A stretch of 64,000 nt of DNA. Origin: Arthrobacter gandavensis. GTDB lineage: Bacteria > Actinomycetota > Actinomycetes > Actinomycetales > Micrococcaceae. The translations under genes and the position numbers were made by a program. This document shows, piece after piece, positions 1-64,000 of this stretch; positions within the stretch are counted from its first letter, which is position 1, and each line of letters begins with the position of its first letter. The stretch lies in the NCBI RefSeq assembly GCF_015355785.1, contig NZ_JADKYW010000006.1, positions 454,936 to 518,935 on the forward strand. The letters are read 5' to 3'. Under the pieces are notes generated by a model, which did not search any database, was not told the origin of the DNA, and saw only the letters and a list, made by a program, of their open reading frames with translations.

Positions 1-1
1 T

Positions 2-76
2 CTGCGCCGACGCTGCCGTGAAGCAATCGACCTGATCAAGCGCGGCGTCGTCGCCTACTCCGCCGTGAGTGAATAA
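2..76 (+). CDS. 3' end of an unidentified gene (partial)
   Basis: An open frame enters from the left edge and stops at TAA 74-76. The 24 visible residues include a charged helix-like stretch (REAIDLIKRG) followed by VVAYSAVSE. This is too short to assign a family. It runs in the same direction as the amidohydrolase, whose chosen start lies 64 nt downstream, so the two may be cotranscribed. Without the upstream sequence it cannot be excluded that this is a chance open frame. Confidence 0.45.
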   Translation: MRRRCREAIDLIKRGVVAYSAVSE

Positions 77-140
77 CTCCGGGCCCGGCAGCGTTTCCTT
101 TCTACGAGAACTTCGAACAAACCACAGAACAGGTGAGTCC

Positions 141-1781
141 TTGAACAGCACGGCCTCGGCCCATGCCCTGACCCTTTACCGCAACGGTTCGGTCTACAGC
201 TCAGCAGATCCCTTCGCCACCGCCATGCTGGTGGACGGGGGCACAGTCGCCTGGGTCGGTTCAGAGCAGGCAGCGACTTCCATCCAGGATGACAACATGC
301 AGGTGGTGGACCTCCAGGGTGCGCTGGTGGCCCCCGGCTTCGTGGACTCTCATGTCCACCTGACGGAAACCGGCCTGGCTGCCGCATCAGTGGATCTCTC
401 GGGTGTGCGCAGCCTCGCTGAAATGCTCGACGCCGTTGCCGCAGAGGCAGCCCGGACCACCGGCCTGATCATCGGGCACGGGTGGGACGAGTCCGGCTGG
501 CCCGACCACCGGGTGCCGACTGCCGCAGAGCTGGACCGCGCATCAGGGAACCGCAGCGTCTACCTCGCCCGCGCGGATGTCCACTGTGCCGTGGTTTCAG
601 GCTCCCTAGCCGCCGAGCTGGGGCTCGCAGCCCTGGACGGCTGGGAGGACGGCTTTGTCATCAGGGACGCACACGAAGCTGCGCGCACCGTCTCCCGCAG
701 CCTCTCCCTCGTGGAACGTGCCCGGTACCAGCGCGCTGCCCTGCAGCTGGCGGCGTCACGGGGAATCGTTGCCGTAGCTGAGATGGCGGCCCCGCACATT
801 GCCCCCGCCGGGGATCTCCGGCAGCTTCTGCGCCTGGAAGGCAGCCTGGGCGATGCCCCAGTACCGCAGATCCTGCCGTACTGGGGCCAGCTGGCCCAGA
901 GCGAGTCCGAACTCGCTGAGATTGTTGCCTCCTTCGACGGCCGCCTCCTGGGGCTGGCCGGGGACCTGAACATTGACGGTTCCATCGGGGCGCGGACGGC
1001 CGCACTGCGGGCGCCGTATAGGGATGCCCCCGAGACGGAGGGCAGCCTGTACCTCAGCGCGGAGCAGGCGGCACGGCACCTCGAACTCGCAACCCGCGCG
1101 GGACTGCAGGCAGGTTTCCACGTTATTGGCGACGCCGGACTGGACACTGTCATCCAGGCGCTGGACCTGGCGGCAGCTTCCGTAGGGGAACCGGCCCTGC
1201 GTGCCGCCCACCACCGCCTGGAGCACCTTGAACTCAGCGACGACGCGGCCGTGGCCCAACTGGTGCGGTTCGGAGTCACGGCAAGCATGCAGCCGGCCTT
1301 CGACGCCCTCTGGGGCGCGAAGGACGGTATGTACTCCCAGCGGCTCGGGGAACGCAGTACGGCGATGAACCGGTTCGCTTCCCTGTTCTCAGCGGGTGTA
1401 CCCGTCGTCTTTGGATCCGACGCCCCCGTGACGGCACTGGACCCGTGGCGCGCAGTTCAGGCGGCGGTGATGCACAACAACCCCGCGCAGCGGATCTCCG
1501 CACGAGCGGCGTTCATTGCCCACACACGATCCGGATGGCGTGCTGCGGGGACCGGCGATCCGATGCTCGGACAGCTCGCCCCCGGGACGCCGGCTTCCTT
1601 CGCAGTGTGGGAAGCAGATGAGCTGATGGTTCAAACCCCGGACGCTTCAGTCGCCTCCTGGAGCACGGACCCCCGGGCGGGAACCCCGCTGCTGCCCGCG
1701 CTGGATACTGAACAGCTGCCGCGCTGCCTGCAGACCGTCCACCTGGGAACGGAGCTTTACCGGGCCGCTGATTTTAGCTAG
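141..1781 (+). CDS. Amidohydrolase family 3 (YtcJ-like) metal-dependent hydrolase
   Basis: A 546-residue protein of the amidohydrolase superfamily. The N-terminal beta-sandwich is followed by the metal motif HVH (His71, His73), a later metal-ligand region around His327 (HVIGDAG), an HHRLEH segment, and the catalytic/metal Asp427 in GSDAPV. This layout fits the YtcJ/exoenzyme-regulatory amidohydrolase 3 family, which hydrolyses amide or related bonds; the substrate cannot be inferred. The TTG start at 141 was chosen because AGGTGAG lies 4-10 nt upstream; an in-frame GTG at 69 overlaps the preceding gene and lacks a ribosome site. No obvious terminator follows. Confidence 0.85.
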   Translation: MNSTASAHALTLYRNGSVYSSADPFATAMLVDGGTVAWVGSEQAATSIQDDNMQVVDLQGALVAPGFVDSHVHLTETGLAAASVDLSGVRSLAEMLDAVAAEAARTTGLIIGHGWDESGWPDHRVPTAAELDRASGNRSVYLARADVHCAVVSGSLAAELGLAALDGWEDGFVIRDAHEAARTVSRSLSLVERARYQRAALQLAASRGIVAVAEMAAPHIAPAGDLRQLLRLEGSLGDAPVPQILPYWGQLAQSESELAEIVASFDGRLLGLAGDLNIDGSIGARTAALRAPYRDAPETEGSLYLSAEQAARHLELATRAGLQAGFHVIGDAGLDTVIQALDLAAASVGEPALRAAHHRLEHLELSDDAAVAQLVRFGVTASMQPAFDALWGAKDGMYSQRLGERSTAMNRFASLFSAGVPVVFGSDAPVTALDPWRAVQAAVMHNNPAQRISARAAFIAHTRSGWRAAGTGDPMLGQLAPGTPASFAVWEADELMVQTPDASVASWSTDPRAGTPLLPALDTEQLPRCLQTVHLGTELYRAADFS

Positions 1782-1869
1782 GGACCCGAAAAAAACAGTA
1801 CGTTTACTTACCGTTGGATTATCGCCCTGACCTGCGCCGATATACATCAGGTCCTAGTCAGGAAACATG

Positions 1870-1897
1870 TTGACACAACACGCTCAGGACGTAGGCT
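1870..1897 (+). promoter_or_regulatory. Near-consensus sigma-A promoter without an adjacent ORF
   Basis: TTGACA (1870-1875) and TAGGCT (1892-1897) are separated by 16 bp, the best -35/-10 pair I found in the window. The expected start is near 1904. The next credible coding start is 2249, so transcription would begin about 345 nt before any gene. Confidence 0.7.
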
Positions 1898-1903
1898 AGA
1901 CAA

Positions 1904-2235
1904 ACCGCGGCACGGACCGGCTCAGGCCGGAAACCAGCTGCCTCGGCCCGGGCACGTATGTGTGGGGGTGATGGTCCGTCCACCCGGACGCGGTGCAGGG
2001 CCATCTGCGGCAACCTTGGTTGCGCACATGGGGACAGGTTCAACCGTCAGTAGAAAACAGGTCCGGAGCCTCCGGAACTGGCCCGAAGACGGCAGTGCCT
2101 GTCCCTTTGTGCGCCCGGGCTCCGGACCCGCCAGGCATGCGCCGGACGGGTGCAGGGGACCGTCCCATATACTGGTACTTCTGCCGCCGTCCGCAGACCC
2201 CTTCCGAGCCGCGATCAGCGCGGCTCGTGTTCGTT
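1904..2235 (+). ncRNA. Candidate structured non-coding RNA (or long ppm1 leader)
   Basis: No convincing gene lies here, but the sequence is strongly structured. GCGCACATGGGGACAGG (2022-2038) pairs with CCTGTCCCTTTGTGCGC (2098-2114), giving 15 Watson-Crick pairs, one G-U and one mismatch. Nested inside are CCGTC/GACGG (2044-2048 with 2088-2092) and a TCCGGA/TCCGGA hairpin (2062-2076). A perfect 9-bp hairpin (2205-2227) followed by TGTTCGTT could end the transcript. A near-identical direct repeat (about 1984-2000 and 2142-2157) flanks the long helix. Size and shape recall RNA-polymerase-binding RNAs (6S, mycobacterial Ms1), but I cannot show homology. A structured 5' leader of ppm1 is the alternative. 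Confidence 0.5.
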
Positions 2236-2248
2236 GAAAGGCCTTTGA

Positions 2249-2986
2249 GTGCGCGTCCTCACCATCATCCCCACCTACAACGAGATTGAGTCCCTGCCAA
2301 AAACGCTCCAACGGCTCCGCGCGGCCGTACCGGACTCGGATGTACTCATTGCCGATGACAACAGCCCGGATGGCACCGGTGCCTACGCCGACGAACGGGC
2401 CGCGCTGGATCCTGCGGTGCATGTCCTGCACCGCAAGGGCAAGGAAGGCCTGGGTGCTGCCTATATTGCAGGGTTCCGGTGGGGCCTTGAGCACGGCTAC
2501 GACGTCCTGGTGGAAATGGACGCTGACGGTTCACACAAGCCCGAACAGCTGCCGCTGCTGCTCGAGGCCTCCGCCGCAGGCGCAGACCTCGTCATCGGCT
2601 CGCGCTGGGTTCCCGGCGGATCGGTTGTCAACTGGCCGCTGCACCGCAAGCTGCTCTCGCGCGCCGGCAGCACCTATTCCCGGCTGATGCTGGGAATCCC
2701 GGTACGGGACATCACGGCCGGATACCGGGCCTTCAGGCGCAGCACCCTGGAGAAGCTGGATCTCTCGGCCGTTGAGTCCGTGGGCTACGGTTTCCAGGTT
2801 GATATGACGTTCCGGGTGGCGCGGCTTGGCCTGAAAATTACCGAGGTGCCCATCACCTTCGTGGAGCGCGAGTTCGGCGCCTCAAAGATGAGCGGGAACA
2901 TTGTCTTCGAAGCCATTGCCAACGTTACCAAGTGGGGCATGGCAGCACGCTGGGCGAAGCTGACCAGGCGCGGCCAGGTGTCCTGA
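2249..2986 (+). CDS. ppm1: Polyprenol monophosphomannose synthase (GT2 family)
   Basis: A 245-residue GT-A glycosyltransferase opening with IIPTYNE, with the metal-binding DxD at Asp91/Asp93 (MDADGS) and the typical dolichol-phosphate-mannose synthase segments GSRWVPGG, ITAGYRAF and EFGASKMSG. The family moves mannose from GDP-mannose to a polyprenyl phosphate on the cytoplasmic face, supplying lipid-linked mannose for protein and lipoglycan mannosylation. It has no membrane segments and no fused acyltransferase domain, unlike mycobacterial Ppm1. The GTG start at 2249 has GAAAGG 7 nt upstream. Its transcript may begin at the strong promoter near 1870. Confidence 0.9.
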   Translation: MRVLTIIPTYNEIESLPKTLQRLRAAVPDSDVLIADDNSPDGTGAYADERAALDPAVHVLHRKGKEGLGAAYIAGFRWGLEHGYDVLVEMDADGSHKPEQLPLLLEASAAGADLVIGSRWVPGGSVVNWPLHRKLLSRAGSTYSRLMLGIPVRDITAGYRAFRRSTLEKLDLSAVESVGYGFQVDMTFRVARLGLKITEVPITFVEREFGASKMSGNIVFEAIANVTKWGMAARWAKLTRRGQVS

Positions 2987-3003
2987 ACCAGACCGCACAG
3001 ACT

Positions 3004-3045
3004 AACGGCGAAGGCCGGCAGCCACGGCTGCCGGCCTTCGCCGTT
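3004..3045. terminator. Bidirectional hairpin terminator between ppm1 and rbpA
   Basis: A 20-nt arm (3004-3023) is perfectly complementary to 3026-3045. It sits between the convergent ends of ppm1 and rbpA, with A/T bases on both outer flanks, so it can serve both genes. Confidence 0.85.
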
Positions 3046-3068
3046 TGGTGCTGCCTTGCGGCAGCTGC

Positions 3069-3416
3069 CTAGGAAGCGGCGCGCTCTCCGCGGCGTTCAC
3101 GGAGCTTGTCCAGCCGATCCTGGAGGATCACTTCGAGCTCTTCGATGCTGCGGCGTTCAAGCAGCATGTCCCAGTGCGTGCGCACCGGCTTCTCGTTGCT
3201 GGTGTCCGGCTTCTCGCCGTCGACCAGCAGGGCTTCCTTGCCGGTCTTGGATACCCAGACCGGGGGAACCTCTGCCTCGGCGGCGAAGGTCACGAACACG
3301 CGTTCGCCGTCCTCGCAGCGGTACTCGACACGCTGGCGGGGAGCCGGCTCAACGCCGGATTCCGTCTCCATGCTCTGCGCACCAAGTCGCATACCCCGCA
3401 GGCTACGATCGCTCAT
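3069..3416 (-). CDS. rbpA: RNA polymerase-binding protein RbpA
   Basis: A 115-residue protein matching actinobacterial RbpA: an N-terminal tail with RGMRLGAQS, a central compact domain (YRCEDGERVFVTFAAEAEVP), the basic linker with KPVRTHWDML, and the C-terminal sigma-interaction helix ending in LRERR. RbpA binds the principal sigma factor and core polymerase and stabilises the open complex. The ATG at 3416 has GGGAGAAAAG directly upstream. It is transcribed alone, with a strong terminator at its 3' end. The 207 bp upstream (3417-3623) presumably hold its promoter; I could not single out a clear box. Confidence 0.95.
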   Translation of the reverse strand: MSDRSLRGMRLGAQSMETESGVEPAPRQRVEYRCEDGERVFVTFAAEAEVPPVWVSKTGKEALLVDGEKPDTSNEKPVRTHWDMLLERRSIEELEVILQDRLDKLRERRGERAAS

Positions 3417-3623
3417 CTTTTCTCCCTCATCAGTTTCGAAAGGCCCAGCGGCCCATCAGTAATGCCTGCTGCCCGTTAGGACAGCCGCCAAAGTCTATGC
3501 CGGCTGCACGCCGGCTTTCTCTTCCGGTTCAACGCCACAGCCGCGGATCCTGTTCCCGTCAGACACCGGGACCCCGGCAAACAGTCAATTATAGCCGGAC
3601 CCGGGCACTGCGGCGACTGCAGC

Positions 3624-4631
3624 CTAGGAAACGTTGTCCGCCGAGCCTGCACGGAGGGTGGCGGGGGATTCAGCGGGGAAGCCGGGAGCAGCGGTTCCTG
3701 CGTCCGCTCCAGCGGGTTTACCGCTGCCGGGAGCAGCGGCCGGGCGTGCGTCAGGCAGGAAGTCACCTAAAGCGGAGCCGACACCCCGAAGGGCTTCACC
3801 CAGTTCGCTGGGGATGATCCACAGCTTGTTGGAGTCTCCTTCGGCGAGTTTGGGCAGGGTCTGCAGGTACTGGTAGGCCAAGAGCTTCTGGTCCGGATTG
3901 CCCTTATGGATCGCCTCGAAAACTTTCTGGATGGCCTGGGATTCACCGTCAGCGCGAAGGATCGCAGCCTTGGCATCACCCTCTGCGGCCAGGATGGCTG
4001 CCTGCCGCCGGCCTTCGGCGGTAAGGATCTGTGACTGCTTCGTGCCCTCGGCGGTGAGGATGGTAGCCCGGCGCTCACGCTCGGCACGCATCTGCTTCTC
4101 CATCGAATCCTGGATGGACAGTGGCGGCTCAATAGCCTTGAGCTCCACCCGGGAAACGCGAATGCCCCAGCGGCCCGTGGCCTCATCGAGCACGCCGCGC
4201 AGCTGGCCGTTGATCCGGTCGCGGGAGGTCAGTGCCTCTTCGAGATTCAGCCCGCCGACGACGTTGCGCAGCGTCGTCGTCGTCAGCTGTTCCACGGCGT
4301 GGATGTAGTTGGCGATCTCGTAGGTTGCGGCACGGGCATCGGTGACCTGGAAGTAGACAACGGTGTCGATGGAGACCACAAGGCTGTCCTCGGTGATCAC
4401 CTGCTGCGGAGGGAAGGAGACAACCTGCTCGCGAAGGTCCAGCAGCGGGAGCAGCCGGTCCACGAACGGGATGAGGATGTTCAGTCCGGGATTGAGCGTG
4501 CGCAGGTACTTGCCGAGGCGTTCGACGACGCCTGCCCGGGCCTGCGGAATGATCCGGATGGATTTGACCAGGACGACCAGGACAAAAATGACCAGGACAG
4601 CCAGGATGACTAACAGGACGGTGGTTTCCAT
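3624..4631 (-). CDS. SPFH-domain membrane protein (paraslipin/QmcA-like)
   Basis: A 335-residue protein with one N-terminal transmembrane helix (about residues 4-24), an SPFH/band-7 domain (about 25-190, with QARAGVVERLGKY and NPGLNILIPFVDR), a charged coiled-coil (ERERRATILTAEG and repeats of the TAEG type), and a low-complexity Ala/Pro/Gly tail. Paraslipins form membrane oligomers in functional domains and commonly pair with NfeD proteins. Here the nfeD-like gene is just upstream on the same strand (gap 108 nt), matching that pairing. A strong AAGGGGGAAT precedes the ATG at 4631. Confidence 0.9.
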   Translation of the reverse strand: METTVLLVILAVLVIFVLVVLVKSIRIIPQARAGVVERLGKYLRTLNPGLNILIPFVDRLLPLLDLREQVVSFPPQQVITEDSLVVSIDTVVYFQVTDARAATYEIANYIHAVEQLTTTTLRNVVGGLNLEEALTSRDRINGQLRGVLDEATGRWGIRVSRVELKAIEPPLSIQDSMEKQMRAERERRATILTAEGTKQSQILTAEGRRQAAILAAEGDAKAAILRADGESQAIQKVFEAIHKGNPDQKLLAYQYLQTLPKLAEGDSNKLWIIPSELGEALRGVGSALGDFLPDARPAAAPGSGKPAGADAGTAAPGFPAESPATLRAGSADNVS

Positions 4632-4739
4632 ATTCCCCCTTGCATTGAGGCCGAACCGCGTTGATGTCCGGCCTGGTTCCTGCCCCTTGCCAGGGGGCTT
4701 GTGGGGCCCGGCCGACTGGCAGGGCTCCCGTGGTGGTAG

Positions 4740-5261
4740 TTACCGGCGGCCGTTCACGCCGCCGTCGTCTTCAGGGTGCCCTTCCATGGACCGGGTGTCC
4801 TCGGGGCGCAGCGGCTCCACGACGGCGGTGGCTCCTTCGATCCGGGTCACCGCGACCTGCTCCCCGGCAGGCAGCAGGGACCCGTCTCCGCTGCGGGCAG
4901 TCCAGGTGTCACCGGCGAGTTTGACCGTTCCGGAGCGCGAACCAACCGGTTCGAGGGTTACCGCCGTGTCACCGATGAGCCGCTCGATGTTTGAGCGCTG
5001 TTCCTTGGTTCCCGCCTTCAGGTGTTTCAGGGCAGCGGGCCGGACCAAGACGATCATCAGCAGGGCAACTATGCAGAAGACAACAACCTGCAGGAAGACG
5101 GGCGCGGACAGGATTGCCGCGAGCATGGCAGCCAGGGCACCCACTGACAGCATGGCGAAAAAGAGGTCCAGAGTGAGGGTTTCGATGGCAGCGAAACCCA
5201 GGAAGAGCACCAGCCAGAGGACCCAGCCGTAGTCGACAAGCCAGTTGTACAGTTCCTGCAT
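4740..5261 (-). CDS. NfeD-like membrane protein
   Basis: A 173-residue protein with two to three hydrophobic segments in its first 80 residues (VLWLVLFLGFAAIE, MLSVGALAAMLAAILS, VVVFCIVALLMIVLV) and a soluble C-terminal beta domain containing GDTAVTLEPVG, the OB-fold typical of short NfeD proteins. NfeD proteins act with stomatin-like SPFH partners in membrane organisation; the partner gene follows directly. The ATG at 5261 was preferred over an upstream in-frame start at 5285 because GGAGGG lies 7 nt before it. The acidic and basic tail (EDDGGVNGRR) is probably disordered. Confidence 0.85.
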   Translation of the reverse strand: MQELYNWLVDYGWVLWLVLFLGFAAIETLTLDLFFAMLSVGALAAMLAAILSAPVFLQVVVFCIVALLMIVLVRPAALKHLKAGTKEQRSNIERLIGDTAVTLEPVGSRSGTVKLAGDTWTARSGDGSLLPAGEQVAVTRIEGATAVVEPLRPEDTRSMEGHPEDDGGVNGRR

Positions 5262-5443
5262 GATTTTCCCTCCGGCTCCGTCCACCCCGGAGCCGGGTGC
5301 TGCAGAGCCGTCCAGCGCCGGGCGGAGTGGGTTAGTAACGGGCTTTGAGGCTCATTCTGCCTGATAAACGCGGGTTTACCTAGGCTCACCCGGTTACGGG
5401 TGTGGCACGATTCATCGCTTCGGGTATGGCCGCAGTGCGGGGA

Positions 5444-6316
5444 TCAGTGTCCGTGACGGTCCGCAGCCCGGAACTGCTGGAGTGAAAACGCAGCGCTCAC
5501 CGGGAGGGGAAACTCGGTGCGGTTCAGTGTGTCTGCGAGGGCGTCCGCATCGACGTGATGCGCGGACGGACCCATCAGGACCACGTTCTCCACGTCGGTC
5601 CGGCCCAGTGCCATGCGGTACTCGAGACGCTCCGCCGGCCCCGCTTCGAATTCCGGACCCAGTGACTGGGCCACCCGTGCTTCCTTTTCGCCGCCGATCT
5701 CCAGCATGCCGGCCAATCCCCGTATTTCCTGCAGATGGCCGGGCAGGGGAGTGACAACCAGGAGCCGTCCGCCCGGCGCGAGCACCCGGCGGAATTCAGC
5801 CGCGTTCCGGGGAGCGAAGACGTTGAGCAGGACATCGGCCGCCGCATCAGCCAGCGGCAGCGGGCGCCATACGTCCCAAACCAGTGCGTAACCCTGCGGC
5901 AGCACCCGGGCGGCCCGGCGGAGGGCGAACTTGGAGATGTCCAGTGCAACGGCTGCAGCGGCGCCTGCCTCACGTGCAACTTCACGCAGGTAGTAGCCGG
6001 TGCCGGCTCCGGCATCGAGGATGACCGGCCCCGCTTCAGGCCCGGTGTGGGAACCGGCACCGGATGCCAGGGCGGCAAGCCTGCGGGCCAGCGGCTCGTA
6101 ATGCCCGGCTCCAAGGAAGGCCGTCCGCGCCTGGACCATCTGCGGGGTGTCCGCCTGGAACTTGGTGCCTGCACCGGTGAGCAGGTTGAAGTAGCCCTGT
6201 TTGGCGGCATCGAACCGGTGTCCGGAGGGGCAGCTGAGCCGTGTGCGTGCCGCATCCGGCTGCAGGTCACCGCCGCAGTTTGGGCAAGTGAGCAGGCGGC
6301 GTTCTCCGGTGGGCAT
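5444..6316 (-). CDS. RlmA-like rRNA (guanine-N1)-methyltransferase
   Basis: A 290-residue class I SAM methyltransferase. A zinc-binding N-terminus (Cys11, Cys14, Cys29, His33) precedes the SAM motif ILDAGAGTGYY near residue 100. The segment FNLLTG after the zinc site is typical of the RlmA family, which methylates G745 or G748 of 23S rRNA; in some actinomycetes RlmA(II) gives tylosin/mycinamicin resistance. Which guanine is modified here cannot be read from sequence. The -10 box TAGGAT ends 6 nt before the ATG, so the mRNA is probably leaderless. The S9 peptidase gene is divergent. Confidence 0.8.
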   Translation of the reverse strand: MPTGERRLLTCPNCGGDLQPDAARTRLSCPSGHRFDAAKQGYFNLLTGAGTKFQADTPQMVQARTAFLGAGHYEPLARRLAALASGAGSHTGPEAGPVILDAGAGTGYYLREVAREAGAAAAVALDISKFALRRAARVLPQGYALVWDVWRPLPLADAAADVLLNVFAPRNAAEFRRVLAPGGRLLVVTPLPGHLQEIRGLAGMLEIGGEKEARVAQSLGPEFEAGPAERLEYRMALGRTDVENVVLMGPSAHHVDADALADTLNRTEFPLPVSAAFSLQQFRAADRHGH

Positions 6317-6322
6317 ACCCCA

Positions 6323-6328
6323 ATCCTA
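6323..6328 (-). promoter_or_regulatory. -10 box for the RlmA-like gene (leaderless)
   Basis: TAGGAT on the minus strand, with 6 nt to the ATG at 6316; the predicted transcript start coincides with the start codon. Confidence 0.6.
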
Positions 6329-6398
6329 GGCCGTTCCGGGACACTGGAACCGCCCGCCCCCGTGCCGGGGCGCCGTCTGGACCGGACGTTGGTGTTGC

Positions 6399-6404
6399 TA
6401 GGCT
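6399..6404 (+). promoter_or_regulatory. -10 box for the S9 peptidase gene (leaderless)
   Basis: TAGGCT lies 7 nt before the ATG at 6412, with a CTGGAC -35-like hexamer 16 bp upstream. No ribosome site precedes the ATG. Confidence 0.6.
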
Positions 6405-6411
6405 CGGTTCC

Positions 6412-8484
6412 ATGAAACCCAGTGATTTGGATCTCCTCAACTCCGTCTCCGAACCCTCACTCAGCCCCGACGGCACCCGGGCCGTGGTCTCCGTCCAGCG
6501 GCCGGACTTCGCGGCCGACTCCTACGTGGGCCAGCTGTGGAGCGTCGGCCTGGACGGATCTGCTCCGCGCCGCCTGACCCGCGGGTTCAGCGACTCCGCA
6601 CCCCGGTTCTCCCCGGACGGATCGGTGATCGTCTTCCTGCGCTCGGCGCCGGGCGGGCGGCCGCAGCTGTACGCGGTTCCCGCTGGGGGCGGGGAACCGG
6701 TCCAGCTCACCGACAGGCATCTGGGCGTGTCCTGGTTCCGTTTCTCGCCGGATTCTGCGCAGCTTGTCTTCTCCTCACGCGTTCCCGAACAGGGAAGGTA
6801 CGGAACACTGGACGGTGTCCCGGCCGGTGCAGAGGATCCCCGCCTGATCACCACCTTGAACTACCGGATGAACGGTGCCGGGTACACCCGGGACAAGTTT
6901 GTCCAGGCATTCGTCCTGACGCTGCCCGATCTTGGTGCCGAACCGTTCGTCGCGCCTGTGGGCCGCGCGGCAGGGCATGCTCCGGAAGGGGAGCAGGCGC
7001 CCGCGGGCCTTCCGGAGGCGGTCCAGCTGACCAGCTGGGATGCCGACGTCCAGAATCCGGTCTTCAGCGCCAACGGCGCCTCGGTCCTGTTCACCGCGGC
7101 CCTTCACGAGCAGGCAGATACAGACCTGGTGACAGACGTCTACGAGCTGCGTGCCGACGGCACGGGGGAGCCGCGGCGGCTGACGAACCTCGCCGGCGCC
7201 CGGCTGACCGTGTCCCACCCGCTGCAAAGCAGCGACGGCAACTGGCTGTACTACCTGGGCCAGGACGTTTCCGGCTCCGGACTCGATTTCGTTGCGCGCA
7301 ACACCGCACTGTATGCGGCACCAATGGCGGATCCGGCAGCTGCGGTGCGGCTGACGGACCCTGAGGGCATGGATCTTGCCGGCGGTGGAATCGTCGCTGC
7401 GGGCGGAGACCGGGTGCTGGTCTTCAACCTCAGCCGCGGCGCCTGCGAACTGCTGCGGGCAGACCGCAGCGGAGCACTCAGCACGCTGGTGTCCGGTCCG
7501 CGCGTGGTGACCGGTGCTGCCGAGGCTGCCGGCGCCGTCGTGGTCACCTTCACCGACCAGCAGACCAGCGGAGACGCCGCACTGGTGGATCCTTCAGTGC
7601 CGGGCGGACTGCGGGTCCTGACGGACTTTTCTGCCGGTTTCCGGCGAACGGCGGGCCTGCTGCCGCTGCGGGAGGAGACCCATCCGTCCGCGGATGGATA
7701 CCCGGTGCACGGCTGGGTTGTCCTCCCGGAGGGCGAAGGCCCGCATCCGGTGCTGCTGAACATCCACGGCGGACCCTTCTCGCAGTACGGCTGGGGCCTC
7801 TTCGACGAGGCTCAGGCCTACGCGGCGGCCGGCTATGCAGTGCTGATGTGCAATCCGCGTGGTTCATCCGGATACGGCCAGGAACACGGGCGCGCCATCA
7901 AGGAAGCCATGGGAACACTCGACCTCCAGGATGTGCTCGGATTCCTCGAAGGCGTCCTTGCCTCGCATCCGGAGCTCGACGGCGCCCGGCTGGGGGTGAT
8001 GGGAGGTTCCTACGGCGGTTACCTGACCGCCTGGACCATTTCCCAGGACCACCGGTTCACCGCTGCAGTGGTTGAACGGGGTTTCCTGGACCCGCTGTCC
8101 TTTGTCGGCTCCGCTGATATCGGCTGGTTCTTCTCCGAGGCGTACACGGGCTCTGATCCGGCCAAGGTCGCTGCGCAGAGTCCGTTTGCCCAGGTGGACA
8201 AGGTCCGCACGCCGGCGTTTATCCTGCATTCCGAAGAGGACCTGCGCTGCCCGGTTGAGCAGGCCCAGCGGTACTACACGGCCTTGAAACTGCGGGGCGT
8301 ACCGACGGAGCTGCTGCTCTTCCCCGGGGAAAACCATGAGCTCTCCCGGGCCGGCACGCCCTGGCACCGCCGCCAGCGCTTTGAGCACATCCTGAACTGG
8401 TGGGCCAAGTGGCTGCCGACGCCGGCCAATCCAGCACCGGAAACATCTGCCCGGGACAAAGAGGCCGCCCCCGCAGGCGTCTAG
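6412..8484 (+). CDS. Prolyl oligopeptidase family serine peptidase (S9)
   Basis: A 690-residue cytoplasmic peptidase without signal peptide. The first ~420 residues form a WD40/TolB-like beta-propeller (repeats such as SPDGTRAVVS, SPDGSVIVF and SPDSAQLVF). The C-terminal alpha/beta-hydrolase domain carries GGSYGGY with nucleophile Ser533, acid Asp610 (SEEDLRCP) and His642 (ENHELSR), a complete triad in the S9C order. The family cleaves short peptides, often as acylaminoacyl-peptidases. It ends 9 nt from the convergent def stop with no room for a terminator. Confidence 0.9.
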   Translation: MKPSDLDLLNSVSEPSLSPDGTRAVVSVQRPDFAADSYVGQLWSVGLDGSAPRRLTRGFSDSAPRFSPDGSVIVFLRSAPGGRPQLYAVPAGGGEPVQLTDRHLGVSWFRFSPDSAQLVFSSRVPEQGRYGTLDGVPAGAEDPRLITTLNYRMNGAGYTRDKFVQAFVLTLPDLGAEPFVAPVGRAAGHAPEGEQAPAGLPEAVQLTSWDADVQNPVFSANGASVLFTAALHEQADTDLVTDVYELRADGTGEPRRLTNLAGARLTVSHPLQSSDGNWLYYLGQDVSGSGLDFVARNTALYAAPMADPAAAVRLTDPEGMDLAGGGIVAAGGDRVLVFNLSRGACELLRADRSGALSTLVSGPRVVTGAAEAAGAVVVTFTDQQTSGDAALVDPSVPGGLRVLTDFSAGFRRTAGLLPLREETHPSADGYPVHGWVVLPEGEGPHPVLLNIHGGPFSQYGWGLFDEAQAYAAAGYAVLMCNPRGSSGYGQEHGRAIKEAMGTLDLQDVLGFLEGVLASHPELDGARLGVMGGSYGGYLTAWTISQDHRFTAAVVERGFLDPLSFVGSADIGWFFSEAYTGSDPAKVAAQSPFAQVDKVRTPAFILHSEEDLRCPVEQAQRYYTALKLRGVPTELLLFPGENHELSRAGTPWHRRQRFEHILNWWAKWLPTPANPAPETSARDKEAAPAGV

Positions 8485-8493
8485 CCGGACTTC

Positions 8494-9135
8494 CTAGAAT
8501 CCCAGCCCGCGCCGGGCCTCTCCGAGGTCAGGGGAGGCCCAGCGCGGGAACTCGGCGTTCGAGCTCAGCGACCTGGTGATGGCCTTATCCACATAGACGG
8601 TCCCGTTCAGGTGGTCTGTTTCGTGCTGCACAATCCGCGCCGGCCAGCCGGTGAAGGTGCGGCGCTGGGACGTGCCGTGCTCGTCGTCGTAATCCAGGCG
8701 GACCGAGCGGTGCCGCTCCACCACCGCCTGGTAGCCCTCGAAGGAGAGGCAGCCCTCGTAGAACGCAGCTGTTTCGCCGTCCAGGGCCTCGTAGCGCGGG
8801 TTGATGATGGTGAAGAATTCGAGCGGGGTGCGTTCGCGCACTTCGGCTGTCTCCGGGTCAGGGGCGTAGGCGTCTTCCAGCACTGCGATGCGCAGCGGGA
8901 TGCCTATCTGCGGCGCGGCCAGGCCAACCCCGGGGGCATGGTGCATAACCCGGCGCATCAGTTCGATGAGCGCCTGGAGTTCGTCGCGGTGCAGCTGACC
9001 GGTGTAGGGCACGGCAGACTGCCTCAATACCGGGTGGCCCAGCTGGACGATGGGAACCAGGTCCAGTTCCAGCAGGGGAAGGACAAGGGAGCGGATGTCC
9101 GCGGAGGAGTCCGCGGCGCCGGGTTCGTAGATCAC
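8494..9135 (-). CDS. def: Peptide deformylase
   Basis: A 213-residue metal peptidase that removes the formyl group from nascent N-terminal methionine. All three family motifs are present: GVGLAAPQIG (69-78), EGCLS with metal ligand Cys129, and HETDH with His171 and His175 as ligands and Glu172 as catalytic base. It is somewhat longer than many deformylases because of a 25-residue N-terminal extension. The GTG start has TAGGAT ending 6 nt upstream, and the purine-rich stretch between is too close to act as a ribosome site, so leaderless initiation is likely. Confidence 0.93.
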   Translation of the reverse strand: MIYEPGAADSSADIRSLVLPLLELDLVPIVQLGHPVLRQSAVPYTGQLHRDELQALIELMRRVMHHAPGVGLAAPQIGIPLRIAVLEDAYAPDPETAEVRERTPLEFFTIINPRYEALDGETAAFYEGCLSFEGYQAVVERHRSVRLDYDDEHGTSQRRTFTGWPARIVQHETDHLNGTVYVDKAITRSLSSNAEFPRWASPDLGEARRGLGF

Positions 9136-9141
9136 GCCTCC

Positions 9142-9147
9142 ATCCTA
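9142..9147 (-). promoter_or_regulatory. -10 box for def (leaderless)
   Basis: TAGGAT on the minus strand, with 6 nt to the GTG at 9135. Confidence 0.6.
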
Positions 9148-9181
9148 GTCAGCACCCGTTTCCCTGGGCGTGCCGCAGGTC

Positions 9182-9187
9182 TAGAAT
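9182..9187 (+). promoter_or_regulatory. -10 box for the SOUL gene (leaderless)
   Basis: TAGAAT, 8 nt before the ATG at 9196; it fixes the start and rules out the longer open frame that extends upstream through def. Confidence 0.55.
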
Positions 9188-9195
9188 GGCTGGCC

Positions 9196-9708
9196 ATGAC
9201 GGCCGAACAGACGTATCAGCTGATCAGTTCTTATCCGGACTTTGAACTTCGGGACTATGCAGGCTGCGTGATGGCAAGAGTGAACGTCAGCGGTCCGTTT
9301 GAAGCCGCGGGAAACAACGCGTTCCGGCCGCTTTTCAGGTACATCAGCGGTACGGGCCAGGCTATGACGGCTCCGGTGCTGCTGCAGCCCGGCCAGGTTC
9401 CCGGCACTTTCGATGTCTCGTTCGTCCTGCCGCCCGGAACCCGGCTGGACTCGGCACCCGTGCCAGAGGTGCCGGGGGTAGCCTTGCTGGAGGTTCCGCA
9501 GGCGCTGCAGGCCGCCTCCTCCTATTCCGGAAGATGGACGCAGTCGAGCTACGAAACCCACGCCACAGCGCTGGAGGTCGCCGTCCGCCAAGCCGGATTC
9601 GAACCCGCGGGATCGCCCGCCTTTGCGCGCTACGATCCGCCGTATAAGCCATGGTTCATGCGGCGGAACGAGGTTGTACTGCCGGTAGTGCATACGAACA
9701 GGGCCTGA
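9196..9708 (+). CDS. SOUL-type heme-binding family protein
   Basis: A 170-residue protein beginning with the SOUL/HBP signature (YPDFELRDYAGCVMARV), then AFRPLFRYISG, MTAPVLLQPG and the C-terminal PPYKPWFMRRNEV, all typical positions of the fold. SOUL proteins bind heme or other tetrapyrroles in animals; the role of bacterial members is unknown. No signal peptide. The open frame could extend far upstream, but this would overlap def completely, and a -10 box sits just before the ATG at 9196. A terminator hairpin starts at its stop codon. Confidence 0.85.
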   Translation: MTAEQTYQLISSYPDFELRDYAGCVMARVNVSGPFEAAGNNAFRPLFRYISGTGQAMTAPVLLQPGQVPGTFDVSFVLPPGTRLDSAPVPEVPGVALLEVPQALQAASSYSGRWTQSSYETHATALEVAVRQAGFEPAGSPAFARYDPPYKPWFMRRNEVVLPVVHTNRA

Positions 9709-9732
9709 AGCATCGCTGCCCCAGGCCCTGTT
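9697..9732. terminator. Bidirectional terminator between the SOUL and DUF4193 genes
   Basis: The 11-nt arms AACAGGGCCTG (9697-9707) and CAGGCCCTGTT (9722-9732) are perfectly complementary. The left arm includes part of the SOUL stop codon. Confidence 0.7.
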
Positions 9733-9759
9733 CGGTCGATTTGCTGCGGGGGAGAGCTG

Positions 9760-10062
9760 TTAGCCCTCGCAGTCCACGCAGTACTTTTCGCCGTTCTTCT
9801 CCAGCGCAATCTGGGAACGGTGGCGGACCAGGAAGCAGGACATGCAGGTGAACTCGTCAGCCTGTGCCGGAACAACCTTGATCAGCAGTTCTTCACCGGA
9901 AAGGTCCGCACCCGGAAGGTCGAACCCGTCGATGGCGTCGGATTCCTCGACGTCGATAACCGCCGTCATCGCTCCGCCGCGCTGCTGGGCCTTCAGCCCC
10001 TCCAAAGAGTCCGTGGGCTGGTCTTCTTCCTTGACGCGCGGTGCATCGTAATCGGTAGCCAT
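9760..10062 (-). CDS. DUF4193 family protein
   Basis: A 100-residue acidic protein of the actinobacterial DUF4193 family. The C-terminal half carries two Cys pairs (CMSC and CVDC) about 20 residues apart, likely a zinc ribbon, embedded in FTCMSCFLVRHRSQI and GEKYCVDCEG. Function is unknown; the family is widely conserved in actinomycetes, where I recall it near dut. The ATG has AGGAGATA upstream, and a plausible promoter (TTGGTG-17-TATATG) lies at 10108-10136. It is the last gene before the gene-free terminus region. Confidence 0.9.
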   Translation of the reverse strand: MATDYDAPRVKEEDQPTDSLEGLKAQQRGGAMTAVIDVEESDAIDGFDLPGADLSGEELLIKVVPAQADEFTCMSCFLVRHRSQIALEKNGEKYCVDCEG

Positions 10063-10107
10063 GTGTAGTGCTTATCTCCTGAATTTGTGGGGGGTTCGAG
10101 CGTAGAT

Positions 10108-10136
10108 CATATAGGCGAAGCCGCATAACACACCAA
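10108..10136 (-). promoter_or_regulatory. Promoter of the DUF4193 gene
   Basis: On the minus strand TTGGTG (10136-10131) and TATATG (10113-10108) are separated by 17 bp, giving a leader of about 40 nt with an AGGAGATA ribosome site. Confidence 0.55.
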
Positions 10137-10336
10137 ACGGCTTCTGAATAGGTCCTTCTGTGGCTAAACCGCGGAGCACTGCAGATCCCTGACGGCTGCC
10201 CGGCGCTGGCCCGGAAACTTCCCGTACTGCAGTCTGCCGGCCGTAGGGGCGGCCGGATACCCGGACGTTCCGCGCATTCTCAGCCTTCCTGCAGGTCAAC
10301 GCCCGGTACAACGCCACGCCCTGCGCAAATGTTCCC

Positions 10337-10364
10337 TGAGCGGGAAGGGCGCATTATGTAAAGC
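10337..10364 (+). other. Degenerate dif-like sequence
   Basis: Aligned without gaps to dif at 10630, 17 of 28 positions agree: 7 of 11 in the XerC box (TGAGCGGGAAG), 2 of 6 in the centre and 8 of 11 in the XerD box (TTATGTAAAGC). It may be a decayed or chance copy. Confidence 0.3.
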
Positions 10365-10397
10365 TGTACCGCAAGGGCGGACAGCTCTCGGGGGAGA

Positions 10398-10408
10398 TTA
10401 TGTCAACC
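10398..10408 (+). other. XerD-like half-site
   Basis: TTATGTCAACC matches the dif XerD box at 10 of 11 positions, but no XerC-like box lies at the required distance upstream. Confidence 0.35.
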
Positions 10409-10629
10409 CAAAACCGGCCTGGCGTGCGCCCGGAACATGAGCAAGAACACGTGAGGTACCTTTCCCAAGAATGGCTCCCGCGCTGCACCCCCGCGGACCA
10501 GCAGCTTTGCGCACCGGCCGAACTGTGCACGGAAAGCGGGCCTCGGCCGGGCTTCGCAGAGTGGATATGAGTGGCGGCGGAAGCTTGGTACAAAACGGCA
10601 AAGGGGGGACCTCCCCGGGATGTTGTCCC

Positions 10630-10657
10630 TGAGCCGATAATCTACATTATGTCAACT
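10630..10657 (+). other. Chromosome dimer resolution site dif
   Basis: A 28-bp site with XerC box TGAGCCGATAA, 6-bp centre TCTACA and XerD box TTATGTCAACT. It has the 11-6-11 architecture of bacterial dif, with the hallmark ATAA and TTATGT inner ends (compare E. coli GCATAA-6-TTATGTTAAAT). It lies in non-coding DNA, and the housekeeping genes to its right point toward it. XerC and XerD recombine paired dif sites to resolve chromosome dimers under FtsK control. Only one full site is present. Confidence 0.9.
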
Positions 10658-10773
10658 AGCGGTTCGAGAACGGTCCCCCCGGTGAAGCTTCGGGGTATAT
10701 TGCGGAGAGCCACACGGTGCCGGAGACCAGCGGCGCGGACGGCCACCATGAGCAGCCAAACCCCGGGGGAATC

Positions 10774-11361
10774 ATGAATCAGGAACGCACGCTGGACTGG
10801 AACGCCGGGAGCTGGACGAACCGACCCGCAGGTACCCGTCAGGTGGGCGCGAACCTGCAGGTTACGGCGTCCGAGGGCAGCGACGCCTGGCGTGAAACCG
10901 CGTACGGCTTCACGTTTGCGTCGGAGAACGCCCTGCTCGCGCCGTTTCCTCCGGATTCAGCCATGGAGGTCGAGTTCACTGCCCAGGCCTTCGAGCAGTT
11001 CGACCAGGCTGGAATCTTCCTTCGCGCGGCAACGGATTCATGGGTCAAGGCCGGCATCGAGTTCGCGGACGGACGCCTGCAGGCAGGTGCAGTCGTCACT
11101 GCCCCCAAATCGGACTGGTCTTCCTCGCCGCACCACGAGTGGCTGGGCAAACGGACCGTGGTGCGTGCCAGCTGGAAAGGTGATGCCCTCACCATCCGCG
11201 CCGGCCTGGCAGGCAACCCGTTGGAGCTGCTGCGCGTGGCGCCCTTCTCCCCCGCCGGCCCCGTCAGCGCGGGACCGTATGTGGCTTCACCCTCCTCGGC
11301 CCGCTTCGAAGCGGTGTTCCACTCCTGGCGGGTCACTGCCGCGGACGCCTCGCTGCACTGA
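10774..11361 (+). CDS. DUF1349 domain protein (concanavalin-like fold)
   Basis: A 195-residue soluble protein matching DUF1349, a lectin/concanavalin-like jelly roll sometimes labelled 'regulation of enolase protein 1'. Recognisable segments are FDQAGIFLRAATDSWVKAGIEF and the C-terminal GPYVASPSSARFEAVFHSW. The true function of the family is unclear; carbohydrate binding is the usual guess. The ATG at 10774 was chosen over an upstream in-frame start at 10717 because GGGGGAAT precedes it. It is the first gene to the right of dif. Confidence 0.8.
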   Translation: MNQERTLDWNAGSWTNRPAGTRQVGANLQVTASEGSDAWRETAYGFTFASENALLAPFPPDSAMEVEFTAQAFEQFDQAGIFLRAATDSWVKAGIEFADGRLQAGAVVTAPKSDWSSSPHHEWLGKRTVVRASWKGDALTIRAGLAGNPLELLRVAPFSPAGPVSAGPYVASPSSARFEAVFHSWRVTAADASLH

Positions 11362-11429
11362 CTGCCCCGGTTCGCATCCCCGGCAGCCCGCCTCGGCGCA
11401 AGGCCCACATACCACATCCGGAGCGGGAG

Positions 11430-11435
11430 TAATCT
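11430..11435 (+). promoter_or_regulatory. -10 box for the SDR gene (leaderless)
   Basis: TAATCT, with 6 nt to the ATG at 11442; GGAG further upstream is too distant to be a ribosome site. Confidence 0.55.
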
Positions 11436-11441
11436 CGAAGT

Positions 11442-12233
11442 ATGACTACGCGTACTTATATCGTCACAGGATCCGCCTCCGGCATTGGTGCAGCGACAGC
11501 ACAGCTGCTCAAGGAACGGGGCAACACCGTCATCGGTGTTGACCTGCGCAATGCCGAGGTGGAAGCGGACCTCAGCACCCCTGAAGGACGCCAGGCTGCT
11601 GCCGACCGCGCAGTTGAACTGGCAGGCGGCACTGTAGACGCTGTCATTGCGTGCGCCGGCATATCCGCACCGGTTCCGCTCACGGTCTCCGTGAACTTCT
11701 TCGGAGTCACTGAGTTCCTGAACCGGCTCGCCCCGGTACTGGCACGCAGCGAGGCCCCCCGTGCCGTCGTCGTCAGCTCCATGGCGTCGCTGCAGCCGAA
11801 CTCCCCCGAGCTGGTCGAGGCCATGCTCGCCGGGGACGAACCCCTTGCCCGCCAGATAGGACAGAAGCTCGCCGACCAGGGCCCGCAGATCGGGTACCTG
11901 AACTACCCGTCTTCCAAACGCGCCCTCAGCCGGTGGGTCCGCCGCGCATCCATCAGCGAGCTCTACGCGGGCAACGGCATCCCGCTGAATGCCGTCGCTC
12001 CGGGTACCGTCCTGACCGCTATGACCAAGGAACTCCTGGCCACCCCCGAAGGCGTCCAGATGGTCGACGAGAACGTTCCGATGCCGCTGAACGGCCACTC
12101 CGAGCCGGTTGTCATCGCCCGGATCCTGGCCTGGCTTGCCAGCGAGGAGAACTCACATCTGGCCGGCCAGACCATCTACTGCGACGGCGGCGCTGACGCC
12201 TCCCTGCGCGGGGACGACATCTGGCAGTCCTAG
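11442..12233 (+). CDS. Short-chain dehydrogenase/reductase (SDR)
   Basis: A 263-residue classical SDR: the NAD(P)-binding TGSASGIG (9-16), the acidic residue after the second strand (GVDLRNAEVEADL) suggesting NAD preference, the Ser region VVVSSMAS, and the catalytic Tyr155-x3-Lys159 (YPSSK). The short spacing and NYPSSK resemble bacterial 3-alpha-hydroxysteroid dehydrogenase-like SDRs; the substrate is not predictable. It ends with the usual ATYCDGG-type SDR tail (TIYCDGGAD). A strong terminator follows. Confidence 0.88.
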   Translation: MTTRTYIVTGSASGIGAATAQLLKERGNTVIGVDLRNAEVEADLSTPEGRQAAADRAVELAGGTVDAVIACAGISAPVPLTVSVNFFGVTEFLNRLAPVLARSEAPRAVVVSSMASLQPNSPELVEAMLAGDEPLARQIGQKLADQGPQIGYLNYPSSKRALSRWVRRASISELYAGNGIPLNAVAPGTVLTAMTKELLATPEGVQMVDENVPMPLNGHSEPVVIARILAWLASEENSHLAGQTIYCDGGADASLRGDDIWQS

Positions 12234-12244
12234 CCCACAGCGCA

Positions 12245-12280
12245 GTGCCGGCCCGCTCCTCTGCCGGAGCGGGCCGGCAC
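12245..12280. terminator. Bidirectional terminator after the SDR gene
   Basis: Perfect 15-bp arms (12245-12259 and 12266-12280) with a 6-nt loop, between two convergent genes. Confidence 0.85.
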
Positions 12281-12300
12281 TCTCCTGCGGCTTGATGAGG

Positions 12301-13356
12301 CTAGGCCGTGGCCTGGAAGTCCGAGCGCACCGGCACCGATCCTGACCCGGTTACCGCGTCCAGGAAGTTCAGGGTGTCCGCCAGGACCATCCGGGCGTCC
12401 TTGAGCTGCAGCTTGAACTGGAACTCGTGCCCCAGCGCGGGCTTGTGCTTCTTCGGCCAGAACCGCTGGACAACCGGCACGCCGAGTTCCTCCAGCCGGT
12501 CCGCCAGCGGCCTGGACTGCTGGTCGGTGAGGTAATCGGCATTGCCGCCGGAAATGAACGTCGGCGGGAAGTTCTCTCCCACATGCTCAAGGATGGACAT
12601 GTGTTCAGCAGCCGGGGTGGAGGCCCAGTCCTTGGACCCGGTGTAGGCCCAGAGCGCCGTGCGGAATCCCCAGCCCAGCGGTCCCGTCAGCTTGGCCATG
12701 GTCTTGAGGTCATAGACACCGCAGAAAAGAAGTGTTCCGCGCAGGTCTTCCGGTGCGGCCGCCGGGGTCACACCCATGCCGGCAGCGTACCGGGGGTCGG
12801 TAATGATCAGCGCCAGCTGGGCAGCCAGCTGCGCTCCGGCCGAATCACCGGCGAGGATGATCCGGTGCGGGTCGATGCCGTACTCCCCCGCATGTTCCCG
12901 GAGGTACCCCAGGGCATGGTTCAGCTCTGTCACAGCCTGCGGATAACTGGCCTCGGGCGAGATCGAGTACCCGACGCCTGCCACCGCATAACCGTGCCCG
13001 GCCAGGATTTCCAGATACGGAGCGACATTCTCCTTGGACCCGGAGATCCAGGCGCCGCCATGCACCCACACCACTACTGGATGCGGGCCGTCCCCGGAGT
13101 CGGTTGGCAGGAATACGTCCATGGACTGGCGTGCCGATTTTTTCAGGTAGGGCAGGGAACGGTGGGACCGGACGCCCCCGGATGGTACGTGTTTACGCAG
13201 TGTGCGCAGCTGCACCTTTCCCCCGCTGGAGAACACACCTCGGATAAGGAGGGCCGAAGGTCTTGGATCTTTGTGGATGGCAGTTGCGGCCAGTGTTCCG
13301 GCTGCGGCTACGGCTGAAGCCATGAACCCTGCTGCCGCCAGGGGCAGAATCTTCAT
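12301..13356 (-). CDS. Alpha/beta hydrolase (HSL/esterase type), membrane-associated or exported
   Basis: A 351-residue hydrolase. A hydrophobic N-terminus (about 5-27, Ala-rich) resembles a signal peptide or anchor. The hydrolase domain shows the oxyanion motif HGGAW near residue 120, the nucleophile elbow GDSAG, and a C-terminal His region (KHKPALGHEFQF). HGG plus GDSAG places it with hormone-sensitive-lipase-like carboxylesterases. TATCCT ends 6 nt before the ATG, with only A residues between, so it is probably leaderless. It converges with the SDR gene. Confidence 0.82.
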   Translation of the reverse strand: MKILPLAAAGFMASAVAAAGTLAATAIHKDPRPSALLIRGVFSSGGKVQLRTLRKHVPSGGVRSHRSLPYLKKSARQSMDVFLPTDSGDGPHPVVVWVHGGAWISGSKENVAPYLEILAGHGYAVAGVGYSISPEASYPQAVTELNHALGYLREHAGEYGIDPHRIILAGDSAGAQLAAQLALIITDPRYAAGMGVTPAAAPEDLRGTLLFCGVYDLKTMAKLTGPLGWGFRTALWAYTGSKDWASTPAAEHMSILEHVGENFPPTFISGGNADYLTDQQSRPLADRLEELGVPVVQRFWPKKHKPALGHEFQFKLQLKDARMVLADTLNFLDAVTGSGSVPVRSDFQATA

Positions 13357-13362
13357 TTTTTT

Positions 13363-13368
13363 AGGATA
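13363..13368 (-). promoter_or_regulatory. -10 box for the esterase gene (leaderless)
   Basis: TATCCT on the minus strand, followed by six A residues and the ATG at 13356. Confidence 0.6.
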
Positions 13369-13625
13369 GGACTCGTCCCTGAGAGGTTACCGGCTAAGCC
13401 CCGCGGCGTCCCGGGCTCTCCAAGGAGCCGCCGTGCGCAGATTCACGCCCTTCTGTGCAGCGGCAGACACCCCTCCGCACCTGCGCGGCACGCCGGGTTA
13501 GCCTCCCCACACCGGCGGGCAGTGAATATCACCGCCCGCGGGCTGGCTTCGCGGCGCTGGAAAGAAGCAGACTAAAACTACTCACGGCACGTTGTAGATC
13601 CGGCCGGACGAAAGGACAAACCACC

Positions 13626-13772
13626 ATGCGCAAGATCAACGCCCGCCGCAACTGGCTGATGCACCAGGTGCCGGGCGGAGTGCTGGGACGAACTGCCCGG
13701 CTCACCAAACCCGTACAGGGCACCCTGCTGGGACTGCTGGCCGCAGCGGCAGTCCTGGCGCAGCTGCTTTGA
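13626..13772 (+). CDS. Small putative membrane protein, 48 aa
   Basis: The ATG at 13626 has a good GAAAGGA ribosome site about 10 nt upstream. The peptide has a basic N-terminus (MRKINARRNW), a Gly/Arg-containing middle and one C-terminal hydrophobic segment (GTLLGLLAAAAVLAQLL) long enough to span the membrane. The codons are GC3-rich like those of neighbouring genes. It is not a family I recognise. It may be read with the synthase gene 204 bp downstream, though a possible regulatory palindrome lies between them. A chance ORF remains possible. Confidence 0.5.
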   Translation: MRKINARRNWLMHQVPGGVLGRTARLTKPVQGTLLGLLAAAAVLAQLL

Positions 13773-13976
13773 CCCCACGCAGCCGTCCTCCGTCCCCGTA
13801 AGAGAGCCGCCTGAACCGGCTCCCCCGGCCCTGGCCGCCCAAGCTGCGGTGCAGGAAAACTGGACTGGGTCCAAATTTGAGCAATTCCTGTGGGAAACTT
13901 TCGAATACTCGAGTACTTCCGCTGTAAAAATGGCGACTGCAAGCGGTGAGGCTACAGACGCCGGGAGGAAGGCTCC
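13773..13976. other. Intergenic region upstream of the synthase with short palindromes
   Basis: 204 bp, AT-richer than its surroundings. It contains TTCC-TGTG-GGAA (starting near 13886) and the perfect 10-bp palindrome TACTCGAGTA (13906-13915), a possible regulator site. The synthase start has GGGAGGAAGG upstream. No clear promoter hexamers. Confidence 0.35.
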
Positions 13977-15395
13977 ATGATCACGGACCGGGAAATACCC
14001 AACGCCGGCTACTTGAAAGTAGTCCAGCGGAAAACAGCAGAAAAACCGGCGGAACGGGCTTCCATCGCCTGCATCATTCCGGCCTACAACGAAGAAGACA
14101 CCATAGTGGAGGTCCTCAACGCACTCCTGAAGCAGACCCGGCTTCCGGACGTGATCCACGTGGTCATCAACAACACGGACGATGAGACGTTCTACCTTGC
14201 CAGGGAGTTCGCCGGGCCCCACGAACACACCTACCAGGACCTCACCTTCCAGACTGAGGTTTTTGTCCACGACATCGGTGCCAACTCAGACAAGAAGGTC
14301 GGAGCGCTCAATTACGGCTTCAGCCAGGTCTGCAATGACTACGACTATTTCCTTGGGGTGGACGGGGACACCATCCTGGACAAACACGCCGTAGAACACC
14401 TAGAAAAGGAAATCCTCAGCGATCCCCGGGTCGGCGGCGTTTCGGCGATTTACACTGTCGCGGAGCCTAAAAAGGGGCTGATCGCCAAGTACCTCACAAC
14501 AGGCCAGAGGGCGCAGTTTGCCGCCTTCAACATGGACAATCTGCTCCGGGGCCGCAACATGGCAGTCCTGGGCGGCCAGTGCTCCATTCTCTCGATGGAG
14601 GCTCTGAAGAATGTCATGGTGGACAACCGCCAGGCCACGCCGTGGGTCAAGGACTCTGAGGTTGAGGACTCGCTGCTCTCGCTGCAAATCAAGAGCGTTG
14701 GCTACGCCACCAAGATCTCCGCCCGCGCGCGGGCATCAGTGGGCGGGATGGAGACGCTGCGGGCCCTGGACGGCCAGCAGGTGAAGTGGAACTACGGCGC
14801 AATCGATCTGATGTGGCCGGGGCAGCGGAGCAATACACCGGGCCAGCCGCTGCACCCTAACCTGCGGCTGCGCTGGAGCGAAAACGTCTCCATGCTGTTC
14901 AACATCGTCACCCGGATGGGTTTCATCCTGCTGCTCACCGCAGCGCTCAGCATAGGTGCCTACGTGTTTTACTGGTTCTGGCTTATCCCGCCGCTGGTTG
15001 CCGTGATCCTTAATCTCCGCATCGCGCTGTCCATCAGGGACCGGAGCGCAAGGGACATTGCCTTCGCGCTGTTTGCCGTCCCCGCCGAGCTCTATCTCTG
15101 GCTGCGGATCGGACATTTCGTCCGGGCGTGGGCGAAGTTCTTTTCAAGGCAGCAGACCGACAACTGGGCCGCTCAGGCCCGGGCGGAGCGGGGCGCGGGC
15201 TACGGGTTCCTGATGCCCGCCCTCGTGGCCCTGGTCATCGTTGCCGGGCTAACGTTCGCGTGGCTCAACCTTCCCGGCGGACTGCAGTCCGCCGTACTGG
15301 CCATCGGGTGGCCGATCCTCTACATCACCACTCTTGTCCAGACCCTTTTCATGCTGCGCAAGGCACTGCGCCGGCACCGGGGATTCAAAGTATGA
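13977..15395 (+). CDS. Processive-type GT2 glycosyltransferase, membrane-bound
   Basis: A 472-residue inverting family 2 enzyme resembling cellulose/chitin/poly-GlcNAc synthases. Motifs in order: IIPAYNEED, the DxD Asp129/Asp131 (GVDGDT), GGQCS, the catalytic-base region Glu230-Asp231 (SEVEDSLL), and QQVKW at 267-271 in the place of Q(Q/R)xRW, with Lys for Arg. Roughly four transmembrane helices follow (from about 310 to the end); no N-terminal helix is seen. Such enzymes extrude a beta-linked polysaccharide. It overlaps the lipoprotein gene by 4 bp (ATGA), so the two are coupled. The polymer is unknown. Confidence 0.82.
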   Translation: MITDREIPNAGYLKVVQRKTAEKPAERASIACIIPAYNEEDTIVEVLNALLKQTRLPDVIHVVINNTDDETFYLAREFAGPHEHTYQDLTFQTEVFVHDIGANSDKKVGALNYGFSQVCNDYDYFLGVDGDTILDKHAVEHLEKEILSDPRVGGVSAIYTVAEPKKGLIAKYLTTGQRAQFAAFNMDNLLRGRNMAVLGGQCSILSMEALKNVMVDNRQATPWVKDSEVEDSLLSLQIKSVGYATKISARARASVGGMETLRALDGQQVKWNYGAIDLMWPGQRSNTPGQPLHPNLRLRWSENVSMLFNIVTRMGFILLLTAALSIGAYVFYWFWLIPPLVAVILNLRIALSIRDRSARDIAFALFAVPAELYLWLRIGHFVRAWAKFFSRQQTDNWAAQARAERGAGYGFLMPALVALVIVAGLTFAWLNLPGGLQSAVLAIGWPILYITTLVQTLFMLRKALRRHRGFKV

Positions 15396-16000
15396 CCGGC
15401 AGAAGCCGGCGGGAGTCCGGGGCACGCCGCCTCATTGGCATTGCGGCCGCCCTGGCCCTGCTGCCGGGGCTCCAGGCGTGTTCAGTCCCCGGTTTCCCCG
15501 GCAGCAGCGAAGGCCCGGAAAGCTCCGCTGCGTCCATGGTTCCGGGGCCCGCGGTTGACAACGACCTGGCTGACGGTTCAACCAGCCACCGTCTTGGGGC
15601 CGCCTCCCACACTCTTGTGCTGGACTACTGGACCAGTGAGGACCCGGCCGGCTGGACGCCTGAATCCTCTCCGATCATCAACGTCAGCGTGAAGATCGAC
15701 GGCGCTCCGGGTCCGGGAGCCGTCCGGGTCACCCGCTTCAACGCCCGGGTGGATGCCATGGGCGTCGAACTCACGAACGACCAGGGCAGCTTCGCGCTGG
15801 AACCCCCGTATGCCTACACGTCCGGCTTTTCGCTCCCCGCCAACCCGTCTGCGACGAGCACTACGGTCCTGTTCACCATCGATCTGCTGACGGAAACAGA
15901 ACCCGGCAGCGGGGTGTTCACCCGGCAGACGGTCCTGGACACACTCACAGTTGGCTATCCCGGCGGGGAGCCCGACGCCGGGGCCGCACCCAAAGGGTAG
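15392..16000 (+). CDS. Putative lipoprotein coupled to the synthase
   Basis: A 202-residue protein with an Arg-rich N-terminus, a hydrophobic stretch and the lipobox-like LQAC at Cys30 (Gln at -2 is unusual). The mature part is acidic and beta-rich (TLVLDYWTSEDPAGWTP, INVSVKIDG, VLFTIDLLTETEPGSG), with no family I recognise. The ATGA overlap with the synthase suggests a role in export, anchoring or modification of its polymer at the outer membrane face; that is inference from position only. Confidence 0.7.
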   Translation: MTGRSRRESGARRLIGIAAALALLPGLQACSVPGFPGSSEGPESSAASMVPGPAVDNDLADGSTSHRLGAASHTLVLDYWTSEDPAGWTPESSPIINVSVKIDGAPGPGAVRVTRFNARVDAMGVELTNDQGSFALEPPYAYTSGFSLPANPSATSTTVLFTIDLLTETEPGSGVFTRQTVLDTLTVGYPGGEPDAGAAPKG

Positions 16001-16092
16001 GCCGCCCGCCCATTTGCCGCCCGCCTTCTTCTGGGTGCCGCCGGAAACGGCTAGCGTGGTGGGACTCCCACAGTGCGCCAGAGGAGGCCGCC

Positions 16093-16440
16093 ATGGAATC
16101 CGTACCGGGAATCAATCCCGCTGTTCCGCCCACGGGGCCCGGGTGCGTGGAGTGCACGGAGGCAGGAGGGTGGTGGTTCCACTTGAGGCGGTGCGCCGAG
16201 TGCGGCCACGTAGGCTGCTGCGACTCCTCTCCCGCGCAGCACGCCACCGCACATGAGAGGCTCACCGGACACCCAGTGATCCGCAGCTACGAACCGGGTG
16301 AGGACTGGTTCTACAGCTATACCGACGAGACGGTGTTCGAAGGCCCGGAACTGGCTCCGCCCCAGGCGCACCCGGTGTCGCAGCCTGCGCCGGGGCCCGC
16401 CGGGCGGGTCCCCGCAAACTGGATGGAACGGTTGCACTAA
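16093..16440 (+). CDS. UBP-type zinc finger protein
   Basis: A 115-residue protein consisting almost entirely of a ZnF-UBP domain: CVECTEAGGWWFHLRRC, CGHVGCCDSS, then HATAHERLTGHPVIRSYEPGEDWFYSY, containing the Cys/His ligands of the family. In eukaryotes the domain binds the ubiquitin C-terminus; free-standing actinobacterial versions have no known role. The ATG has AGAGGAGG upstream. Its TAA overlaps by 4 bp the stop of the convergent YbhN-like gene. Confidence 0.88.
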   Translation: MESVPGINPAVPPTGPGCVECTEAGGWWFHLRRCAECGHVGCCDSSPAQHATAHERLTGHPVIRSYEPGEDWFYSYTDETVFEGPELAPPQAHPVSQPAPGPAGRVPANWMERLH

Positions 16441-17504
16441 CCGCCGGAGGGGCCCTGCCGGATACCGCTTCCCTGCGCAGGAGCCTTTCGCAGAACGCCG
16501 AGGCGAAGCGAGAGCCATGCCAGCCCGCCCACGGGAATGGGCAGCCAGAAGTTCAGGATCCGCCAGGACAGCACCGCCAGCACCGCGTCTGGGCTCGGGG
16601 TTCCAAAGCCCGCCAGGGTGGGAACCAGGACGCCTTCCACAAGTCCCACCCCGCCGGGTGTCAGCGGCGCCAGTGCTACGAGGTTCGCCAGGCAGTACGC
16701 AATGAGCAGCTCACCGGGCCCCAGCGTGTGCCCAAAGGCGGCAACGAAGGTCCACAGGCAGGCGGCATCGAACCCCCAATAGCAGACGGCCAGGACCAGT
16801 GCCAGGACCAGGCGCCTTGGATCCCTGCGGAACATCGCGGTTTCTGCCGCCATGGTCCGAACGAACCTTTCCGCCGATTCAGGTTTGATGATCCTCACCA
16901 GCCGGGCCGTCCTGCGGGCCACCCGCACCGCCGCACCCAAGTGCCGGTCCAGTACGGAGAGCACCGCCAGGCTCAGGCCCAGGAGCACCAGCACCATGAC
17001 GCCGGCAGTGATGAAGTACCGGTTGACCCGCACCTCACCAAGAGCGGTGAGCACCCCTGCCCCGAACAGGACCCCGAGCAGAACGTTGGCCCCGACGACC
17101 TGGACCATTGCTGCGCTCAGGGCGTTCTGCGGCCGCACACCCGATCGGGTCAGCAGGCCGTACCGCAGCGCGGCGGAAGTTGTCCCGCCGCCCGGCACAA
17201 TATGGTTGACGGCCAGGTCGCTCAGGTCGATACGCAGCAGCGTAAAGAAGCCGGGTTTAACCGAGCCGGGGAGCACTACCGACGTCAGTGCGCTGTAGCA
17301 GCACAGCGAAAGCGCCTCCAGGGCTGCCGCCGCGAGCAGGACGACCGGCGGAAGGCGCTGCAGGGCATTGAGTACGTTTTCCGACCCCAGGATCTGCGGA
17401 AGCACTACATACTCGAACACCAGCAGCATCACAACGGCAACGGTGATCCACCGCACGGCCCTGGAATGCCGCACGCGGTGCCAGGCCTCCCGCGCTGTCG
17501 TCAC
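16437..17504 (-). CDS. YbhN/AglD-like membrane flippase-type protein (LPG synthase TM domain)
   Basis: A 355-residue polytopic protein with about eight hydrophobic segments and the family marks VNHIVPGGGTTSAALRYGLL (DUF4184/UPF0104-like PGG motif) and LTPGGVGLVEGVLVP. It corresponds to the membrane domain of lysylphosphatidylglycerol synthase without the aminoacyl-transferase part. Related proteins move lipid-linked sugars or aminoacyl lipids across the membrane. The GTG start has GGGAAG directly before it. Its 3' end overlaps the UBP gene, and its 5' end faces the ABC exporter operon. Confidence 0.82.
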   Translation of the reverse strand: MTTAREAWHRVRHSRAVRWITVAVVMLLVFEYVVLPQILGSENVLNALQRLPPVVLLAAAALEALSLCCYSALTSVVLPGSVKPGFFTLLRIDLSDLAVNHIVPGGGTTSAALRYGLLTRSGVRPQNALSAAMVQVVGANVLLGVLFGAGVLTALGEVRVNRYFITAGVMVLVLLGLSLAVLSVLDRHLGAAVRVARRTARLVRIIKPESAERFVRTMAAETAMFRRDPRRLVLALVLAVCYWGFDAACLWTFVAAFGHTLGPGELLIAYCLANLVALAPLTPGGVGLVEGVLVPTLAGFGTPSPDAVLAVLSWRILNFWLPIPVGGLAWLSLRLGVLRKAPAQGSGIRQGPSGG

Positions 17505-17591
17505 CTTCCCAGCAGAGCAGAGGCATGCGGCCCGCCGATACCCGGGCGGGTGCTTCCGGGCAGGTTGGCCCGGCGCCCGTTTGGCGACGGG

Positions 17592-17640
17592 ACATCATGG
17601 TGACATGATGTTGGTATGTTACTGACTAAGTGTCAGCAAC
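17592..17640. promoter_or_regulatory. Operator and promoter of the ABC exporter operon
   Basis: Two palindromes: ACATCATG-GTGA-CATGATGT (17592-17611, perfect 8-bp arms) and GTTACTGAC-TAAGT-GTCAGCAAC (17618-17640, 9-bp arms with one mismatch). The second, a typical TetR-operator size, overlaps the likely -10 box TATGTT (17615-17620). The TetR gene third in the operon is the obvious candidate regulator. Confidence 0.6.
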
Positions 17641-17670
17641 GTACGTACCCAAACGATCAAGGGGTTTTCA

Positions 17671-18816
17671 ATGTTCCTAGCGCTGCGCGAACTGCGTTTC
17701 GCTCGGGCCCGGTTCGGCCTGATGGGCGGCGTCATCGCCCTCATTGCCGTACTGATGGTCCTTCTCTCCGGACTGTCGTCCGGACTTGTCAATGACGGCG
17801 TGTCCGGCCTCAAGGCCATGCCGGCGACGGCGATCGCCTTCAACGAGGGCACCAAGACCGACAATGCCTTCTCCCGCAGCGTCGTCGATCCCTCACAGGC
17901 CGAAGCCTGGCGCACCCAGGACGGTGTTGAGGATGTCACCATGCTGGGTTCAACTATCGTCAACGGCACCACCGGAAACGGCACGCAGGTTGACCTGTCT
18001 CTCTTCGGCATCGAACCGGATTCGTTCCTGGCCCCCGCCGTCGGCGCAGGACGCGAAGCCCGGGCCCCCAATGAGATGGTGGTCTCTTCGACCGCGGAAG
18101 AGGCAGGCATCGAACTCGGTTCGGTGGTCACGCTGGACCGGCTGGACGTCGAACTGACCGTTGTCGGGTTTACTGACGGCCAGGCAACCTTCGGCCATGT
18201 CGACATGGCCTACCTGCCGCTGGGAACCTGGCAGTACATCGCCAGCGGACAGTCCCAGCCGGGCGCACCGGCCGAGGCTGAAATTGCCGCGGTCGACTTC
18301 GACACCGCCAGCGCCCTCGCCGTCAAGGCCGAAGACGGCGCCGGGCTTGACTTCGCTGCGGGTGACGCCGCGGCAGGCACCGTCACCTCCACCCTCGAGG
18401 AATCCTTCGACGCGTCCCCGGGTTACACCGCCGAGACCATGACGCTCGAAATGATCCAGGTCTTCCTCTACGCCATCTGCGCCCTGGTTGTCGGCGCCTT
18501 CTTCACCGTGTGGACGATCCAGCGCAAGCACGAGCTGGCAGTACTCCGCGCCGTGGGCGCTTCGACCGGCTACCTGCTGCGCGACGGCCTCTTCCAGGCC
18601 GTAGTCATCCTGGCCCTGTCCACCGCGGCCGGCGTAGCAGCAGGCCTCGGCATGGGCGCATGGCTCTCTGGGAGCGCCATGCCGTTCGCCCTCGAAGCCG
18701 GTCCCATCTCAACCGCCACCGCGGTGACGATCCTGATGGGCGTCCTCGGTGCGGCGATCGCCATTGTCCGTATTTCCCGGGTTGATCCCCTGGCTGCCCT
18801 GGGAGGACAGCGATGA
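17671..18816 (+). CDS. ABC exporter permease, FtsX/HrtB-like
   Basis: A 381-residue permease: an N-terminal membrane helix (about 12-38), a large extracytoplasmic domain (about 40-265), then three helices in the C-terminal FtsX domain with the conserved RKHELAVLRAVGAS segment. The MFLALRELRFARARFGLM opening resembles HrtB-type heme exporters; I rate this likely, not certain. It overlaps the ATPase gene by 4 bp (ATGA). AAGGGG precedes the ATG. A TetR gene follows, as with the HrtR-HrtB-HrtA heme-detoxification set. Confidence 0.82.
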   Translation: MFLALRELRFARARFGLMGGVIALIAVLMVLLSGLSSGLVNDGVSGLKAMPATAIAFNEGTKTDNAFSRSVVDPSQAEAWRTQDGVEDVTMLGSTIVNGTTGNGTQVDLSLFGIEPDSFLAPAVGAGREARAPNEMVVSSTAEEAGIELGSVVTLDRLDVELTVVGFTDGQATFGHVDMAYLPLGTWQYIASGQSQPGAPAEAEIAAVDFDTASALAVKAEDGAGLDFAAGDAAAGTVTSTLEESFDASPGYTAETMTLEMIQVFLYAICALVVGAFFTVWTIQRKHELAVLRAVGASTGYLLRDGLFQAVVILALSTAAGVAAGLGMGAWLSGSAMPFALEAGPISTATAVTILMGVLGAAIAIVRISRVDPLAALGGQR

Positions 18817-19514
18817 GCACACAAACCAGCACCTCCGGCACCAAGACCGCCACCCGCGGCCTGCGCATCGAGAGCGCCGGCATGGCCCTGGGTGACGGAG
18901 AAAGCACCGTCCAGGCACTGGACAACGTGTCCCTGGCCGTAGAACCGGGCGAACTCGTTGCCGTCGTTGGCCCTTCAGGCGCCGGCAAATCCTCCCTGCT
19001 GGCAGTCGCCGGTGCGCTCGCCACACCGGACACCGGACTGGTCAGTGTCAACGGCACCGACCTCGCCACCCTCAGCAAGTCCGCCGCGGCACGGTTCCGG
19101 CTGGAGAACATCGGGTTTGTGTTCCAGTCCGGCAACCTGATCCCGGCATTGACCGCCGCGGAACAGCTTGAGCTCATCCACCGGATGGCCAAGATGAAGG
19201 GGAAGTTCAACCCCAAGCTGCTCCTCGACGCCGTCGGCATGGGCCATAGGCAGCACAGCCGCCCCGACCAGCTCTCCGGCGGGGAACGCCAGCGCGTCGG
19301 CATCGCCCGTGCGCTGGTGACAAAGCCGTCGCTGCTGCTGGTCGATGAGCCCACCGCGGCACTGGACCGCAAGCGCAGCCAGGATGTCGTGGAGCTGCTC
19401 GCCCGGGAAACCCATGAGTTCGGGGTTGCTACTGTTATGGTTACCCACGACCACGACGTCCTCCACCACTGCGACCGCGTCGTAGAGATGGTCGACGGAC
19501 GGCTCGCAAGCTAG
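18813..19514 (+). CDS. ABC exporter ATP-binding protein, HrtA/LolD-like
   Basis: A 233-residue ATPase with Walker A GPSGAGKSS, Q-loop FVFQSGNL, signature LSGGERQR, Walker B LLLVDEPT and the H-loop His (VTHDHD). All residues needed for ATP hydrolysis are present. It is the partner of the upstream permease. The MacB/LolD/HrtA group energises mechanotransmission-type export rather than classic transport through the membrane channel. The N-terminus carries about 15 extra Ser/Thr-rich residues. Confidence 0.9.
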   Translation: MSTQTSTSGTKTATRGLRIESAGMALGDGESTVQALDNVSLAVEPGELVAVVGPSGAGKSSLLAVAGALATPDTGLVSVNGTDLATLSKSAAARFRLENIGFVFQSGNLIPALTAAEQLELIHRMAKMKGKFNPKLLLDAVGMGHRQHSRPDQLSGGERQRVGIARALVTKPSLLLVDEPTAALDRKRSQDVVELLARETHEFGVATVMVTHDHDVLHHCDRVVEMVDGRLAS

Positions 19515-19538
19515 ACACTGCACGAACAGGAGGGCTCT

Positions 19539-20141
19539 TTGCCCCGCATTACCGCGCCGACGGTGGCCGAACACCGTGCCGCACAGCAAAGGGCCCTCCT
19601 GGATGCGGCAAGAACGCTCCTGGCCCGCACGGGCGAAGCACCCAGTATGGCCGAGGTGGCCGCCCTGGCCGGGCTCGCCAGGCCAAGCGCCTACCAGTAC
19701 TACAAGTCCCGCACCGACCTGCTCAATGCACTCGTCATGGACGTCTTTCCGCGCTGGGCACGCCGCGTGGAAGAAGCCATGAACGCCCAGAAGGAGCCGG
19801 CAGACCGTATCCTCGCTTATGTGCTCACGAATATCGCCCTGGTGGATGAGGGCGAGCACGCCGTTGGCAGCGCCCTGGCATCCCTGGCGCCCAGCGAGGA
19901 ACTCGACGCGCAGAGTGCCCGCATGCACCAGGCGATCCTGGACCCGCTGGTGGGGGCTTTGAAAGACCTCGGCACTGAAGACCCCATCAGCACTGCCGAA
20001 CTCATCAATGCCATTGTGCACACCGGAACCCGCCTCCTTGAATCCGGCAAGGACCTGGAGCAGGTCGGACGCCTCGTCCGCGAACTCATCGGACCATTTA
20101 TCCGCGAACACGGAGGCGTCACGGCAGGAGCCGGCCAGTGA
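19539..20141 (+). CDS. TetR family regulator of the ABC exporter
   Basis: A 200-residue TetR repressor. The HTH is at about 17-62 (RALLDAARTLLARTG ... MAEVAALAGLARPSAYQYYKSRTDLL), followed by an all-helical ligand domain. The TTG start at 19539 was chosen because AGGAGGG lies 4 nt upstream. It sits 24 nt after the ATPase gene and overlaps the DUF3054 gene by 4 bp. It most likely autoregulates the operon at the palindrome at 17618-17640. The ligand would be the exported compound; heme is one possibility. Confidence 0.85.
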   Translation: MPRITAPTVAEHRAAQQRALLDAARTLLARTGEAPSMAEVAALAGLARPSAYQYYKSRTDLLNALVMDVFPRWARRVEEAMNAQKEPADRILAYVLTNIALVDEGEHAVGSALASLAPSEELDAQSARMHQAILDPLVGALKDLGTEDPISTAELINAIVHTGTRLLESGKDLEQVGRLVRELIGPFIREHGGVTAGAGQ

Positions 20142-20542
20142 ACGGCCCAAACCGGCACTGGCCCGTCCAGCTGGCCGCCGACGTCGTACTCATTCTTGTC
20201 TTTGCGGCGCTGGGCCGGGACACCCACGCCCATGGAGTGGATCCCGCCGGCGTCCTTCTTACCGCGTCTCCCTTTGTGGCTGCCGCGCTGTCGGGCTGGG
20301 CCCTGCTCCGCCTCCGGCACCGCCCGGCCTCCCTCTGGCCGCACGGCATCCTCCTGTGGCTCATTACCGCCGGAGGCGGACTGGCCGTGCGCGCCCTGGC
20401 CGGCGCCGGCACAGCGTTCAGCTTCCAGCTGGTCACCTTCAGCGTGCTGGGCGCCTTCCTGCTCCTTCCGCGCCTTGCATCTTCCCTTGTCATGCGGAGG
20501 CGCACCCGCAACGATTCAACTAGGCTCATAGACAGCGCCTGA
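20138..20542 (+). CDS. DUF3054 membrane protein
   Basis: A 134-residue membrane protein of the DUF3054 family with about four hydrophobic segments (LAADVVLILVFAALG, GVLLTASPFVAAALSGWALL, LLWLITAGGGLAVRAL, FQLVTFSVLGAFLLL). The family motif GRDTHAHG is visible near residue 26. Function unknown. The GTG start overlaps the TetR stop (GTGA), so it is translated with it, and the end is basic (RRRTRN). The -10 box TAGGCT for the next gene lies in its last codons. Confidence 0.85.
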   Translation: MNGPNRHWPVQLAADVVLILVFAALGRDTHAHGVDPAGVLLTASPFVAAALSGWALLRLRHRPASLWPHGILLWLITAGGGLAVRALAGAGTAFSFQLVTFSVLGAFLLLPRLASSLVMRRRTRNDSTRLIDSA

Positions 20543-20576
20543 CACCGGCGCCCAGCAGGAGAAGGAAAGGCAAGCC

Positions 20577-20858
20577 ATGATCACCGCTTTCGTACTCATC
20601 CAGACCGACTCGGCCCGGATTCCGGAGTGCGCGGAGGAAATCTCCGAAATTGAAGGTATCAGCGAGGTCTACTCGGTCACCGGTGAGTGGGACCTGATTG
20701 CGATCGCCCGCGTCCGTCGCCACGAAGACCTGGCCGACGCCATTGCCAACCGTCTTTCCAAGGTCCCCGGTGTGATCGGGACCACCACGCAGATCGCCTT
20801 CCGGGCTTACTCGAAGCACGATCTTGACGCCGCGTTCTCCCTGGGCGTCGACGGGTAG
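20577..20858 (+). CDS. Lrp/AsnC ligand-binding (RAM) domain protein without HTH
   Basis: A 93-residue stand-alone RAM domain: MITAFVLIQTD, IEGISEVYSVTGEWDLIAIARV and GTTTQIAFRAYSKHD are the diagnostic segments, with the Gly-Glu-Trp-Asp loop that binds amino acids in Lrp proteins. It lacks the DNA-binding domain; free RAM proteins form oligomers and may modulate full Lrp regulators. GGAGAAGGAAAGG precedes the ATG, and TAGGCT at 20521-20526 gives a leader of about 40 nt. It stands 34 nt after the DUF3054 gene. Confidence 0.9.
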   Translation: MITAFVLIQTDSARIPECAEEISEIEGISEVYSVTGEWDLIAIARVRRHEDLADAIANRLSKVPGVIGTTTQIAFRAYSKHDLDAAFSLGVDG

Positions 20859-20967
20859 TTAGGCCCGTAAAACACCGGATTTTACAGGGATCGCGGGCTA
20901 TTTGGGCAAGGTTCGGGTAGCGAATTTCCCTCGTAAGCAGCGTCATTCAGCCACCTAAATACCGCAC

Positions 20968-20991
20968 GAGGCGGACCATACGGTCCGCCTC
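20968..20991. terminator. Bidirectional terminator between the Lrp-domain gene and trpD
   Basis: GAGGCGGACC (20968-20977) and GGTCCGCCTC (20982-20991) form a perfect 10-bp stem with a 4-nt loop between convergent genes. A weaker hairpin GTAAAA/TTTTAC lies about 95 bp upstream. Confidence 0.75.
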
Positions 20992-21027
20992 CTGCGATTC
21001 TGCGAGGGCTCCAATTTCCGCCCGGAA

Positions 21028-22074
21028 TTACCGGGTGGCCTGTACCCAGCGGTCAAGGGCCTTGCGGGCCTGCCCGCTGTCCACGGACTCCTCGGCCCGG
21101 CGCAGGCCCTGCCGCAGCCGGTCAGTCAGCGTTCCGTCAGCGGAGGAATCCAGCGCCACCAGCGCGGCAGCGGCATTCAGCAGCACGGCGTCCCGGACGG
21201 GCCCCCGCTCCCCCGCCAGCACGCCGAGGACGACGGCGGCATTCGCAGCGGCGTCTCCGCCCCGCAGATCGTCCAGGGTGGCCCTGGCTATCCCGAGATC
21301 CAGGGGATCCACCGTTGACCGCTCCACAGCCCCGTTCCGGACCTCCCAGACGGTTGAGCTGCCCGTCGTCGTCAGTTCATCCAGCCCGTCTCCGCCCCTG
21401 AACACCAGGGCACGGACGCCGCGGGCCGCCAGGACGCCGGCGATCAGCGGCGCGAGCCGCTCATCAGCCACGCCGATCGCCGAAGCAGAGGGACGTGAGG
21501 GGTTGGTCAGGGGACCCATGAAGTTAAACGCGGTGGCTACGCCCATATCCCTGCGGGCAACGGCTGCGTACCGCATGGATGGATGGAAGACCTGGGCAAA
21601 GCAGAAGGTGATGCCTGCATCCACGGCCGTCCGGGCAACCCGATCCACCGGCAGGTCCAGCCGTACGCCTAGGGCCTCAATGACGTCGGCGGACCCCGAG
21701 GAGGACGACGCAGCCCGGTTGCCGTGCTTGACCACCTTCGCTCCGGCGCCGGCACACACGAGCGCAGCCATCGTGGAGATGTTGACCGTGTTGTGCCGGT
21801 CACCGCCGGTTCCCACGATGTCCAGGGTCTCTCCGGGAATGTCGATGGGCCTGGCGTTGGCCAGCATGGCCTCCACCAGGCCGGTGAGTTCTTCGACACT
21901 CTCTCCCTTGGCGCGCAGGGCGACCAGGAAGCCCGCGATCTGGGCGTCGGATGCGTCGCCTGCCATGATCGTGTTCATCGCCCACCAGGTCTGCTCGGAA
22001 CTCAGGTCCTGCCTCGCAATAAGCGCGGTAATAAGCGACGGCCAGGTGTGCTCGGAACTCGAAAACATACTCAC
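21028..22074 (-). CDS. trpD: Anthranilate phosphoribosyltransferase
   Basis: A 348-residue enzyme of tryptophan synthesis that transfers the phosphoribosyl group of PRPP to anthranilate. The PRPP loop GTGGD ([17 protein letters not shown]), KHGNRA and the C-terminal region with [15 protein letters not shown] are intact. The rest of the trp operon is not here; trpD next to ctaE is a common actinobacterial arrangement. The GTG start at 22074 has TAACCT ending 7 nt upstream and no ribosome site, suggesting a leaderless mRNA. It is divergent from ctaE. Confidence 0.93.
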
Positions 22075-22081
22075 AGGCTCT

Positions 22082-22087
22082 AGGTTA
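22082..22087 (-). promoter_or_regulatory. -10 box for trpD (leaderless)
   Basis: TAACCT on the minus strand, 7 nt before the GTG at 22074. Confidence 0.5.
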
Positions 22088-22221
22088 TCTACGAATCGTA
22101 GAAAATGCTGATTTGTTTACGGACGGTAAGTTCCGCGCCGTTGCTGGGAAGTGGGCGGTTTGGGAACGAACGGGACGCGCCGTTCGTCTGGTTCTGTTGG
22201 TGAACTGGGCAGTTTTACGGC

Positions 22222-22227
22222 CATAAT
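22222..22227 (+). promoter_or_regulatory. -10 box for ctaE (leaderless)
   Basis: CATAAT, with 6 nt to the GTG at 22234; a TTGGTG hexamer lies 19 bp upstream. Confidence 0.5.
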
Positions 22228-22233
22228 GTCTAT

Positions 22234-22872
22234 GTGACAACAGCGACCCATGCCCCCAGTACCCCGGCTCACCCCACGCTGAACCGCCCCAATATGGTCT
22301 CCGTAGGGACCGTGGTGTGGCTCTCCAGCGAACTCATGTTCTTTGCTGCGCTCTTCGCGATGTACTTCACGCTCCGCTCCACCTCGGGCGAGATGTGGGA
22401 GATCGAGACGGCCAAGCTGAATGTGCCTTTCGCCTTCGTGAACACGGTGATTCTTGTTTCCAGCTCCTTCACCTGCCAGTTCGGCGTCTTCGCCGCTGAG
22501 CGGCTCCAGCCGCGCCGCACCGGCGGGCTCTTCCAGATTGCCCGTTGGGGAATGGTCGAGTGGTTCTACCTGACCTTCTTCCTCGGTGCCATCTTCGTTG
22601 CCGTCCAGGCTTTCGAGTACACGGAACTCGTGCACCACGGGATCTCGCTCTCCTCCAACGCCTACGGATCGTCGTTCTACATCACCACCGGCTTCCACGG
22701 CCTGCACGTGGCCGGCGGCCTGATCGCATTCCTGTTCATCATCGGACGTGCCTACGCCGCAAAGCGGTTCGGACACTTCGAGGCGACCTCCGCGATCGTG
22801 ACGTCCTACTACTGGCACTTCGTCGACGTGGTCTGGATTGCCCTCTTCGTCATCATCTACTTCCTCAAGTAG
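22234..22872 (+). CDS. ctaE: Cytochrome c oxidase subunit III
   Basis: A 212-residue, five-helix membrane protein of the aa3 oxidase. Typical segments: [50 protein letters not shown] and [18 protein letters not shown]. Helices I-II of the seven-helix mitochondrial form are absent, as usual in actinobacteria. It begins the ctaE-qcrCAB operon, whose products assemble with CtaCDF into a bcc-aa3 supercomplex passing electrons from menaquinol to oxygen. The downstream gap to qcrC is 76 nt. Confidence 0.95.
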
Positions 22873-22948
22873 TCCGTCAGGGCAGCACCACAGCAATGTT
22901 CAAAGTGGCACGAGTAACCAAAAGACCACACAAGTTAGGAACCACCAA

Positions 22949-23734
22949 GTGAAGGCACTATCGCAAAGGCGACGTCACCCCCTCGCAGCAGTAGTACTGC
23001 TGCTGCTGGGCCTCATCGTTACCGGCGGCATCTATGCAGCTGCTTCCGGAGCGAACGAAGCCCAGGCCGCCACTACCTACACTGCCGATGACGTGCAGCA
23101 GGGCGAGAAGCTCTTCATTGCGAACTGCGCCACCTGCCACGGCATGGAGGCCAGCGGAACCGAGAACGGCCCCTCCCTCGTAGGCGTAGGCGCAGCATCC
23201 GTCGACTTCCAGGTTGGCACCGGGCGCATGCCGATGGCCATGCAGGGCCCGCAGGCCCAGCAGAAGCCCCAGCAGTTCAACGAAGAACAGACCGCACAGA
23301 TGGCCGCTTACGTAGCCTCGCTCGGGGCCGGTCCTTCCGTTCCGGAAGAGGAGTACATCGAGGCCAACGGCGACGCTGCCGCGGGCGGCGAGCTGTTCCG
23401 AGTCAACTGCGCCATGTGCCACAACGCTGCCGGCGCAGGAGGCGCCCTGACCCGCGGCAAGTTCGCTCCTGCCCTGGAGGGCGTCACCGAGAAGCACATC
23501 TACGAGGCCATGGTCACAGGCCCGCAGAACATGCCCGTCTTCTCCGACGCGAACCTCTCCCCCGAGGAGAAGCAGGACATCATCACCTTCCTGAAGAACA
23601 TCGAAGCCAACGGTTCCCCGGGGGGAGCCGAGCTCGGTTCACTTGGTCCGGTCTCTGAAGGCCTGTTCATCTGGACAGCCGGCCTGGGCCTGATCATCGC
23701 TTTCACCATCTGGTTGACCTCCCGGTCATCCTAG
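22949..23734 (+). CDS. qcrC: Diheme cytochrome c subunit of the bcc complex
   Basis: A 261-residue membrane-anchored cytochrome c with an N-terminal helix (about 11-32), two heme sites CATCH (Cys60-Cys63-His64) and CAMCH (Cys154-Cys157-His158), each followed by a likely axial Met, and a C-terminal helix (GLFIWTAGLGLIIAFTIWL). The fused diheme form replaces a soluble cytochrome c and hands electrons directly to CtaC. The GTG at 22949 was chosen from the ribosome site TTAGGA and the Lys-Ala-Leu-Ser start typical of the family. An 18-codon frame upstream ends on this start codon. Confidence 0.95.
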   Translation: MKALSQRRRHPLAAVVLLLLGLIVTGGIYAAASGANEAQAATTYTADDVQQGEKLFIANCATCHGMEASGTENGPSLVGVGAASVDFQVGTGRMPMAMQGPQAQQKPQQFNEEQTAQMAAYVASLGAGPSVPEEEYIEANGDAAAGGELFRVNCAMCHNAAGAGGALTRGKFAPALEGVTEKHIYEAMVTGPQNMPVFSDANLSPEEKQDIITFLKNIEANGSPGGAELGSLGPVSEGLFIWTAGLGLIIAFTIWLTSRSS

Positions 23735-23819
23735 TCACCGCCGCGCTCACCCCCCGGGGTGACATCACAGTTACACATAGGTCTACTAATGCAGTTTGAA
23801 CAGAAGGATGAGGGGGATC

Positions 23820-24845
23820 ATGGGCGACCATAGTCACGGCAGTCCGAACACCTCGGGCACCGTTGCTACGGCTGGCCAGGGCGAAGAAGGAGAATTCCAG
23901 AATCCTGGACTTCCCCCGCACCGCCCTCGCCTGGCCGACACGGATCCCCGGGCTGAGAAGCGGTCCGAGAAGCAGGTGGCGATCCTCTTCGCCATCTCCG
24001 TTCTCGGTACGCTCCTGTTTTTCTACGGGTATTTCTTTATCCGCCTGGATGAGAGCATCGGGACGCTCCGCATCCAGAACCTGTTCCTGGGCCTCGGCAC
24101 CGCCTTCGCGATGCTCGGCATCGGCGTCGGTATCGTCCACTGGGCCAAAACGCTCATGCCGGACCACGAGGTCATCGAGGAACGCCACGAAATCCGTCCG
24201 GAAGAAGACCGCGTTGTCGCCGAGAAGATGATCGGCGACATCATCGAGGAAACCGGAATCAAGCGCCGCCCGCTGATCCGCAACACCCTGCTGGGTGCCA
24301 TGGCACTGGCTCCGCTTCCCGCGATCGTCCTGTTCCGCGACCTGGGCCCGCTGCCCGGAGACGTCCTGCGCCACACCATGTGGGACAACGGCGTCCGCCT
24401 GACTAGGGACCCGAGCGGCACCCCGATCAAGGCCTCGGACGTCACGCTGGGCTCCGCGTTCCACGTGATTCCCGAAGGCTTGAACGACGCCGAGCACAAG
24501 CTCGAGGAAAAGGCCAAGGCTGTTGTCCTGCTCATGCGCCTGGATCCCTCCGAGCTGAACCCCTCCCCCGGACGCGAAGACTGGTCCGTGGACGGCATCG
24601 TTGCCTACTCCAAGATCTGCACCCACGTTGGCTGCCCGGTGGCACTGTACGAACAGCACACGCACCACCTGCTGTGCCCGTGCCACCAGTCCACCTTCGA
24701 CCTGACCCAGGAATGCGCTGTCATCTTTGGTCCGGCCGTCCGTCCACTGCCGCAGCTGCCGATTGCTGTTGACGACGAGGGCTACCTCATTGCCACCAGC
24801 GACTTCACTGAACCCGTTGGACCGAGCTACTGGGAGCGTGGCTGA
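23820..24845 (+). CDS. qcrA: Rieske iron-sulfur subunit of the bcc complex
   Basis: A 341-residue Rieske protein with the actinobacterial three-helix N-terminal membrane domain (helices at about 60-80, 95-115 and 165-180) and a C-terminal Rieske domain with the 2Fe-2S ligands CTHVGC and CPCHQS. It accepts electrons from menaquinol bound to QcrB and passes them to QcrC. The ATG at 23820 has GAGGGGGATC upstream; an earlier in-frame start at 23796 lacks one. It is separated from qcrB by two nucleotides, implying coupled translation. Confidence 0.95.
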   Translation: MGDHSHGSPNTSGTVATAGQGEEGEFQNPGLPPHRPRLADTDPRAEKRSEKQVAILFAISVLGTLLFFYGYFFIRLDESIGTLRIQNLFLGLGTAFAMLGIGVGIVHWAKTLMPDHEVIEERHEIRPEEDRVVAEKMIGDIIEETGIKRRPLIRNTLLGAMALAPLPAIVLFRDLGPLPGDVLRHTMWDNGVRLTRDPSGTPIKASDVTLGSAFHVIPEGLNDAEHKLEEKAKAVVLLMRLDPSELNPSPGREDWSVDGIVAYSKICTHVGCPVALYEQHTHHLLCPCHQSTFDLTQECAVIFGPAVRPLPQLPIAVDDEGYLIATSDFTEPVGPSYWERG

Positions 24846-24847
24846 TC

Positions 24848-26542
24848 ATGAGTGCTACCTCTGTATCCGGCACCTACGAGCCGAAGACCAAGCTCGGGCG
24901 CATCACCAACTTCGTCGACTCCCGCGTGAGCGGCTCGATGATGGTCAAAGAGTTCGGCCGCAAGGTCTTTCCTGACCACTGGTCCTTCATGTTTGGTGAA
25001 GTGGCGCTCTACAGCTTCGTCATCCTGCTCCTCTCCGGAACGTTCCTGACCTTCTTCTTTGATCCGTCCATGGCGGAGACCCACTACGAAGGCAGCTACG
25101 TTCCGCTCAAGGGCGTGGAAATGTCCGTCGCCTACGCTTCGTCGCTGGATATCTCCTTCGACGTCCGCGGCGGTCTGTTCATGCGCCAGGTCCACCACTG
25201 GTCGGCCCTGCTGTTCGTTGCCTCTGTTTCGGTGCACATGCTGCGCGTGTTCTTTACCGGCGCGTTCCGCAAGCCCCGCGAACTGAACTGGGTTGTGGGC
25301 GGCGTGCTGCTCATCCTGGCCCTGGCTGCCGGCTTCACCGGCTACTCGCTCCCCGATGATCTGCTCTCCGGCAACGGCCTGCGCATCATCGACGGCGTCA
25401 TCAAGGCTGTCCCGGTTGTTGGAACCTACATCAGCTTCTTCCTCTTCGGCGGCGAGTTCCCCGGCACCGCCGTGATTGGACGCCTGTACGTCCTGCACAT
25501 CCTGCTGGTACCTGCCCTGATCCTGCTGATGATCGGCATCCACCTGTTCATGGTCGTCATCCACAAGCACACCCAGTGGCGCGGCCCGGGACGGACCAAC
25601 AACAACGTTGTCGGTTTCCCGGTTGGTCCGGTCTACGCAGCGAAGGCCGGCGGGTTCTTCTTCATCGTCTTCGGTATCATCGCGTTCATCTCCGCCGTGT
25701 TCACCATCAACCCGATCTGGAACTACGGCCCGTACGACCCCTCCCCCGTGTCCGCAGGCACCCAGCCTGACTGGTACATCGGCTGGGTTGACGGTGCCCT
25801 GCGCCTGATGCCGGGCTGGCTGTTCGGCTTCCCCTTCGAATGGAACATTCCGTTCCCCTGGGGAGTGAACACGCTCTCCCTCAACGTCCTGCTGCCGGCC
25901 CTGGTGCCCGCAGGCATCGTCTTCACGCTGCTGTTCACCTGGCCGTGGATCGAAGCCTGGGTCACCAAGGACAAGCGGATCCACAACCTTCTGGACCGTC
26001 CGCGCAACGCTCCGACCCGCACCGGCATCGGTGTGGCCGGCGTCATCTTCTACTGTGTCATGTGGGCTGCTGCCAGCTCCGACCTCATCGCCACGCACTT
26101 CCTGGTGTCGCTGAACGATGTGACGTACTGGCTCCGCTTCCTGTTCTTCTTCGGACCGGTTATCGGATTCATCGTGGCCCGCCGCATCGCCCTGGCCCTC
26201 CAGCGCAAGGACCGCGAGATCGTTCTCCATGGCGTCGAGAGCGGACGCATCGTCCGTCTCCCGCACGGTGAGTACATCGAGGTCCACGAACCGCTGGACG
26301 AGTTCAAGCGCTACAAGCTGGTTGCGTTCGACTCCCCCGAGGTCACCCCGGCCCAGCCGGATGCCAAGGGCAGGATCAGCCGCAGCGAGAAGCGCCGCGG
26401 AGCGCTTTCCCGGTTCTTCTTCGAAGACCGCGTGGCTCCGGTGACTCCTGCCGAGCTTGAAGCCGCGCACCACCACGAGCCGCATGCCGAGGTTGAGGCA
26501 AGCGAAGTGGATGAGGCTCCGGCTTCAATCGAGAAGCACTAG
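24848..26542 (+). CDS. qcrB: Cytochrome b subunit of the bcc complex
   Basis: A 564-residue protein with eight to nine transmembrane helices. Heme-b ligation is indicated by the His in RQVHHWSALLFVASVSVHMLR and the later HILLVPALILLMIGIHLFM. The Qo-site region GTAVIGRLYVLHI and the PDWYIGWVDGALR motif (PEWY-like, here PDWY) are present. The ~110-residue charged cytoplasmic C-terminal tail, rich in His and Glu, is longer than in mitochondrial cytochrome b but usual for actinobacteria. A strong terminator follows. Confidence 0.95.
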   Translation: MSATSVSGTYEPKTKLGRITNFVDSRVSGSMMVKEFGRKVFPDHWSFMFGEVALYSFVILLLSGTFLTFFFDPSMAETHYEGSYVPLKGVEMSVAYASSLDISFDVRGGLFMRQVHHWSALLFVASVSVHMLRVFFTGAFRKPRELNWVVGGVLLILALAAGFTGYSLPDDLLSGNGLRIIDGVIKAVPVVGTYISFFLFGGEFPGTAVIGRLYVLHILLVPALILLMIGIHLFMVVIHKHTQWRGPGRTNNNVVGFPVGPVYAAKAGGFFFIVFGIIAFISAVFTINPIWNYGPYDPSPVSAGTQPDWYIGWVDGALRLMPGWLFGFPFEWNIPFPWGVNTLSLNVLLPALVPAGIVFTLLFTWPWIEAWVTKDKRIHNLLDRPRNAPTRTGIGVAGVIFYCVMWAAASSDLIATHFLVSLNDVTYWLRFLFFFGPVIGFIVARRIALALQRKDREIVLHGVESGRIVRLPHGEYIEVHEPLDEFKRYKLVAFDSPEVTPAQPDAKGRISRSEKRRGALSRFFFEDRVAPVTPAELEAAHHHEPHAEVEASEVDEAPASIEKH

Positions 26543-26555
26543 CACGCCAAGACAA

Positions 26556-26585
26556 GAAGCCCCCGTCCTGAAGGACGGGGGCTTC
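26556..26585. terminator. Terminator after qcrB
   Basis: 13-bp arms GAAGCCCCCGTCC (26556-26568) and GGACGGGGGCTTC (26573-26585) with loop TGAA, then TTCG. It can act on both convergent transcription units. Confidence 0.85.
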
Positions 26586-26638
26586 TTCGCGTTCTTACGG
26601 CTTGGCTTTCCGCGGATCAGCGGGCCCCCAGGCGAGGC

Positions 26639-27196
26639 CTACAGCTCGAAGGGCACCTTCGACGGCAGCGGATACCGGCGCACGGGGTGGTCCAGATCCG
26701 AGAACGGTGCAGAACCAATACCCAGCTTGGTGAAGTCCAGCCGGGATTCCCTCAGGACCACCTGGATGCCTTTGACTGCCAGCTTTACGTCAGGGACGAG
26801 GCAGAGAATGTTGAGCTTGTACGGGCTGAAGCCGGTCTCTTCAACCGATCCGAGCCCCCGCCAGGAGAAGTAGGTGCCTATGGCAGTGGCAGCCTTGTGT
26901 TCAAGGTACCGGTCGCGCTCGGTCCCGTCCCTGGATTTGAGCGCGTATTGGGCTATGACCCAGTGCTGCTCCTCCTCCGGAATTTCGGCGTACCCCTCCC
27001 CAGCGGCGGACACGCCAAACTCCCGCATCAGCTCCTGAGCCTGGCCGGGTTCGATGCCTTCCTGCACGGAGACGGAACCTTCGTGTCCTACCCTGCCCTT
27101 GGTGGTCATGAGCGAGCGGTCCTCAGGCTCATAGACGACTTCCTTGAAAAGCATCCCGCGCGGCGGGTCCTGCCTGTACATCCTCAGGATCTCCAT
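26639..27196 (-). CDS. Unrecognised protein cotranscribed with a GntR regulator
   Basis: A 185-residue soluble protein that I cannot place in a family. It begins MEILRMYRQDPPRGMLFKEV, has no membrane segment or signal, is mixed alpha/beta by composition with an acidic middle (AEIPEEEQHW), and ends LPSKVPFEL. The ATG at 27196 has GGAGGGG 7 nt upstream, and the open frame upstream of it overlaps the regulator. The gene starts 23 nt after the GntR stop, so the two form an operon and this is probably what the regulator controls or serves. Base composition matches its neighbours. Confidence 0.75.
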   Translation of the reverse strand: MEILRMYRQDPPRGMLFKEVVYEPEDRSLMTTKGRVGHEGSVSVQEGIEPGQAQELMREFGVSAAGEGYAEIPEEEQHWVIAQYALKSRDGTERDRYLEHKAATAIGTYFSWRGLGSVEETGFSPYKLNILCLVPDVKLAVKGIQVVLRESRLDFTKLGIGSAPFSDLDHPVRRYPLPSKVPFEL

Positions 27197-27219
27197 TCGG
27201 CGACCCCTCCGTTCTTGGT

Positions 27220-28095
27220 TCAGGTCGCCTGATGGCGTCCGGGGTGGTAGGTGCGCGGCGTACGGATTCCCGGCCGCTGGAGCGGCACCCAGAGCTTGTA
27301 GCGGTCGGCACGGTAGTAGGACACGGAATAGTCCACCATCGACCGGGAGACGTACGCGTGGCGCTGGATCTTGAGGAGCGGCGCGCCAAGGTCCACGTTC
27401 AGCAGCCTCGCTGTCGACGCAGTGGCTGCCGTGGCCTCGATGGTGTCCTCGCCCCACTCAATGACCATGCCGTACCGCTCACTGAGGACCCGGTACAGCG
27501 AGGTGGGGGGCTCTTCCTCCAACATGCCGGGAACGTGCCAGGCGGGGATGAAGTTTTCGTCCACGCTCATGGGTTCACCGTCGGCCAGCAGCTGCCGGCG
27601 GAACCGCACCACGGGCTGTCCGGGGTCGATCTGCAGTTCCCGGGCGACAAGGTGGGATGCAGGCACCTGTTCGAATGTCAGCACGCGCGCATCCGGCACC
27701 ATGCCGCGGCGGTGCATTTCCTCGCTGTAGGAGGTTAGTTTGATCTGCAGGTCCATCTTGGGCCTGGCCACGAAGGTGCCGACGCCAACGACGCGTTCCA
27801 GCACCTCGTCCGCCACCAGGGCGTCAATGGCCTGGCGGACGGTCATCCGGGCAACCTTGAAGTGTTCGGACAGTTCCCGTTCCGAGGGCACAGCTGTTCC
27901 GGGAGGGGCATGCTGTTCGACGAACCGCCGCAGGATCTCTTCCAGCTGCCGGTGCTTCGGCACCCCGGCTGCCGAGTCGATTCCTTCCGGGAAGGATTTC
28001 AGGGCACGCCTGATCACGGCGCGGGGACCGTCAGGCCAGGCGATGCTTCGGACATGGGAGGGCGGGACCTTCCTTTGGGTGGAGTGCTTATCCAA
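27220..28095 (-). CDS. GntR/HutC family transcriptional regulator
   Basis: Up to 291 residues: a GntR winged helix (about 50-115, PKHRQLEEILRRFVE ... GTAVPSERELSEHFKVARMTVRQAIDALVADEVLERVVGVGTFVA in parts) and a C-terminal UTRA ligand domain (YSEEMHRRGMVPDARVL ... VDYSVSYYRADRYKL), as in DasR/NagR/PhnF. Such regulators usually sense sugar phosphates or related small molecules. The start is uncertain: the TTG at 28095 overlaps a TATCCT promoter-like box, and a GTG at 28017 (265 residues) is an alternative. Confidence 0.85.
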   Translation of the reverse strand: MDKHSTQRKVPPSHVRSIAWPDGPRAVIRRALKSFPEGIDSAAGVPKHRQLEEILRRFVEQHAPPGTAVPSERELSEHFKVARMTVRQAIDALVADEVLERVVGVGTFVARPKMDLQIKLTSYSEEMHRRGMVPDARVLTFEQVPASHLVARELQIDPGQPVVRFRRQLLADGEPMSVDENFIPAWHVPGMLEEEPPTSLYRVLSERYGMVIEWGEDTIEATAATASTARLLNVDLGAPLLKIQRHAYVSRSMVDYSVSYYRADRYKLWVPLQRPGIRTPRTYHPGRHQAT

Positions 28096-28173
28096 GGATA
28101 CCGGGACGGATGCCGGCTACGGACGTCCACTCCTGCAGGCAGGGCACTGTTCCGGTGCGGGTGCACGCAGAAA

Positions 28174-28207
28174 CGGAGGGCCCGCAGTCTTACCTGCGGA
28201 CCCTCCG
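28174..28207 (-). terminator. Terminator after ctaF
   Basis: CGGAGGG-C-CCGCAG pairs with CTGCGG-A-CCCTCCG (28174-28186 with 28192-28207 region) with one internal mismatch and a 6-nt loop; on the minus strand GTTT follows. It would end the ctaCDF transcript. Confidence 0.6.
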
Positions 28208-28238
28208 GCCAACTGATCTTTAGTTGTGGCTGCTAAGC

Positions 28239-28640
28239 CTAGTGAGCGTGGTTACCGCGGCTGTATTCGTATACCCAGCCGATCAGCCCGACCACGGCCA
28301 GACCGGCGCTGATGTACAGCACCCACCAACCCACGGCGAGGCCAAGGAACGCTCCGGCGCAGGCGGTCGCCAGGACCAGCGGCCACCAGCTCCAGGGGCT
28401 GAAGAAGCCCTGTTCGCCGGATCCTTCGTGGATTTCAGCATCGAGCCGGTCTTCCGGGCGCATGCCGACGCGGCGGGCCGTGAACATCAGGTAGTACCCG
28501 ATCATCAGGGACATGCCGGCGGTCAGGAACAGCGCCAGGAAGCCCACCGGCTCCATCCACTCAACGAGGTAACCGTAGACGACGCCAACCGCTGCGAAGA
28601 AGGGCGCCATCAGGAGGAAGAGCTTTGCCTCGATTTTCAC
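28239..28640 (-). CDS. ctaF: Cytochrome c oxidase subunit IV (actinobacterial type)
   Basis: A 133-residue membrane protein with four helices: [58 protein letters not shown] and [16 protein letters not shown]. The central soluble segment [25 protein letters not shown] is diagnostic for the actinobacterial CtaF. It is a structural subunit of the aa3 oxidase. It overlaps ctaD by 4 bp (ATGA) and is the last gene of ctaCDF. Confidence 0.95.
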
Positions 28641-30364
28641 TTGACGCTCTCCTTGCGGTCAGCCGAACCATAGACCTGGCCGGGTGCGGACTCGTTGGTG
28701 ACGGTCTGCTGCAGTTCCGGGTGGTGCAGGTCCAGGGCCGGACGCTCCGAACGGATTCGGGGCAGCGACGTGAAGTTGTGGCGCGGCGGCGGGCAGGACG
28801 TAGCCCACTCCAGCGAGGCACCAAAGCCCCACGGGTCGTCAACTTCAACCTTCTTGCCGTGGCGCCAGGTGATGTACACGTTCCAGAAGAACGGAATCAG
28901 GGAGGCACCCAGGACGAAGGAGGCGATCGTGGAGAACTGGTTCATTGCGGTGAAGTTGTCCTCGACCAGGTAGTCCGCGTAGCGGCGCGGCATGCCGATG
29001 ACGCCCAGCCAGTGCTGGATCATGAACGTGCCGTGGAAGCCCAGGAACAGCAGCCAGAAGTGGATCTTGCCGAGGCGTTCGTTGAGCATCTTGCCGGTCC
29101 ACTTGGGCCACCAGAAGTAGAATCCTGCGAACATCGCGAACACCACTGTGCCGAAGACCACGTAGTGGAAGTGGGCAACCACGAAGTAGGTGTCCGAGAC
29201 GTGGAAGTCCAGCGGCGGAGCCGAGAGGATGATGCCGGTCAGGCCACCGAAGAGGAAGGTGATCAGGAAGCCGATGCTCCAGAGCATCGGAGTCTCAAAG
29301 GTGATCGATCCGCGCCACATGGTGCCGATCCAGTTGAAGAACTTCACGCCGGTCGGTACCGCGATAAGCATGGTCATGAAAGCGAAGAACGGCAGCATGA
29401 CGGCGCCGGTCACGTACATGTGGTGGGCCCACACGGTCACGGACAGGGCAGCAATGGCGATCGTTGCGTAGACCAGGCCCTTGTAGCCAAAGATCGGCTT
29501 GCGGCTGAAGACCGGGAAGATCTCCGACACGATGCCGAAGAACGGCAGGGCGATAATGTACACCTCGGGGTGGCCGAAGAACCAGAAGAGGTGCTGCCAC
29601 AGGACTGCGCCGCCGTTTTCCGGATCGAAGATGTGCGCCCCGAATCGGCGGTCCGCACCAAGTGCGAACAGCGCAGCAGCCAGCGGCGGGAAGGCCATCA
29701 GGATCAGGATGGCGGTCACCAGCGTGTTCCAGGTGAAGATCGGCATCCGCCACATGGTCATGCCGGGGGCGCGCATGCAGATGATCGTGGTGATGAAGTT
29801 GACCGCACCGAGGATCGTGCCGAATCCGGAGAGGGCAAGGCCGAAGACCCAGAGGTCACCGCCAACGCCCGGCGAGAATGTCGTATTCGACAATGGCGCA
29901 TAGGCGAACCAGCCAAAGGAAGCGGCGCCCTGCGGGGTGATGAACCCGGAGACCGCGATGGTGCTGCCAAAGAGGAAGAACCAGAAAGCCAGTGCGTTCA
30001 GCCGGGGGAAGGCGACGTCGGGTGCGCCGATCTGCAGCGGCATCATCACGTTCGCGAAGCCGGCGAAGAGCGGGGTGGCGAACATCAGCAGCATGACGGT
30101 GCCGTGCATGGTGAACAGCTGGTTGTACTGTTCCTTGGTCTGCAGGATCTGCATACCGGGTTCAAACAGCTCGGCACGGATGACCAGGGCCATCACGCCG
30201 CCGAGGCAGAAGAAAATGAATGACGCGATCAGGTACATGTACCCGATGGTCTTGTGGTCAGTGGAGGTGATCCAGTTGACGACGATGCGTCCCTTGGAGA
30301 CCGGCACGACGCGCGGGGCGACCCGGGTGCCTGATTCCTCCGAAGTGTATTCCAGGGTAGTCAT
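28637..30364 (-). CDS. ctaD: Cytochrome c oxidase subunit I
   Basis: A 575-residue, twelve-helix catalytic subunit. The binuclear-centre motif [13 protein letters not shown] (with the His-Tyr pair), the two CuB histidines in [10 protein letters not shown], and the heme a/a3 histidine region [15 protein letters not shown] are all present, as is the proton-channel segment near the N-terminus. It reduces oxygen and pumps protons. The start has AGGAGGAAAGCT upstream. A 532-residue open frame on the opposite strand is a codon-bias shadow of this gene. Confidence 0.97.
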
Positions 30365-30382
30365 AGCTTTCCTCCTACCTCC

Positions 30383-31228
30383 TTACTTCGTCGGATTCAG
30401 GTTGGTGTTGCGGTCGTACTCTGCACCCAGCTGACCATCGTCCAGCGTGGCCAGGTAGGCGTTGTACTCGGCCTCGGAGACGACCTTCACGTTGAAGAGC
30501 ATCTCGGAGTGGTACTCGCCGCAGAGTTCGGCACACTTGCCTTCGAAGGTGCCTTCCTGCTGCGGGGTGAGGGTGATGTAGTTGGTGCGGCCGGGAATCA
30601 TGTCCCGCTTCTGCAGGAACGCGGGCACCCAGAAGGAGTGGATGACGTCGCGGGAGTTCAGCTGCAGTTCAACGGACTTGTTGACCGGCAGGTACAGGGT
30701 TGGGAACTCGTCCTGGGTCTTTTCCTCGCCGTCCAGGTTCACCTGGACGCCGCTGTAGTACTTGTCTTCCTTGACGTAGTTGAAGTCCCAGGCCCACTGC
30801 TTGCCGCGGACGTCCACAATGACGTCCGGATCGTCCACGCGGGCGTCGAGCGCCCGGATGTCGCGGTCGGTGAAGAAGAAGAGCACCAGGACCATGAACA
30901 GCGGGATGGCCGTGTAGAAGATTTCCAGCGGCAGGTTGTAGCTGAGCTGGCGGGGGTAGCCGGTCTCGTTCTTACGGCGACGGTAGGCGATGATGCACCA
31001 CAGGATCAGTCCCCAGGTGAGGATACCTACGGCCAGCGCAGCAATCCATGAATTGACCCAGAGGTCCATGATGCGGCCGGTGTGGTTGGTCGTGTCCCGT
31101 TCCGTGGGCAGCCAGCCCTTTTGGACATCTGATGAACAACCCGATAAAAACAACGCGCCGGCCGACGTTACGGCTGAGATCTTTAAGATCCTGGCGCGTC
31201 GGCTGCTGGTTCGGTCCTGCGAACTCAC
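30383..31228 (-). CDS. ctaC: Cytochrome c oxidase subunit II (lipoprotein)
   Basis: A 281-residue subunit carrying the CuA centre: CAELCGEYHSEM provides two Cys, His and Met ligands, with the upstream His in VIHSFWVPAF. An N-terminal lipobox (LSGC, Cys31) and two transmembrane helices anchor it. It receives electrons from QcrC. The GTG start has AGGAAGGG 6 nt upstream. It heads the ctaCDF operon, with an 18-nt gap to ctaD. The 184 bp upstream toward erpA should hold the promoter; I see no clear hexamers. Confidence 0.96.
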   Translation of the reverse strand: MSSQDRTSSRRARILKISAVTSAGALFLSGCSSDVQKGWLPTERDTTNHTGRIMDLWVNSWIAALAVGILTWGLILWCIIAYRRRKNETGYPRQLSYNLPLEIFYTAIPLFMVLVLFFFTDRDIRALDARVDDPDVIVDVRGKQWAWDFNYVKEDKYYSGVQVNLDGEEKTQDEFPTLYLPVNKSVELQLNSRDVIHSFWVPAFLQKRDMIPGRTNYITLTPQQEGTFEGKCAELCGEYHSEMLFNVKVVSEAEYNAYLATLDDGQLGAEYDRNTNLNPTK

Positions 31229-31412
31229 AGACGGCCCTTCCTCTTGTTACGTGCAAGTGCGGCACAGCGGACAGAAAATCCCCCAGCTGCGCACGATCAG
31301 TTTTACTACTACGTGTAGAGCTTACCCCGGACGCGGTGCAGTCCAGTGACAGACCGCACCGCGTGCCGGGCAGAATACCCTCTGTTACGGCCCGCAAGCC
31401 GCGGTTTCAGGC

Positions 31413-31802
31413 CTAGTGGAAGGAGTCTCCACAGGCGCAGGAGCCGCCGGCATTGGGATTGTCGATGGTGAAACCCTGCTTGGAAATCGTGTCTTCGAAG
31501 TCAATCGAGGCTCCGGCGAGGTAGGGCACGCTCATCTTGTCGACGATCACCTCTACGCCGTCGAAGTCGCGCACGGCATCCCCGTCGAGCACCCGCTCGT
31601 CGAAGTAAAGCTGGTAGATCAGGCCCGAGCAGCCTCCGGGCTGAACGGCGACCCGCAGCCGCAGGTCGGTGCGGCCCTCCTGCTCAAGGAGGGAGCGGAC
31701 TTTGCCGGCAGCTACCTCGGAGAGCATCACGTCATGCGTGGGCAGTTCTTCGGCGGCTTCGGTTCCAACCAGGCCAGCGTTCTCACTCGTGGAAGTGCTC
31801 AT
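31413..31802 (-). CDS. erpA: Iron-sulfur cluster insertion protein ErpA (A-type carrier)
   Basis: A 129-residue HesB/IscA/ErpA family carrier. The cluster-binding cysteines are in GGCSG and the C-terminal SCACGDSF, and AVQPGGCSGLIYQLYFDE is the family signature. It delivers Fe-S clusters to apoproteins. A 20-residue N-terminal extension rich in Ser/Glu is common in actinobacteria. The ATG at 31802 was chosen for the GAAAGAGAG upstream; the open frame extends 24 codons further without a ribosome site. Confidence 0.92.
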   Translation of the reverse strand: MSTSTSENAGLVGTEAAEELPTHDVMLSEVAAGKVRSLLEQEGRTDLRLRVAVQPGGCSGLIYQLYFDERVLDGDAVRDFDGVEVIVDKMSVPYLAGASIDFEDTISKQGFTIDNPNAGGSCACGDSFH

Positions 31803-31912
31803 TGCTTCTCTCTTTCCGTCCGGGCGGCCGGACCCCTCAGCAGCTTGCCGCTGGGCGGTCCGGTGCCAGTTCACTCAATGGTACGTCGGCGCACCCCTCC
31901 AGCAGTAACGGC

Positions 31913-33319
31913 CTAGGGGGTTTCCTGCATTCCCAGGCGGGCCAAAAGAAGGGCCTCGGCGAGAATCGCTTTCTCGAAGTCACCCAGGTGCAGGGACTCA
32001 TTCGCCGAGTGCGCCCGGGAATCCGGATCCTCGACGCCGGTGATCAGGATCGATGCCTGCGGGAAGACCTCAACGAGGTCCGCAATGAACGGGATCGAGC
32101 CGCCTACGCCCATTTCGACGGGCGTTGTGGCCCACGCCGTTTCCAGCGCCCAGAGCGCAGTCCGGGCAGCGGGGGCGGAAGTGTCAGTGGCGAAGGCGTT
32201 GCCCCGCTCCCCCGGCATGAAGGTCACTTCTGCGCCGAGGGGGGCGTTGGCGGCCAGGTGGCGGGCCATGGCGTCCATCGCCGCTTCGGGGTCCTGCCCC
32301 GGGGCCAGGCGCATGGAGAACTTTGCCCGGGCCGAGGGCTGGATGGTGTTGGAGGACATCGCCACGGAAGGCACGTCGATACCAATGATCGACAGTGCCG
32401 GTTTGGTCCACAGGCGGGACGCAATGGACCCCTCCCCCGCGAGCTGCACCGAATCCAGGACCGATGAATCCTGCCGGAAGTCCTCCTCCGGGTAGTCCAC
32501 CTCGGCGTCGTCGTATCCTTCCAGTCCAGCGATCGCGAGGTTGCCGCGTTCGTCGTGGAAAGTGGCGATCAGCCGGGCCAGCAGCGTCGGCGCGTCAAGC
32601 ACCGGTCCACCGAACATGCCCGAATGCACGGCATGGCCAAGCACCCGAACCTCGAAGGTGCCGTCGACCAGGCCCCGCAGGCTGGTGGTCAGGGCCGGTG
32701 TTCCAACCTTCCAGTTGCCGGAGTCCGCGACCACGATCACATCGGCGCGGAGCAGGTCCCGGTGCGTTTCGAGGAACGAGCGGAAGGTTGGTGAGCCTGC
32801 TTCTTCCTCGCCTTCGATGAAGAACGTGATGCCCACGCCCGGCTCGTCCCCGAGCACGTCGTTAAGGGCGCGCAGGGCCGCGGCATGCACCATGATTCCC
32901 GCTTTGTCATCCGCGGCGCCGCGGCCGTAGAGCCGGCCGTTGCGTTCAGTCGCGGTAAACGGTTCGGTCTCCCAGAGTGCCGGATCGCCCGGCGGCTGGA
33001 CGTCGTGGTGGGCGTAGAGGAGGACAGTCGGCTTGCCGGGTGCGGCAGGACGGCGGGCGACGACGGCGGGGCCGCCGGGCTTGCCGTTGTTGTCCACCCG
33101 CAGGATCTGCACGTCATCCAGGCCGGCGCCGCGGAGCAGCTCGGCCACGGCGTCCGCTGAGCGGTCCAGGTTCTTGGGGTCGAAGGAATCCCAGGCAATT
33201 CCGGGAATGGCTACCAGCCTGGTCAGGTCCTCGAGCGTGCGGGGAAATGCCGCAGCAACGCTGGCGCGCAGCGCCGCCTCGTCCGGGACCGTGCTGGAGG
33301 TGTGGGTAGAGGAAGTCAT
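31913..33319 (-). CDS. M20 family metallopeptidase (dipeptidase)
   Basis: A 468-residue zinc peptidase of the M20/CPG2 group. Metal and catalytic motifs: YAHHDVQPPGD (His and Asp), GRGAADDKAG (bridging Asp), FIEGEEEAGS (catalytic Glu and metal Glu), and a C-terminal His (SLHLGDFEKA region). A dimerisation domain is inserted after about residue 200. The family hydrolyses dipeptides or acyl-amino acids. TAGGGT ends 7 nt before the ATG at 33319, overlapping an in-frame GTG three codons upstream, which favours the ATG and leaderless initiation. Confidence 0.9.
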   Translation of the reverse strand: MTSSTHTSSTVPDEAALRASVAAAFPRTLEDLTRLVAIPGIAWDSFDPKNLDRSADAVAELLRGAGLDDVQILRVDNNGKPGGPAVVARRPAAPGKPTVLLYAHHDVQPPGDPALWETEPFTATERNGRLYGRGAADDKAGIMVHAAALRALNDVLGDEPGVGITFFIEGEEEAGSPTFRSFLETHRDLLRADVIVVADSGNWKVGTPALTTSLRGLVDGTFEVRVLGHAVHSGMFGGPVLDAPTLLARLIATFHDERGNLAIAGLEGYDDAEVDYPEEDFRQDSSVLDSVQLAGEGSIASRLWTKPALSIIGIDVPSVAMSSNTIQPSARAKFSMRLAPGQDPEAAMDAMARHLAANAPLGAEVTFMPGERGNAFATDTSAPAARTALWALETAWATTPVEMGVGGSIPFIADLVEVFPQASILITGVEDPDSRAHSANESLHLGDFEKAILAEALLLARLGMQETP

Positions 33320-33326
33320 AGGCCAC

Positions 33327-33332
33327 ACCCTA
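33327..33332 (-). promoter_or_regulatory. -10 box for the M20 peptidase gene (leaderless)
   Basis: TAGGGT on the minus strand, 7 nt before the ATG at 33319. Confidence 0.5.
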
Positions 33333-33436
33333 CAACTGCGTACCCTGCCGGTTCGAGGCGCGGGCCTGCGGCAACGCCTGAAACGTGCGGGGTGCAGGCG
33401 TGCCGTAACCGCCGCGCAGGGAACGTGGTGTTCAGG

Positions 33437-33442
33437 TATCCT
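33437..33442 (+). promoter_or_regulatory. -10 box for the DUF3043 gene (leaderless)
   Basis: TATCCT, with 6 nt to the GTG at 33449 and no ribosome site between. Confidence 0.6.
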
Positions 33443-33448
33443 TGATGA

Positions 33449-34051
33449 GTGTTCGGACGAAAGAAAGAAGCGCCCACCGCGCAGGAAACTGTGGATCAGG
33501 CAGCTGCAGACCAGGCCGCCTCACCGAAGCAGGGCAGCTCCGCCGGGAAGGGTGCGCCCACTCCGCGGCGCAAGGATCAGGTTGCTGCGCGCCAGCGCCC
33601 GCTGGTTCCCAATGACCGCAAAGCTGCCCGCGAGGCCAGCCGTGCCGCCATGCGCGAGGAACGCCTCAAGACGCGTGCCGCCCTGGATACCGGCGACGAA
33701 CGCTATCTGCCCCTGCGTGACAAGGGCCCCAACCGGCGCTTCGTGCGCGATGTGGTGGACGCACGCTGGAACGTTGGCGAATTCGTGATGATCGCCGCTG
33801 CCGTCTTTGTGGTGGCCAGCTTCATCCAAAACCTCACCATACAGAGCTTCATCCTCATGGCCTTCTGGGCACTGATTGTGCTGGTGATAGTGGACAGCAT
33901 CCGTATCCGCTTCCTCCTGCGCCGCCGGCTCACCAAAAAGTTTGGGTCTCCCAACCAGGGCGACGTCTGGTACGGAATCTCCCGTGCCCTGCAGCTGCGC
34001 CGTTTCCGTCTGCCCAAGCCGCAGGTGCGCCGCGGCGAGAAGGTCAGCTAG
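33449..34051 (+). CDS. DUF3043 membrane protein
   Basis: A 200-residue actinobacterial DUF3043 protein: a long charged N-terminal half (RRKDQVAARQRPLVPNDRKAAR), a conserved RFVRDVVDARWNVGE segment, two transmembrane helices (about 113-131 and 135-152) and a basic C-terminal tail. Function unknown; conserved beside dipeptidase and pyrD genes in Micrococcales. A strong terminator follows. The GTG start is supported by the -10 box 6 nt before it. Confidence 0.9.
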   Translation: MFGRKKEAPTAQETVDQAAADQAASPKQGSSAGKGAPTPRRKDQVAARQRPLVPNDRKAAREASRAAMREERLKTRAALDTGDERYLPLRDKGPNRRFVRDVVDARWNVGEFVMIAAAVFVVASFIQNLTIQSFILMAFWALIVLVIVDSIRIRFLLRRRLTKKFGSPNQGDVWYGISRALQLRRFRLPKPQVRRGEKVS

Positions 34052-34103
34052 CGGACCTCGGCCCTGCACGGCACTGACGTGTCCATGGAAACCAGATGAT
34101 GAC

Positions 34104-34142
34104 ATAAAAGAAGGGACCGGTTCAGCCGGTCCCTTCTTTTAT
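34104..34142. terminator. Bidirectional terminator between DUF3043 and pyrD
   Basis: A 17-bp stem (34104-34120 with 34126-34142), loop TTCAG, with A-tract and T-tract at its outer ends, so it functions as an intrinsic terminator in both directions. Confidence 0.92.
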
Positions 34143-34194
34143 GTCCCGCATGTTCCTGCCAGATGTCCCGTTCGGGTCTACCGCTTACCGGATC

Positions 34195-35268
34195 CTAGCC
34201 CCGGCGCTGCAGCTTCCGCAGCCTGCGGTTGATCCGCGCGGCCCAGAACGGTCCTTCATACAGGAACGCCGTGTAGCCCTGAACCAGGTTCGCCCCCGCA
34301 TCGAGGCGCTCCTGAACATCATCGCCGCTTTCAACGCCGCCCACCGAGATGATCACCGGCTCCGGGCCCAGGGCCGCGCGCAGCCGGCGCAGGACCTGCA
34401 GTGAACGCTGTTTCAGCGGCGCTCCGCTGAGCCCGCCGACACCGGCGGCAATAACGGTTTCCGGATCCGTGGCCAGCCCTTGCCGTCCGACAGTTGTGTT
34501 GGTGGCGACGACTCCGTCGAGCTTCAGGTCCAGCGCCAGGCGGGCGACGTCGTCGATGTCCTCGTCAGTGAGGTCCGGCGCGATCTTCACCAGCAGCGGC
34601 ACATGGCGTCCCGCGGTCTCGTCAGCCGTCCGGCCTACTGCGGTGAGCAGCGGACGAAGCGAGTCGATGCCCTGCAGCTGCCGCAGGCCCGGAGTATTCG
34701 GGGAGCTCACGTTGACCACCAGGTAGTCGGCATCGGCTGCGAGCAGCCGCGTGCTGGCCAGGTAGTCTTCGACGGCGTCCTCAAGCCCGACTTTTTTGGT
34801 CTTGCCAATGTTGACCCCAACGATGGGGCGGTTGCTGCCCCAGCGGCGGAACAGGCCGTCCACGGCCTTCCGCACCCGGGGCGCGACCGCGGCAGCGCCG
34901 TCGTTGTTGAAGCCCATGCGGTTGATGACGGCACGGTCCTCCACCAGCCGGAACAGCCGGGGCTTGGCGTTCCCGGGCTGGGCGTGCGCCGTGACGGTTC
35001 CAAGTTCTATGTGTCCGAAGCCAAGGTTCGCCAATGCCACGACGGCGGCGCCCTCCTTGTCGAAGCCGGCTGCCAGGCCGAACGGTGAGGGGAACCGCAG
35101 ACCCAGTGCGTCGACGGCCTGGTCAGGGCCAGGACGGGTCAGGGCACGCAGCACCGGCGCCGCAGGCGTCAGGGCCGCGGCACGGATTACTTCGTAGCCG
35201 ATCTTGTGGGCTTTCTCGGGGTCCATGCCGGAGAACACAATCCGGAAGAACGTGGGATAGACGCGCAT
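34195..35268 (-). CDS. pyrD: Dihydroorotate dehydrogenase (quinone), class 2
   Basis: A 357-residue FMN enzyme of pyrimidine synthesis. The N-terminal helix (YPTFFRIVFSGMDPEKAH) that docks on the membrane and gives access to quinone marks class 2. The catalytic Ser is in VNVSSPNTPG, and KIAPDLTDEDI and the FMN-phosphate loop GVESGDD are present. The ATG at 35268 was chosen because the family begins near MRVYP; the longer open frame overlaps the divergent hydrolase promoter. Confidence 0.95.
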   Translation of the reverse strand: MRVYPTFFRIVFSGMDPEKAHKIGYEVIRAAALTPAAPVLRALTRPGPDQAVDALGLRFPSPFGLAAGFDKEGAAVVALANLGFGHIELGTVTAHAQPGNAKPRLFRLVEDRAVINRMGFNNDGAAAVAPRVRKAVDGLFRRWGSNRPIVGVNIGKTKKVGLEDAVEDYLASTRLLAADADYLVVNVSSPNTPGLRQLQGIDSLRPLLTAVGRTADETAGRHVPLLVKIAPDLTDEDIDDVARLALDLKLDGVVATNTTVGRQGLATDPETVIAAGVGGLSGAPLKQRSLQVLRRLRAALGPEPVIISVGGVESGDDVQERLDAGANLVQGYTAFLYEGPFWAARINRRLRKLQRRG

Positions 35269-35335
35269 GGTTTTAATGCTTCCACCCGCGGTGTCCTGCA
35301 CCAAATCGCCGTCCGGAGGCACTGACTCGTTCGTG

Positions 35336-35341
35336 TATTTT
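35336..35341 (+). promoter_or_regulatory. -10 box for the lysophospholipase-like gene (leaderless)
   Basis: TATTTT, with 6 nt to the ATG at 35348. Confidence 0.5.
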
Positions 35342-35347
35342 CGATAC

Positions 35348-36400
35348 ATGGGGCAGAACTGGCAGCCTGACAGGCTGGGCGACGGATACCGGGCACTGAC
35401 ACTGGATCTCGGCGAGGACGACGAAGGACCGGTTACGGCAACCCTGGTGTCCTACACGCCGGAGCCTCCGCCGCCGTCGTTCGCGGGGCGGGTGCGGGAG
35501 CGGATTGCCGGGCTCCGCGGGCCGGTGGAGCCGGCGCCCGTCAACGCAGTGGTGTACATCCACGGGTGGGCTGACTACTTCTTCCACACTGAGCTGGCGG
35601 CCTTCTGGGCTGAGCGCGGCGTTGCGTTCTACGCCGTTGACCTGCGGAAGTACGGCAGGAGCCTTCGTACTGGACAGTCCGAAGGGTTCATTACCGACCT
35701 TTCCGACTACGACGCGGACATCGAAGCGGCCCTGGCCGCAGCCGAGGCCGACATCCGCGAGAGCCGCGGGGCCCGAACCCCGGTGCGGCTGACACTGATG
35801 GCACATTCAACCGGCGGTCTCGTTGCATCACTCTGGGCGCACCGGAACCCGGGCCGGATTTGCGCGCTGATCCTGAACAGCCCCTGGCTTGAACTGCGCG
35901 GCAGTTCCCTGGCGCGCAATGCGGCGGCGGGACTGCTGGAACCGCTGGCACGCACCCGGCCGAAAACACGGCTGAAGATCCCCGAGCTGGATTTCTACTG
36001 GCGGTCACTCAGCGCCCAAGCGGACGGCGAGTGGGAACTTGACCCGGTCTGGAAGCCGCCGGGCAGCTGGCCTGTCCGTGCCGGGTGGATCACGGCAGTA
36101 CTGGCAGGCCATGCCCGGGTGGCACGCGGACTGGACATCACCTGCCCGGTCCTGGTGCTGGCCTCCGCACGGTCAACGATCGGCGCCACCTGGAACGAGT
36201 CAATGAAAAGCACGGACAGCGTGCTGGACGTCAACCTGATGGTCCAGCGGGCGCTGCTCCTGGGCCCCGTAGTGACGGTCCTGCGCTTTGACGGAGCCCT
36301 GCATGACGTGATGCTCTCAGCAAAGCCGGTCCGCACACTGGCTTATGACCGGCTGGGCAGGTGGGCATCGGCCTACGTTGACGGGCAGGCCGGAAGCTAA
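35348..36400 (+). CDS. Alpha/beta hydrolase (lysophospholipase/monoglyceride-lipase like)
   Basis: A 350-residue serine hydrolase. [12 protein letters not shown] gives the oxyanion region, HSTGG the nucleophile elbow (Ser after His), [13 protein letters not shown] the acid-region strand, and [10 protein letters not shown] the catalytic His. The fold and cap match the Serine aminopeptidase S33/lysophospholipase group. No signal peptide. It is divergent from pyrD, and its stop codon overlaps the uppS stop by 4 bp, a convergent overlap with no space for a terminator. Confidence 0.85.
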
Positions 36401-37194
36401 GCGCCGGCCGCCGCCCGGTCCACGGCTCCGCCGTACCGGCGGTCCCGGCGCGCATAGATTTCCACTGCTTCCCACAGGGTCCGCCTGTCGACGTCGGGCC
36501 AGAGCGTGTCCATGAAGACCATCTCTGCGTACGCAGACTGCCACAGCATGAAGTTGGAGATCCGCTGCTCCCCCGAGGTGCGCAGGAACAGGTCGACGTC
36601 GGGAAGGTCCGGCTCGTCGAGGTAGCGCTGGATCGTCTTCTCGGAAATGCTCCCGGGACGCAGCCTGCCGGCCTTCACGTCTTCGGCGATCGCACTGACG
36701 GCGTCGGTAATCTCCGCCCTGCCGCCATAGTTCACGCACATGTTCAGGGTGCAGGCGGTGTTGTTCCGAGTTTGCTCTTCGGCGGCTTCGAGTTCCTTGA
36801 TTACCGAGCCCCAGAGTCGGGGCCTGCGGCCTGACCAGCGGATGCGCACACCCCACTCGTCCAGCTGGTCCCGCTGCCGCCGCAGGACATCCCGGCTGAA
36901 GCCCATCAGGAATCGGACCTCTTCCGGGGAGCGTTTCCAGTTCTCCGTGGAGAAGGCATATACGGACACATGCTTGATGCCAATTTCGACGGCGCCCGCC
37001 ATGACGTCAAGGAGCGCTGCTTCGCCTGCCCGGTGCCCTTCGGTGCGCGGCAGGCCGCGCTGGTTGGCCCACCGGCCATTGCCGTCCATCACGATCGCGA
37101 CGTGTGCCGGAACCAGGTCACGGGGAACCGGCGGCGGGACCGCGCCGGACGGATGGGGCCACGGAGCAGCCGGAGAGTTGCGGGGAGGAACCAA
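36397..37194 (-). CDS. uppS: Isoprenyl transferase (undecaprenyl diphosphate synthase)
   Basis: A 265-residue cis-prenyltransferase making the lipid carrier for cell-wall synthesis. [17 protein letters not shown] (catalytic Asp), [12 protein letters not shown], and [15 protein letters not shown] are all intact. The start is uncertain: TTG at 37194 is close to the end of recO, with GGAG about 11 nt upstream; the conserved part begins about 35 residues later. Two nucleotides separate it from recO, so they are cotranscribed. The pair recO-uppS downstream of leuA is typical of actinobacteria. Confidence 0.93.
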
Positions 37195-37196
37195 AA

Positions 37197-37949
37197 CTAT
37201 ACACGCTCCACATGTTGAAGGGACTTGACTACCCGTTCCAGGTGCCACTGCAGGTAGCTGGCCACCAGACCTGCGGACTCCCGCCGGGGCTGCGGACCGG
37301 AGGCATCTGCGTACGCCCAGTTGCCGCTGAGCAGTGCGGCAAGCAGCAGCATGGTCTCCGCTGACGGTGACGCCGAGCCCGGAGGCCGGCATGCCGGACA
37401 CACGGCTCCGCCCAGCGGCGCGGAGAATGCGCTGTGCGGACCCGGTGCCCCGCAGCGGGCACAGTCGGTGAAGGACGGTGCCCAGCCGGCGGTGGACAGG
37501 GCCCGCAGCAGATATGAATCGAGAATCAGTTCCGGCGCATGGGCACCGCGACTCAGGGCGGCCATGGCTCCAATAACCAGATGATAGTGCGCATTCGCGG
37601 ATTCGCCGTCGACGTCCGTCAGCCGTTCGGCCGTCTCTGCCACGGCCGCGGCCGCCGTATAGCGGGCGTAGTCGGCGGCGATGCCCGCACCATAGGCGCC
37701 CTTGGTCTGGACCTGGGTCACGATGTCCAGGTTGCGTCCATGCGAAAGCTGGAGGTCCACGACCATGAATGGTTCAAGGCGTGCCCCGAATTTGCTGGAC
37801 GTGCGGCGCACGCCCTTGGCGACGGCCCGGACCTGGCCGTGGCTGCGCGTCAGGAGGATGACGATCCGGTCCGCTTCACCCAGCTTGTGGGTGCGCAGCA
37901 CCACGCCCTCGTCACGGTAGGTCCGTGAAGCGAATGATTTAGTGGCCAC
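37197..37949 (-). CDS. recO: DNA repair protein RecO
   Basis: A 250-residue RecO: an N-terminal OB fold ([40 protein letters not shown]), a helical middle, and a C-terminal zinc site CARCGAP and CPAC. RecO loads RecA on SSB-coated DNA in the RecFOR pathway. The GTG at 37949 was chosen because the family starts just before the [10 protein letters not shown] segment and the region upstream is non-coding. It is separated from leuA by a hairpin. Confidence 0.93.
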
Positions 37950-38010
37950 GGACCCATTTTCCCACGCCGGGCTGCTTTTTCCTGCAGCACGGTGTTCCTG
38001 CAGGCCGGCA

Positions 38011-38038
38011 CGCCCGGTACGCGGCTGCGTACCGGGCG
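38011..38038 (-). terminator. Hairpin terminator after leuA
   Basis: Perfect 12-bp arms CGCCCGGTACGC (38011-38022) and GCGTACCGGGCG (38027-38038). No T-run follows directly; a second short stem CCTGCAG/CTGCAGG and GAAAAAGC lie further along the minus strand. Confidence 0.6.
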
Positions 38039-38068
38039 CATTCGCCGGCTGGTCGCCGCGCGGGGACG

Positions 38069-39895
<1,827 letters not shown>

Positions 39896-39955
39896 CTAAA
39901 CAGTGGGTTGCGTGGCCTCGCCGCGGCAGCTAAGAAGGAGGATCTCTGCGCGCAC
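39896..39955 (-). CDS. leuA leader peptide with Leu-Leu-Leu run
   Basis: A 19-residue frame from GTG 39955 to TAG 39896 reads MRAEILLLSCRGEATQPTV. The Ile-Leu-Leu-Leu codons (ATC CTC CTT CTT) are what a leucine-sensing leader needs, and a TAGTCT -10 box ends 6 nt before the GTG, so translation would start at the mRNA 5' end. Between its stop and leuA, GGAGT and ACTCC stretches could form alternative structures. Leu-codon leaders before leuA have been described in actinobacteria; this instance is inferred from sequence. Confidence 0.7.
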   Translation of the reverse strand: MRAEILLLSCRGEATQPTV

Positions 39956-39961
39956 GTGCCC

Positions 39962-39967
39962 AGACTA
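39962..39967 (-). promoter_or_regulatory. -10 box for the leuA leader transcript
   Basis: TAGTCT on the minus strand, 6 nt before the leader-peptide GTG at 39955. Confidence 0.6.
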
Positions 39968-39995
39968 GCACGCACGCCCAGGGGCTACTGAAAAC

Positions 39996-41525
39996 TCAGT
40001 AACCGAAGGCCGACTGGCACGTAACCTGCGCAGCGGTCTGTCCGGAGAGCCCGCCGAGGCTGCCCGTGTCCTCCATGACATCGCCCTCGGCGAAGTCGCT
40101 TCCAACCTGCACGACGACGCCGCTGACCGCGGAGCTCACGGCAATCTGTGATGCGGGAATGTTCAGCGCTTCGGCCACTTTGAGGGCCATCGCGTCGAAG
40201 CCCGGTGCGAAGAAGACCTGGGTACCCGGCGTAGTCGAGGCAGACAGGCCGCCGGCCAGGGCCTGGGTGAACCCTTCGCTGAGCAGGTACTCGGCGAGCT
40301 CGGCGTCGCGTCCGCTCTCACTTCCGCTGATGCCGTCCAGGATGGTCACCGGAACGGCCGACGGATCAACTTCCGGTTCCGCGGGCGCGGGGCTGGCGGT
40401 CCCGGGCGTCGCCGTGCCGGGGGTTTCCGCTGCCGGTTCCTCTTCCGCTTCGGCGCCAACCGGCTGGTCCGCAACCAGGGCGTCGAACAGGGGCCTGGCT
40501 GCGTCTTCGTCGAGGACGAGGCGGTTGGGATCGAGTTCGTAAGGGACCACCGGGGCTGTCACGAATGCAACGTTCCCGAGGTCCACGTCCTTCATCCGGC
40601 CTGCGAGGGCGATGAGCGTGGAGATGTCGGTGAGCCCCTCGTCCACGGTGAGGTTCTTCGTCACGGTGTCAGCGATGGAGTACAGGCGGGGAAGGTTGTT
40701 CAGCGTGCCCTCGCCCTGGACTTTCCTCACCATGGAGGCCAGGAAGCTCTGCTGTGCCTTGATGCGGCCTTCATCGCCGCCGTCGCCGAAGCCGTGGCGG
40801 GTACGCAGGAACGCAAGTGCCTGGTCGCCCTGGACGCTGGACACACCTGCGGGAATGTTCAGGCCGGACAACGGGTCGTCCACCGGCTGGTTCACGCAGA
40901 CTTCAACGCCGCCAAGGGTGTTGGACAATTCCTTCACGGCGTTGAAGTCAGCCATCATGAAGTGGTCAATGCTCAGGCCGGTCATCTCATTGATGGCCGC
41001 CACGGTGCAGCCGGGGCCGCCGTTGCCCAGCGCTCCGTTCAGCTGGGCAAGGTCCATTGCCTGAAACTGCAGCCCGGATTCAGGGTCCGTGCAGGCGGGC
41101 AGCGGCACGAGCAAATCGCGCGGGAAACTCACCACAGTCACATGGGAGCGGTCTGCCGCCATGTTCACGAGCATCATGACATCGGAGTTGTTGGAGTCCT
41201 GGCCGTCGCGGTTGTCGGTGCCCAGCACCAGGATCTGCATCGAATCGGTATTGGTGTCCGCCGGGAACTGAGCCTGATCCTGCCCAATGTTCAGAGGCTT
41301 GGTGTCAAAGTTGCTCTGCAGCCGCAGAAGCTGCACTCCTGCGAACACCAGCCCGGATACCAGGGTCAGGGACAGCAGCACCGCAACGGCGGCCAGCACG
41401 GGGTGTCCCCCGCGGGCCTTTCCGTTTCCCAGATGACGGCCGCCGGGTACGGCCGAAGGCTGGCGTCGGCTGGTAGCGGCAGATCCGGAGGGACCCTGAC
41501 CTGTTGCGGCACGGCGTGATGGCAT
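39996..41525 (-). CDS. LytR-CpsA-Psr (LCP) ligase with LytR_C domain
   Basis: A 509-residue cell-envelope protein. A basic cytoplasmic N-terminus (about 1-40) precedes one membrane helix (about 42-65). The LCP domain has DNRDGQDSNNSDVMMLV and VVSFPRDLLVPLP, with the Arg and Asp that hold the pyrophosphate of the lipid-linked substrate. An Ala/Pro/Thr/Glu-rich linker leads to a C-terminal LytR_C domain (VTILDGISGSESGRDAELAEYL). LCP enzymes attach wall polymers to peptidoglycan. The ATG at 41525 has GGGAGGG upstream. Confidence 0.9.
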   Translation of the reverse strand: MPSRRAATGQGPSGSAATSRRQPSAVPGGRHLGNGKARGGHPVLAAVAVLLSLTLVSGLVFAGVQLLRLQSNFDTKPLNIGQDQAQFPADTNTDSMQILVLGTDNRDGQDSNNSDVMMLVNMAADRSHVTVVSFPRDLLVPLPACTDPESGLQFQAMDLAQLNGALGNGGPGCTVAAINEMTGLSIDHFMMADFNAVKELSNTLGGVEVCVNQPVDDPLSGLNIPAGVSSVQGDQALAFLRTRHGFGDGGDEGRIKAQQSFLASMVRKVQGEGTLNNLPRLYSIADTVTKNLTVDEGLTDISTLIALAGRMKDVDLGNVAFVTAPVVPYELDPNRLVLDEDAARPLFDALVADQPVGAEAEEEPAAETPGTATPGTASPAPAEPEVDPSAVPVTILDGISGSESGRDAELAEYLLSEGFTQALAGGLSASTTPGTQVFFAPGFDAMALKVAEALNIPASQIAVSSAVSGVVVQVGSDFAEGDVMEDTGSLGGLSGQTAAQVTCQSAFGY

Positions 41526-41637
41526 AGCCGTTCCCTCCCGTGGATCTGGTGCTGATGGCTTGCGAAATTGGATGAACAAAGTGTACGGGCTGCTGCTGGA
41601 AAGAAGCTTGGGACCCGTTCAGATGCGGCCTTGGCCG

Positions 41638-42567
41638 CTAGAATCCAAGCTTTACCAGCTGCTTGGGGTCCCGCTGCCAGTCCTTGGCAATCTTCACATG
41701 CAGGTCCAGGTAAACCCGGGTTCCCAGCAGTGCTTCGATGCCGCGGCGTGCATTCGTTCCCACTTCACGCAGGCGAGAACCGCCCCGCCCAATAATAATC
41801 GCTTTCTGCGACGGACGTTCAACATAGAGATTGACCCTGACATCCAACAACGGGTTCTCCTCGCTGCGGCCCTCACGGGGAACGATCTCTTCGACCACCA
41901 CGGCCAGGGAGTGGGGCAGTTCGTCCCGCACACCCTCGAGCGCGGCTTCGCGGACAAGCTCAGCTACCATGACAGCTTCCGGTTCATCGGTCAGCTCGCC
42001 GTCCGGGTAGAGCGGTGGAGACGCCGGCATGCGGGAGGCAAGGACGTCCGCAACGGTGTCCACCTGGAAGCCGTCGGCGGCGGACACGGGAACGACGTCC
42101 GCCCATCCGTCCTCCCCAAGCACTTCGTTGCCCAGCGCCGTTACGGACATCAGCTGCTTCGCGAGGGCGGCGCGGTCAACCAGGTCAGTCTTGGTAACCA
42201 GGGCAACCACGGGCTTGTGCTTCAGTGCTGCCAGCTGATTGGCGATGTAGCGGTCACCCGGGCCCACGGCTTCGTTGGCGGGGAGGCAGAATCCAATCGC
42301 ATCCACCTCGGCCAGCGTGTCCGCTACGAGGTCATTGAGCCGCTGTCCCAGCAGGGTGCGCGGCCGGTGGAGTCCCGGGGTATCCACCAGGATGAGCTGG
42401 GATGTTTCCCGGTGCACGATTCCGCGGATGGTGTGCCGGGTGGTTTGGGGCTTCGCCGAGGTGATGGCCACCTTTTGTCCCACCAGGGCGTTGGTCAGTG
42501 TGGACTTGCCGGCATTCGGCCGGCCAACGAGGGACACGAATCCGGCGCGGAACGTGGGTTCAGTCAT
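41638..42567 (-). CDS. era: GTPase Era
   Basis: A 309-residue ribosome-assembly GTPase: G1 GRPNAGKST, G3 DTPG, G4 TKTD (Thr in place of the usual Asn) and a C-terminal KH domain (IIIGRGGSRLREVG) that binds the 3' end of 16S rRNA. It overlaps the upstream CBS-domain gene by 8 bp and is the last gene of the phoH-ybeY-CBS-era run. Era acts with YbeY in 16S rRNA maturation, consistent with their co-location. Confidence 0.96.
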   Translation of the reverse strand: MTEPTFRAGFVSLVGRPNAGKSTLTNALVGQKVAITSAKPQTTRHTIRGIVHRETSQLILVDTPGLHRPRTLLGQRLNDLVADTLAEVDAIGFCLPANEAVGPGDRYIANQLAALKHKPVVALVTKTDLVDRAALAKQLMSVTALGNEVLGEDGWADVVPVSAADGFQVDTVADVLASRMPASPPLYPDGELTDEPEAVMVAELVREAALEGVRDELPHSLAVVVEEIVPREGRSEENPLLDVRVNLYVERPSQKAIIIGRGGSRLREVGTNARRGIEALLGTRVYLDLHVKIAKDWQRDPKQLVKLGF

Positions 42568-43891
42568 TTCGGGGTACCAGTTCTGTTGTTTTCGGGCGGT
42601 CCGGGTGGGCCGCCGCCGTAGTATTGTCTTCGCCGTTTTCCGGCTGCCGCCAGGCAAGTACGTGGGAGACCCTATTGCGCCGCCCTTCCAGCCGCTCGGC
42701 GTGGAGCACGATCGATTCGACAACCACTTCGCTGCCCACGATCGGCACGCGGCCAAGGGCCTTCGCCAGCAGTCCGCCCACGGTGTCCACCTCGTCGTCT
42801 TCGAGGCTGATGTCGAACAGTTCGCCGAGGTCATCGATTCCGGCCTTGGAACTGAGCCGGTAGCGCCCGTCCCCCAGGTCTTCGATGTCCGGCCGCTCGG
42901 AGTCGTACTCGTCGACGATCTCTCCGACGATCTCTTCGATCAGGTCTTCCAGGGTGACCAGTCCGGCGGTTCCGCCGTATTCATCGATCACGACGGCCAC
43001 GTGGGTGGATTCGCGCTGCAGTTCCTGCAGCAGCTCCCCCACAGCCTTGGATTCGGGTACGTAGCGGACCGGCCGGCACAAGCCGTCAACCACCTGGCTG
43101 CCCGCCTCAGGATCACGCCCGTGCATTTGGGCGGCTACGTCCTTGAGGTAGAGGATGCCGACGATCTGGTCCGCGCTGTCCTCGATGACGGGCACACGGG
43201 AGTAGCCCGACCGCAGGAAGAGGGACATCGCCTGCCGGAGAGTTGACCCTGAATCGATGCAAACCATGTCAGTCCTGGGAACCATCACGGACCGCACCTT
43301 GGTGTCGCCAAGTTCAAAGACTGAGTGGATCAGCTCCGCCTCGGTGTTCTCGATCATGTCCGCTTCGGAGGCACGGTCCAGCAGTTCGCGGAACTCCTCC
43401 TCCGTGAAGAAAGCAGCATCCGGGCCCTGCGTCCCGGGAGCGACTGCAGAGCCGATCTTCACGAGCCAGCCCGGGATGGGGCCGAGAATTGTGCGCAGGA
43501 CGCTCACGAGCGAGGCGGTGAGGACTACGACGCCGGTGACGTGCCGCCGGCCGATCTGGCGCGGAGAGACCCCCACCAGCACGAAACCGACGCCGGCCAT
43601 GGTGACCGTGGCAAGGAGCCCGGCCAGCCACAGGTTTTCGACGACCAGCTGGAAGGCCATGGCGACGGACACCGCCGTCGCCATTTCGAACCAAACGCGC
43701 CAAAACCGCAGCGCGTGCATGTGCGCCACGGGGTGCTGCAGTATCCGCTTCAGCGGTTTTCCGGCACGGCCGCTAAGCAGCGCTTCGGCTTCGTGTCGCG
43801 GGAGGTAGCCGTATGCTGCCTCGGCGGCGGTAAGGAGTCCGGCCAGCACCACGAAGGCGAGGGCCATGACCACTAGGACGCCTACGCTCAA
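42560..43891 (-). CDS. Hemolysin C/CorC-type CBS-domain membrane protein
   Basis: A 443-residue protein with an N-terminal DUF21/CNNM membrane domain (three to four helices in residues 1-140), two CBS domains (about 200-325, [12 protein letters not shown] and [26 protein letters not shown] in segments) and a CorC_HlyC transporter-associated domain at the end. The group is linked to Mg2+ or Co2+ efflux. It overlaps ybeY by 4 bp and era by 8 bp, so the three are tightly coupled. Confidence 0.93.
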
Positions 43892-44361
43892 CTGCGTGTC
43901 TCCTTCGGGGCTTCCCTGCCCGTGTAGTCCGACAGAAGCCGGCGCTGGAGGCCGAACATTTCGGCTTCTTCCTCGGGTTCCGCGTGGTCGTAGCCAAGCA
44001 GGTGCAGGATGCCGTGGGTGGTCAGCAGCAGCAGCTCGTCTTCCAGGCCGTGGCCGGCGGTTTCAGCCTGGCGTGCCGCGACCTGCGGGCACAGGACAAT
44101 GTCCCCCAGGACACCTGCCGGGGCAGGACGGCCCGGTGTGCCGGGGCGCAGCTCATCCATCGGGAAGGAGAGCACGTCGGTGGGCCCGGGAAGGTCCATC
44201 CATTCGATGTGGAGCTTCTCGATGGCGTCCTCGTCCACCAGGATGATTGAAAGTTCAGCTTCCGGATGGACGTACATGGCATCCAGCACGAACCGTCCCA
44301 GGCGGGCCAGCGCTTCCTCGTCCGCCGGCATGGCCGACTCGTTGTTGACCTCGATGCTCAT
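43888..44361 (-). CDS. ybeY: Endoribonuclease YbeY
   Basis: A 157-residue zinc RNase for 16S rRNA 3' processing and ribosome quality control. The three zinc histidines are in [11 protein letters not shown], and the conserved Arg region and DVLSFPMDE are present. It overlaps both phoH (4 bp) and the CBS gene (4 bp). Confidence 0.96.
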
Positions 44362-45395
44362 CGCTTTCTCTCCTGCCCGGTGCTGTGCGAACCGGTGCGT
44401 GGACGGCGTTCTTCATCCCACTCGCTGTAGGCGGTCACGATGTCGCTGACCAGGCGGTGCCGGACGACGTCGGTGGCGGTGAGTTCGGAGAAATGCACGT
44501 CCTCGATGCCGTCCAGGATCTCGTGGACGATCCGCAGGCCGGAGGTGGTGGAACCGGGAAGGTCCACCTGGGTGACGTCACCGGTAACTACCATCTTGGA
44601 TCCGAAGCCCAGGCGCGTCAGGAACATCTTCATCTGCTCGGGCGTCGTGTTCTGCGCTTCATCCAGGATGATGAACGCATCGTTGAGGGTGCGGCCGCGC
44701 ATGTAGGCCAGCGGAGCCACTTCGATGGTTCCCGCTGCCATGAGCCGGGGAATTGATTCAGGGTCCATCATGTCGTGCAGCGCATCGTAGAGGGGACGCA
44801 GGTACGGATCGATCTTGTCGTTGAGCGTGCCGGGCAGGAATCCCAGCCGTTCTCCCGCCTCAACCGCCGGCCGGGTCAGGATAATCCGGTTAACTTCCTT
44901 CTGCTGCAGGGCCTGGACCGCCTTGGCCATGGCAAGGTAGGTCTTCCCGGTGCCCGCCGGCCCAATCCCAAACACAACGGTATTGCGGTCAATCGCGTCA
45001 ACGTAGTTCTTCTGGTTGAGCGTCTTGGGCCGAATGGTGCGCCCGCGCGTGGAGAGGATGTTCTGGGTCAGAACCTCGGCGGGGCGTTCCGCACTCTGGT
45101 CGCGGAGCATCGTGATCAGCTGTTCCAGGATCTGGGGGGTCACCCGCGTCTGGTGACGCGCAAGGACGCGGACCTCGTTGATGAGGCGAACGGTCCGGTC
45201 CACGTCGGGTGCGGGGCCGGAAACTGAGAGCTCATTTCCGCGGACGTGGAGGTTCACCTCCGGAAAGGCGTTCTCGATGACTTTCAGGGCCTCGTCGTTG
45301 GCGCCCAAAGACTGGACCATGTGCTCGGTTGAGTCGAACACAATCGTCTGCTGGTCCTCGTGGATAGTGCCGATTCCTGCTGAAGATTCGGTCAT
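44358..45395 (-). CDS. phoH: PhoH-like ATPase
   Basis: A 345-residue protein with an N-terminal KH-like part (residues ~30-100) and a C-terminal P-loop ATPase: Walker [14 protein letters not shown] and Walker [12 protein letters not shown]. PhoH proteins are predicted RNA helicases/nucleases linked to YbeY. The start is either the ATG at 45395, with GAGGGG 9 nt upstream, or the ATG at 45419, which overlaps the stop of an 18-codon frame (ATGA). Confidence 0.94.
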
Positions 45396-45415
45396 ATATG
45401 CGGCCCCTCGGCCTC

Positions 45416-45472
45416 TCATCGCCCCTTATCGGAAAACTGGATGGTAAGTCTGCTGAAATTTATGGTGCTCAC
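45416..45472 (-). CDS. Possible upstream ORF of phoH, 18 aa
   Basis: GTG at 45472 is preceded by AAGGAGG at 3 nt and by TAGAAT at 10 nt. The frame reads MSTINFSRLTIQFSDKGR and its TGA overlaps an ATG in frame with phoH. It may couple translation to phoH, or be an accident of the phoH leader. No known leader motif. Confidence 0.35.
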   Translation of the reverse strand: MSTINFSRLTIQFSDKGR

Positions 45473-45782
45473 AGCCTCCTTAATTCTACTGGATACGGGC
45501 CCGCACGTGCCTATCAGGTTCCGGGGACCGGTATCGGTGTCCGGCGCATGCGGATCAGTTACGGATGATGTGAGCTGTATTACGCCGTTTATCTCGGCTT
45601 GGCATCGTCTGGGTCTCAATCAAGTATCAGTCCCGCTCCGAAGGCAGGAACCCCCGGTTTGGGCCGGTTCCGCTGTGCCAAGCTTGATGGGACGCTCCGG
45701 CCTGGACCCCTGTCCCGGACGGACCCCCACAGCATCGACCGGCGTTCGCGCCGGCGCAAAACCCCGGAAGGCAGGGACAGAC

Positions 45783-46703
45783 ATGATCGAGCAGCGAACT
45801 CGCCGCTCCGCCCGGTTCCGCCTCCTTCTGGCCGCCGCGGCAGCGCCGCTGTTCCTGGGCTCGTGCGGCGTGGTTGCCGAAATGCCCACCACCAGCATGC
45901 CCAGCTCCTTCAGCGCCGCGACGTCTCCCGAAGGGCACCCGATGGCAGTTTCGGCACCCGCGGAAGCCACGGCTTCAAAGGTGGTGATGCCGGTTTACTG
46001 GCTGGGCCTGAACGGGTCGGATGTCCAGCTGTACCGGGAGTTCCTGCCGTCGAAAAACACCGGCGACCCCATTGGCGAAGCCGTGATGACCATGACGACG
46101 GCGACGCCCTCGGATGATGACTACTTCACGCCCTGGGCGCCCGCTTCGAGGGTCACAGCCTCGATCTCCAGCAAAAACGTCATCACGGTGGACATCTCCT
46201 CCGATGCCTTCAAACCTTCCCTGGACGCAGGCATGGCGCACCGCGCCGTCCAGCAGCTGGTGTACACCGCAACCGCAGCAGCGGCCAATGCCGGCCTGAC
46301 CACTGCGGGCTACAACGTCAGCGTTGCGGTGCTGGTGGACGGCAAGGCCGGCTATACGGCGTTTGGCCATGAGAATCTGGAACGCGACCTGGTGCGGGAC
46401 AACACGATGCCGGCTCCAATCTGGATCGTCAGCCCCCAGGAGGGTGACGGCACTGAAGCTTCAGTGACCGTAACGGGCTCCGCCGTGGAACGCGATGAGC
46501 AGCTGTTCTGGAGTGTTGAACGAGTGGTCAACGGGCGCCCTGAAACTGCTGCCCTCAAATCCGGTGAGATCCGGCTTGATGCCGTCTCAGGCGAGACGGC
46601 GATGTTCGACGTCCGGATCGACCTGGAACCGGGGGATTACAACCTTCGGGTATTCCACGGTGAAGGCGAGAACGAAGACTCAAAGCGCTTCACGGTCTAT
46701 TAG
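45783..46703 (+). CDS. GerMN and Gmad2 domain lipoprotein
   Basis: A 306-residue exported lipoprotein: basic N-terminus, hydrophobic core and lipobox LGSC (Cys28), a GerMN domain (about 65-185, VYWLGLNGSDVQLYREF, ITVDISSDAF) and a Gmad2 immunoglobulin-like domain (about 210-306, PIWIVSPQEGDG ... YNLRVFHGEGENED). Both domains were named from Bacillus spore germination but are common in non-sporulating actinobacteria, where LpqB-type proteins use GerMN in envelope signalling. AGGCAGGGA precedes the ATG. The 310 bp between the phoH leader and this gene hold nothing else I can identify. Confidence 0.85.
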   Translation: MIEQRTRRSARFRLLLAAAAAPLFLGSCGVVAEMPTTSMPSSFSAATSPEGHPMAVSAPAEATASKVVMPVYWLGLNGSDVQLYREFLPSKNTGDPIGEAVMTMTTATPSDDDYFTPWAPASRVTASISSKNVITVDISSDAFKPSLDAGMAHRAVQQLVYTATAAAANAGLTTAGYNVSVAVLVDGKAGYTAFGHENLERDLVRDNTMPAPIWIVSPQEGDGTEASVTVTGSAVERDEQLFWSVERVVNGRPETAALKSGEIRLDAVSGETAMFDVRIDLEPGDYNLRVFHGEGENEDSKRFTVY

Positions 46704-46713
46704 TCCCCCCGTC

Positions 46714-47496
46714 TCAGCCCCAGCGGCCCAACAGATGGTTCAGCAGAACCAGGGCTGCGGGTCCCGCGCTTGAGGAACGCAGCACGTGCGGACCCAGCCG
46801 CACGGCAACGGCACCGGCCTCTCGCAGGGCCTGGATTTCGGCGGGACTGATGCCGCCCTCGGGACCAACTACGACGGCGATGGACCGGATTCCGGTTTCC
46901 ACACCGGTTCCAGCGGCCCGCGCCAGGGCGGTTTCCACGGCAGCAGACAGCGGAAGCCCGGCTTCTTCATGCAGCACCAGGACCAGGCCGGTACCTGCCA
47001 GGCGGGAGGCCAGCGTCCTGCTGTCGGAGACATCCAGTACCAGCGGAATCCTTGACCTGCGGGACTGCTTGGCCGCGGAGGTCACCACGGCACGCCATTT
47101 TGCCTGGCCCTTCGCCGCCTTGTCAGCCCGCCAGCGGACAATGCTGCGCTCAGACTGCCAGGGCAGCACTGCGTCCACGCCAAGCTCGGTTGCCGCCTCA
47201 ATGGCCTGCTCGTCCCGGTCCCCCTTGGCCAACGCCTGCACGAGCGTGAATTCGCAGTCGCCACCCGGTTCAACCTCAACGTCGCGGACGTCGACTTCCA
47301 GCAGCGCCGGATCGGCGGAACGGACGGTTCCGCGCAGGCGCTTTCCGGCGCCGTCGACAATGTCCACGTCCTCCCCCGGGGCCAGCCGTTTGACTGCGAC
47401 GGCGTGGCGCGCTTCCGGGCCGGTGAGCGCGAAGACGCTCCCCGGTGCGGCGGCAGCAACGAGTTCGGGATCGCCGAAGAAGATGGGGTTGGTCAC
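46714..47496 (-). CDS. rsmE: 16S rRNA (uracil1498-N3)-methyltransferase
   Basis: A 260-residue SPOUT-class methyltransferase. An N-terminal PUA-like domain (about 1-75, GPEARHAVAVKRLAPGEDV) precedes the knotted SAM domain with VVGPEGGISPAEI and VRLGPHVLRSSSAGPAAL. The sites expected for m3U1498 methylation are intact. The GTG start has GGAG upstream. It lies 15 nt after dnaJ, in the hrcA-dnaJ-rsmE order usual in actinobacteria. Confidence 0.94.
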   Translation of the reverse strand: MTNPIFFGDPELVAAAAPGSVFALTGPEARHAVAVKRLAPGEDVDIVDGAGKRLRGTVRSADPALLEVDVRDVEVEPGGDCEFTLVQALAKGDRDEQAIEAATELGVDAVLPWQSERSIVRWRADKAAKGQAKWRAVVTSAAKQSRRSRIPLVLDVSDSRTLASRLAGTGLVLVLHEEAGLPLSAAVETALARAAGTGVETGIRSIAVVVGPEGGISPAEIQALREAGAVAVRLGPHVLRSSSAGPAALVLLNHLLGRWG

Positions 47497-47511
47497 CGTG
47501 GACTCCGGCGG

Positions 47512-48651
47512 CTAGTGGTTACCGAGGCGGTCGCGGAGCTTCGCGAAGACGCCGCTGCTGCTGTTGCCGCTGAGCCGGCCTTCGGCGAATTCCTCGCCGC
47601 GCAGCTCTGCTAGCCGGCGCAGCAGTTCCTCTTGAGCGGCGTCGAGCTTTTGCGGCGTTTCCACCTGGACGTGGACCATCAGGTCGCCGCGGCCGTAGCC
47701 GCGCAGGTGGGTTACGCCAAGGCCCTTGAGCGTGGTGACTTCGCCCGACTGCGTTCCGGCCTTGACGGTGATCTCACGTTCCCCGTCAAAGGTGTCCATG
47801 TTGATCACGGTGCCCAGCGCGGCAGCCGTCATCGGAACCGTCAGCGTGGCGTGCAGGTCATCACCGTCCCGCATGAATACGGGATCAGCGTTGACACGGA
47901 TTTCGACGTACAGGTCGCCCTGCGGTCCGCCCGCCGTTCCGGCTTCGCCCTGTCCGCTGAGCTGGATCCGGGTACCGGTTGCCACGCCGGCGGGAACCTT
48001 GATGGTCAGGGTGCGGCGGCTGCGGACTCGGCCTTCGCCGGCACATTCGTGGCACGGATCCGGAATGACGGTTCCGAATCCCTGGCAGGATCCGCAGGGT
48101 GCGGTGGTCATGACCTGGCCGAGGATTGAACGGACGGCGCGCTGGACCTGGCCGCTGCCGTGGCAGATGTCGCAGGTGCGCGGCGAGGTTCCGGGCTGGC
48201 AGCAGGAACCCTCGCAGGTGGGGCAGAGGACAGCCGTCTCGACGTCGATCTTCTTGTTGGTGCCGAAGACGGCATCCTTCAGGTCGATCCGGACGTTGAT
48301 CAGCGCATCCTGCCCGCGCCGGGTGCGGGACGCCGGGCCGCGTCCGCCGCCGGGAGCACCGCCGCCGAAGAAGGTGTCGAAGATGTCCTGGAAGCCGAAT
48401 CCCTGGCCGCCGAAGCCGCCACCAAAACCGCTGTCCGTGCCGTTCTCCTGGCCGGTGGTGTCGTAGACCCGGCGCTTCTGCGGGTCGGAGAGAACCTCGT
48501 AGGCGTGGGTGACCGCTTTGAACTCGTCCGCCGCTCCGGGAGCGGTATTCACGTCCGGATGCAGCTTGCGGGCCAGCTTGCGGTAGGCCTTCTTGATTTC
48601 CTCGCCGGTGGCATCCCGGCTGACGCCGAGTACCTGGTAGTGATCACTCAC
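47512..48651 (-). CDS. dnaJ: Chaperone protein DnaJ (DnaJ2 type)
   Basis: A 379-residue co-chaperone: J domain (1-65) with HPD (LHPDVN), a Gly/Phe-rich linker ([12 protein letters not shown]), four zinc CxxCxGxG-type repeats ([32 protein letters not shown]; the first deviates at the last Gly) and the C-terminal client-binding domains. It follows hrcA rather than dnaK, marking the second actinobacterial DnaJ. It is probably transcribed from the CIRCE-controlled hrcA promoter. Confidence 0.95.
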
Positions 48652-48743
48652 TCGTGCACATCGCTTCCTGTATTGCGTCCCCCGCCTCGGGGGTGGTTAG
48701 TCTTCCGCAGGGCACCGTGCGGCGCGCCTGCCGGTCTGGTGGG

Positions 48744-49757
48744 TCAGTTGTTCAGGACCCGGGAAAGGTAGCGGGCAACGGCTCGGACCGCTGCCATGGT
48801 GTTGGGGTAGTCCATCCGGGTGGGACCGAGGATTCCAACCATAGCGGAAGCGTCCGGCCCATACCCAGTGGCGACGACGGATGCCTCGGAGAGGGAACCG
48901 TAGGGATTCTCGGATCCGATCCGCACCGAAACGCCCTTTGCATCCTGTTCCATTTCGGAGAGCAGCCGCAGCATCACCACCTGTTCTTCCAGGGCCTCCA
49001 GGATGGGTCCTATGGTCAGCGGGAAGTCCCCCGTGGCGCGGGCAAGGTTCGCGGTGCCCGCCATGATCATGCGGTCTTCGCGGTTGATGCCGGCCAGCTG
49101 TTCAAGGGCCCGCCCCAGCGCTGCGGCGGGTCCGCGCAGGTGTGCTGGAACGGTGGCCAGGGTGTCGGCGAGGTGGGAGGTGATACGGGTCAGCATGGTT
49201 CCGGCCAATGCCTGGAGGAAATGCTGGCGCAGTTCGTGCAGGTCCTGTTCAGTCACCGGAGCCGGGACCGCGATGACGCGCTGCTCCACCCGGCCGGTCG
49301 TTGAAATGAGCACTACCAGCACCTGTGCCGGCGCCAGCAGGACAAACTCGATGTGGCGGACCTTCGCGTTGCCCAGGTGGGGATACTGAACGACGGCGAC
49401 CTGGTTGGTCAGCTGCGAGAGGAGCCGTACCGTGCGGTCCAGGATGTCATCGATGTCCTCTGCACCTTCCAGGAGTGTCTGGATGGCGCGGCGCTCAGCT
49501 GCGGAAAGCGGCTTGAGGTCCGAAAGCTGGTCCACGAACAGGCGGTAGCCCTTATCCGTGGGGATGCGTCCGGCGGAAGTGTGAGGTGCAACGATGAGGC
49601 CCTCTTCTTCGAGGACAGCCATGTCATTGCGGATGGTTGCGGAGGAAACCCCGAGGTGGTGGCGTTCAACCAGGGCCTTTGAGCCAACCGGCTCACGCGA
49701 GTGGACATAATCTTCGACAATGGCCCGGAGCACCTCGAGCCGGCGTGGTTCGCTCAA
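48744..49757 (-). CDS. hrcA: Heat-inducible transcription repressor HrcA
   Basis: A 337-residue repressor with an N-terminal winged helix (about 1-75, [39 protein letters not shown]) and a C-terminal GAF-like dimerisation domain. It binds CIRCE and is held active by GroEL. The TTG start has a perfect AAGGAGG 7 nt upstream. A CIRCE element lies 54 bp upstream, so it should repress itself and dnaJ. Confidence 0.96.
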
Positions 49758-49811
49758 TGGTTTCCTCCTTCGCTGACGGGCTTTCCGCTGGCGGCTGCCA
49801 TCCGGCCAGAC

Positions 49812-49838
49812 TTAGCACTCAATGTCCCTAAGTGCTAA
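49812..49838. promoter_or_regulatory. CIRCE operator
   Basis: TTAGCACTC (49812-49820), 9-bp spacer, AAGTGCTAA (49830-49838). It matches the CIRCE consensus TTAGCACTC-9-GAGTGCTAA except for one base at the inner edge of the right arm. It sits between the divergent hrcA and DUF3097 genes. Confidence 0.93.
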
Positions 49839-49929
49839 GTCTAATACCATCCGCTCCCGTTGCTAGCATTGATTCCTGCGTGCCTGCAGCCAGCGCATGC
49901 CCTACACGCGCCGTCAGGAACGAGGTTTC

Positions 49930-50772
49930 ATGCCCAGCTACGAGTGGGGCCCGCAGGACATCACTGCCCCGGCACGGAAGGCCCTGCGGAAGGTGGGTGC
50001 CGAGAAGGGCCTGGTGCTGGAAGAGGTGCAAACCGGATGGGTAGGCGCCGTGATCCGCACCGAGAAATCCGGCGGCATGCACCTGGTGGTGCTGGAGGAT
50101 TACCACGGTCGGACACGTTCCTTTGAACTTGGCTTCGGCTTCCTGCTGGAAGGCGAACCCGTTGAAGTGGTCCAGGCCGTTCAGGCCAAGGCCCCTGTTG
50201 CCCGGCGGACGGCGTCGGGATCCGTCGCCGTGGCGAACGCCCGTGCCCGTACCGCCCGGGCGAGCCGCATCTGGGTTGAAGGCAAGCATGACGCGGAACT
50301 GGTGGAGAAGGTCTGGGGAGACGACCTCCGGATCGAAGGCATCGTCGTCGAACCCCTCCACGGCGTGGACGACCTCGCCGGCGCCGTGCGGGACTTCTCA
50401 CCGGGTCCCGGCAGGCGGCTCGGCATCCTCGTGGACCACCTGGTTGCAGGGTCCAAGGAATCGCGCATCGCCGCCGAAGCGATGCGGGTGCCCGGAGCCG
50501 CGGGGAACGTGCTGATCGTCGGCCATCCGTACGTCGATGTCTGGCAGGCGATCAAGCCCCACGTGATCGGCCTGCAGGCATGGCCGGTGGTGCCGCGGCA
50601 CGAGGACTGGAAAAGCGGAATCCTGAAGGGACTCGGCTGGCCGCACCGTGACCATACCGACGTCGCCATGGGCTGGAAGAAACTGCTTGGTTCGGTTCGC
50701 ACCTACGCCGATTTGGAGCCGTCACTGCTGGGCCGGGTGGAGGAAGTCATCGACTTCCTCACCGTCCCGTAG
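49930..50772 (+). CDS. DUF3097 family protein
   Basis: A 280-residue actinobacterial DUF3097 protein, soluble and of unknown function. Recognisable conserved parts are VEGKHDAELVEKVWGDDLR, a Toprim-like opening; GILVDHLVAGSKESRIA; and VGHPYVDVWQAIKP. The E-G-K and D-H-x-x-x-x-S-K-E pattern suggests a Toprim-type nucleotidyl fold, my inference. AGGAACGAGG precedes the ATG at 49930; a TAGCAT -10 box at 49864-49869 would give a leader of about 55 nt. Divergent from hrcA across CIRCE. Confidence 0.88.
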   Translation: MPSYEWGPQDITAPARKALRKVGAEKGLVLEEVQTGWVGAVIRTEKSGGMHLVVLEDYHGRTRSFELGFGFLLEGEPVEVVQAVQAKAPVARRTASGSVAVANARARTARASRIWVEGKHDAELVEKVWGDDLRIEGIVVEPLHGVDDLAGAVRDFSPGPGRRLGILVDHLVAGSKESRIAAEAMRVPGAAGNVLIVGHPYVDVWQAIKPHVIGLQAWPVVPRHEDWKSGILKGLGWPHRDHTDVAMGWKKLLGSVRTYADLEPSLLGRVEEVIDFLTVP

Positions 50773-50926
50773 GGATTACCGGAATGCCTGCGGGCACACC
50801 CGCGGCACGGCACGCTGGGGTGTCCCGGTGCCCGTTCCTGCCGCTGGAGCCAGTACCCTTGTCTAACAACAGGTACCCGCGGGGGGGCGATCCCTGCGTC
50901 ATCTGAGAGTTAAAGGAATAGCCACC

Positions 50927-51352
50927 GTGCCCAACCCACGCCCGAACCACCCGCAACCGGATCACAGCGGTTCGCCGGCGCGCCCGGACTACCAGGGCGC
51001 CCCGGCCAACGCACTTCCCCTGACCGCGTCGGAAGACCGCCAGTGGGCAACCCTTTCCCACTTTGGCGGGATCCTGGGTTTCGTTCCTTCGCTCATCATC
51101 TACCTGGTTTTCCGTGACCGCGGACCCTTCACGGCCCAGGAGTCAAAGGAAGCCCTGAACTTCACGCTCCCTCCCACCATCCTTGCTCTCGTGGCCTGGC
51201 TGCTCTCCTTCATTCCGGTGGTGGGCGGATACTTCGCCATTCTCAACGCGCTCATCTGGATCGTCGTCGCCGTGTACTCCGTCATTGCGGGCATCGAATG
51301 CAACCGCGGCCGGCCCTACCGCTACCGCTACAACCTGCGCCGCTTCCGCTGA
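50927..51352 (+). CDS. DUF4870 membrane protein
   Basis: A 141-residue protein with a Pro-rich cytoplasmic start, then three hydrophobic segments (HFGGILGFVPSLIIYLVF, LPPTILALVAWLLSFIPVVGG, ILNALIWIVVAVYSVIAGI) and a basic tail (RPYRYRYNLRRFR). The pattern SEDRQWATLSHFGGI and the QESKEALNF segment are the DUF4870 signature (TMEM43/UPF0132-like). Function unknown. GTG start with AAAGGA upstream. An intrinsic terminator follows. Confidence 0.88.
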   Translation: MPNPRPNHPQPDHSGSPARPDYQGAPANALPLTASEDRQWATLSHFGGILGFVPSLIIYLVFRDRGPFTAQESKEALNFTLPPTILALVAWLLSFIPVVGGYFAILNALIWIVVAVYSVIAGIECNRGRPYRYRYNLRRFR

Positions 51353-51391
51353 CGCGCCAGCGTTGACGGCCGCTGCCGTGCATGAAAAGAC

Positions 51392-51422
51392 CCGCTGTCC
51401 CCGGAGGGACCGGCGGTTTTTT
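51392..51422. terminator. Intrinsic terminator after the DUF4870 gene
   Basis: CCGCTGTCCC and GGGACCGGCGG form a GC stem with one bulge and a CGGA loop, followed by TTTTTT on the plus strand. Confidence 0.8.
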
Positions 51423-51438
51423 CGGTTGTCCGGCCGGT

Positions 51439-52668
51439 TTACGGAAGCAGGCGCCGAACCACGGCGTCAGCCAGCAGCCGGCCCTTGAGTGTGAGCAGCA
51501 CGGTTCCCCCAATGGCTGCCCCGGGTTCAACCAGTCCGTCCGCGATCAGTCCGGCAATTTCGTGACGTCCTTCGGGGCGCAGCAGCTCCCGCGGCAGGCC
51601 TTCGGCCAGCCGGGTGCGCAGCATAACGTCTTCAAGGTAGCGGGTGTCCGTGTCCAGGGTTTCGCGCCCGACGGCGGGTGACTCCCCCGCTGCAATCCGC
51701 TGCGCATAGGCCGTGGGGTGCTTGGCGTTCCACCAGCGCACCCCGCCGACGTGTGAGTGGGCGCCGGGGCCGATTCCCCACCAGTCATCACTGCGCCAGT
51801 AGGCAAGATTGTGCCGGCAGGCGTCCTGCGGGGTGCGCGCCCAGTTGCTGACTTCGTACCAGTTCAGGCCGGCGGCCGAGAACAGTTCATCGGCCAGCAG
51901 GTACTTGTCCGCGTGGTCGTCGTCGTCGATCGGCGGCACTTCGCCGCGGCGCATGCGTGCGGCGAGCTTGGTGCCCTCCTCGACGATCAGCGCGTAAGCG
52001 GAAATGTGGTCCGGCTGGTAGCTCAGGACCTCCTCGACCGAATGCTTCCAGTCTGCCAGGGACTCCCCCGGCGTTCCGTAGATCAGGTCCACGCTGACTT
52101 TCAGGCCTGCGTCGCGCGCCCACTGAACCGCCTGCGGCACCCGTGACGGGGTGTGGGTCCGGTCCAGGACCGCCAGCACGTGCGGCACCGCAGACTGCAT
52201 GCCGAAGGAAACCCGGGTGAAGCCGGCGTCCTTCAGGAGCTGCAGGGATTCGGGGGTCACCGAGTCGGGGTTTGCCTCGGTGGTCACCTCTGCGCCGGGA
52301 GCCAGGCCCCACTGTTCGACGGCGGTGCCCAGGATGGCGGCCAGGTCTTCGGCGGGGAGCAGGGTCGGTGTGCCGCCGCCAAAGAAGACTGTCTCGATGG
52401 GCCGCCCCGGGATGCCCGACGCCGCCAAAGCAGCCGAGGCGAACCGGACTTCCTGCTGTGCCGTTGCGGCGTAGGCGTCCTGCGAGGCACCTCCGCCGAG
52501 CTCCGTAGCGGTATAGGTGTTGAAGTCGCAGTAGCCGCAGCGCACGGCGCAGAAAGGAATGTGGACGTACAGCCCGAACTTCCGTTCTGCAGCCGCGGCT
52601 GCTGCGTCGGACGGAAGAAGTCCGTCCTTTGGCGCGGGATCCCCGAGGGGCAGTGCGCTTGGTGTCAC
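51439..52668 (-). CDS. hemW: Radical SAM heme chaperone HemW
   Basis: A 409-residue radical SAM protein with the 4Fe-4S motif CAVRCGYC (CxxxCxxC) and [18 protein letters not shown]. It is related to oxygen-independent coproporphyrinogen oxidase, but lacks the fourth N-terminal Cys of HemN (CxxxCxxC followed by Asp), as HemW proteins do; they transfer heme to respiratory enzymes. The start (GTG) overlaps the lepA stop by 4 bp, so lepA-hemW are translationally coupled. Confidence 0.93.
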
Positions 52669-54518
52669 TTCTTGGATTTGTCCTTGGATTCGTCGGAGGA
52701 CAGGGCGGCCACGAAGGCTTCCTGCGGAACTTCCACTCGGCCGACCATCTTCATGCGCTTCTTGCCTTCCTTCTGCTTTTCCAGCAGCTTGCGCTTACGG
52801 CTGATGTCGCCGCCGTAGCACTTGGCAAGCACGTCCTTGCGGATGGCACGGATGGATTCGCGGGCGATGATGCGGGAGCCGATGGCGGCCTGGATGGGCA
52901 CCTCGAACTGCTGCCTTGGGATCAGTTCCCGCAGTTTTCCGGTCATCATGACGCCGTAGGCGTACGCCTTGTCCTTGTGGGTGATGGAGCTGAAGGCATC
53001 CACCTGCTCGCCCTGCAGCAGGATGTCCACCTTGACCAGGTCGGACACCTGCTCTCCGTCGGCCTTCCAGTCCAGCGAGGCGTAGCCGCGGGTCTTGGAC
53101 TTCAGCACGTCGAAGAAGTCGAAGACAATCTCGGCCAGCGGCAGGCGGTAACGAATTTCAACCCGGTCCTCGGAAAGGTAGTCCATGCCCCCCAGCACAC
53201 CGCGGCGGGTCTGGCACAGCTCCATGATGGCGCCCACGAACTCGCTCGGCGCCAGGATGGTGGCCGCAACCATGGGCTCGCGGACCTCTTTGATCTTGCC
53301 ATCGGGATACTCGCTGGGGTTGGTCACGGTGACCACTTTGTTGTCCTCAAGCGTCACCTCGTACTCCACGTTCGGTGCGGTGGAGATGAGGTCCAGGTTG
53401 TACTCGCGCTCGAGCCGCTCACGGGTAATTTCAAGGTGCAGCAGGCCCAGGAAGCCCACACGGAAACCGAAGCCAAGCGCTGCGGAGGTCTCGGGCTCGT
53501 ACACGAGTGCGGCGTCGTTGAGCATCAGCTTTTCGAGCGCGTCGCGCAGCACCGGGTAGTCGGCGCCGTCAATTGGGTACAGGCCGGAGAAGACCATGGG
53601 CTTGGCGTCGGCGTAACCGGGCAGCGACTCGGCTGCGGGCTTGGCCAGGTTGGTGACGGTGTCGCCAACCTTGGACAGACGGACATCCTTCACGCCGGTA
53701 ATCAGGTAGCCCACCTCGCCGACACCCAGGCCCTTGGAGGGAGTGGGCTCGGGTGAGCTGACACCGATCTCCAGGAGTTCGTGGCTCGCGCGGGTGGACA
53801 TCATCTGCACGCGTTCGCGCGGCGAGAGCTTGCCGTCGACGACGCGGACGTAGGTGACCACCCCGCGGTAGGTGTCGTAGACCGAGTCGAAGATCATGGC
53901 GCGTGCCGGTGCGTTGGGATCGCCCACCGGTGCGGGAATGTCACGGACAATCTGGTCCAGCAGTGCTTCGACGCCCACGCCGGTTTTGCCGGAGACCTTC
54001 AGCACGTCCGCCGGATCGCCGCCGATCAGGTGTGCCAGCTCCTCGGCATACTTTTCCGGCTGCGCCGCCGGCAGGTCGATCTTGTTGAGGACCGGAATGA
54101 TGGTGAGATCGTTTTCCATCGCCAGGTACAGGTTGGCGAGCGTCTGAGCTTCGATGCCCTGGGCGGCGTCCACCAGCAGTACTGCACCTTCGCAGGCGGC
54201 CAGGGAGCGGGAGACCTCGTACGTGAAGTCAACGTGGCCAGGGGTGTCGATCATGTTCAGGGCATAGGAGGTGTTCTCGAGTTCCCACGGCATGCGCACG
54301 GCCTGGGACTTGATGGTGATTCCGCGTTCGCGTTCGATGTCCATGCGGTCCAGGTACTGGGCCTTCATGTCGCGCTGCTGGACCACTCCGGTGAGCTGGA
54401 GCATACGGTCGGCCAGTGTGGACTTGCCATGGTCGATGTGGGCGATGATGCAGAAATTCCGAATGATCGCCGGATCCGTCGCGGCAGGCACCGGTGAGAA
54501 GCGGGCCAGAGGTGACAC
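52665..54518 (-). CDS. lepA: Elongation factor 4 (LepA)
   Basis: A 617-residue translational GTPase that back-translocates or helps ribosome assembly. G motifs [16 protein letters not shown] and NKIDLP are intact, followed by EF-G-like domains and the LepA-specific C-terminal domain ([31 protein letters not shown] in parts). The GTG at 54518 has AAAGGA 9 nt upstream and is preferred to the longer frame, which runs into non-coding sequence. Confidence 0.96.
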
Positions 54519-54726
54519 TGTGGCGGTTCCTTTACTGTTTGCATGGCTTCGGCGCCGTGCCGGATGCACGACTGCAATCCGAAGCGCCGCTCGCACGCAG
54601 GGATTGTACGAAGTGGGACTGGTTTCTAAGTTAACAGTCTCCCACGTTTATCCCGCCGGCCCCGAACTGTCCGCGGCGCCCGTCGCCGGAACCCCCGGAC
54701 GGCGCAGCGGCCCCGGACTGCGCGCC

Positions 54727-54732
54727 TAGGAT
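54727..54732 (+). promoter_or_regulatory. -10 box for the PemK-like gene (leaderless)
   Basis: TAGGAT, with 6 nt to the ATG at 54739. Confidence 0.6.
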
Positions 54733-54738
54733 GTCCGC

Positions 54739-55311
54739 ATGGCTTTTTCTTCCCGCAACCTGCTCAGCCTCGCCCGGACCGCCCTGCGCGCAGCGCGCCA
54801 TCTGGCCCGGCCGCCGGCGAAAGTTCCCCGGGCCCAGACCGGGTCCAGCCGCGGCCCCGGGCGGCAGCCTTCTTCTGCCCAGCGCATGTCCTCTGCGGGC
54901 TCATCTTCTGCCGGCACATCCCGGGGCGGCGTCTACGCCGGACACATCAGGCCGGTATACGCACCCAAGCCGGACGGCGCTCCGGACCCGGGCGAAGTCG
55001 TGTGGGCCTGGGTCCCGTATGAAGAGGATCCTTCCCAGGGCAAAGACCGCCCGGTCCTGCTGATCGGGCGCAGCGGCTCCGGCCTGCTGGGCCTGATGCT
55101 GACTACCCGGGACCGGAACAATTCCCGCGCGTCGGATCCGGCCTACCTGGATATCGGTTCCGGCGCATGGGACAGCAAGGGCCGGCCCAGTGAAGTGAAA
55201 TTGGACAGGATCATCACCCTGGATCCTTCCGACGTCCGGCGCCAGGGCGCTGTGGTGGACCGTGCCGTCTTCGAGCGCGTTGCCAGACGGCTCGCCGGCC
55301 TGCGGGATTGA
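54739..55311 (+). CDS. PemK/MazF-like toxin-family protein with N-terminal extension, no antitoxin
   Basis: A 190-residue protein. The first ~75 residues are basic and low-complexity (many Ala, Arg, Ser); the rest is a PemK-like barrel with PGEVVWAWVPYEEDPSQGKDRPVLLIG and VKLDRIITLDP. MazF/PemK toxins cut mRNA, but no antitoxin-like gene lies beside it: neighbours are lepA and rpsT. It may be a domesticated member with another role. The -10 box 6 nt upstream suggests a leaderless mRNA. Confidence 0.75.
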   Translation: MAFSSRNLLSLARTALRAARHLARPPAKVPRAQTGSSRGPGRQPSSAQRMSSAGSSSAGTSRGGVYAGHIRPVYAPKPDGAPDPGEVVWAWVPYEEDPSQGKDRPVLLIGRSGSGLLGLMLTTRDRNNSRASDPAYLDIGSGAWDSKGRPSEVKLDRIITLDPSDVRRQGAVVDRAVFERVARRLAGLRD

Positions 55312-55498
55312 GCGGACGCAGGGAGAGTGCCGGGTTCCACACTGTCCGCGAAGTTCTGCTAACATTTATTGCTGTGTGTCCGCGCAGGTCGACGGGCACT
55401 TCAGGCCGGGCGCCATTACGGTATCCCCACGCCGCTCAGTCAATGTCTGGTCTGAAATCCCTCACCGACCAAGTCCGCAATACAAAGAGAGTTTATAA

Positions 55499-55759
55499 GT
55501 GGCCAATATTAAGTCCCAGAAGAAGCGCATCCTCACCAACGAGAAGGCGCGTCAGCGCAACAACTCGGTGAAGTCCGAGCTGAAGACGCTTATCCGCAAC
55601 GTGGATAACGCTGTCACCGCTGCTGACAAGGAAGCGGCTCAGGCAGCCCTGCAGGCTGCTACCCGCAAGCTGGACAAGGCTGTCAGCAAGGGCGTTATCC
55701 ACAAGAACAACGCTGCTAACCGCAAGTCGGCCATCTCTAAGAAGGTCAACGCGCTCTAA
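55499..55759 (+). CDS. rpsT: 30S ribosomal protein S20
   Basis: An 86-residue, Lys/Ala-rich helical protein beginning (V)[10 protein letters not shown] with [16 protein letters not shown] and the C-terminal [13 protein letters not shown], the S20 pattern throughout. It binds 16S rRNA early in 30S assembly. The GTG start has AGAGAG upstream. Codon use is biased to GCT and CGT/AAG, as in highly expressed genes, unlike its neighbours. Its 187-bp upstream region probably contains the promoter (TAACAT near 55358). Confidence 0.97.
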
Positions 55760-55788
55760 GCGGAAGCAAGACCCCTAGTTTTACGCAG

Positions 55789-55820
55789 AAACGGCTGGCC
55801 CTTCGGGGCCGGCCGTTTTT
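55789..55820 (+). terminator. Intrinsic terminator after rpsT
   Basis: AAACGGCTGGCCC and GGGCCGGCCGTTT pair around a TTCG tetraloop, with a T-run at the 3' side. Confidence 0.9.
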
Positions 55821-55955
55821 GGGTTGGGCGGTCACTCGGTCCTTCGGGGCCGGACGCATTCGGGATAGGCGGCTGGGCAGCCCCCTGCATACGAGTGCTG
55901 CCAGCCTCTGCAAAGGACCCGGGCTTCGACGCCCGGCTCTGGGGTACCGCGCGAA

Positions 55956-56975
55956 TTACCGCCCGGAGGCAGCCAGTGCTATGACGGTAACCGCGCGCTC
56001 CACTGCGTACACCGGATCACGGCCTGCGCCCTTGACCTGCGCGTCCGCTTCAGCGAGAACCTGCACGGCTTTCACCAGCGATTCAGCGGAGAAGCGCTGC
56101 GCGTCGCGCCGCGCCTGGTCGACCTGCCAGGGAGCCATCCCCAGGTCCTTGGCCAGTGACGCGGAAGAACCCCGGAGATCGGCAACCCTGGCCACGCCCC
56201 GCACCTTCATGGCCAGCGCTGCCACCAGGGGAACGGGGTCAACCCCCGTAGCAAGGGCGTGCCGCAGCATTGACAGCGCCGCTCCGGCGCGGCCTGCCAG
56301 AGCCGCGTCGGCTACCTTGAAAGCCGTGGCTTCGACCCGTCCGCCGTAGTATTTTTCGACAGTTTCTTCGGTGACTTCCCCGGAGGTGTCGTTCATCAGC
56401 TGCTGGCAGGCCGACGCAAGTTCAGCCAGGCTGGAACCGACCGCACTGACCAGGGCACGGACCGCTCCGCCGTCGATCCGGCGCCTGGCCGCCTTGAACT
56501 CCTGGGACACGAAATCGGCTTTGTCGGCATCCTTCTTGAACGGCTGGCAGTCCACCACCGGGGCCTTGGCGGCTTTGACGGCGTCCAGCAGTTTCTTTCC
56601 CCGGTTTCCGCCGGAATGGTGCAGGACCAGAACCGTGTCCGGAGCAGGGTCAGAAAGGTAGGCCAAGGTGTCGTTCAGGAACTCTTCGCTCATGTGCGCC
56701 AGGTTGGCAGCCTCGATCAGCTTGGCCTCGCCGAACAGCGACGGGCTGGCGATCAGCGTCAGTTCACCGGCAGTATAGGCAGCGGCGTCGATCCGGATAA
56801 CTTCGGTATCCGGAGCCTGGCTGCGCTGCTGCAGCCGGATGTTCTCCATCGCCCGTCCGGCGAGGTATTCCTCCGGCCCCGTCAACAGCACCACGGGGGC
56901 GGGCACTGCCTGCCGCCAGGAAACAGTCCCTGCCGCCGGCTTGGCGGAAGATTTCTTGGGCACGGCCGGATTCAC
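55956..56975 (-). CDS. holA: DNA polymerase III subunit delta
   Basis: A 339-residue clamp-loader subunit: an N-terminal region with VVLLTGPEEYLAGRAMENI, a RecA-like domain I and a three-helix collar (LRHALATGVDPVPLVAALAMKVRGVARV, APWQVDQARRDAQRF). It opens the beta clamp with tau/delta-prime. The GTG at 56975 was chosen (AGGAG about 10 nt upstream); a TTG at 57011 in the same frame has its purine tract too close. It converges with rpsT. Confidence 0.92.
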   Translation of the reverse strand: MNPAVPKKSSAKPAAGTVSWRQAVPAPVVLLTGPEEYLAGRAMENIRLQQRSQAPDTEVIRIDAAAYTAGELTLIASPSLFGEAKLIEAANLAHMSEEFLNDTLAYLSDPAPDTVLVLHHSGGNRGKKLLDAVKAAKAPVVDCQPFKKDADKADFVSQEFKAARRRIDGGAVRALVSAVGSSLAELASACQQLMNDTSGEVTEETVEKYYGGRVEATAFKVADAALAGRAGAALSMLRHALATGVDPVPLVAALAMKVRGVARVADLRGSSASLAKDLGMAPWQVDQARRDAQRFSAESLVKAVQVLAEADAQVKGAGRDPVYAVERAVTVIALAASGR

Positions 56976-57215
56976 GGATGCACTGCTCCTGGGAAGATGG
57001 ACGGGGATCAATCACCCCCAACATTGCCACGGTGGACCCCGCCCGCCAACTTCCGCCGCCGTCGTTTTTGCCACACCGGACGGATGGCCGCCGCACCGTC
57101 CCAGCGGGATCGACCACACCTGGAGGAACCACCGGCGACGGCGGCAGCCCAGTTTGTGTGCATCGGCGGGTGCCGCTAATGTTGCGGAGGCATACGCCTA
57201 GAGGAGAGTGATTTC

Positions 57216-58526
57216 GTGGCCGCAGACGAGGGAACATCCTCCCGGCGCAAGCCCTCCCGCAGGCAGCCGCCTGCAGTTGTAGCGCGTGCCGCCGTGAGCG
57301 CGGCGCTGGAGCAGGGCTATGACCGCGTGACGGTCGAAATGATCTGCTCCCTGGCTGATATTTCCCGCAGCACGTTCTTCAACCACTTCCCTTCCCGGGA
57401 CGCAGCGATCATCGGCAAGCCCCTGACCGTGCCCGGCCCGGAGGTAACCCACCCGATTCTCTCGCAGTATCCGGAGGACCTGGTGCGGGGACTGCTGGAA
57501 ATGCAGGTTCCGGGCCTCGCCCACCGGACGGCCGATGCCGACGTCCTGCGGGACCGCACCCGGCTCATCACCGAACAGCCCGCCGCCATGAGCCAGTATT
57601 CAACCGGGCTCATCTCGGTGCAGAACAACCTCAGTGATGCCGTTGAGGGCTGGCTTCGTGCCAATCCGCAGCATGCCCGGCTCCCCGGCAAGCCCCGCAC
57701 CGAAGCGGTCCTTGCGGTTACCTCGGGCTATGCCGCACTGTTCGCGGCCTCGCAGTGGTGGAGCATTCCGCTGCGGGACCTGCCTGAGCCGCTGGCCGCC
57801 TGCCTGGCCGCTGCCGATGCCCTGCGGAACGTGGTTGGCGTGAACGATCCCTCCCTCGGAGAGAGCGTTCCCTGCGTACCGAAGCCCAAACCCGCCGACG
57901 ATTCCGCCCGCCCGCCCGGGCTGCGGGAACGCAAGCGGCGGGACACCGAGAAACGCATTGAACTGGCCGCGGTCCGGGGCGCCCTGGAACGCGGGTTTGA
58001 AGCCGTCACGGTAGACGAGATCTGCGAAAAAGCAGTGATTTCCCGGAGCACGTTCTTCAACTACTTCCCTTCCCGGGATGCGGCGATCGTTGGCCGGCCA
58101 ATGAACGTACTGCCGCAGGAAGCCGCCAATGAAGTTCTCTCCCGGCATGGCCGGGACTCCGCTGCAGGTGCCATTGCGCTGATCTTTGGTTCGCTTCGGC
58201 CCGCCGACCCGGAAGTGGCCAAACTGCGGGCAGAGCTGTCACGCAGGCAGCCCGCCGCACGGGATGCCGGAACCACCACACTGGTGGATGCCGGCACGAG
58301 GATCATGGCGACGATTCGGGACTGGCTCTCCGCCAACCCGCAGTACTCAAGCATCGACGCCGACCCGGCCTATGAAGCCTCACTCGCCGCAAATGCTGCC
58401 TACGCCGCGGTTTCCGTCATGGCGGACGGGTGGCTGGGCGCTGCTGCCGATGTTCAGGCCAGCGCTAAGGAATTCACCGTGGCCATGGCTGACCTGCGGA
58501 CGGTCCTTTCCAGTCCCGCCGCCTGA
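57216..58526 (+). CDS. Tandem TetR-type regulator: two TetR modules in one chain
   Basis: A 436-residue protein made of two complete TetR-like units. Unit 1 has an HTH at about 22-66 and a ligand-type helical domain to ~210; a Pro-rich linker (about 211-240) leads to unit 2 with an HTH at about 245-292 and another helical domain. Both recognition helices share SRSTFFN(H/Y)FPSRDAAI. At DNA level 57360-57421 and 58038-58099 agree at 54 of 62 positions, so the halves arose by duplication. Typical TetR proteins are ~200 residues. GAGGAGAG precedes the GTG. It is divergent from holA; no obvious target gene. Confidence 0.85.
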   Translation: MAADEGTSSRRKPSRRQPPAVVARAAVSAALEQGYDRVTVEMICSLADISRSTFFNHFPSRDAAIIGKPLTVPGPEVTHPILSQYPEDLVRGLLEMQVPGLAHRTADADVLRDRTRLITEQPAAMSQYSTGLISVQNNLSDAVEGWLRANPQHARLPGKPRTEAVLAVTSGYAALFAASQWWSIPLRDLPEPLAACLAAADALRNVVGVNDPSLGESVPCVPKPKPADDSARPPGLRERKRRDTEKRIELAAVRGALERGFEAVTVDEICEKAVISRSTFFNYFPSRDAAIVGRPMNVLPQEAANEVLSRHGRDSAAGAIALIFGSLRPADPEVAKLRAELSRRQPAARDAGTTTLVDAGTRIMATIRDWLSANPQYSSIDADPAYEASLAANAAYAAVSVMADGWLGAAADVQASAKEFTVAMADLRTVLSSPAA

Positions 58527-58568
58527 GCGGGCCGGCGGGTTCTGCCGCCGTCCTGGCTCCACCGTAGG

Positions 58569-61249
58569 TCAAGATCCGGCACCCAGCCCGCTGACCAGCA
58601 GTCTGCCGTCCTCAAGGTGCAGGAAGAAACTGCCCAGCTGATCCGTGCGGGCTATTTGCGATCCGGCCAGCTCAAGGTTTTTCAGCGTTTCAGGTGCAGG
58701 ATGGCCGTAGGTGTTCTCCTTCCCCACTGAGATGAGTGCCAGCGGCGGCCGGAGCTCGGCCGGTAAAACCCCGCCGGAATTGCGTGCGCCGTGGTGCGCC
58801 ACCTTGAGTACGTGCACGGTTCCAGCCCGAAGTTCCGGACTGGACCGCAGCATCTGCCGCGCCGCGTCTTCTTCCAGGTCACCGGTGAAGAGCAGGTTTA
58901 TGCCGGCGGTCCTGACGAGCAGGACGGCGCTGGCATCATTTTCGGTCAGTCCGGCCGGGGTTCCGTTGCCGGTTGCCCCTGGAGCAGCTTCGGCAGGCGG
59001 CCAGAGGACGTCCCACCGCACTCCCCCGTGCTCGCCGTACCCGCCCTTCGCCAGGCGCCGGGGAAGGATGCCGAGCCGGTCGGCGAGGTCCGTGATTTCA
59101 GCCGGCAGGCCGGCTTCTGCAGATGAGTATGCCAGCGATTCCACCACCCTGCCGTCGTCGGCCGCAGCCGCCCCGGCGTAGTGGTCCGCATGGGCATGCG
59201 TGATCACGAGCAGTCGACGGTCTGGATACCCAGCCGGTCCAGACAGGCATCCAGTGCCGGAGGGTCCGGCCCGGCGTCGATCACGATTGCCGATTCCGGT
59301 CCCGTCCGTACTGCCAGTGCGTCGCCCTGGCCTACGTCGCAAGCCGCGGCTATCCACTCCCGGGTTGCCGTTTCCGGCTGAAAGAGACGGACGGCCGCGG
59401 CCGCCAGGGCCGCGGCTAGTATTGCCCCGGCCAGCACCACCCCGAACCGGACAGCCGGCCGGGACTCCCGGAGCCTGATGTTCCTTCGGGCGCCGGAAGT
59501 CCCGGAGAACATGGCGTTTGGACGCCCCTTGCGGCCGCCGAGTGTGGCATTGGGCCCGGGGTCCTGCCGGTCGCGCCCGAGCCGCATCACGCCGAGCGTC
59601 AGCAGAGCTGCCGCGCCCGCCATGGCGGCGGCACCGGCGGGACCGGGTAACCATGGCAGCAATGCGCCGGGGGCTCCGGCAAAGAACCGGGCGACTCCTG
59701 CGACCCATCCGGCACCCATGCCGGCGGAGAGCAGCAACGGAATGTCCAGCGGAGGTGCCGCGTGTCCAAGCAGGACCGCTGCCATGCCGGCGATCGTGAC
59801 AAACGGAACGGCGGGCGCCGCGGCTATGTTGGCCGGCAGGGAGTAGGCGGGCAGGTTCGGCTGTAGCAGGATGAGCACCGGCGAACAGGCAACCTGCGCC
59901 GCCAGGGGAACGGCGGTGAGGACGGCCAGCGGCTGCGGGACGATGCGTCCCAGGCCTGCAGTCAGCCGCGGCCCCAGGAAGATCAGTCCAGCCGTCGCCG
60001 ACACCGAGAGAATGAAGGCGTAGCTGCCGCTGAGCCAGGGATCCGCTACGAGAAGAATCACCGCGCACAGGCACAGCAGGGCGGCAGGAACCTTACCCCG
60101 TCCCGTCAGCACGGCGGCCGTTCCAATCGACCCCATGACGGCAGCCCGCAGCACGCTGGCATCGGGCCGGACCACCAGCACAAATCCGGCCAGTATCACG
60201 ACGGCCGCCGCAGCCGCGGCGCTTCTGGGAAGCCGGAGAAGCCTCGAAACAAGAAATACGAAGGCCAGCAGGTAACTGCAGTTGGCGCCGGACACCGCGG
60301 TCAGGTGTGTGAGCCCCGTATCCTGCATCGCCGTCGTAAGGTCTTCCGGCGCAGCCGCCCTGTCCCCCAGGACCATGCCGGGCAGCAGTCCGGCCGCATC
60401 CCTGTTCCCGATGATCTGGGCACGGCTGGCGAAACCGGTCCGGAGGTCGGTGGCAAGGGCCAGGAGCCCGCCGGCGGATTGGACCACAGGCATTCGGGAG
60501 ACACGAAGCACCGCGGCCGTGCGGTCTCCAGGGGCGGAGGCGCTGAGGGTCCCCGCTGTGCTGAACCTGTCCCCCAGATGGATACCGGCGTAGGCCTCGC
60601 CGCCGATGACCAGGACCGGCAGCCTGGCCGTTGAACGTTCACCGGCGAGGGTGAAGCTCTTCAGCTCTGCCTCCACGAGGTACCGTGCCTTGCCGCTGAA
60701 CCGGTCCGGAGCGGCCGGGCGGGCGTCGCTGCCGGCCACCAGCTCGCCCGTGATTGAGGCTCCGGAAGCGACAGCCGTTCCGGCGGAACCGGCGTGCCGC
60801 GAAAGAACCGCTGTGCCCGCCGAGCTGGCCACCAGGGCCAGCACGGCCAGGGGAGCCAGCACAGCCGCCGCCGCGCTCCCAAGCCGTGATGGTCTCTTCC
60901 ACGGGGACGCCAGGAGCAGGACCAGGAGCAGTACGCTTCCAGCGGCAGCGGCCAACAGGGTGACCGGACCGGGCAGCCGCACTGCAACGGCAGCAGTGGC
61001 CCAGGCGCAGGCAGCGACCGGAACCAGCCGCAGTTCTGTTTGCGGCCTGACGGCCGTGCGGGCCGTCCGGCGATCTACCCTGGGGCGGCTTCCCGCACGT
61101 CTTGCTGCGACCCTGACGGCCACCGACCCGGGCGGCCTCCCGACCGGTTTCCCAGCCGCCGTCCCCGCCTGCGTTCCAGCGGCATATTCGGCTGTTCCGC
61201 CGGTGACGGCGGCTGTCGTGTAACGCGCCCACCGGCTTTTACGGCCCAT
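58569..61249 (-). pseudogene. comEC: ComEC/Rec2 DNA-uptake channel protein, interrupted by a frameshift
   Basis: Reading from ATG 61249, 679 codons cover the N-terminal DUF4131 region and the polytopic Competence domain (LTAVSGANCSYLLAFVFLV, then ~8 helices) and enter the metallo-beta-lactamase domain (CDVGQGDALAVR), but the frame stops at 59204. The rest of that domain, HAHADHYAG, FTGDLEEDAA and VAHHGARNSG, continues in the -1 frame from 59213 to 58569. Restoring one G near 59213 (plus strand) would give an 893-residue protein. No slippery heptamer is present, so a mutation or sequencing error is likelier than programmed shifting. Confidence 0.85.
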
Positions 61250-61342
61250 GGACCTGTTGCCAGTCGCGGAAGGGGCAGCGTCGGGGCCGGCCGTGGAGGA
61301 AGGTCGCCGTAAAGCGGTGTACCGGTCTCACACCCACCGTAG

Positions 61343-62365
61343 TCACACTGCTACCAGCGGCAGGAGGGCAGCCAGCATTGCTTCCCCAATCCCAGGCACG
61401 GCGTCCAAGTCCTCCGGCTGCTGGAAGGGACCATGCTCGGTACGCCAGGCGATGATTCTGGCCGCCAGCACGGGACCCACCCGAGGCAGGGTCTGCAGTT
61501 CGGACTCACCGGCGGTATTCAGGTTCACCGCAGGGCTCCCGCCACCGGTTCCCGGGCCCGCAGGTCCCGCCGACGGCATTTGCCCTGCGGCGCCCGTCGG
61601 TGCCGCGGGCACAGCCGCGTCCCCTTTCGCCGGGATCACCACCATGGATCCGTCCGTCATCGGCGCAGCGAGATTCACCCGGGTAAGGTCTGCGTCACCG
61701 GTGGCCCCGCCGGCTGCTGATACCGCGTCGGCCACACGGCCGTCCAACGGGACACGGACGAGTCCAGGTGTGGCGACGGCACCGGCAACGTGCACCACCA
61801 GCTCGTCACCGGCAGGTACCGGTGACAGTCCGCGCGCCGTGTCCGGTTCGGCCGGTTCGCGGATGTCCGCGCCGGGTCCTTCCGCCGCCGCGGACCCTCC
61901 GTCACCCGGATGCCGGGGCCCGCCTGTGGAGCGTTCGCCGGCGGTTTCCCCGGTTCCCTGACCGGCGCCAAGGTCCACTGCCAGCACGGCCTCGCGGTCG
62001 CGCAGGAGCGGCACGGCCGCGGCAGCCGCAAGCATCAGGCAGGCCGCAAGGATTCCGGCACGCAGCGGGAAGCGCCACCGCCGCCGGCCGCCGCCCAGGA
62101 CTTCCGGTTGCGGGCCAGCCGCGAAGCCGTCGCCGCCAGGACCGGTTTTTGCATTCGGGGAATCGGCATCGATGCCCTCCCGAGAGGGAATCACCCACGC
62201 GTCGCCGTCGCCGGCAGCAGAGGGGTCTCCCCCGTGCAGCCCGGGTCCGGGCCACGGATCGCCGTCTTTCTGGCCGGTTTTCGCCTGCCCGGCGGCCCGA
62301 CGCCGCGCGGCAAGCCGGGAAGGCAGCGTGTCAGGCGGTTCTGTATCCCAGCGGTGGTTGGCCAT
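61343..62365 (-). CDS. comEA: ComEA-type helix-hairpin-helix DNA-binding protein
   Basis: A 340-residue competence protein. A ~100-residue polar N-terminal part precedes one membrane helix (about 103-122, AGILAACLMLAAAAAVPLL). The outside portion has a Gly/Pro/Glu linker, an SLBB domain (about 185-235, VVHVAGAVATPGLVRVPLDGRVADAV) and two C-terminal HhH motifs (VNLNTAGESELQTLPRVGPVLAARI and DLDAVPGIGEAMLAAL in segments) that bind incoming DNA. A -10 box TAGGCT lies 7 nt before the ATG. It is upstream of comEC by 93 nt. Confidence 0.88.
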   Translation of the reverse strand: MANHRWDTEPPDTLPSRLAARRRAAGQAKTGQKDGDPWPGPGLHGGDPSAAGDGDAWVIPSREGIDADSPNAKTGPGGDGFAAGPQPEVLGGGRRRWRFPLRAGILAACLMLAAAAAVPLLRDREAVLAVDLGAGQGTGETAGERSTGGPRHPGDGGSAAAEGPGADIREPAEPDTARGLSPVPAGDELVVHVAGAVATPGLVRVPLDGRVADAVSAAGGATGDADLTRVNLAAPMTDGSMVVIPAKGDAAVPAAPTGAAGQMPSAGPAGPGTGGGSPAVNLNTAGESELQTLPRVGPVLAARIIAWRTEHGPFQQPEDLDAVPGIGEAMLAALLPLVAV

Positions 62366-62372
62366 GGCGGGC

Positions 62373-62378
62373 AGCCTA
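62373..62378 (-). promoter_or_regulatory. -10 box for comEA (leaderless)
   Basis: TAGGCT on the minus strand, 7 nt before the ATG at 62365. It gives comEA-comEC a promoter separate from leuS-degV. Confidence 0.55.
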
Positions 62379-62469
62379 CGGGCCGGAAGGAACCACGCAG
62401 TTTCGCACGCAGGGCGTTGTGAACCGGCCCGCCATCCGGACGGTGCTGTGCAGGAGGACTGGACCGGGG

Positions 62470-63603
62470 TTAGTCAATATCCCCGTCGGGATCCGCTGGA
62501 CGATGTGCGGGCTGGTCCCCGATACCCGACCCCTCGGCGGCCCTGCCTCCGGCTCCCGCCGGGCCGGCCGCCCGGATCTTGCCTGCTGCGCCGGCACCCC
62601 TGACCCTGCCTGCAGCGCCGGATGGCTGCACGTCAGGGACACCGGCCTCAGCACCGGATGCCGGCCCAGCCGGCGTACTGGGCGCAACGGCCACCGCGAG
62701 CACGCCCAGGCCGGCATGTGCGGCAAGCACTGCGGGCAGCGGACAGAGTATGACATCAGCTTCGGGCGCGTCATGGACCACCGCCGCAGCCAGACGTTCA
62801 GCTTCAGCTTCGTTGCCGAAATGGTGGACCGCCACGCGTACCGGACCGGGCCGCCGGGCCAGTTCTTCCCGGCAGAGCTCCTGCAGCCTGGCAAGGGCTC
62901 TCGGGGCGGTTCGTACGCGTTCGAGCGGCACCACCAGCCCGTCCCGGATGGCCAGGATGGGCTTGACGGCAAACAGCGTCCCCAGCCAGCCGGCGGCAGC
63001 CCCGATCCGTCCGCCGCGGCGCAGCTGGTCGAGACTGGGCACGTAGAAGAGGATGTGGGCAGCATCGGCACTGGCACGGGCGGCAGCAACGACGTCGTCC
63101 ACTCCTGCTCCGCCCAGTGCCGCCCGTGCGGCCGCCTGCACCGCATACCCCAGCCCCATCGCGACCGAGGCGGTGTCCACCACCTGCACGGGAAGTGCGG
63201 CGGACCGGGCCGCGAGCCGGGCCGAGTCAACGGTGCCGGACAGCTTGGACGAAAGGTGCACCGAGACCACCGCTTCAAAACCGGCTGCAGCGAGCTCGGC
63301 GTAGACGGCCTCGAACGCTCCCGGAGACGGCCGCGAGGTGCGGACCTCCCTACCCTGGGCAAGGGCCAGCGCGAGGGCACCAATCATCTTGTCGGTGCCC
63401 TCGCCGTAGATCTGGTCCCCGATCATCACGGGCATTGAAACGACCCGCACCAGCGACGCAAGCGCAGGCGTCTCTGCCCACTGCTCGGGCAGCGAGCAGG
63501 ATGAGTCGGTAACTACGGCGACGCGCGGACGGGACGCTGGCCCACTGCCCCCGGTTTCCCGGGAACGGAACCACCGTCCGCGCAGCGCCGCCCAGTCCAT
63601 CAT
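62470..63603 (-). CDS. DegV family fatty-acid-binding protein
   Basis: A 377-residue protein. The DegV fold occupies about residues 25-295: VAVVTDSSCSLP, SRPSPGAFEAVY, HLSSKLSGTVDSARLA (Ser binding the fatty-acid carboxylate) and FAVKPILAIRDGLVVPLERVRT. DegV/FakB proteins hold fatty acids for phosphorylation by FakA. The last ~75 residues are an unusual Ala/Gly/Pro-rich tail, probably disordered. It begins two nucleotides after the leuS stop, so it is cotranscribed with leuS. Confidence 0.88.
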   Translation of the reverse strand: MMDWAALRGRWFRSRETGGSGPASRPRVAVVTDSSCSLPEQWAETPALASLVRVVSMPVMIGDQIYGEGTDKMIGALALALAQGREVRTSRPSPGAFEAVYAELAAAGFEAVVSVHLSSKLSGTVDSARLAARSAALPVQVVDTASVAMGLGYAVQAAARAALGGAGVDDVVAAARASADAAHILFYVPSLDQLRRGGRIGAAAGWLGTLFAVKPILAIRDGLVVPLERVRTAPRALARLQELCREELARRPGPVRVAVHHFGNEAEAERLAAAVVHDAPEADVILCPLPAVLAAHAGLGVLAVAVAPSTPAGPASGAEAGVPDVQPSGAAGRVRGAGAAGKIRAAGPAGAGGRAAEGSGIGDQPAHRPADPDGDID

Positions 63604-63605
63604 GG

Positions 63606-64000
63606 CTAGGCGGGCACGATGTTCACGAGCTTGGGTGCCTTCACGATGACGGTGCGGATGCCGGCGCCGTCGAGCGTCTTCTGCACCTGCTCCGAGGCCA
63701 GTGCCAGCTCACGCAGAGCGTCCTCCGTGATGTCCGCCGGCACTTCCAGGCGGTCACGGACCTTGCCCTTGACCTGAACGATCGCGGTGACCGTGTCCTG
63801 CACCAGCAGGGACTCGTCAACCGCCGGCCAACCCGCGTTGGCGACCGATGCCGGGTGGCCCAGCGCGTTCCAGAGATCTTCGGCCGTGTACGGCGCGAAA
63901 AGGCTCAGGATGACTGCAACGCTTTCGGCTGCTTCGCGGACCGCCGGGTCGGCTGCACCGGCGCCGGAGTCGATGGTCTTGCGGGTGGCGTTAACCAGCT
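63606..64000 (-). CDS. leuS: Leucine-tRNA ligase, C-terminal part (runs off the right edge)
   Basis: The 131 visible codons are the end of LeuRS: an anticodon-binding helical part ([24 protein letters not shown]) and the C-terminal domain ([19 protein letters not shown] ... [14 protein letters not shown]). The C-terminal domain contacts the tRNA corner. The catalytic HIGH and KMSKS motifs lie outside the window. Confidence 0.95.

Follow-up and report, generated by a model that had tools for sequence, protein, structure and literature searches.

According to the available text of Kono et al. 2011 (PMC3025954), actinobacterial dif sites, exemplified by CACGCCGATAATGCACATTATGTCAAGT of Frankia alni, are single-copy terminus sites of 11-6-11 layout with the core GCCGATAATNNACATTATGTCAA; the words 'Arthrobacter' and 'Micrococc' do not occur in its main text. 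As described in the accessible parts of PMC5357621 and PMC13342612, the KOPS of E. coli is GGGNAGGG, and dimer resolution there is FtsK-directed. In B. subtilis, SMC complexes are reportedly unloaded near ter by XerD bound at its sites (XDS; Karaboja et al. 2021, as cited in PMC10945525, PMC8357415 and PMC11898615), and cer-type plasmid Xer sites carry accessory sequences of about 180 bp that are served by ArgR and PepA (PMC5357621, in part).

The locus studied here lies in a stretch of 64,000 nucleotides from Arthrobacter gandavensis (the window) and shares layout, core, copy number and terminus position with actinobacterial dif, yet differs in carrying extra XerD boxes, of which no mention was found in the available text of PMC3025954. 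As with the KOPS of E. coli, a short G-rich polar word is oriented to dif and switches polarity there; the word itself is different, GGGGGAG, and a copy of it forms a fused composite with a solitary XerD box. As with the XDS of B. subtilis, XerD sites are present near the terminus besides dif, whereas here they are candidate sites by sequence that cluster tightly on one side of dif, at most about 0.5 kb away and in dif orientation, one of them KOPS-fused. As at cer-type sites, extra and here predicted protein-binding DNA adjoins the core site, with the difference that it consists of copies of the recombinase's own half-site. No mention of XerD half-site arrays beside dif, or of GGGGGAG as KOPS, was found in the available text of PMC3025954, PMC13342612, PMC5993296, PMC11898615, PMC10945525, PMC8357415, PMC5357621 and PMC13277299, a mostly open literature that does not establish absence from print. 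The dif site itself is already known and a textbook element, and the array beside it is new as a variant. The whole is best explained, with a probability of roughly 0.6, as a dif site accompanied by a selected XerD platform coupled to FtsK.

The original prediction described a dif site of 11-6-11 layout in a gene-free gap of 711 bp; the letters, TGAGCCGATAA-TCTACA-TTATGTCAACT on the forward strand, and the gap, 10063-10773 with dif inside it, are exactly as claimed. These 28 bp combine the 11-6-11 layout with the conserved inner ends of the XerC and XerD boxes and are the sole match in the window at up to three mismatches (mean of 100 shuffles 0.00). The uniqueness foreseen for the site extends to the genome of 3,372,897 bp in nine contigs, with a single match at the same tolerance and none in a backward control. 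In the genus of the window (g1), dif was found in 29/29 genomes, 22 by the whole 28-mer at up to three mismatches and seven (2 + 5) by the core only. The exact core CCGATAATNNACATTATGTCAA occurs at at least 120 loci in named genomes; among the matches listed, 118 of 120 bear actinobacterial labels, the other two being an unverified Bacillus and a Proteobacteria MAG. The genome encodes one FtsK gamma domain and, at E up to 0.001, two genes of the Phage_integrase (tyrosine recombinase) family and no third. One recombinase exceeds the curated XerD cut-off (342 versus 329.6 bits), and the other has XerC as its best match, with 318.3 bits, under the cut-off of 335.15. The gene content expected for dif, XerC, XerD and FtsK gamma, is therefore in place, and because only an XerD-like and a XerC-like recombinase are present, there is no extra integrase to account for the boxes described below. 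The spread of the core, the single copy, the Xer and FtsK genes, the position in sister genomes and the switch in KOPS-like polarity all bear out the proposed identity. Positions 10630-10657 are almost certainly the chromosomal dif site, of the standard actinobacterial type, at which membership of the dif family predicts XerC/XerD binding and recombination. Single-strand folding around dif is no more stable than that of shuffles (z -0.18), and an inverted repeat flanking dif, GGGGGGACC/GGTCCCCCC, is better taken as two converging KOPS.

Table 1. Features of the dif locus, in window coordinates.
Feature	Position	Strand	Remarks
DUF4193 protein gene	9760-10062	-	flanks gap
DUF1349 protein gene	10774-11361	+	flanks gap
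Next GGGGGAG leftward, aimed at dif	9748-9754	+	dif-895
Distal solitary XerD-like box TTATGTAAAGC	10354-10364	+	44 bp upstream of proximal box
Proximal composite	10390-10408	+	KOPS-like GGGGGAG 10390-10396, one spacer base, XerD-like box TTATGTCAACC 10398-10408
Third element AGGTACCT	10454-10461		56 bp after proximal box start
KOPS-like GGGGGAC, aimed at dif from XerC side	10604-10610	+	
dif site	10630-10657	+	XerC box 10630-10640, central region 10641-10646, XerD box 10647-10657
KOPS-like GGGGGAC, aimed at dif from XerD side	10673-10679	-	
Nearest GGGGGAG right of dif, aimed at dif	11247-11253	-	contig 466182

Within 350 kb on each side of dif, GGGGGAG is the most polar 7-mer, with 152 copies directed at dif against 2 in the opposite sense. 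Across 818 kb of contig (341 bases N), which also served for the skew analyses, 176 of 178 copies point toward dif and 2 away, and the best switch interval, 465325-466182 in contig coordinates (857 bp), encloses dif at 465565-465592. The last copy before dif on the left, which bounds this interval, is the one in the proximal composite. Words of the same composition have a strand bias of at most 3-fold, and the polarity of 176 to 2 is unexplained by gene direction, since ORFs are only mildly co-oriented (60-70%). GGGGGAG is also the top or joint-top polar 7-mer in G009, of the same genus (109 toward, 2 away), in G110, of another genus (107/2), and in G164, of a third (56/1), and in each of them the switch interval spans dif. 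In four genomes of three genera the word is thus over-represented, polar and switching at dif. GGGGGAG behaves as the KOPS of these bacteria and would be read as such by FtsK, with GGGGGAC (95 toward, 17 away) as a weaker form. Among other KOPS-like words, counted within 350 kb in the genome of the window, GGGAAGGG (22/13), GGGCAGGG (50/45) and GAGAAGGG (10/12) have little polarity, while GGGGAGGG (20/4) and GGGTAGGG (5/1) are polar but rare, and given the latter two an E. coli-type motif may partly work here. TCCCCC stands at dif start +44 in 20 of the 29 genus loci. A CGGGGGA at 10764-10770 points away from dif and lies right before the start codon of the DUF1349 gene, where it is probably a ribosome-binding site.

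The window had further been taken to span the replication terminus, with a GC-skew extremum near 10.6 kb. The latter did not hold: the cumulative maximum over the 818 kb of contig lies 111 kb to the left of dif. We give this result little weight, because GC skew is weak here, ranging from -0.038 to 0.048 across 20-kb windows; a skew extremum at dif is moreover a common correlate and no requirement for dif. The AT-skew change-point over the same contig lies 20 kb to the right of dif, and GC, AT, purine and keto skew alike proved uninformative or displaced as terminus markers. Placement was instead taken from sister genomes, as the genome of the window consists of nine unordered contigs: in 8/8 sister genomes whose main contig begins with dnaA (within its first 1.5 kb; a second contig exists in two of them), dif lies at 47-56% of the main contig. 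Together with the converging FtsK polarity, and against the GC skew, this position supports the terminus claim in the sense of a zone of converging FtsK polarity, not of a fork-fusion point. The proposal that genes of the right arm run toward dif survives as a bias and not as a general rule, with 38-40% of ORF bases on the forward strand on the right and 61-69% on the left in a greedy longest-ORF count. Elsewhere in the window, between 24000 and 31000, GC skew changes from -0.115 (24001-26000) to +0.108 (29001-31000) and AT skew from -0.151 to +0.187.

Two solitary XerD-like half-sites sit in the gap that holds dif, outside the coordinates of the original prediction, which had missed them. In 29/29 genomes of the genus, two to four such half-sites lie 235-477 bp from dif on its XerC side; they share the orientation of dif, and no XerC half can be recognised at them. 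This count takes in relaxed forms such as TTATGTCAG, and a stricter pattern gives one to four in the first 22 loci, every one of which has upstream boxes on the dif strand. In nine genus genomes, RTTATGTCAASY occurs 39 times (control 2), with nine copies in dif, 21 on the same strand less than 500 bp away on the XerC side, and nine far off on the other strand, one such distant copy per genome in 9/9. When all 8-mers of the 520 bp upstream are counted without a preset pattern, TTATGTCA and TATGTCAA come out on top, each in 29/29 genus loci. The proximal box is 235-320 bp from dif, and no helical phasing of this spacing is seen in the 29 genus loci. Selection on the array is likely because most flanking bases have diverged while the boxes were kept; the genus genomes, having a common ancestry, are not independent samples, and the diverged flanks are an internal control only. 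The array is probably a selected XerD-binding element, XerD binding to the solitary boxes being predicted from the identity of the boxes. In the window, the stretch of the distal box at 10333-10362 is 70% identical in register to dif at 10626-10655 over 30 nt, with TCCCTGAGC common to both on the XerC side, perhaps as a trace of a dif duplication.

The nearest box is usually fused to KOPS in the genus, with a composite consensus of CGGGGGAC-R-TTATGTCAACY. GGGGGA abuts the proximal box exactly in 24 of 29 loci, with one mismatch in four and in neither form in one, as compared with one exact case and three with one mismatch among the 59 distal boxes of g1; the chance of an exact abutting GGGGGA is 0.0013 per site. 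The exact pattern GGGGGA-N(0-2)-TTATGTCAA was found in 20 of 295 family genomes, one copy each and all g1; these make up 20 of the 24 g1 genomes searched, and all 20 composites are within about 310 bp of dif. Alignment of the proximal boxes gives a footprint from -9 to +12 at 0.8-2.0 bits, reading CGGGGGAC, R, TTATGTCAAC, Y, in which the TTATGT core was fixed by the search pattern and the KOPS part was free. Beyond the footprint, out to -40 and +49, most positions have 0.0-0.7 bits; +41, +44 and +48 are exceptions. As read from this footprint, the XerC arm of dif is absent from the proximal box and its inner end is replaced by KOPS. At the second box the half-site is conserved and little besides.

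A third element follows at +54 to +57 from the proximal box in 29/29 genus loci, as ACCWGGT in 13 (plus one GCCAGGT), ACCYGT in seven and an AGGWCCT-like form in eight, including that of the window; this word set was picked after viewing the sequences and has a background of 0.013 per 11-bp window. Among distal boxes followed by a gap of more than 60 bp, 9/21 have the element at the same distance. Box and third element look like a nucleoprotein unit, because their spacing is nearly fixed while that between box and dif ranges over 235-320 bp. Loci of g8, g23, g10, g24 and g3 have no GACCWGGTC in the 520 bp upstream of dif. An inverted XerC half-site was rejected as an account of the element, XerC-like words occurring there at 0.0099 per bp versus 0.0097 elsewhere.

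Across the family, relaxed boxes within 700 bp of dif were surveyed at 150 loci of 29 genera (29 loci of g1 and 121 of the 28 others). The dif listing comprised 149 genomes, 129 of them in the survey and five without a match; outside it were 14 genomes with matches (all of g21, g22 and g31 and one of g16) and one g8 genome, G129, with three dif-like matches. Boxes number 110 upstream on the dif strand, seven downstream on the same strand, four upstream on the opposite strand and none downstream on it, compared with 2, 0, 0 and 0 in a backward control; about 200 letter permutations of TTATGTCAA gave at most three upstream matches versus 84. Among the 120 listed named loci with the exact core, 15 have upstream boxes, 22 in all and eight of these from two g1 genomes, and the other three classes of strand and side hold one, two and no boxes. 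By genus, an upstream box is present at 29/29 loci of g1, 6/6 of g8, 7/7 of g23, 3/7 of g10 and 1/1 of g9, and at a single locus each of g3 (of 8), g4 (of 7), g14 (of 3), g15 (of 6) and g25 (of 7); it is absent within 700 bp from 19 of the 29 genera surveyed. The upstream boxes of the six g8 and seven g23 loci are without an exact abutting KOPS. A link to FtsK cannot be a general role of the boxes, because those of g8 and g23 lack the exact KOPS and the exact fusion is confined to one genus. In 4/6 genomes of g7 the solitary XerD box is downstream of dif, between +186 and +206.

Based on these observations, we propose that the locus operates as follows. XerC and XerD would bind the two halves of dif, and FtsK, steered to the site by converging GGGGGAG-type KOPS, would activate XerD, whereby chromosome dimers are resolved. 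The solitary boxes should bind XerD without recombining, because they have no recognisable XerC half-site. With the proximal box directly downstream of KOPS, in place of the XerC arm, a loading FtsK ring would meet bound XerD at once, and the third element, for some partner, would follow at nearly fixed spacing. The array would serve as an XerD platform on which FtsK and XerD are coupled shortly before dif, either by keeping XerD in readiness or by slowing the FtsK motor and setting its position. That its main role is coupled to FtsK rather than to SMC unloading falls just short of an even bet. The more specific picture of a dedicated, non-recombining XerD platform in Arthrobacter-type bacteria, with a KOPS-fused half-site and a third site for another partner, is tentative and somewhat more doubtful again.

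The main rival, that XerD bound at the solitary boxes frees SMC arriving at the terminus, is unlikely, yet has weight. It has the precedent of B. subtilis (as reported in the accessible text of PMC10945525, PMC8357415 and PMC11898615), there are several boxes per locus, those of nine genus genomes lie beside dif save for one distant copy each, and the KOPS-less boxes of g8 and g23 are better accounted for by SMC unloading than by FtsK coupling. It leaves the KOPS fusion in g1 unexplained, however, and fits the g1 composite worse; the genus boxes counted are moreover all less than 0.5 kb from dif, and 19 of the 29 genera have no box within 700 bp upstream. The two roles, FtsK coupling and SMC unloading, could both hold.

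In other bacteria dif is an insertion site for elements that use Xer, and the boxes might be relics of such integrated elements, or of duplicated dif sites, that have lost their XerC arms. The 70% match of the distal-box stretch to dif, including TCCCTGAGC, would agree with this, but the XerC-side match does not recur when the other 21 of the first 22 genus loci are inspected by eye, TTATGTCA and TATGTCAA persist upstream in 29/29 loci despite diverged flanks, the third element keeps its spacing, and no tyrosine recombinase beyond the two Xer-like ones is encoded in the genome at E up to 0.001. Relic status is therefore improbable: conserved boxes in diverged flanks argue for a present function, though their origin could be as relics. 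A role as promoter elements is suggested by the reverse complement of the box, AGTTGACATAA, which holds the -35 hexamer TTGACA, and by the lone distant copy in this genome, which is placed between ftsQ and ftsZ and oriented as an ftsZ promoter would be. The absence of TANNNT at a spacing of 16-20 bp from all 88 genus boxes, and the lack of conservation at the expected -10 positions, make it very improbable. Least credible is that the proximal box marks the start of a small gene, with GGGGGAG as a plausible ribosome-binding site followed by ATG TCA ACC. A 56-codon frame is open at 10400-10570 in the window, and an EQKHVRY-like stretch appears in frame in 8/22 loci including that of the window; this stretch coincides with the third DNA element, however, past it the eight frames part ways and stop at no common point (44 to 158 residues), and other loci encode different peptides, with box-ATG frames of 3 to 596 overall. 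The small ORF was rejected for these reasons, and the FtsK-coupled XerD platform is retained as the preferred reading.

If this reading is right, the locus contains a built-in coupling element, and XerD would play a second, structural part at the terminus, either staging FtsK or releasing SMC. In the array, XerD-like half-sites that lack XerC partners occur naturally and are conserved, and a KOPS-like word abuts one of them. It opens to direct testing the encounter between FtsK and XerD, possible roles of XerD other than recombination at the terminus outside Bacillus, and the one-sidedness of the arrangement. Around dif, GGGGGAG is polar in all four family genomes tested, and in the genome of the window it is a far better terminus marker than GC skew.

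The XerD-like 12-mer GTTATGTCAAGT has its only distant copy in the genome outside the window, at contig positions 81067-81078 on the minus strand, between ftsQ and ftsZ, with ACTTGACATAAC as its forward reading. Copies of this word are present in many other genera as well, and the copy between ftsQ and ftsZ is probably the -35 element of an ftsZ promoter.
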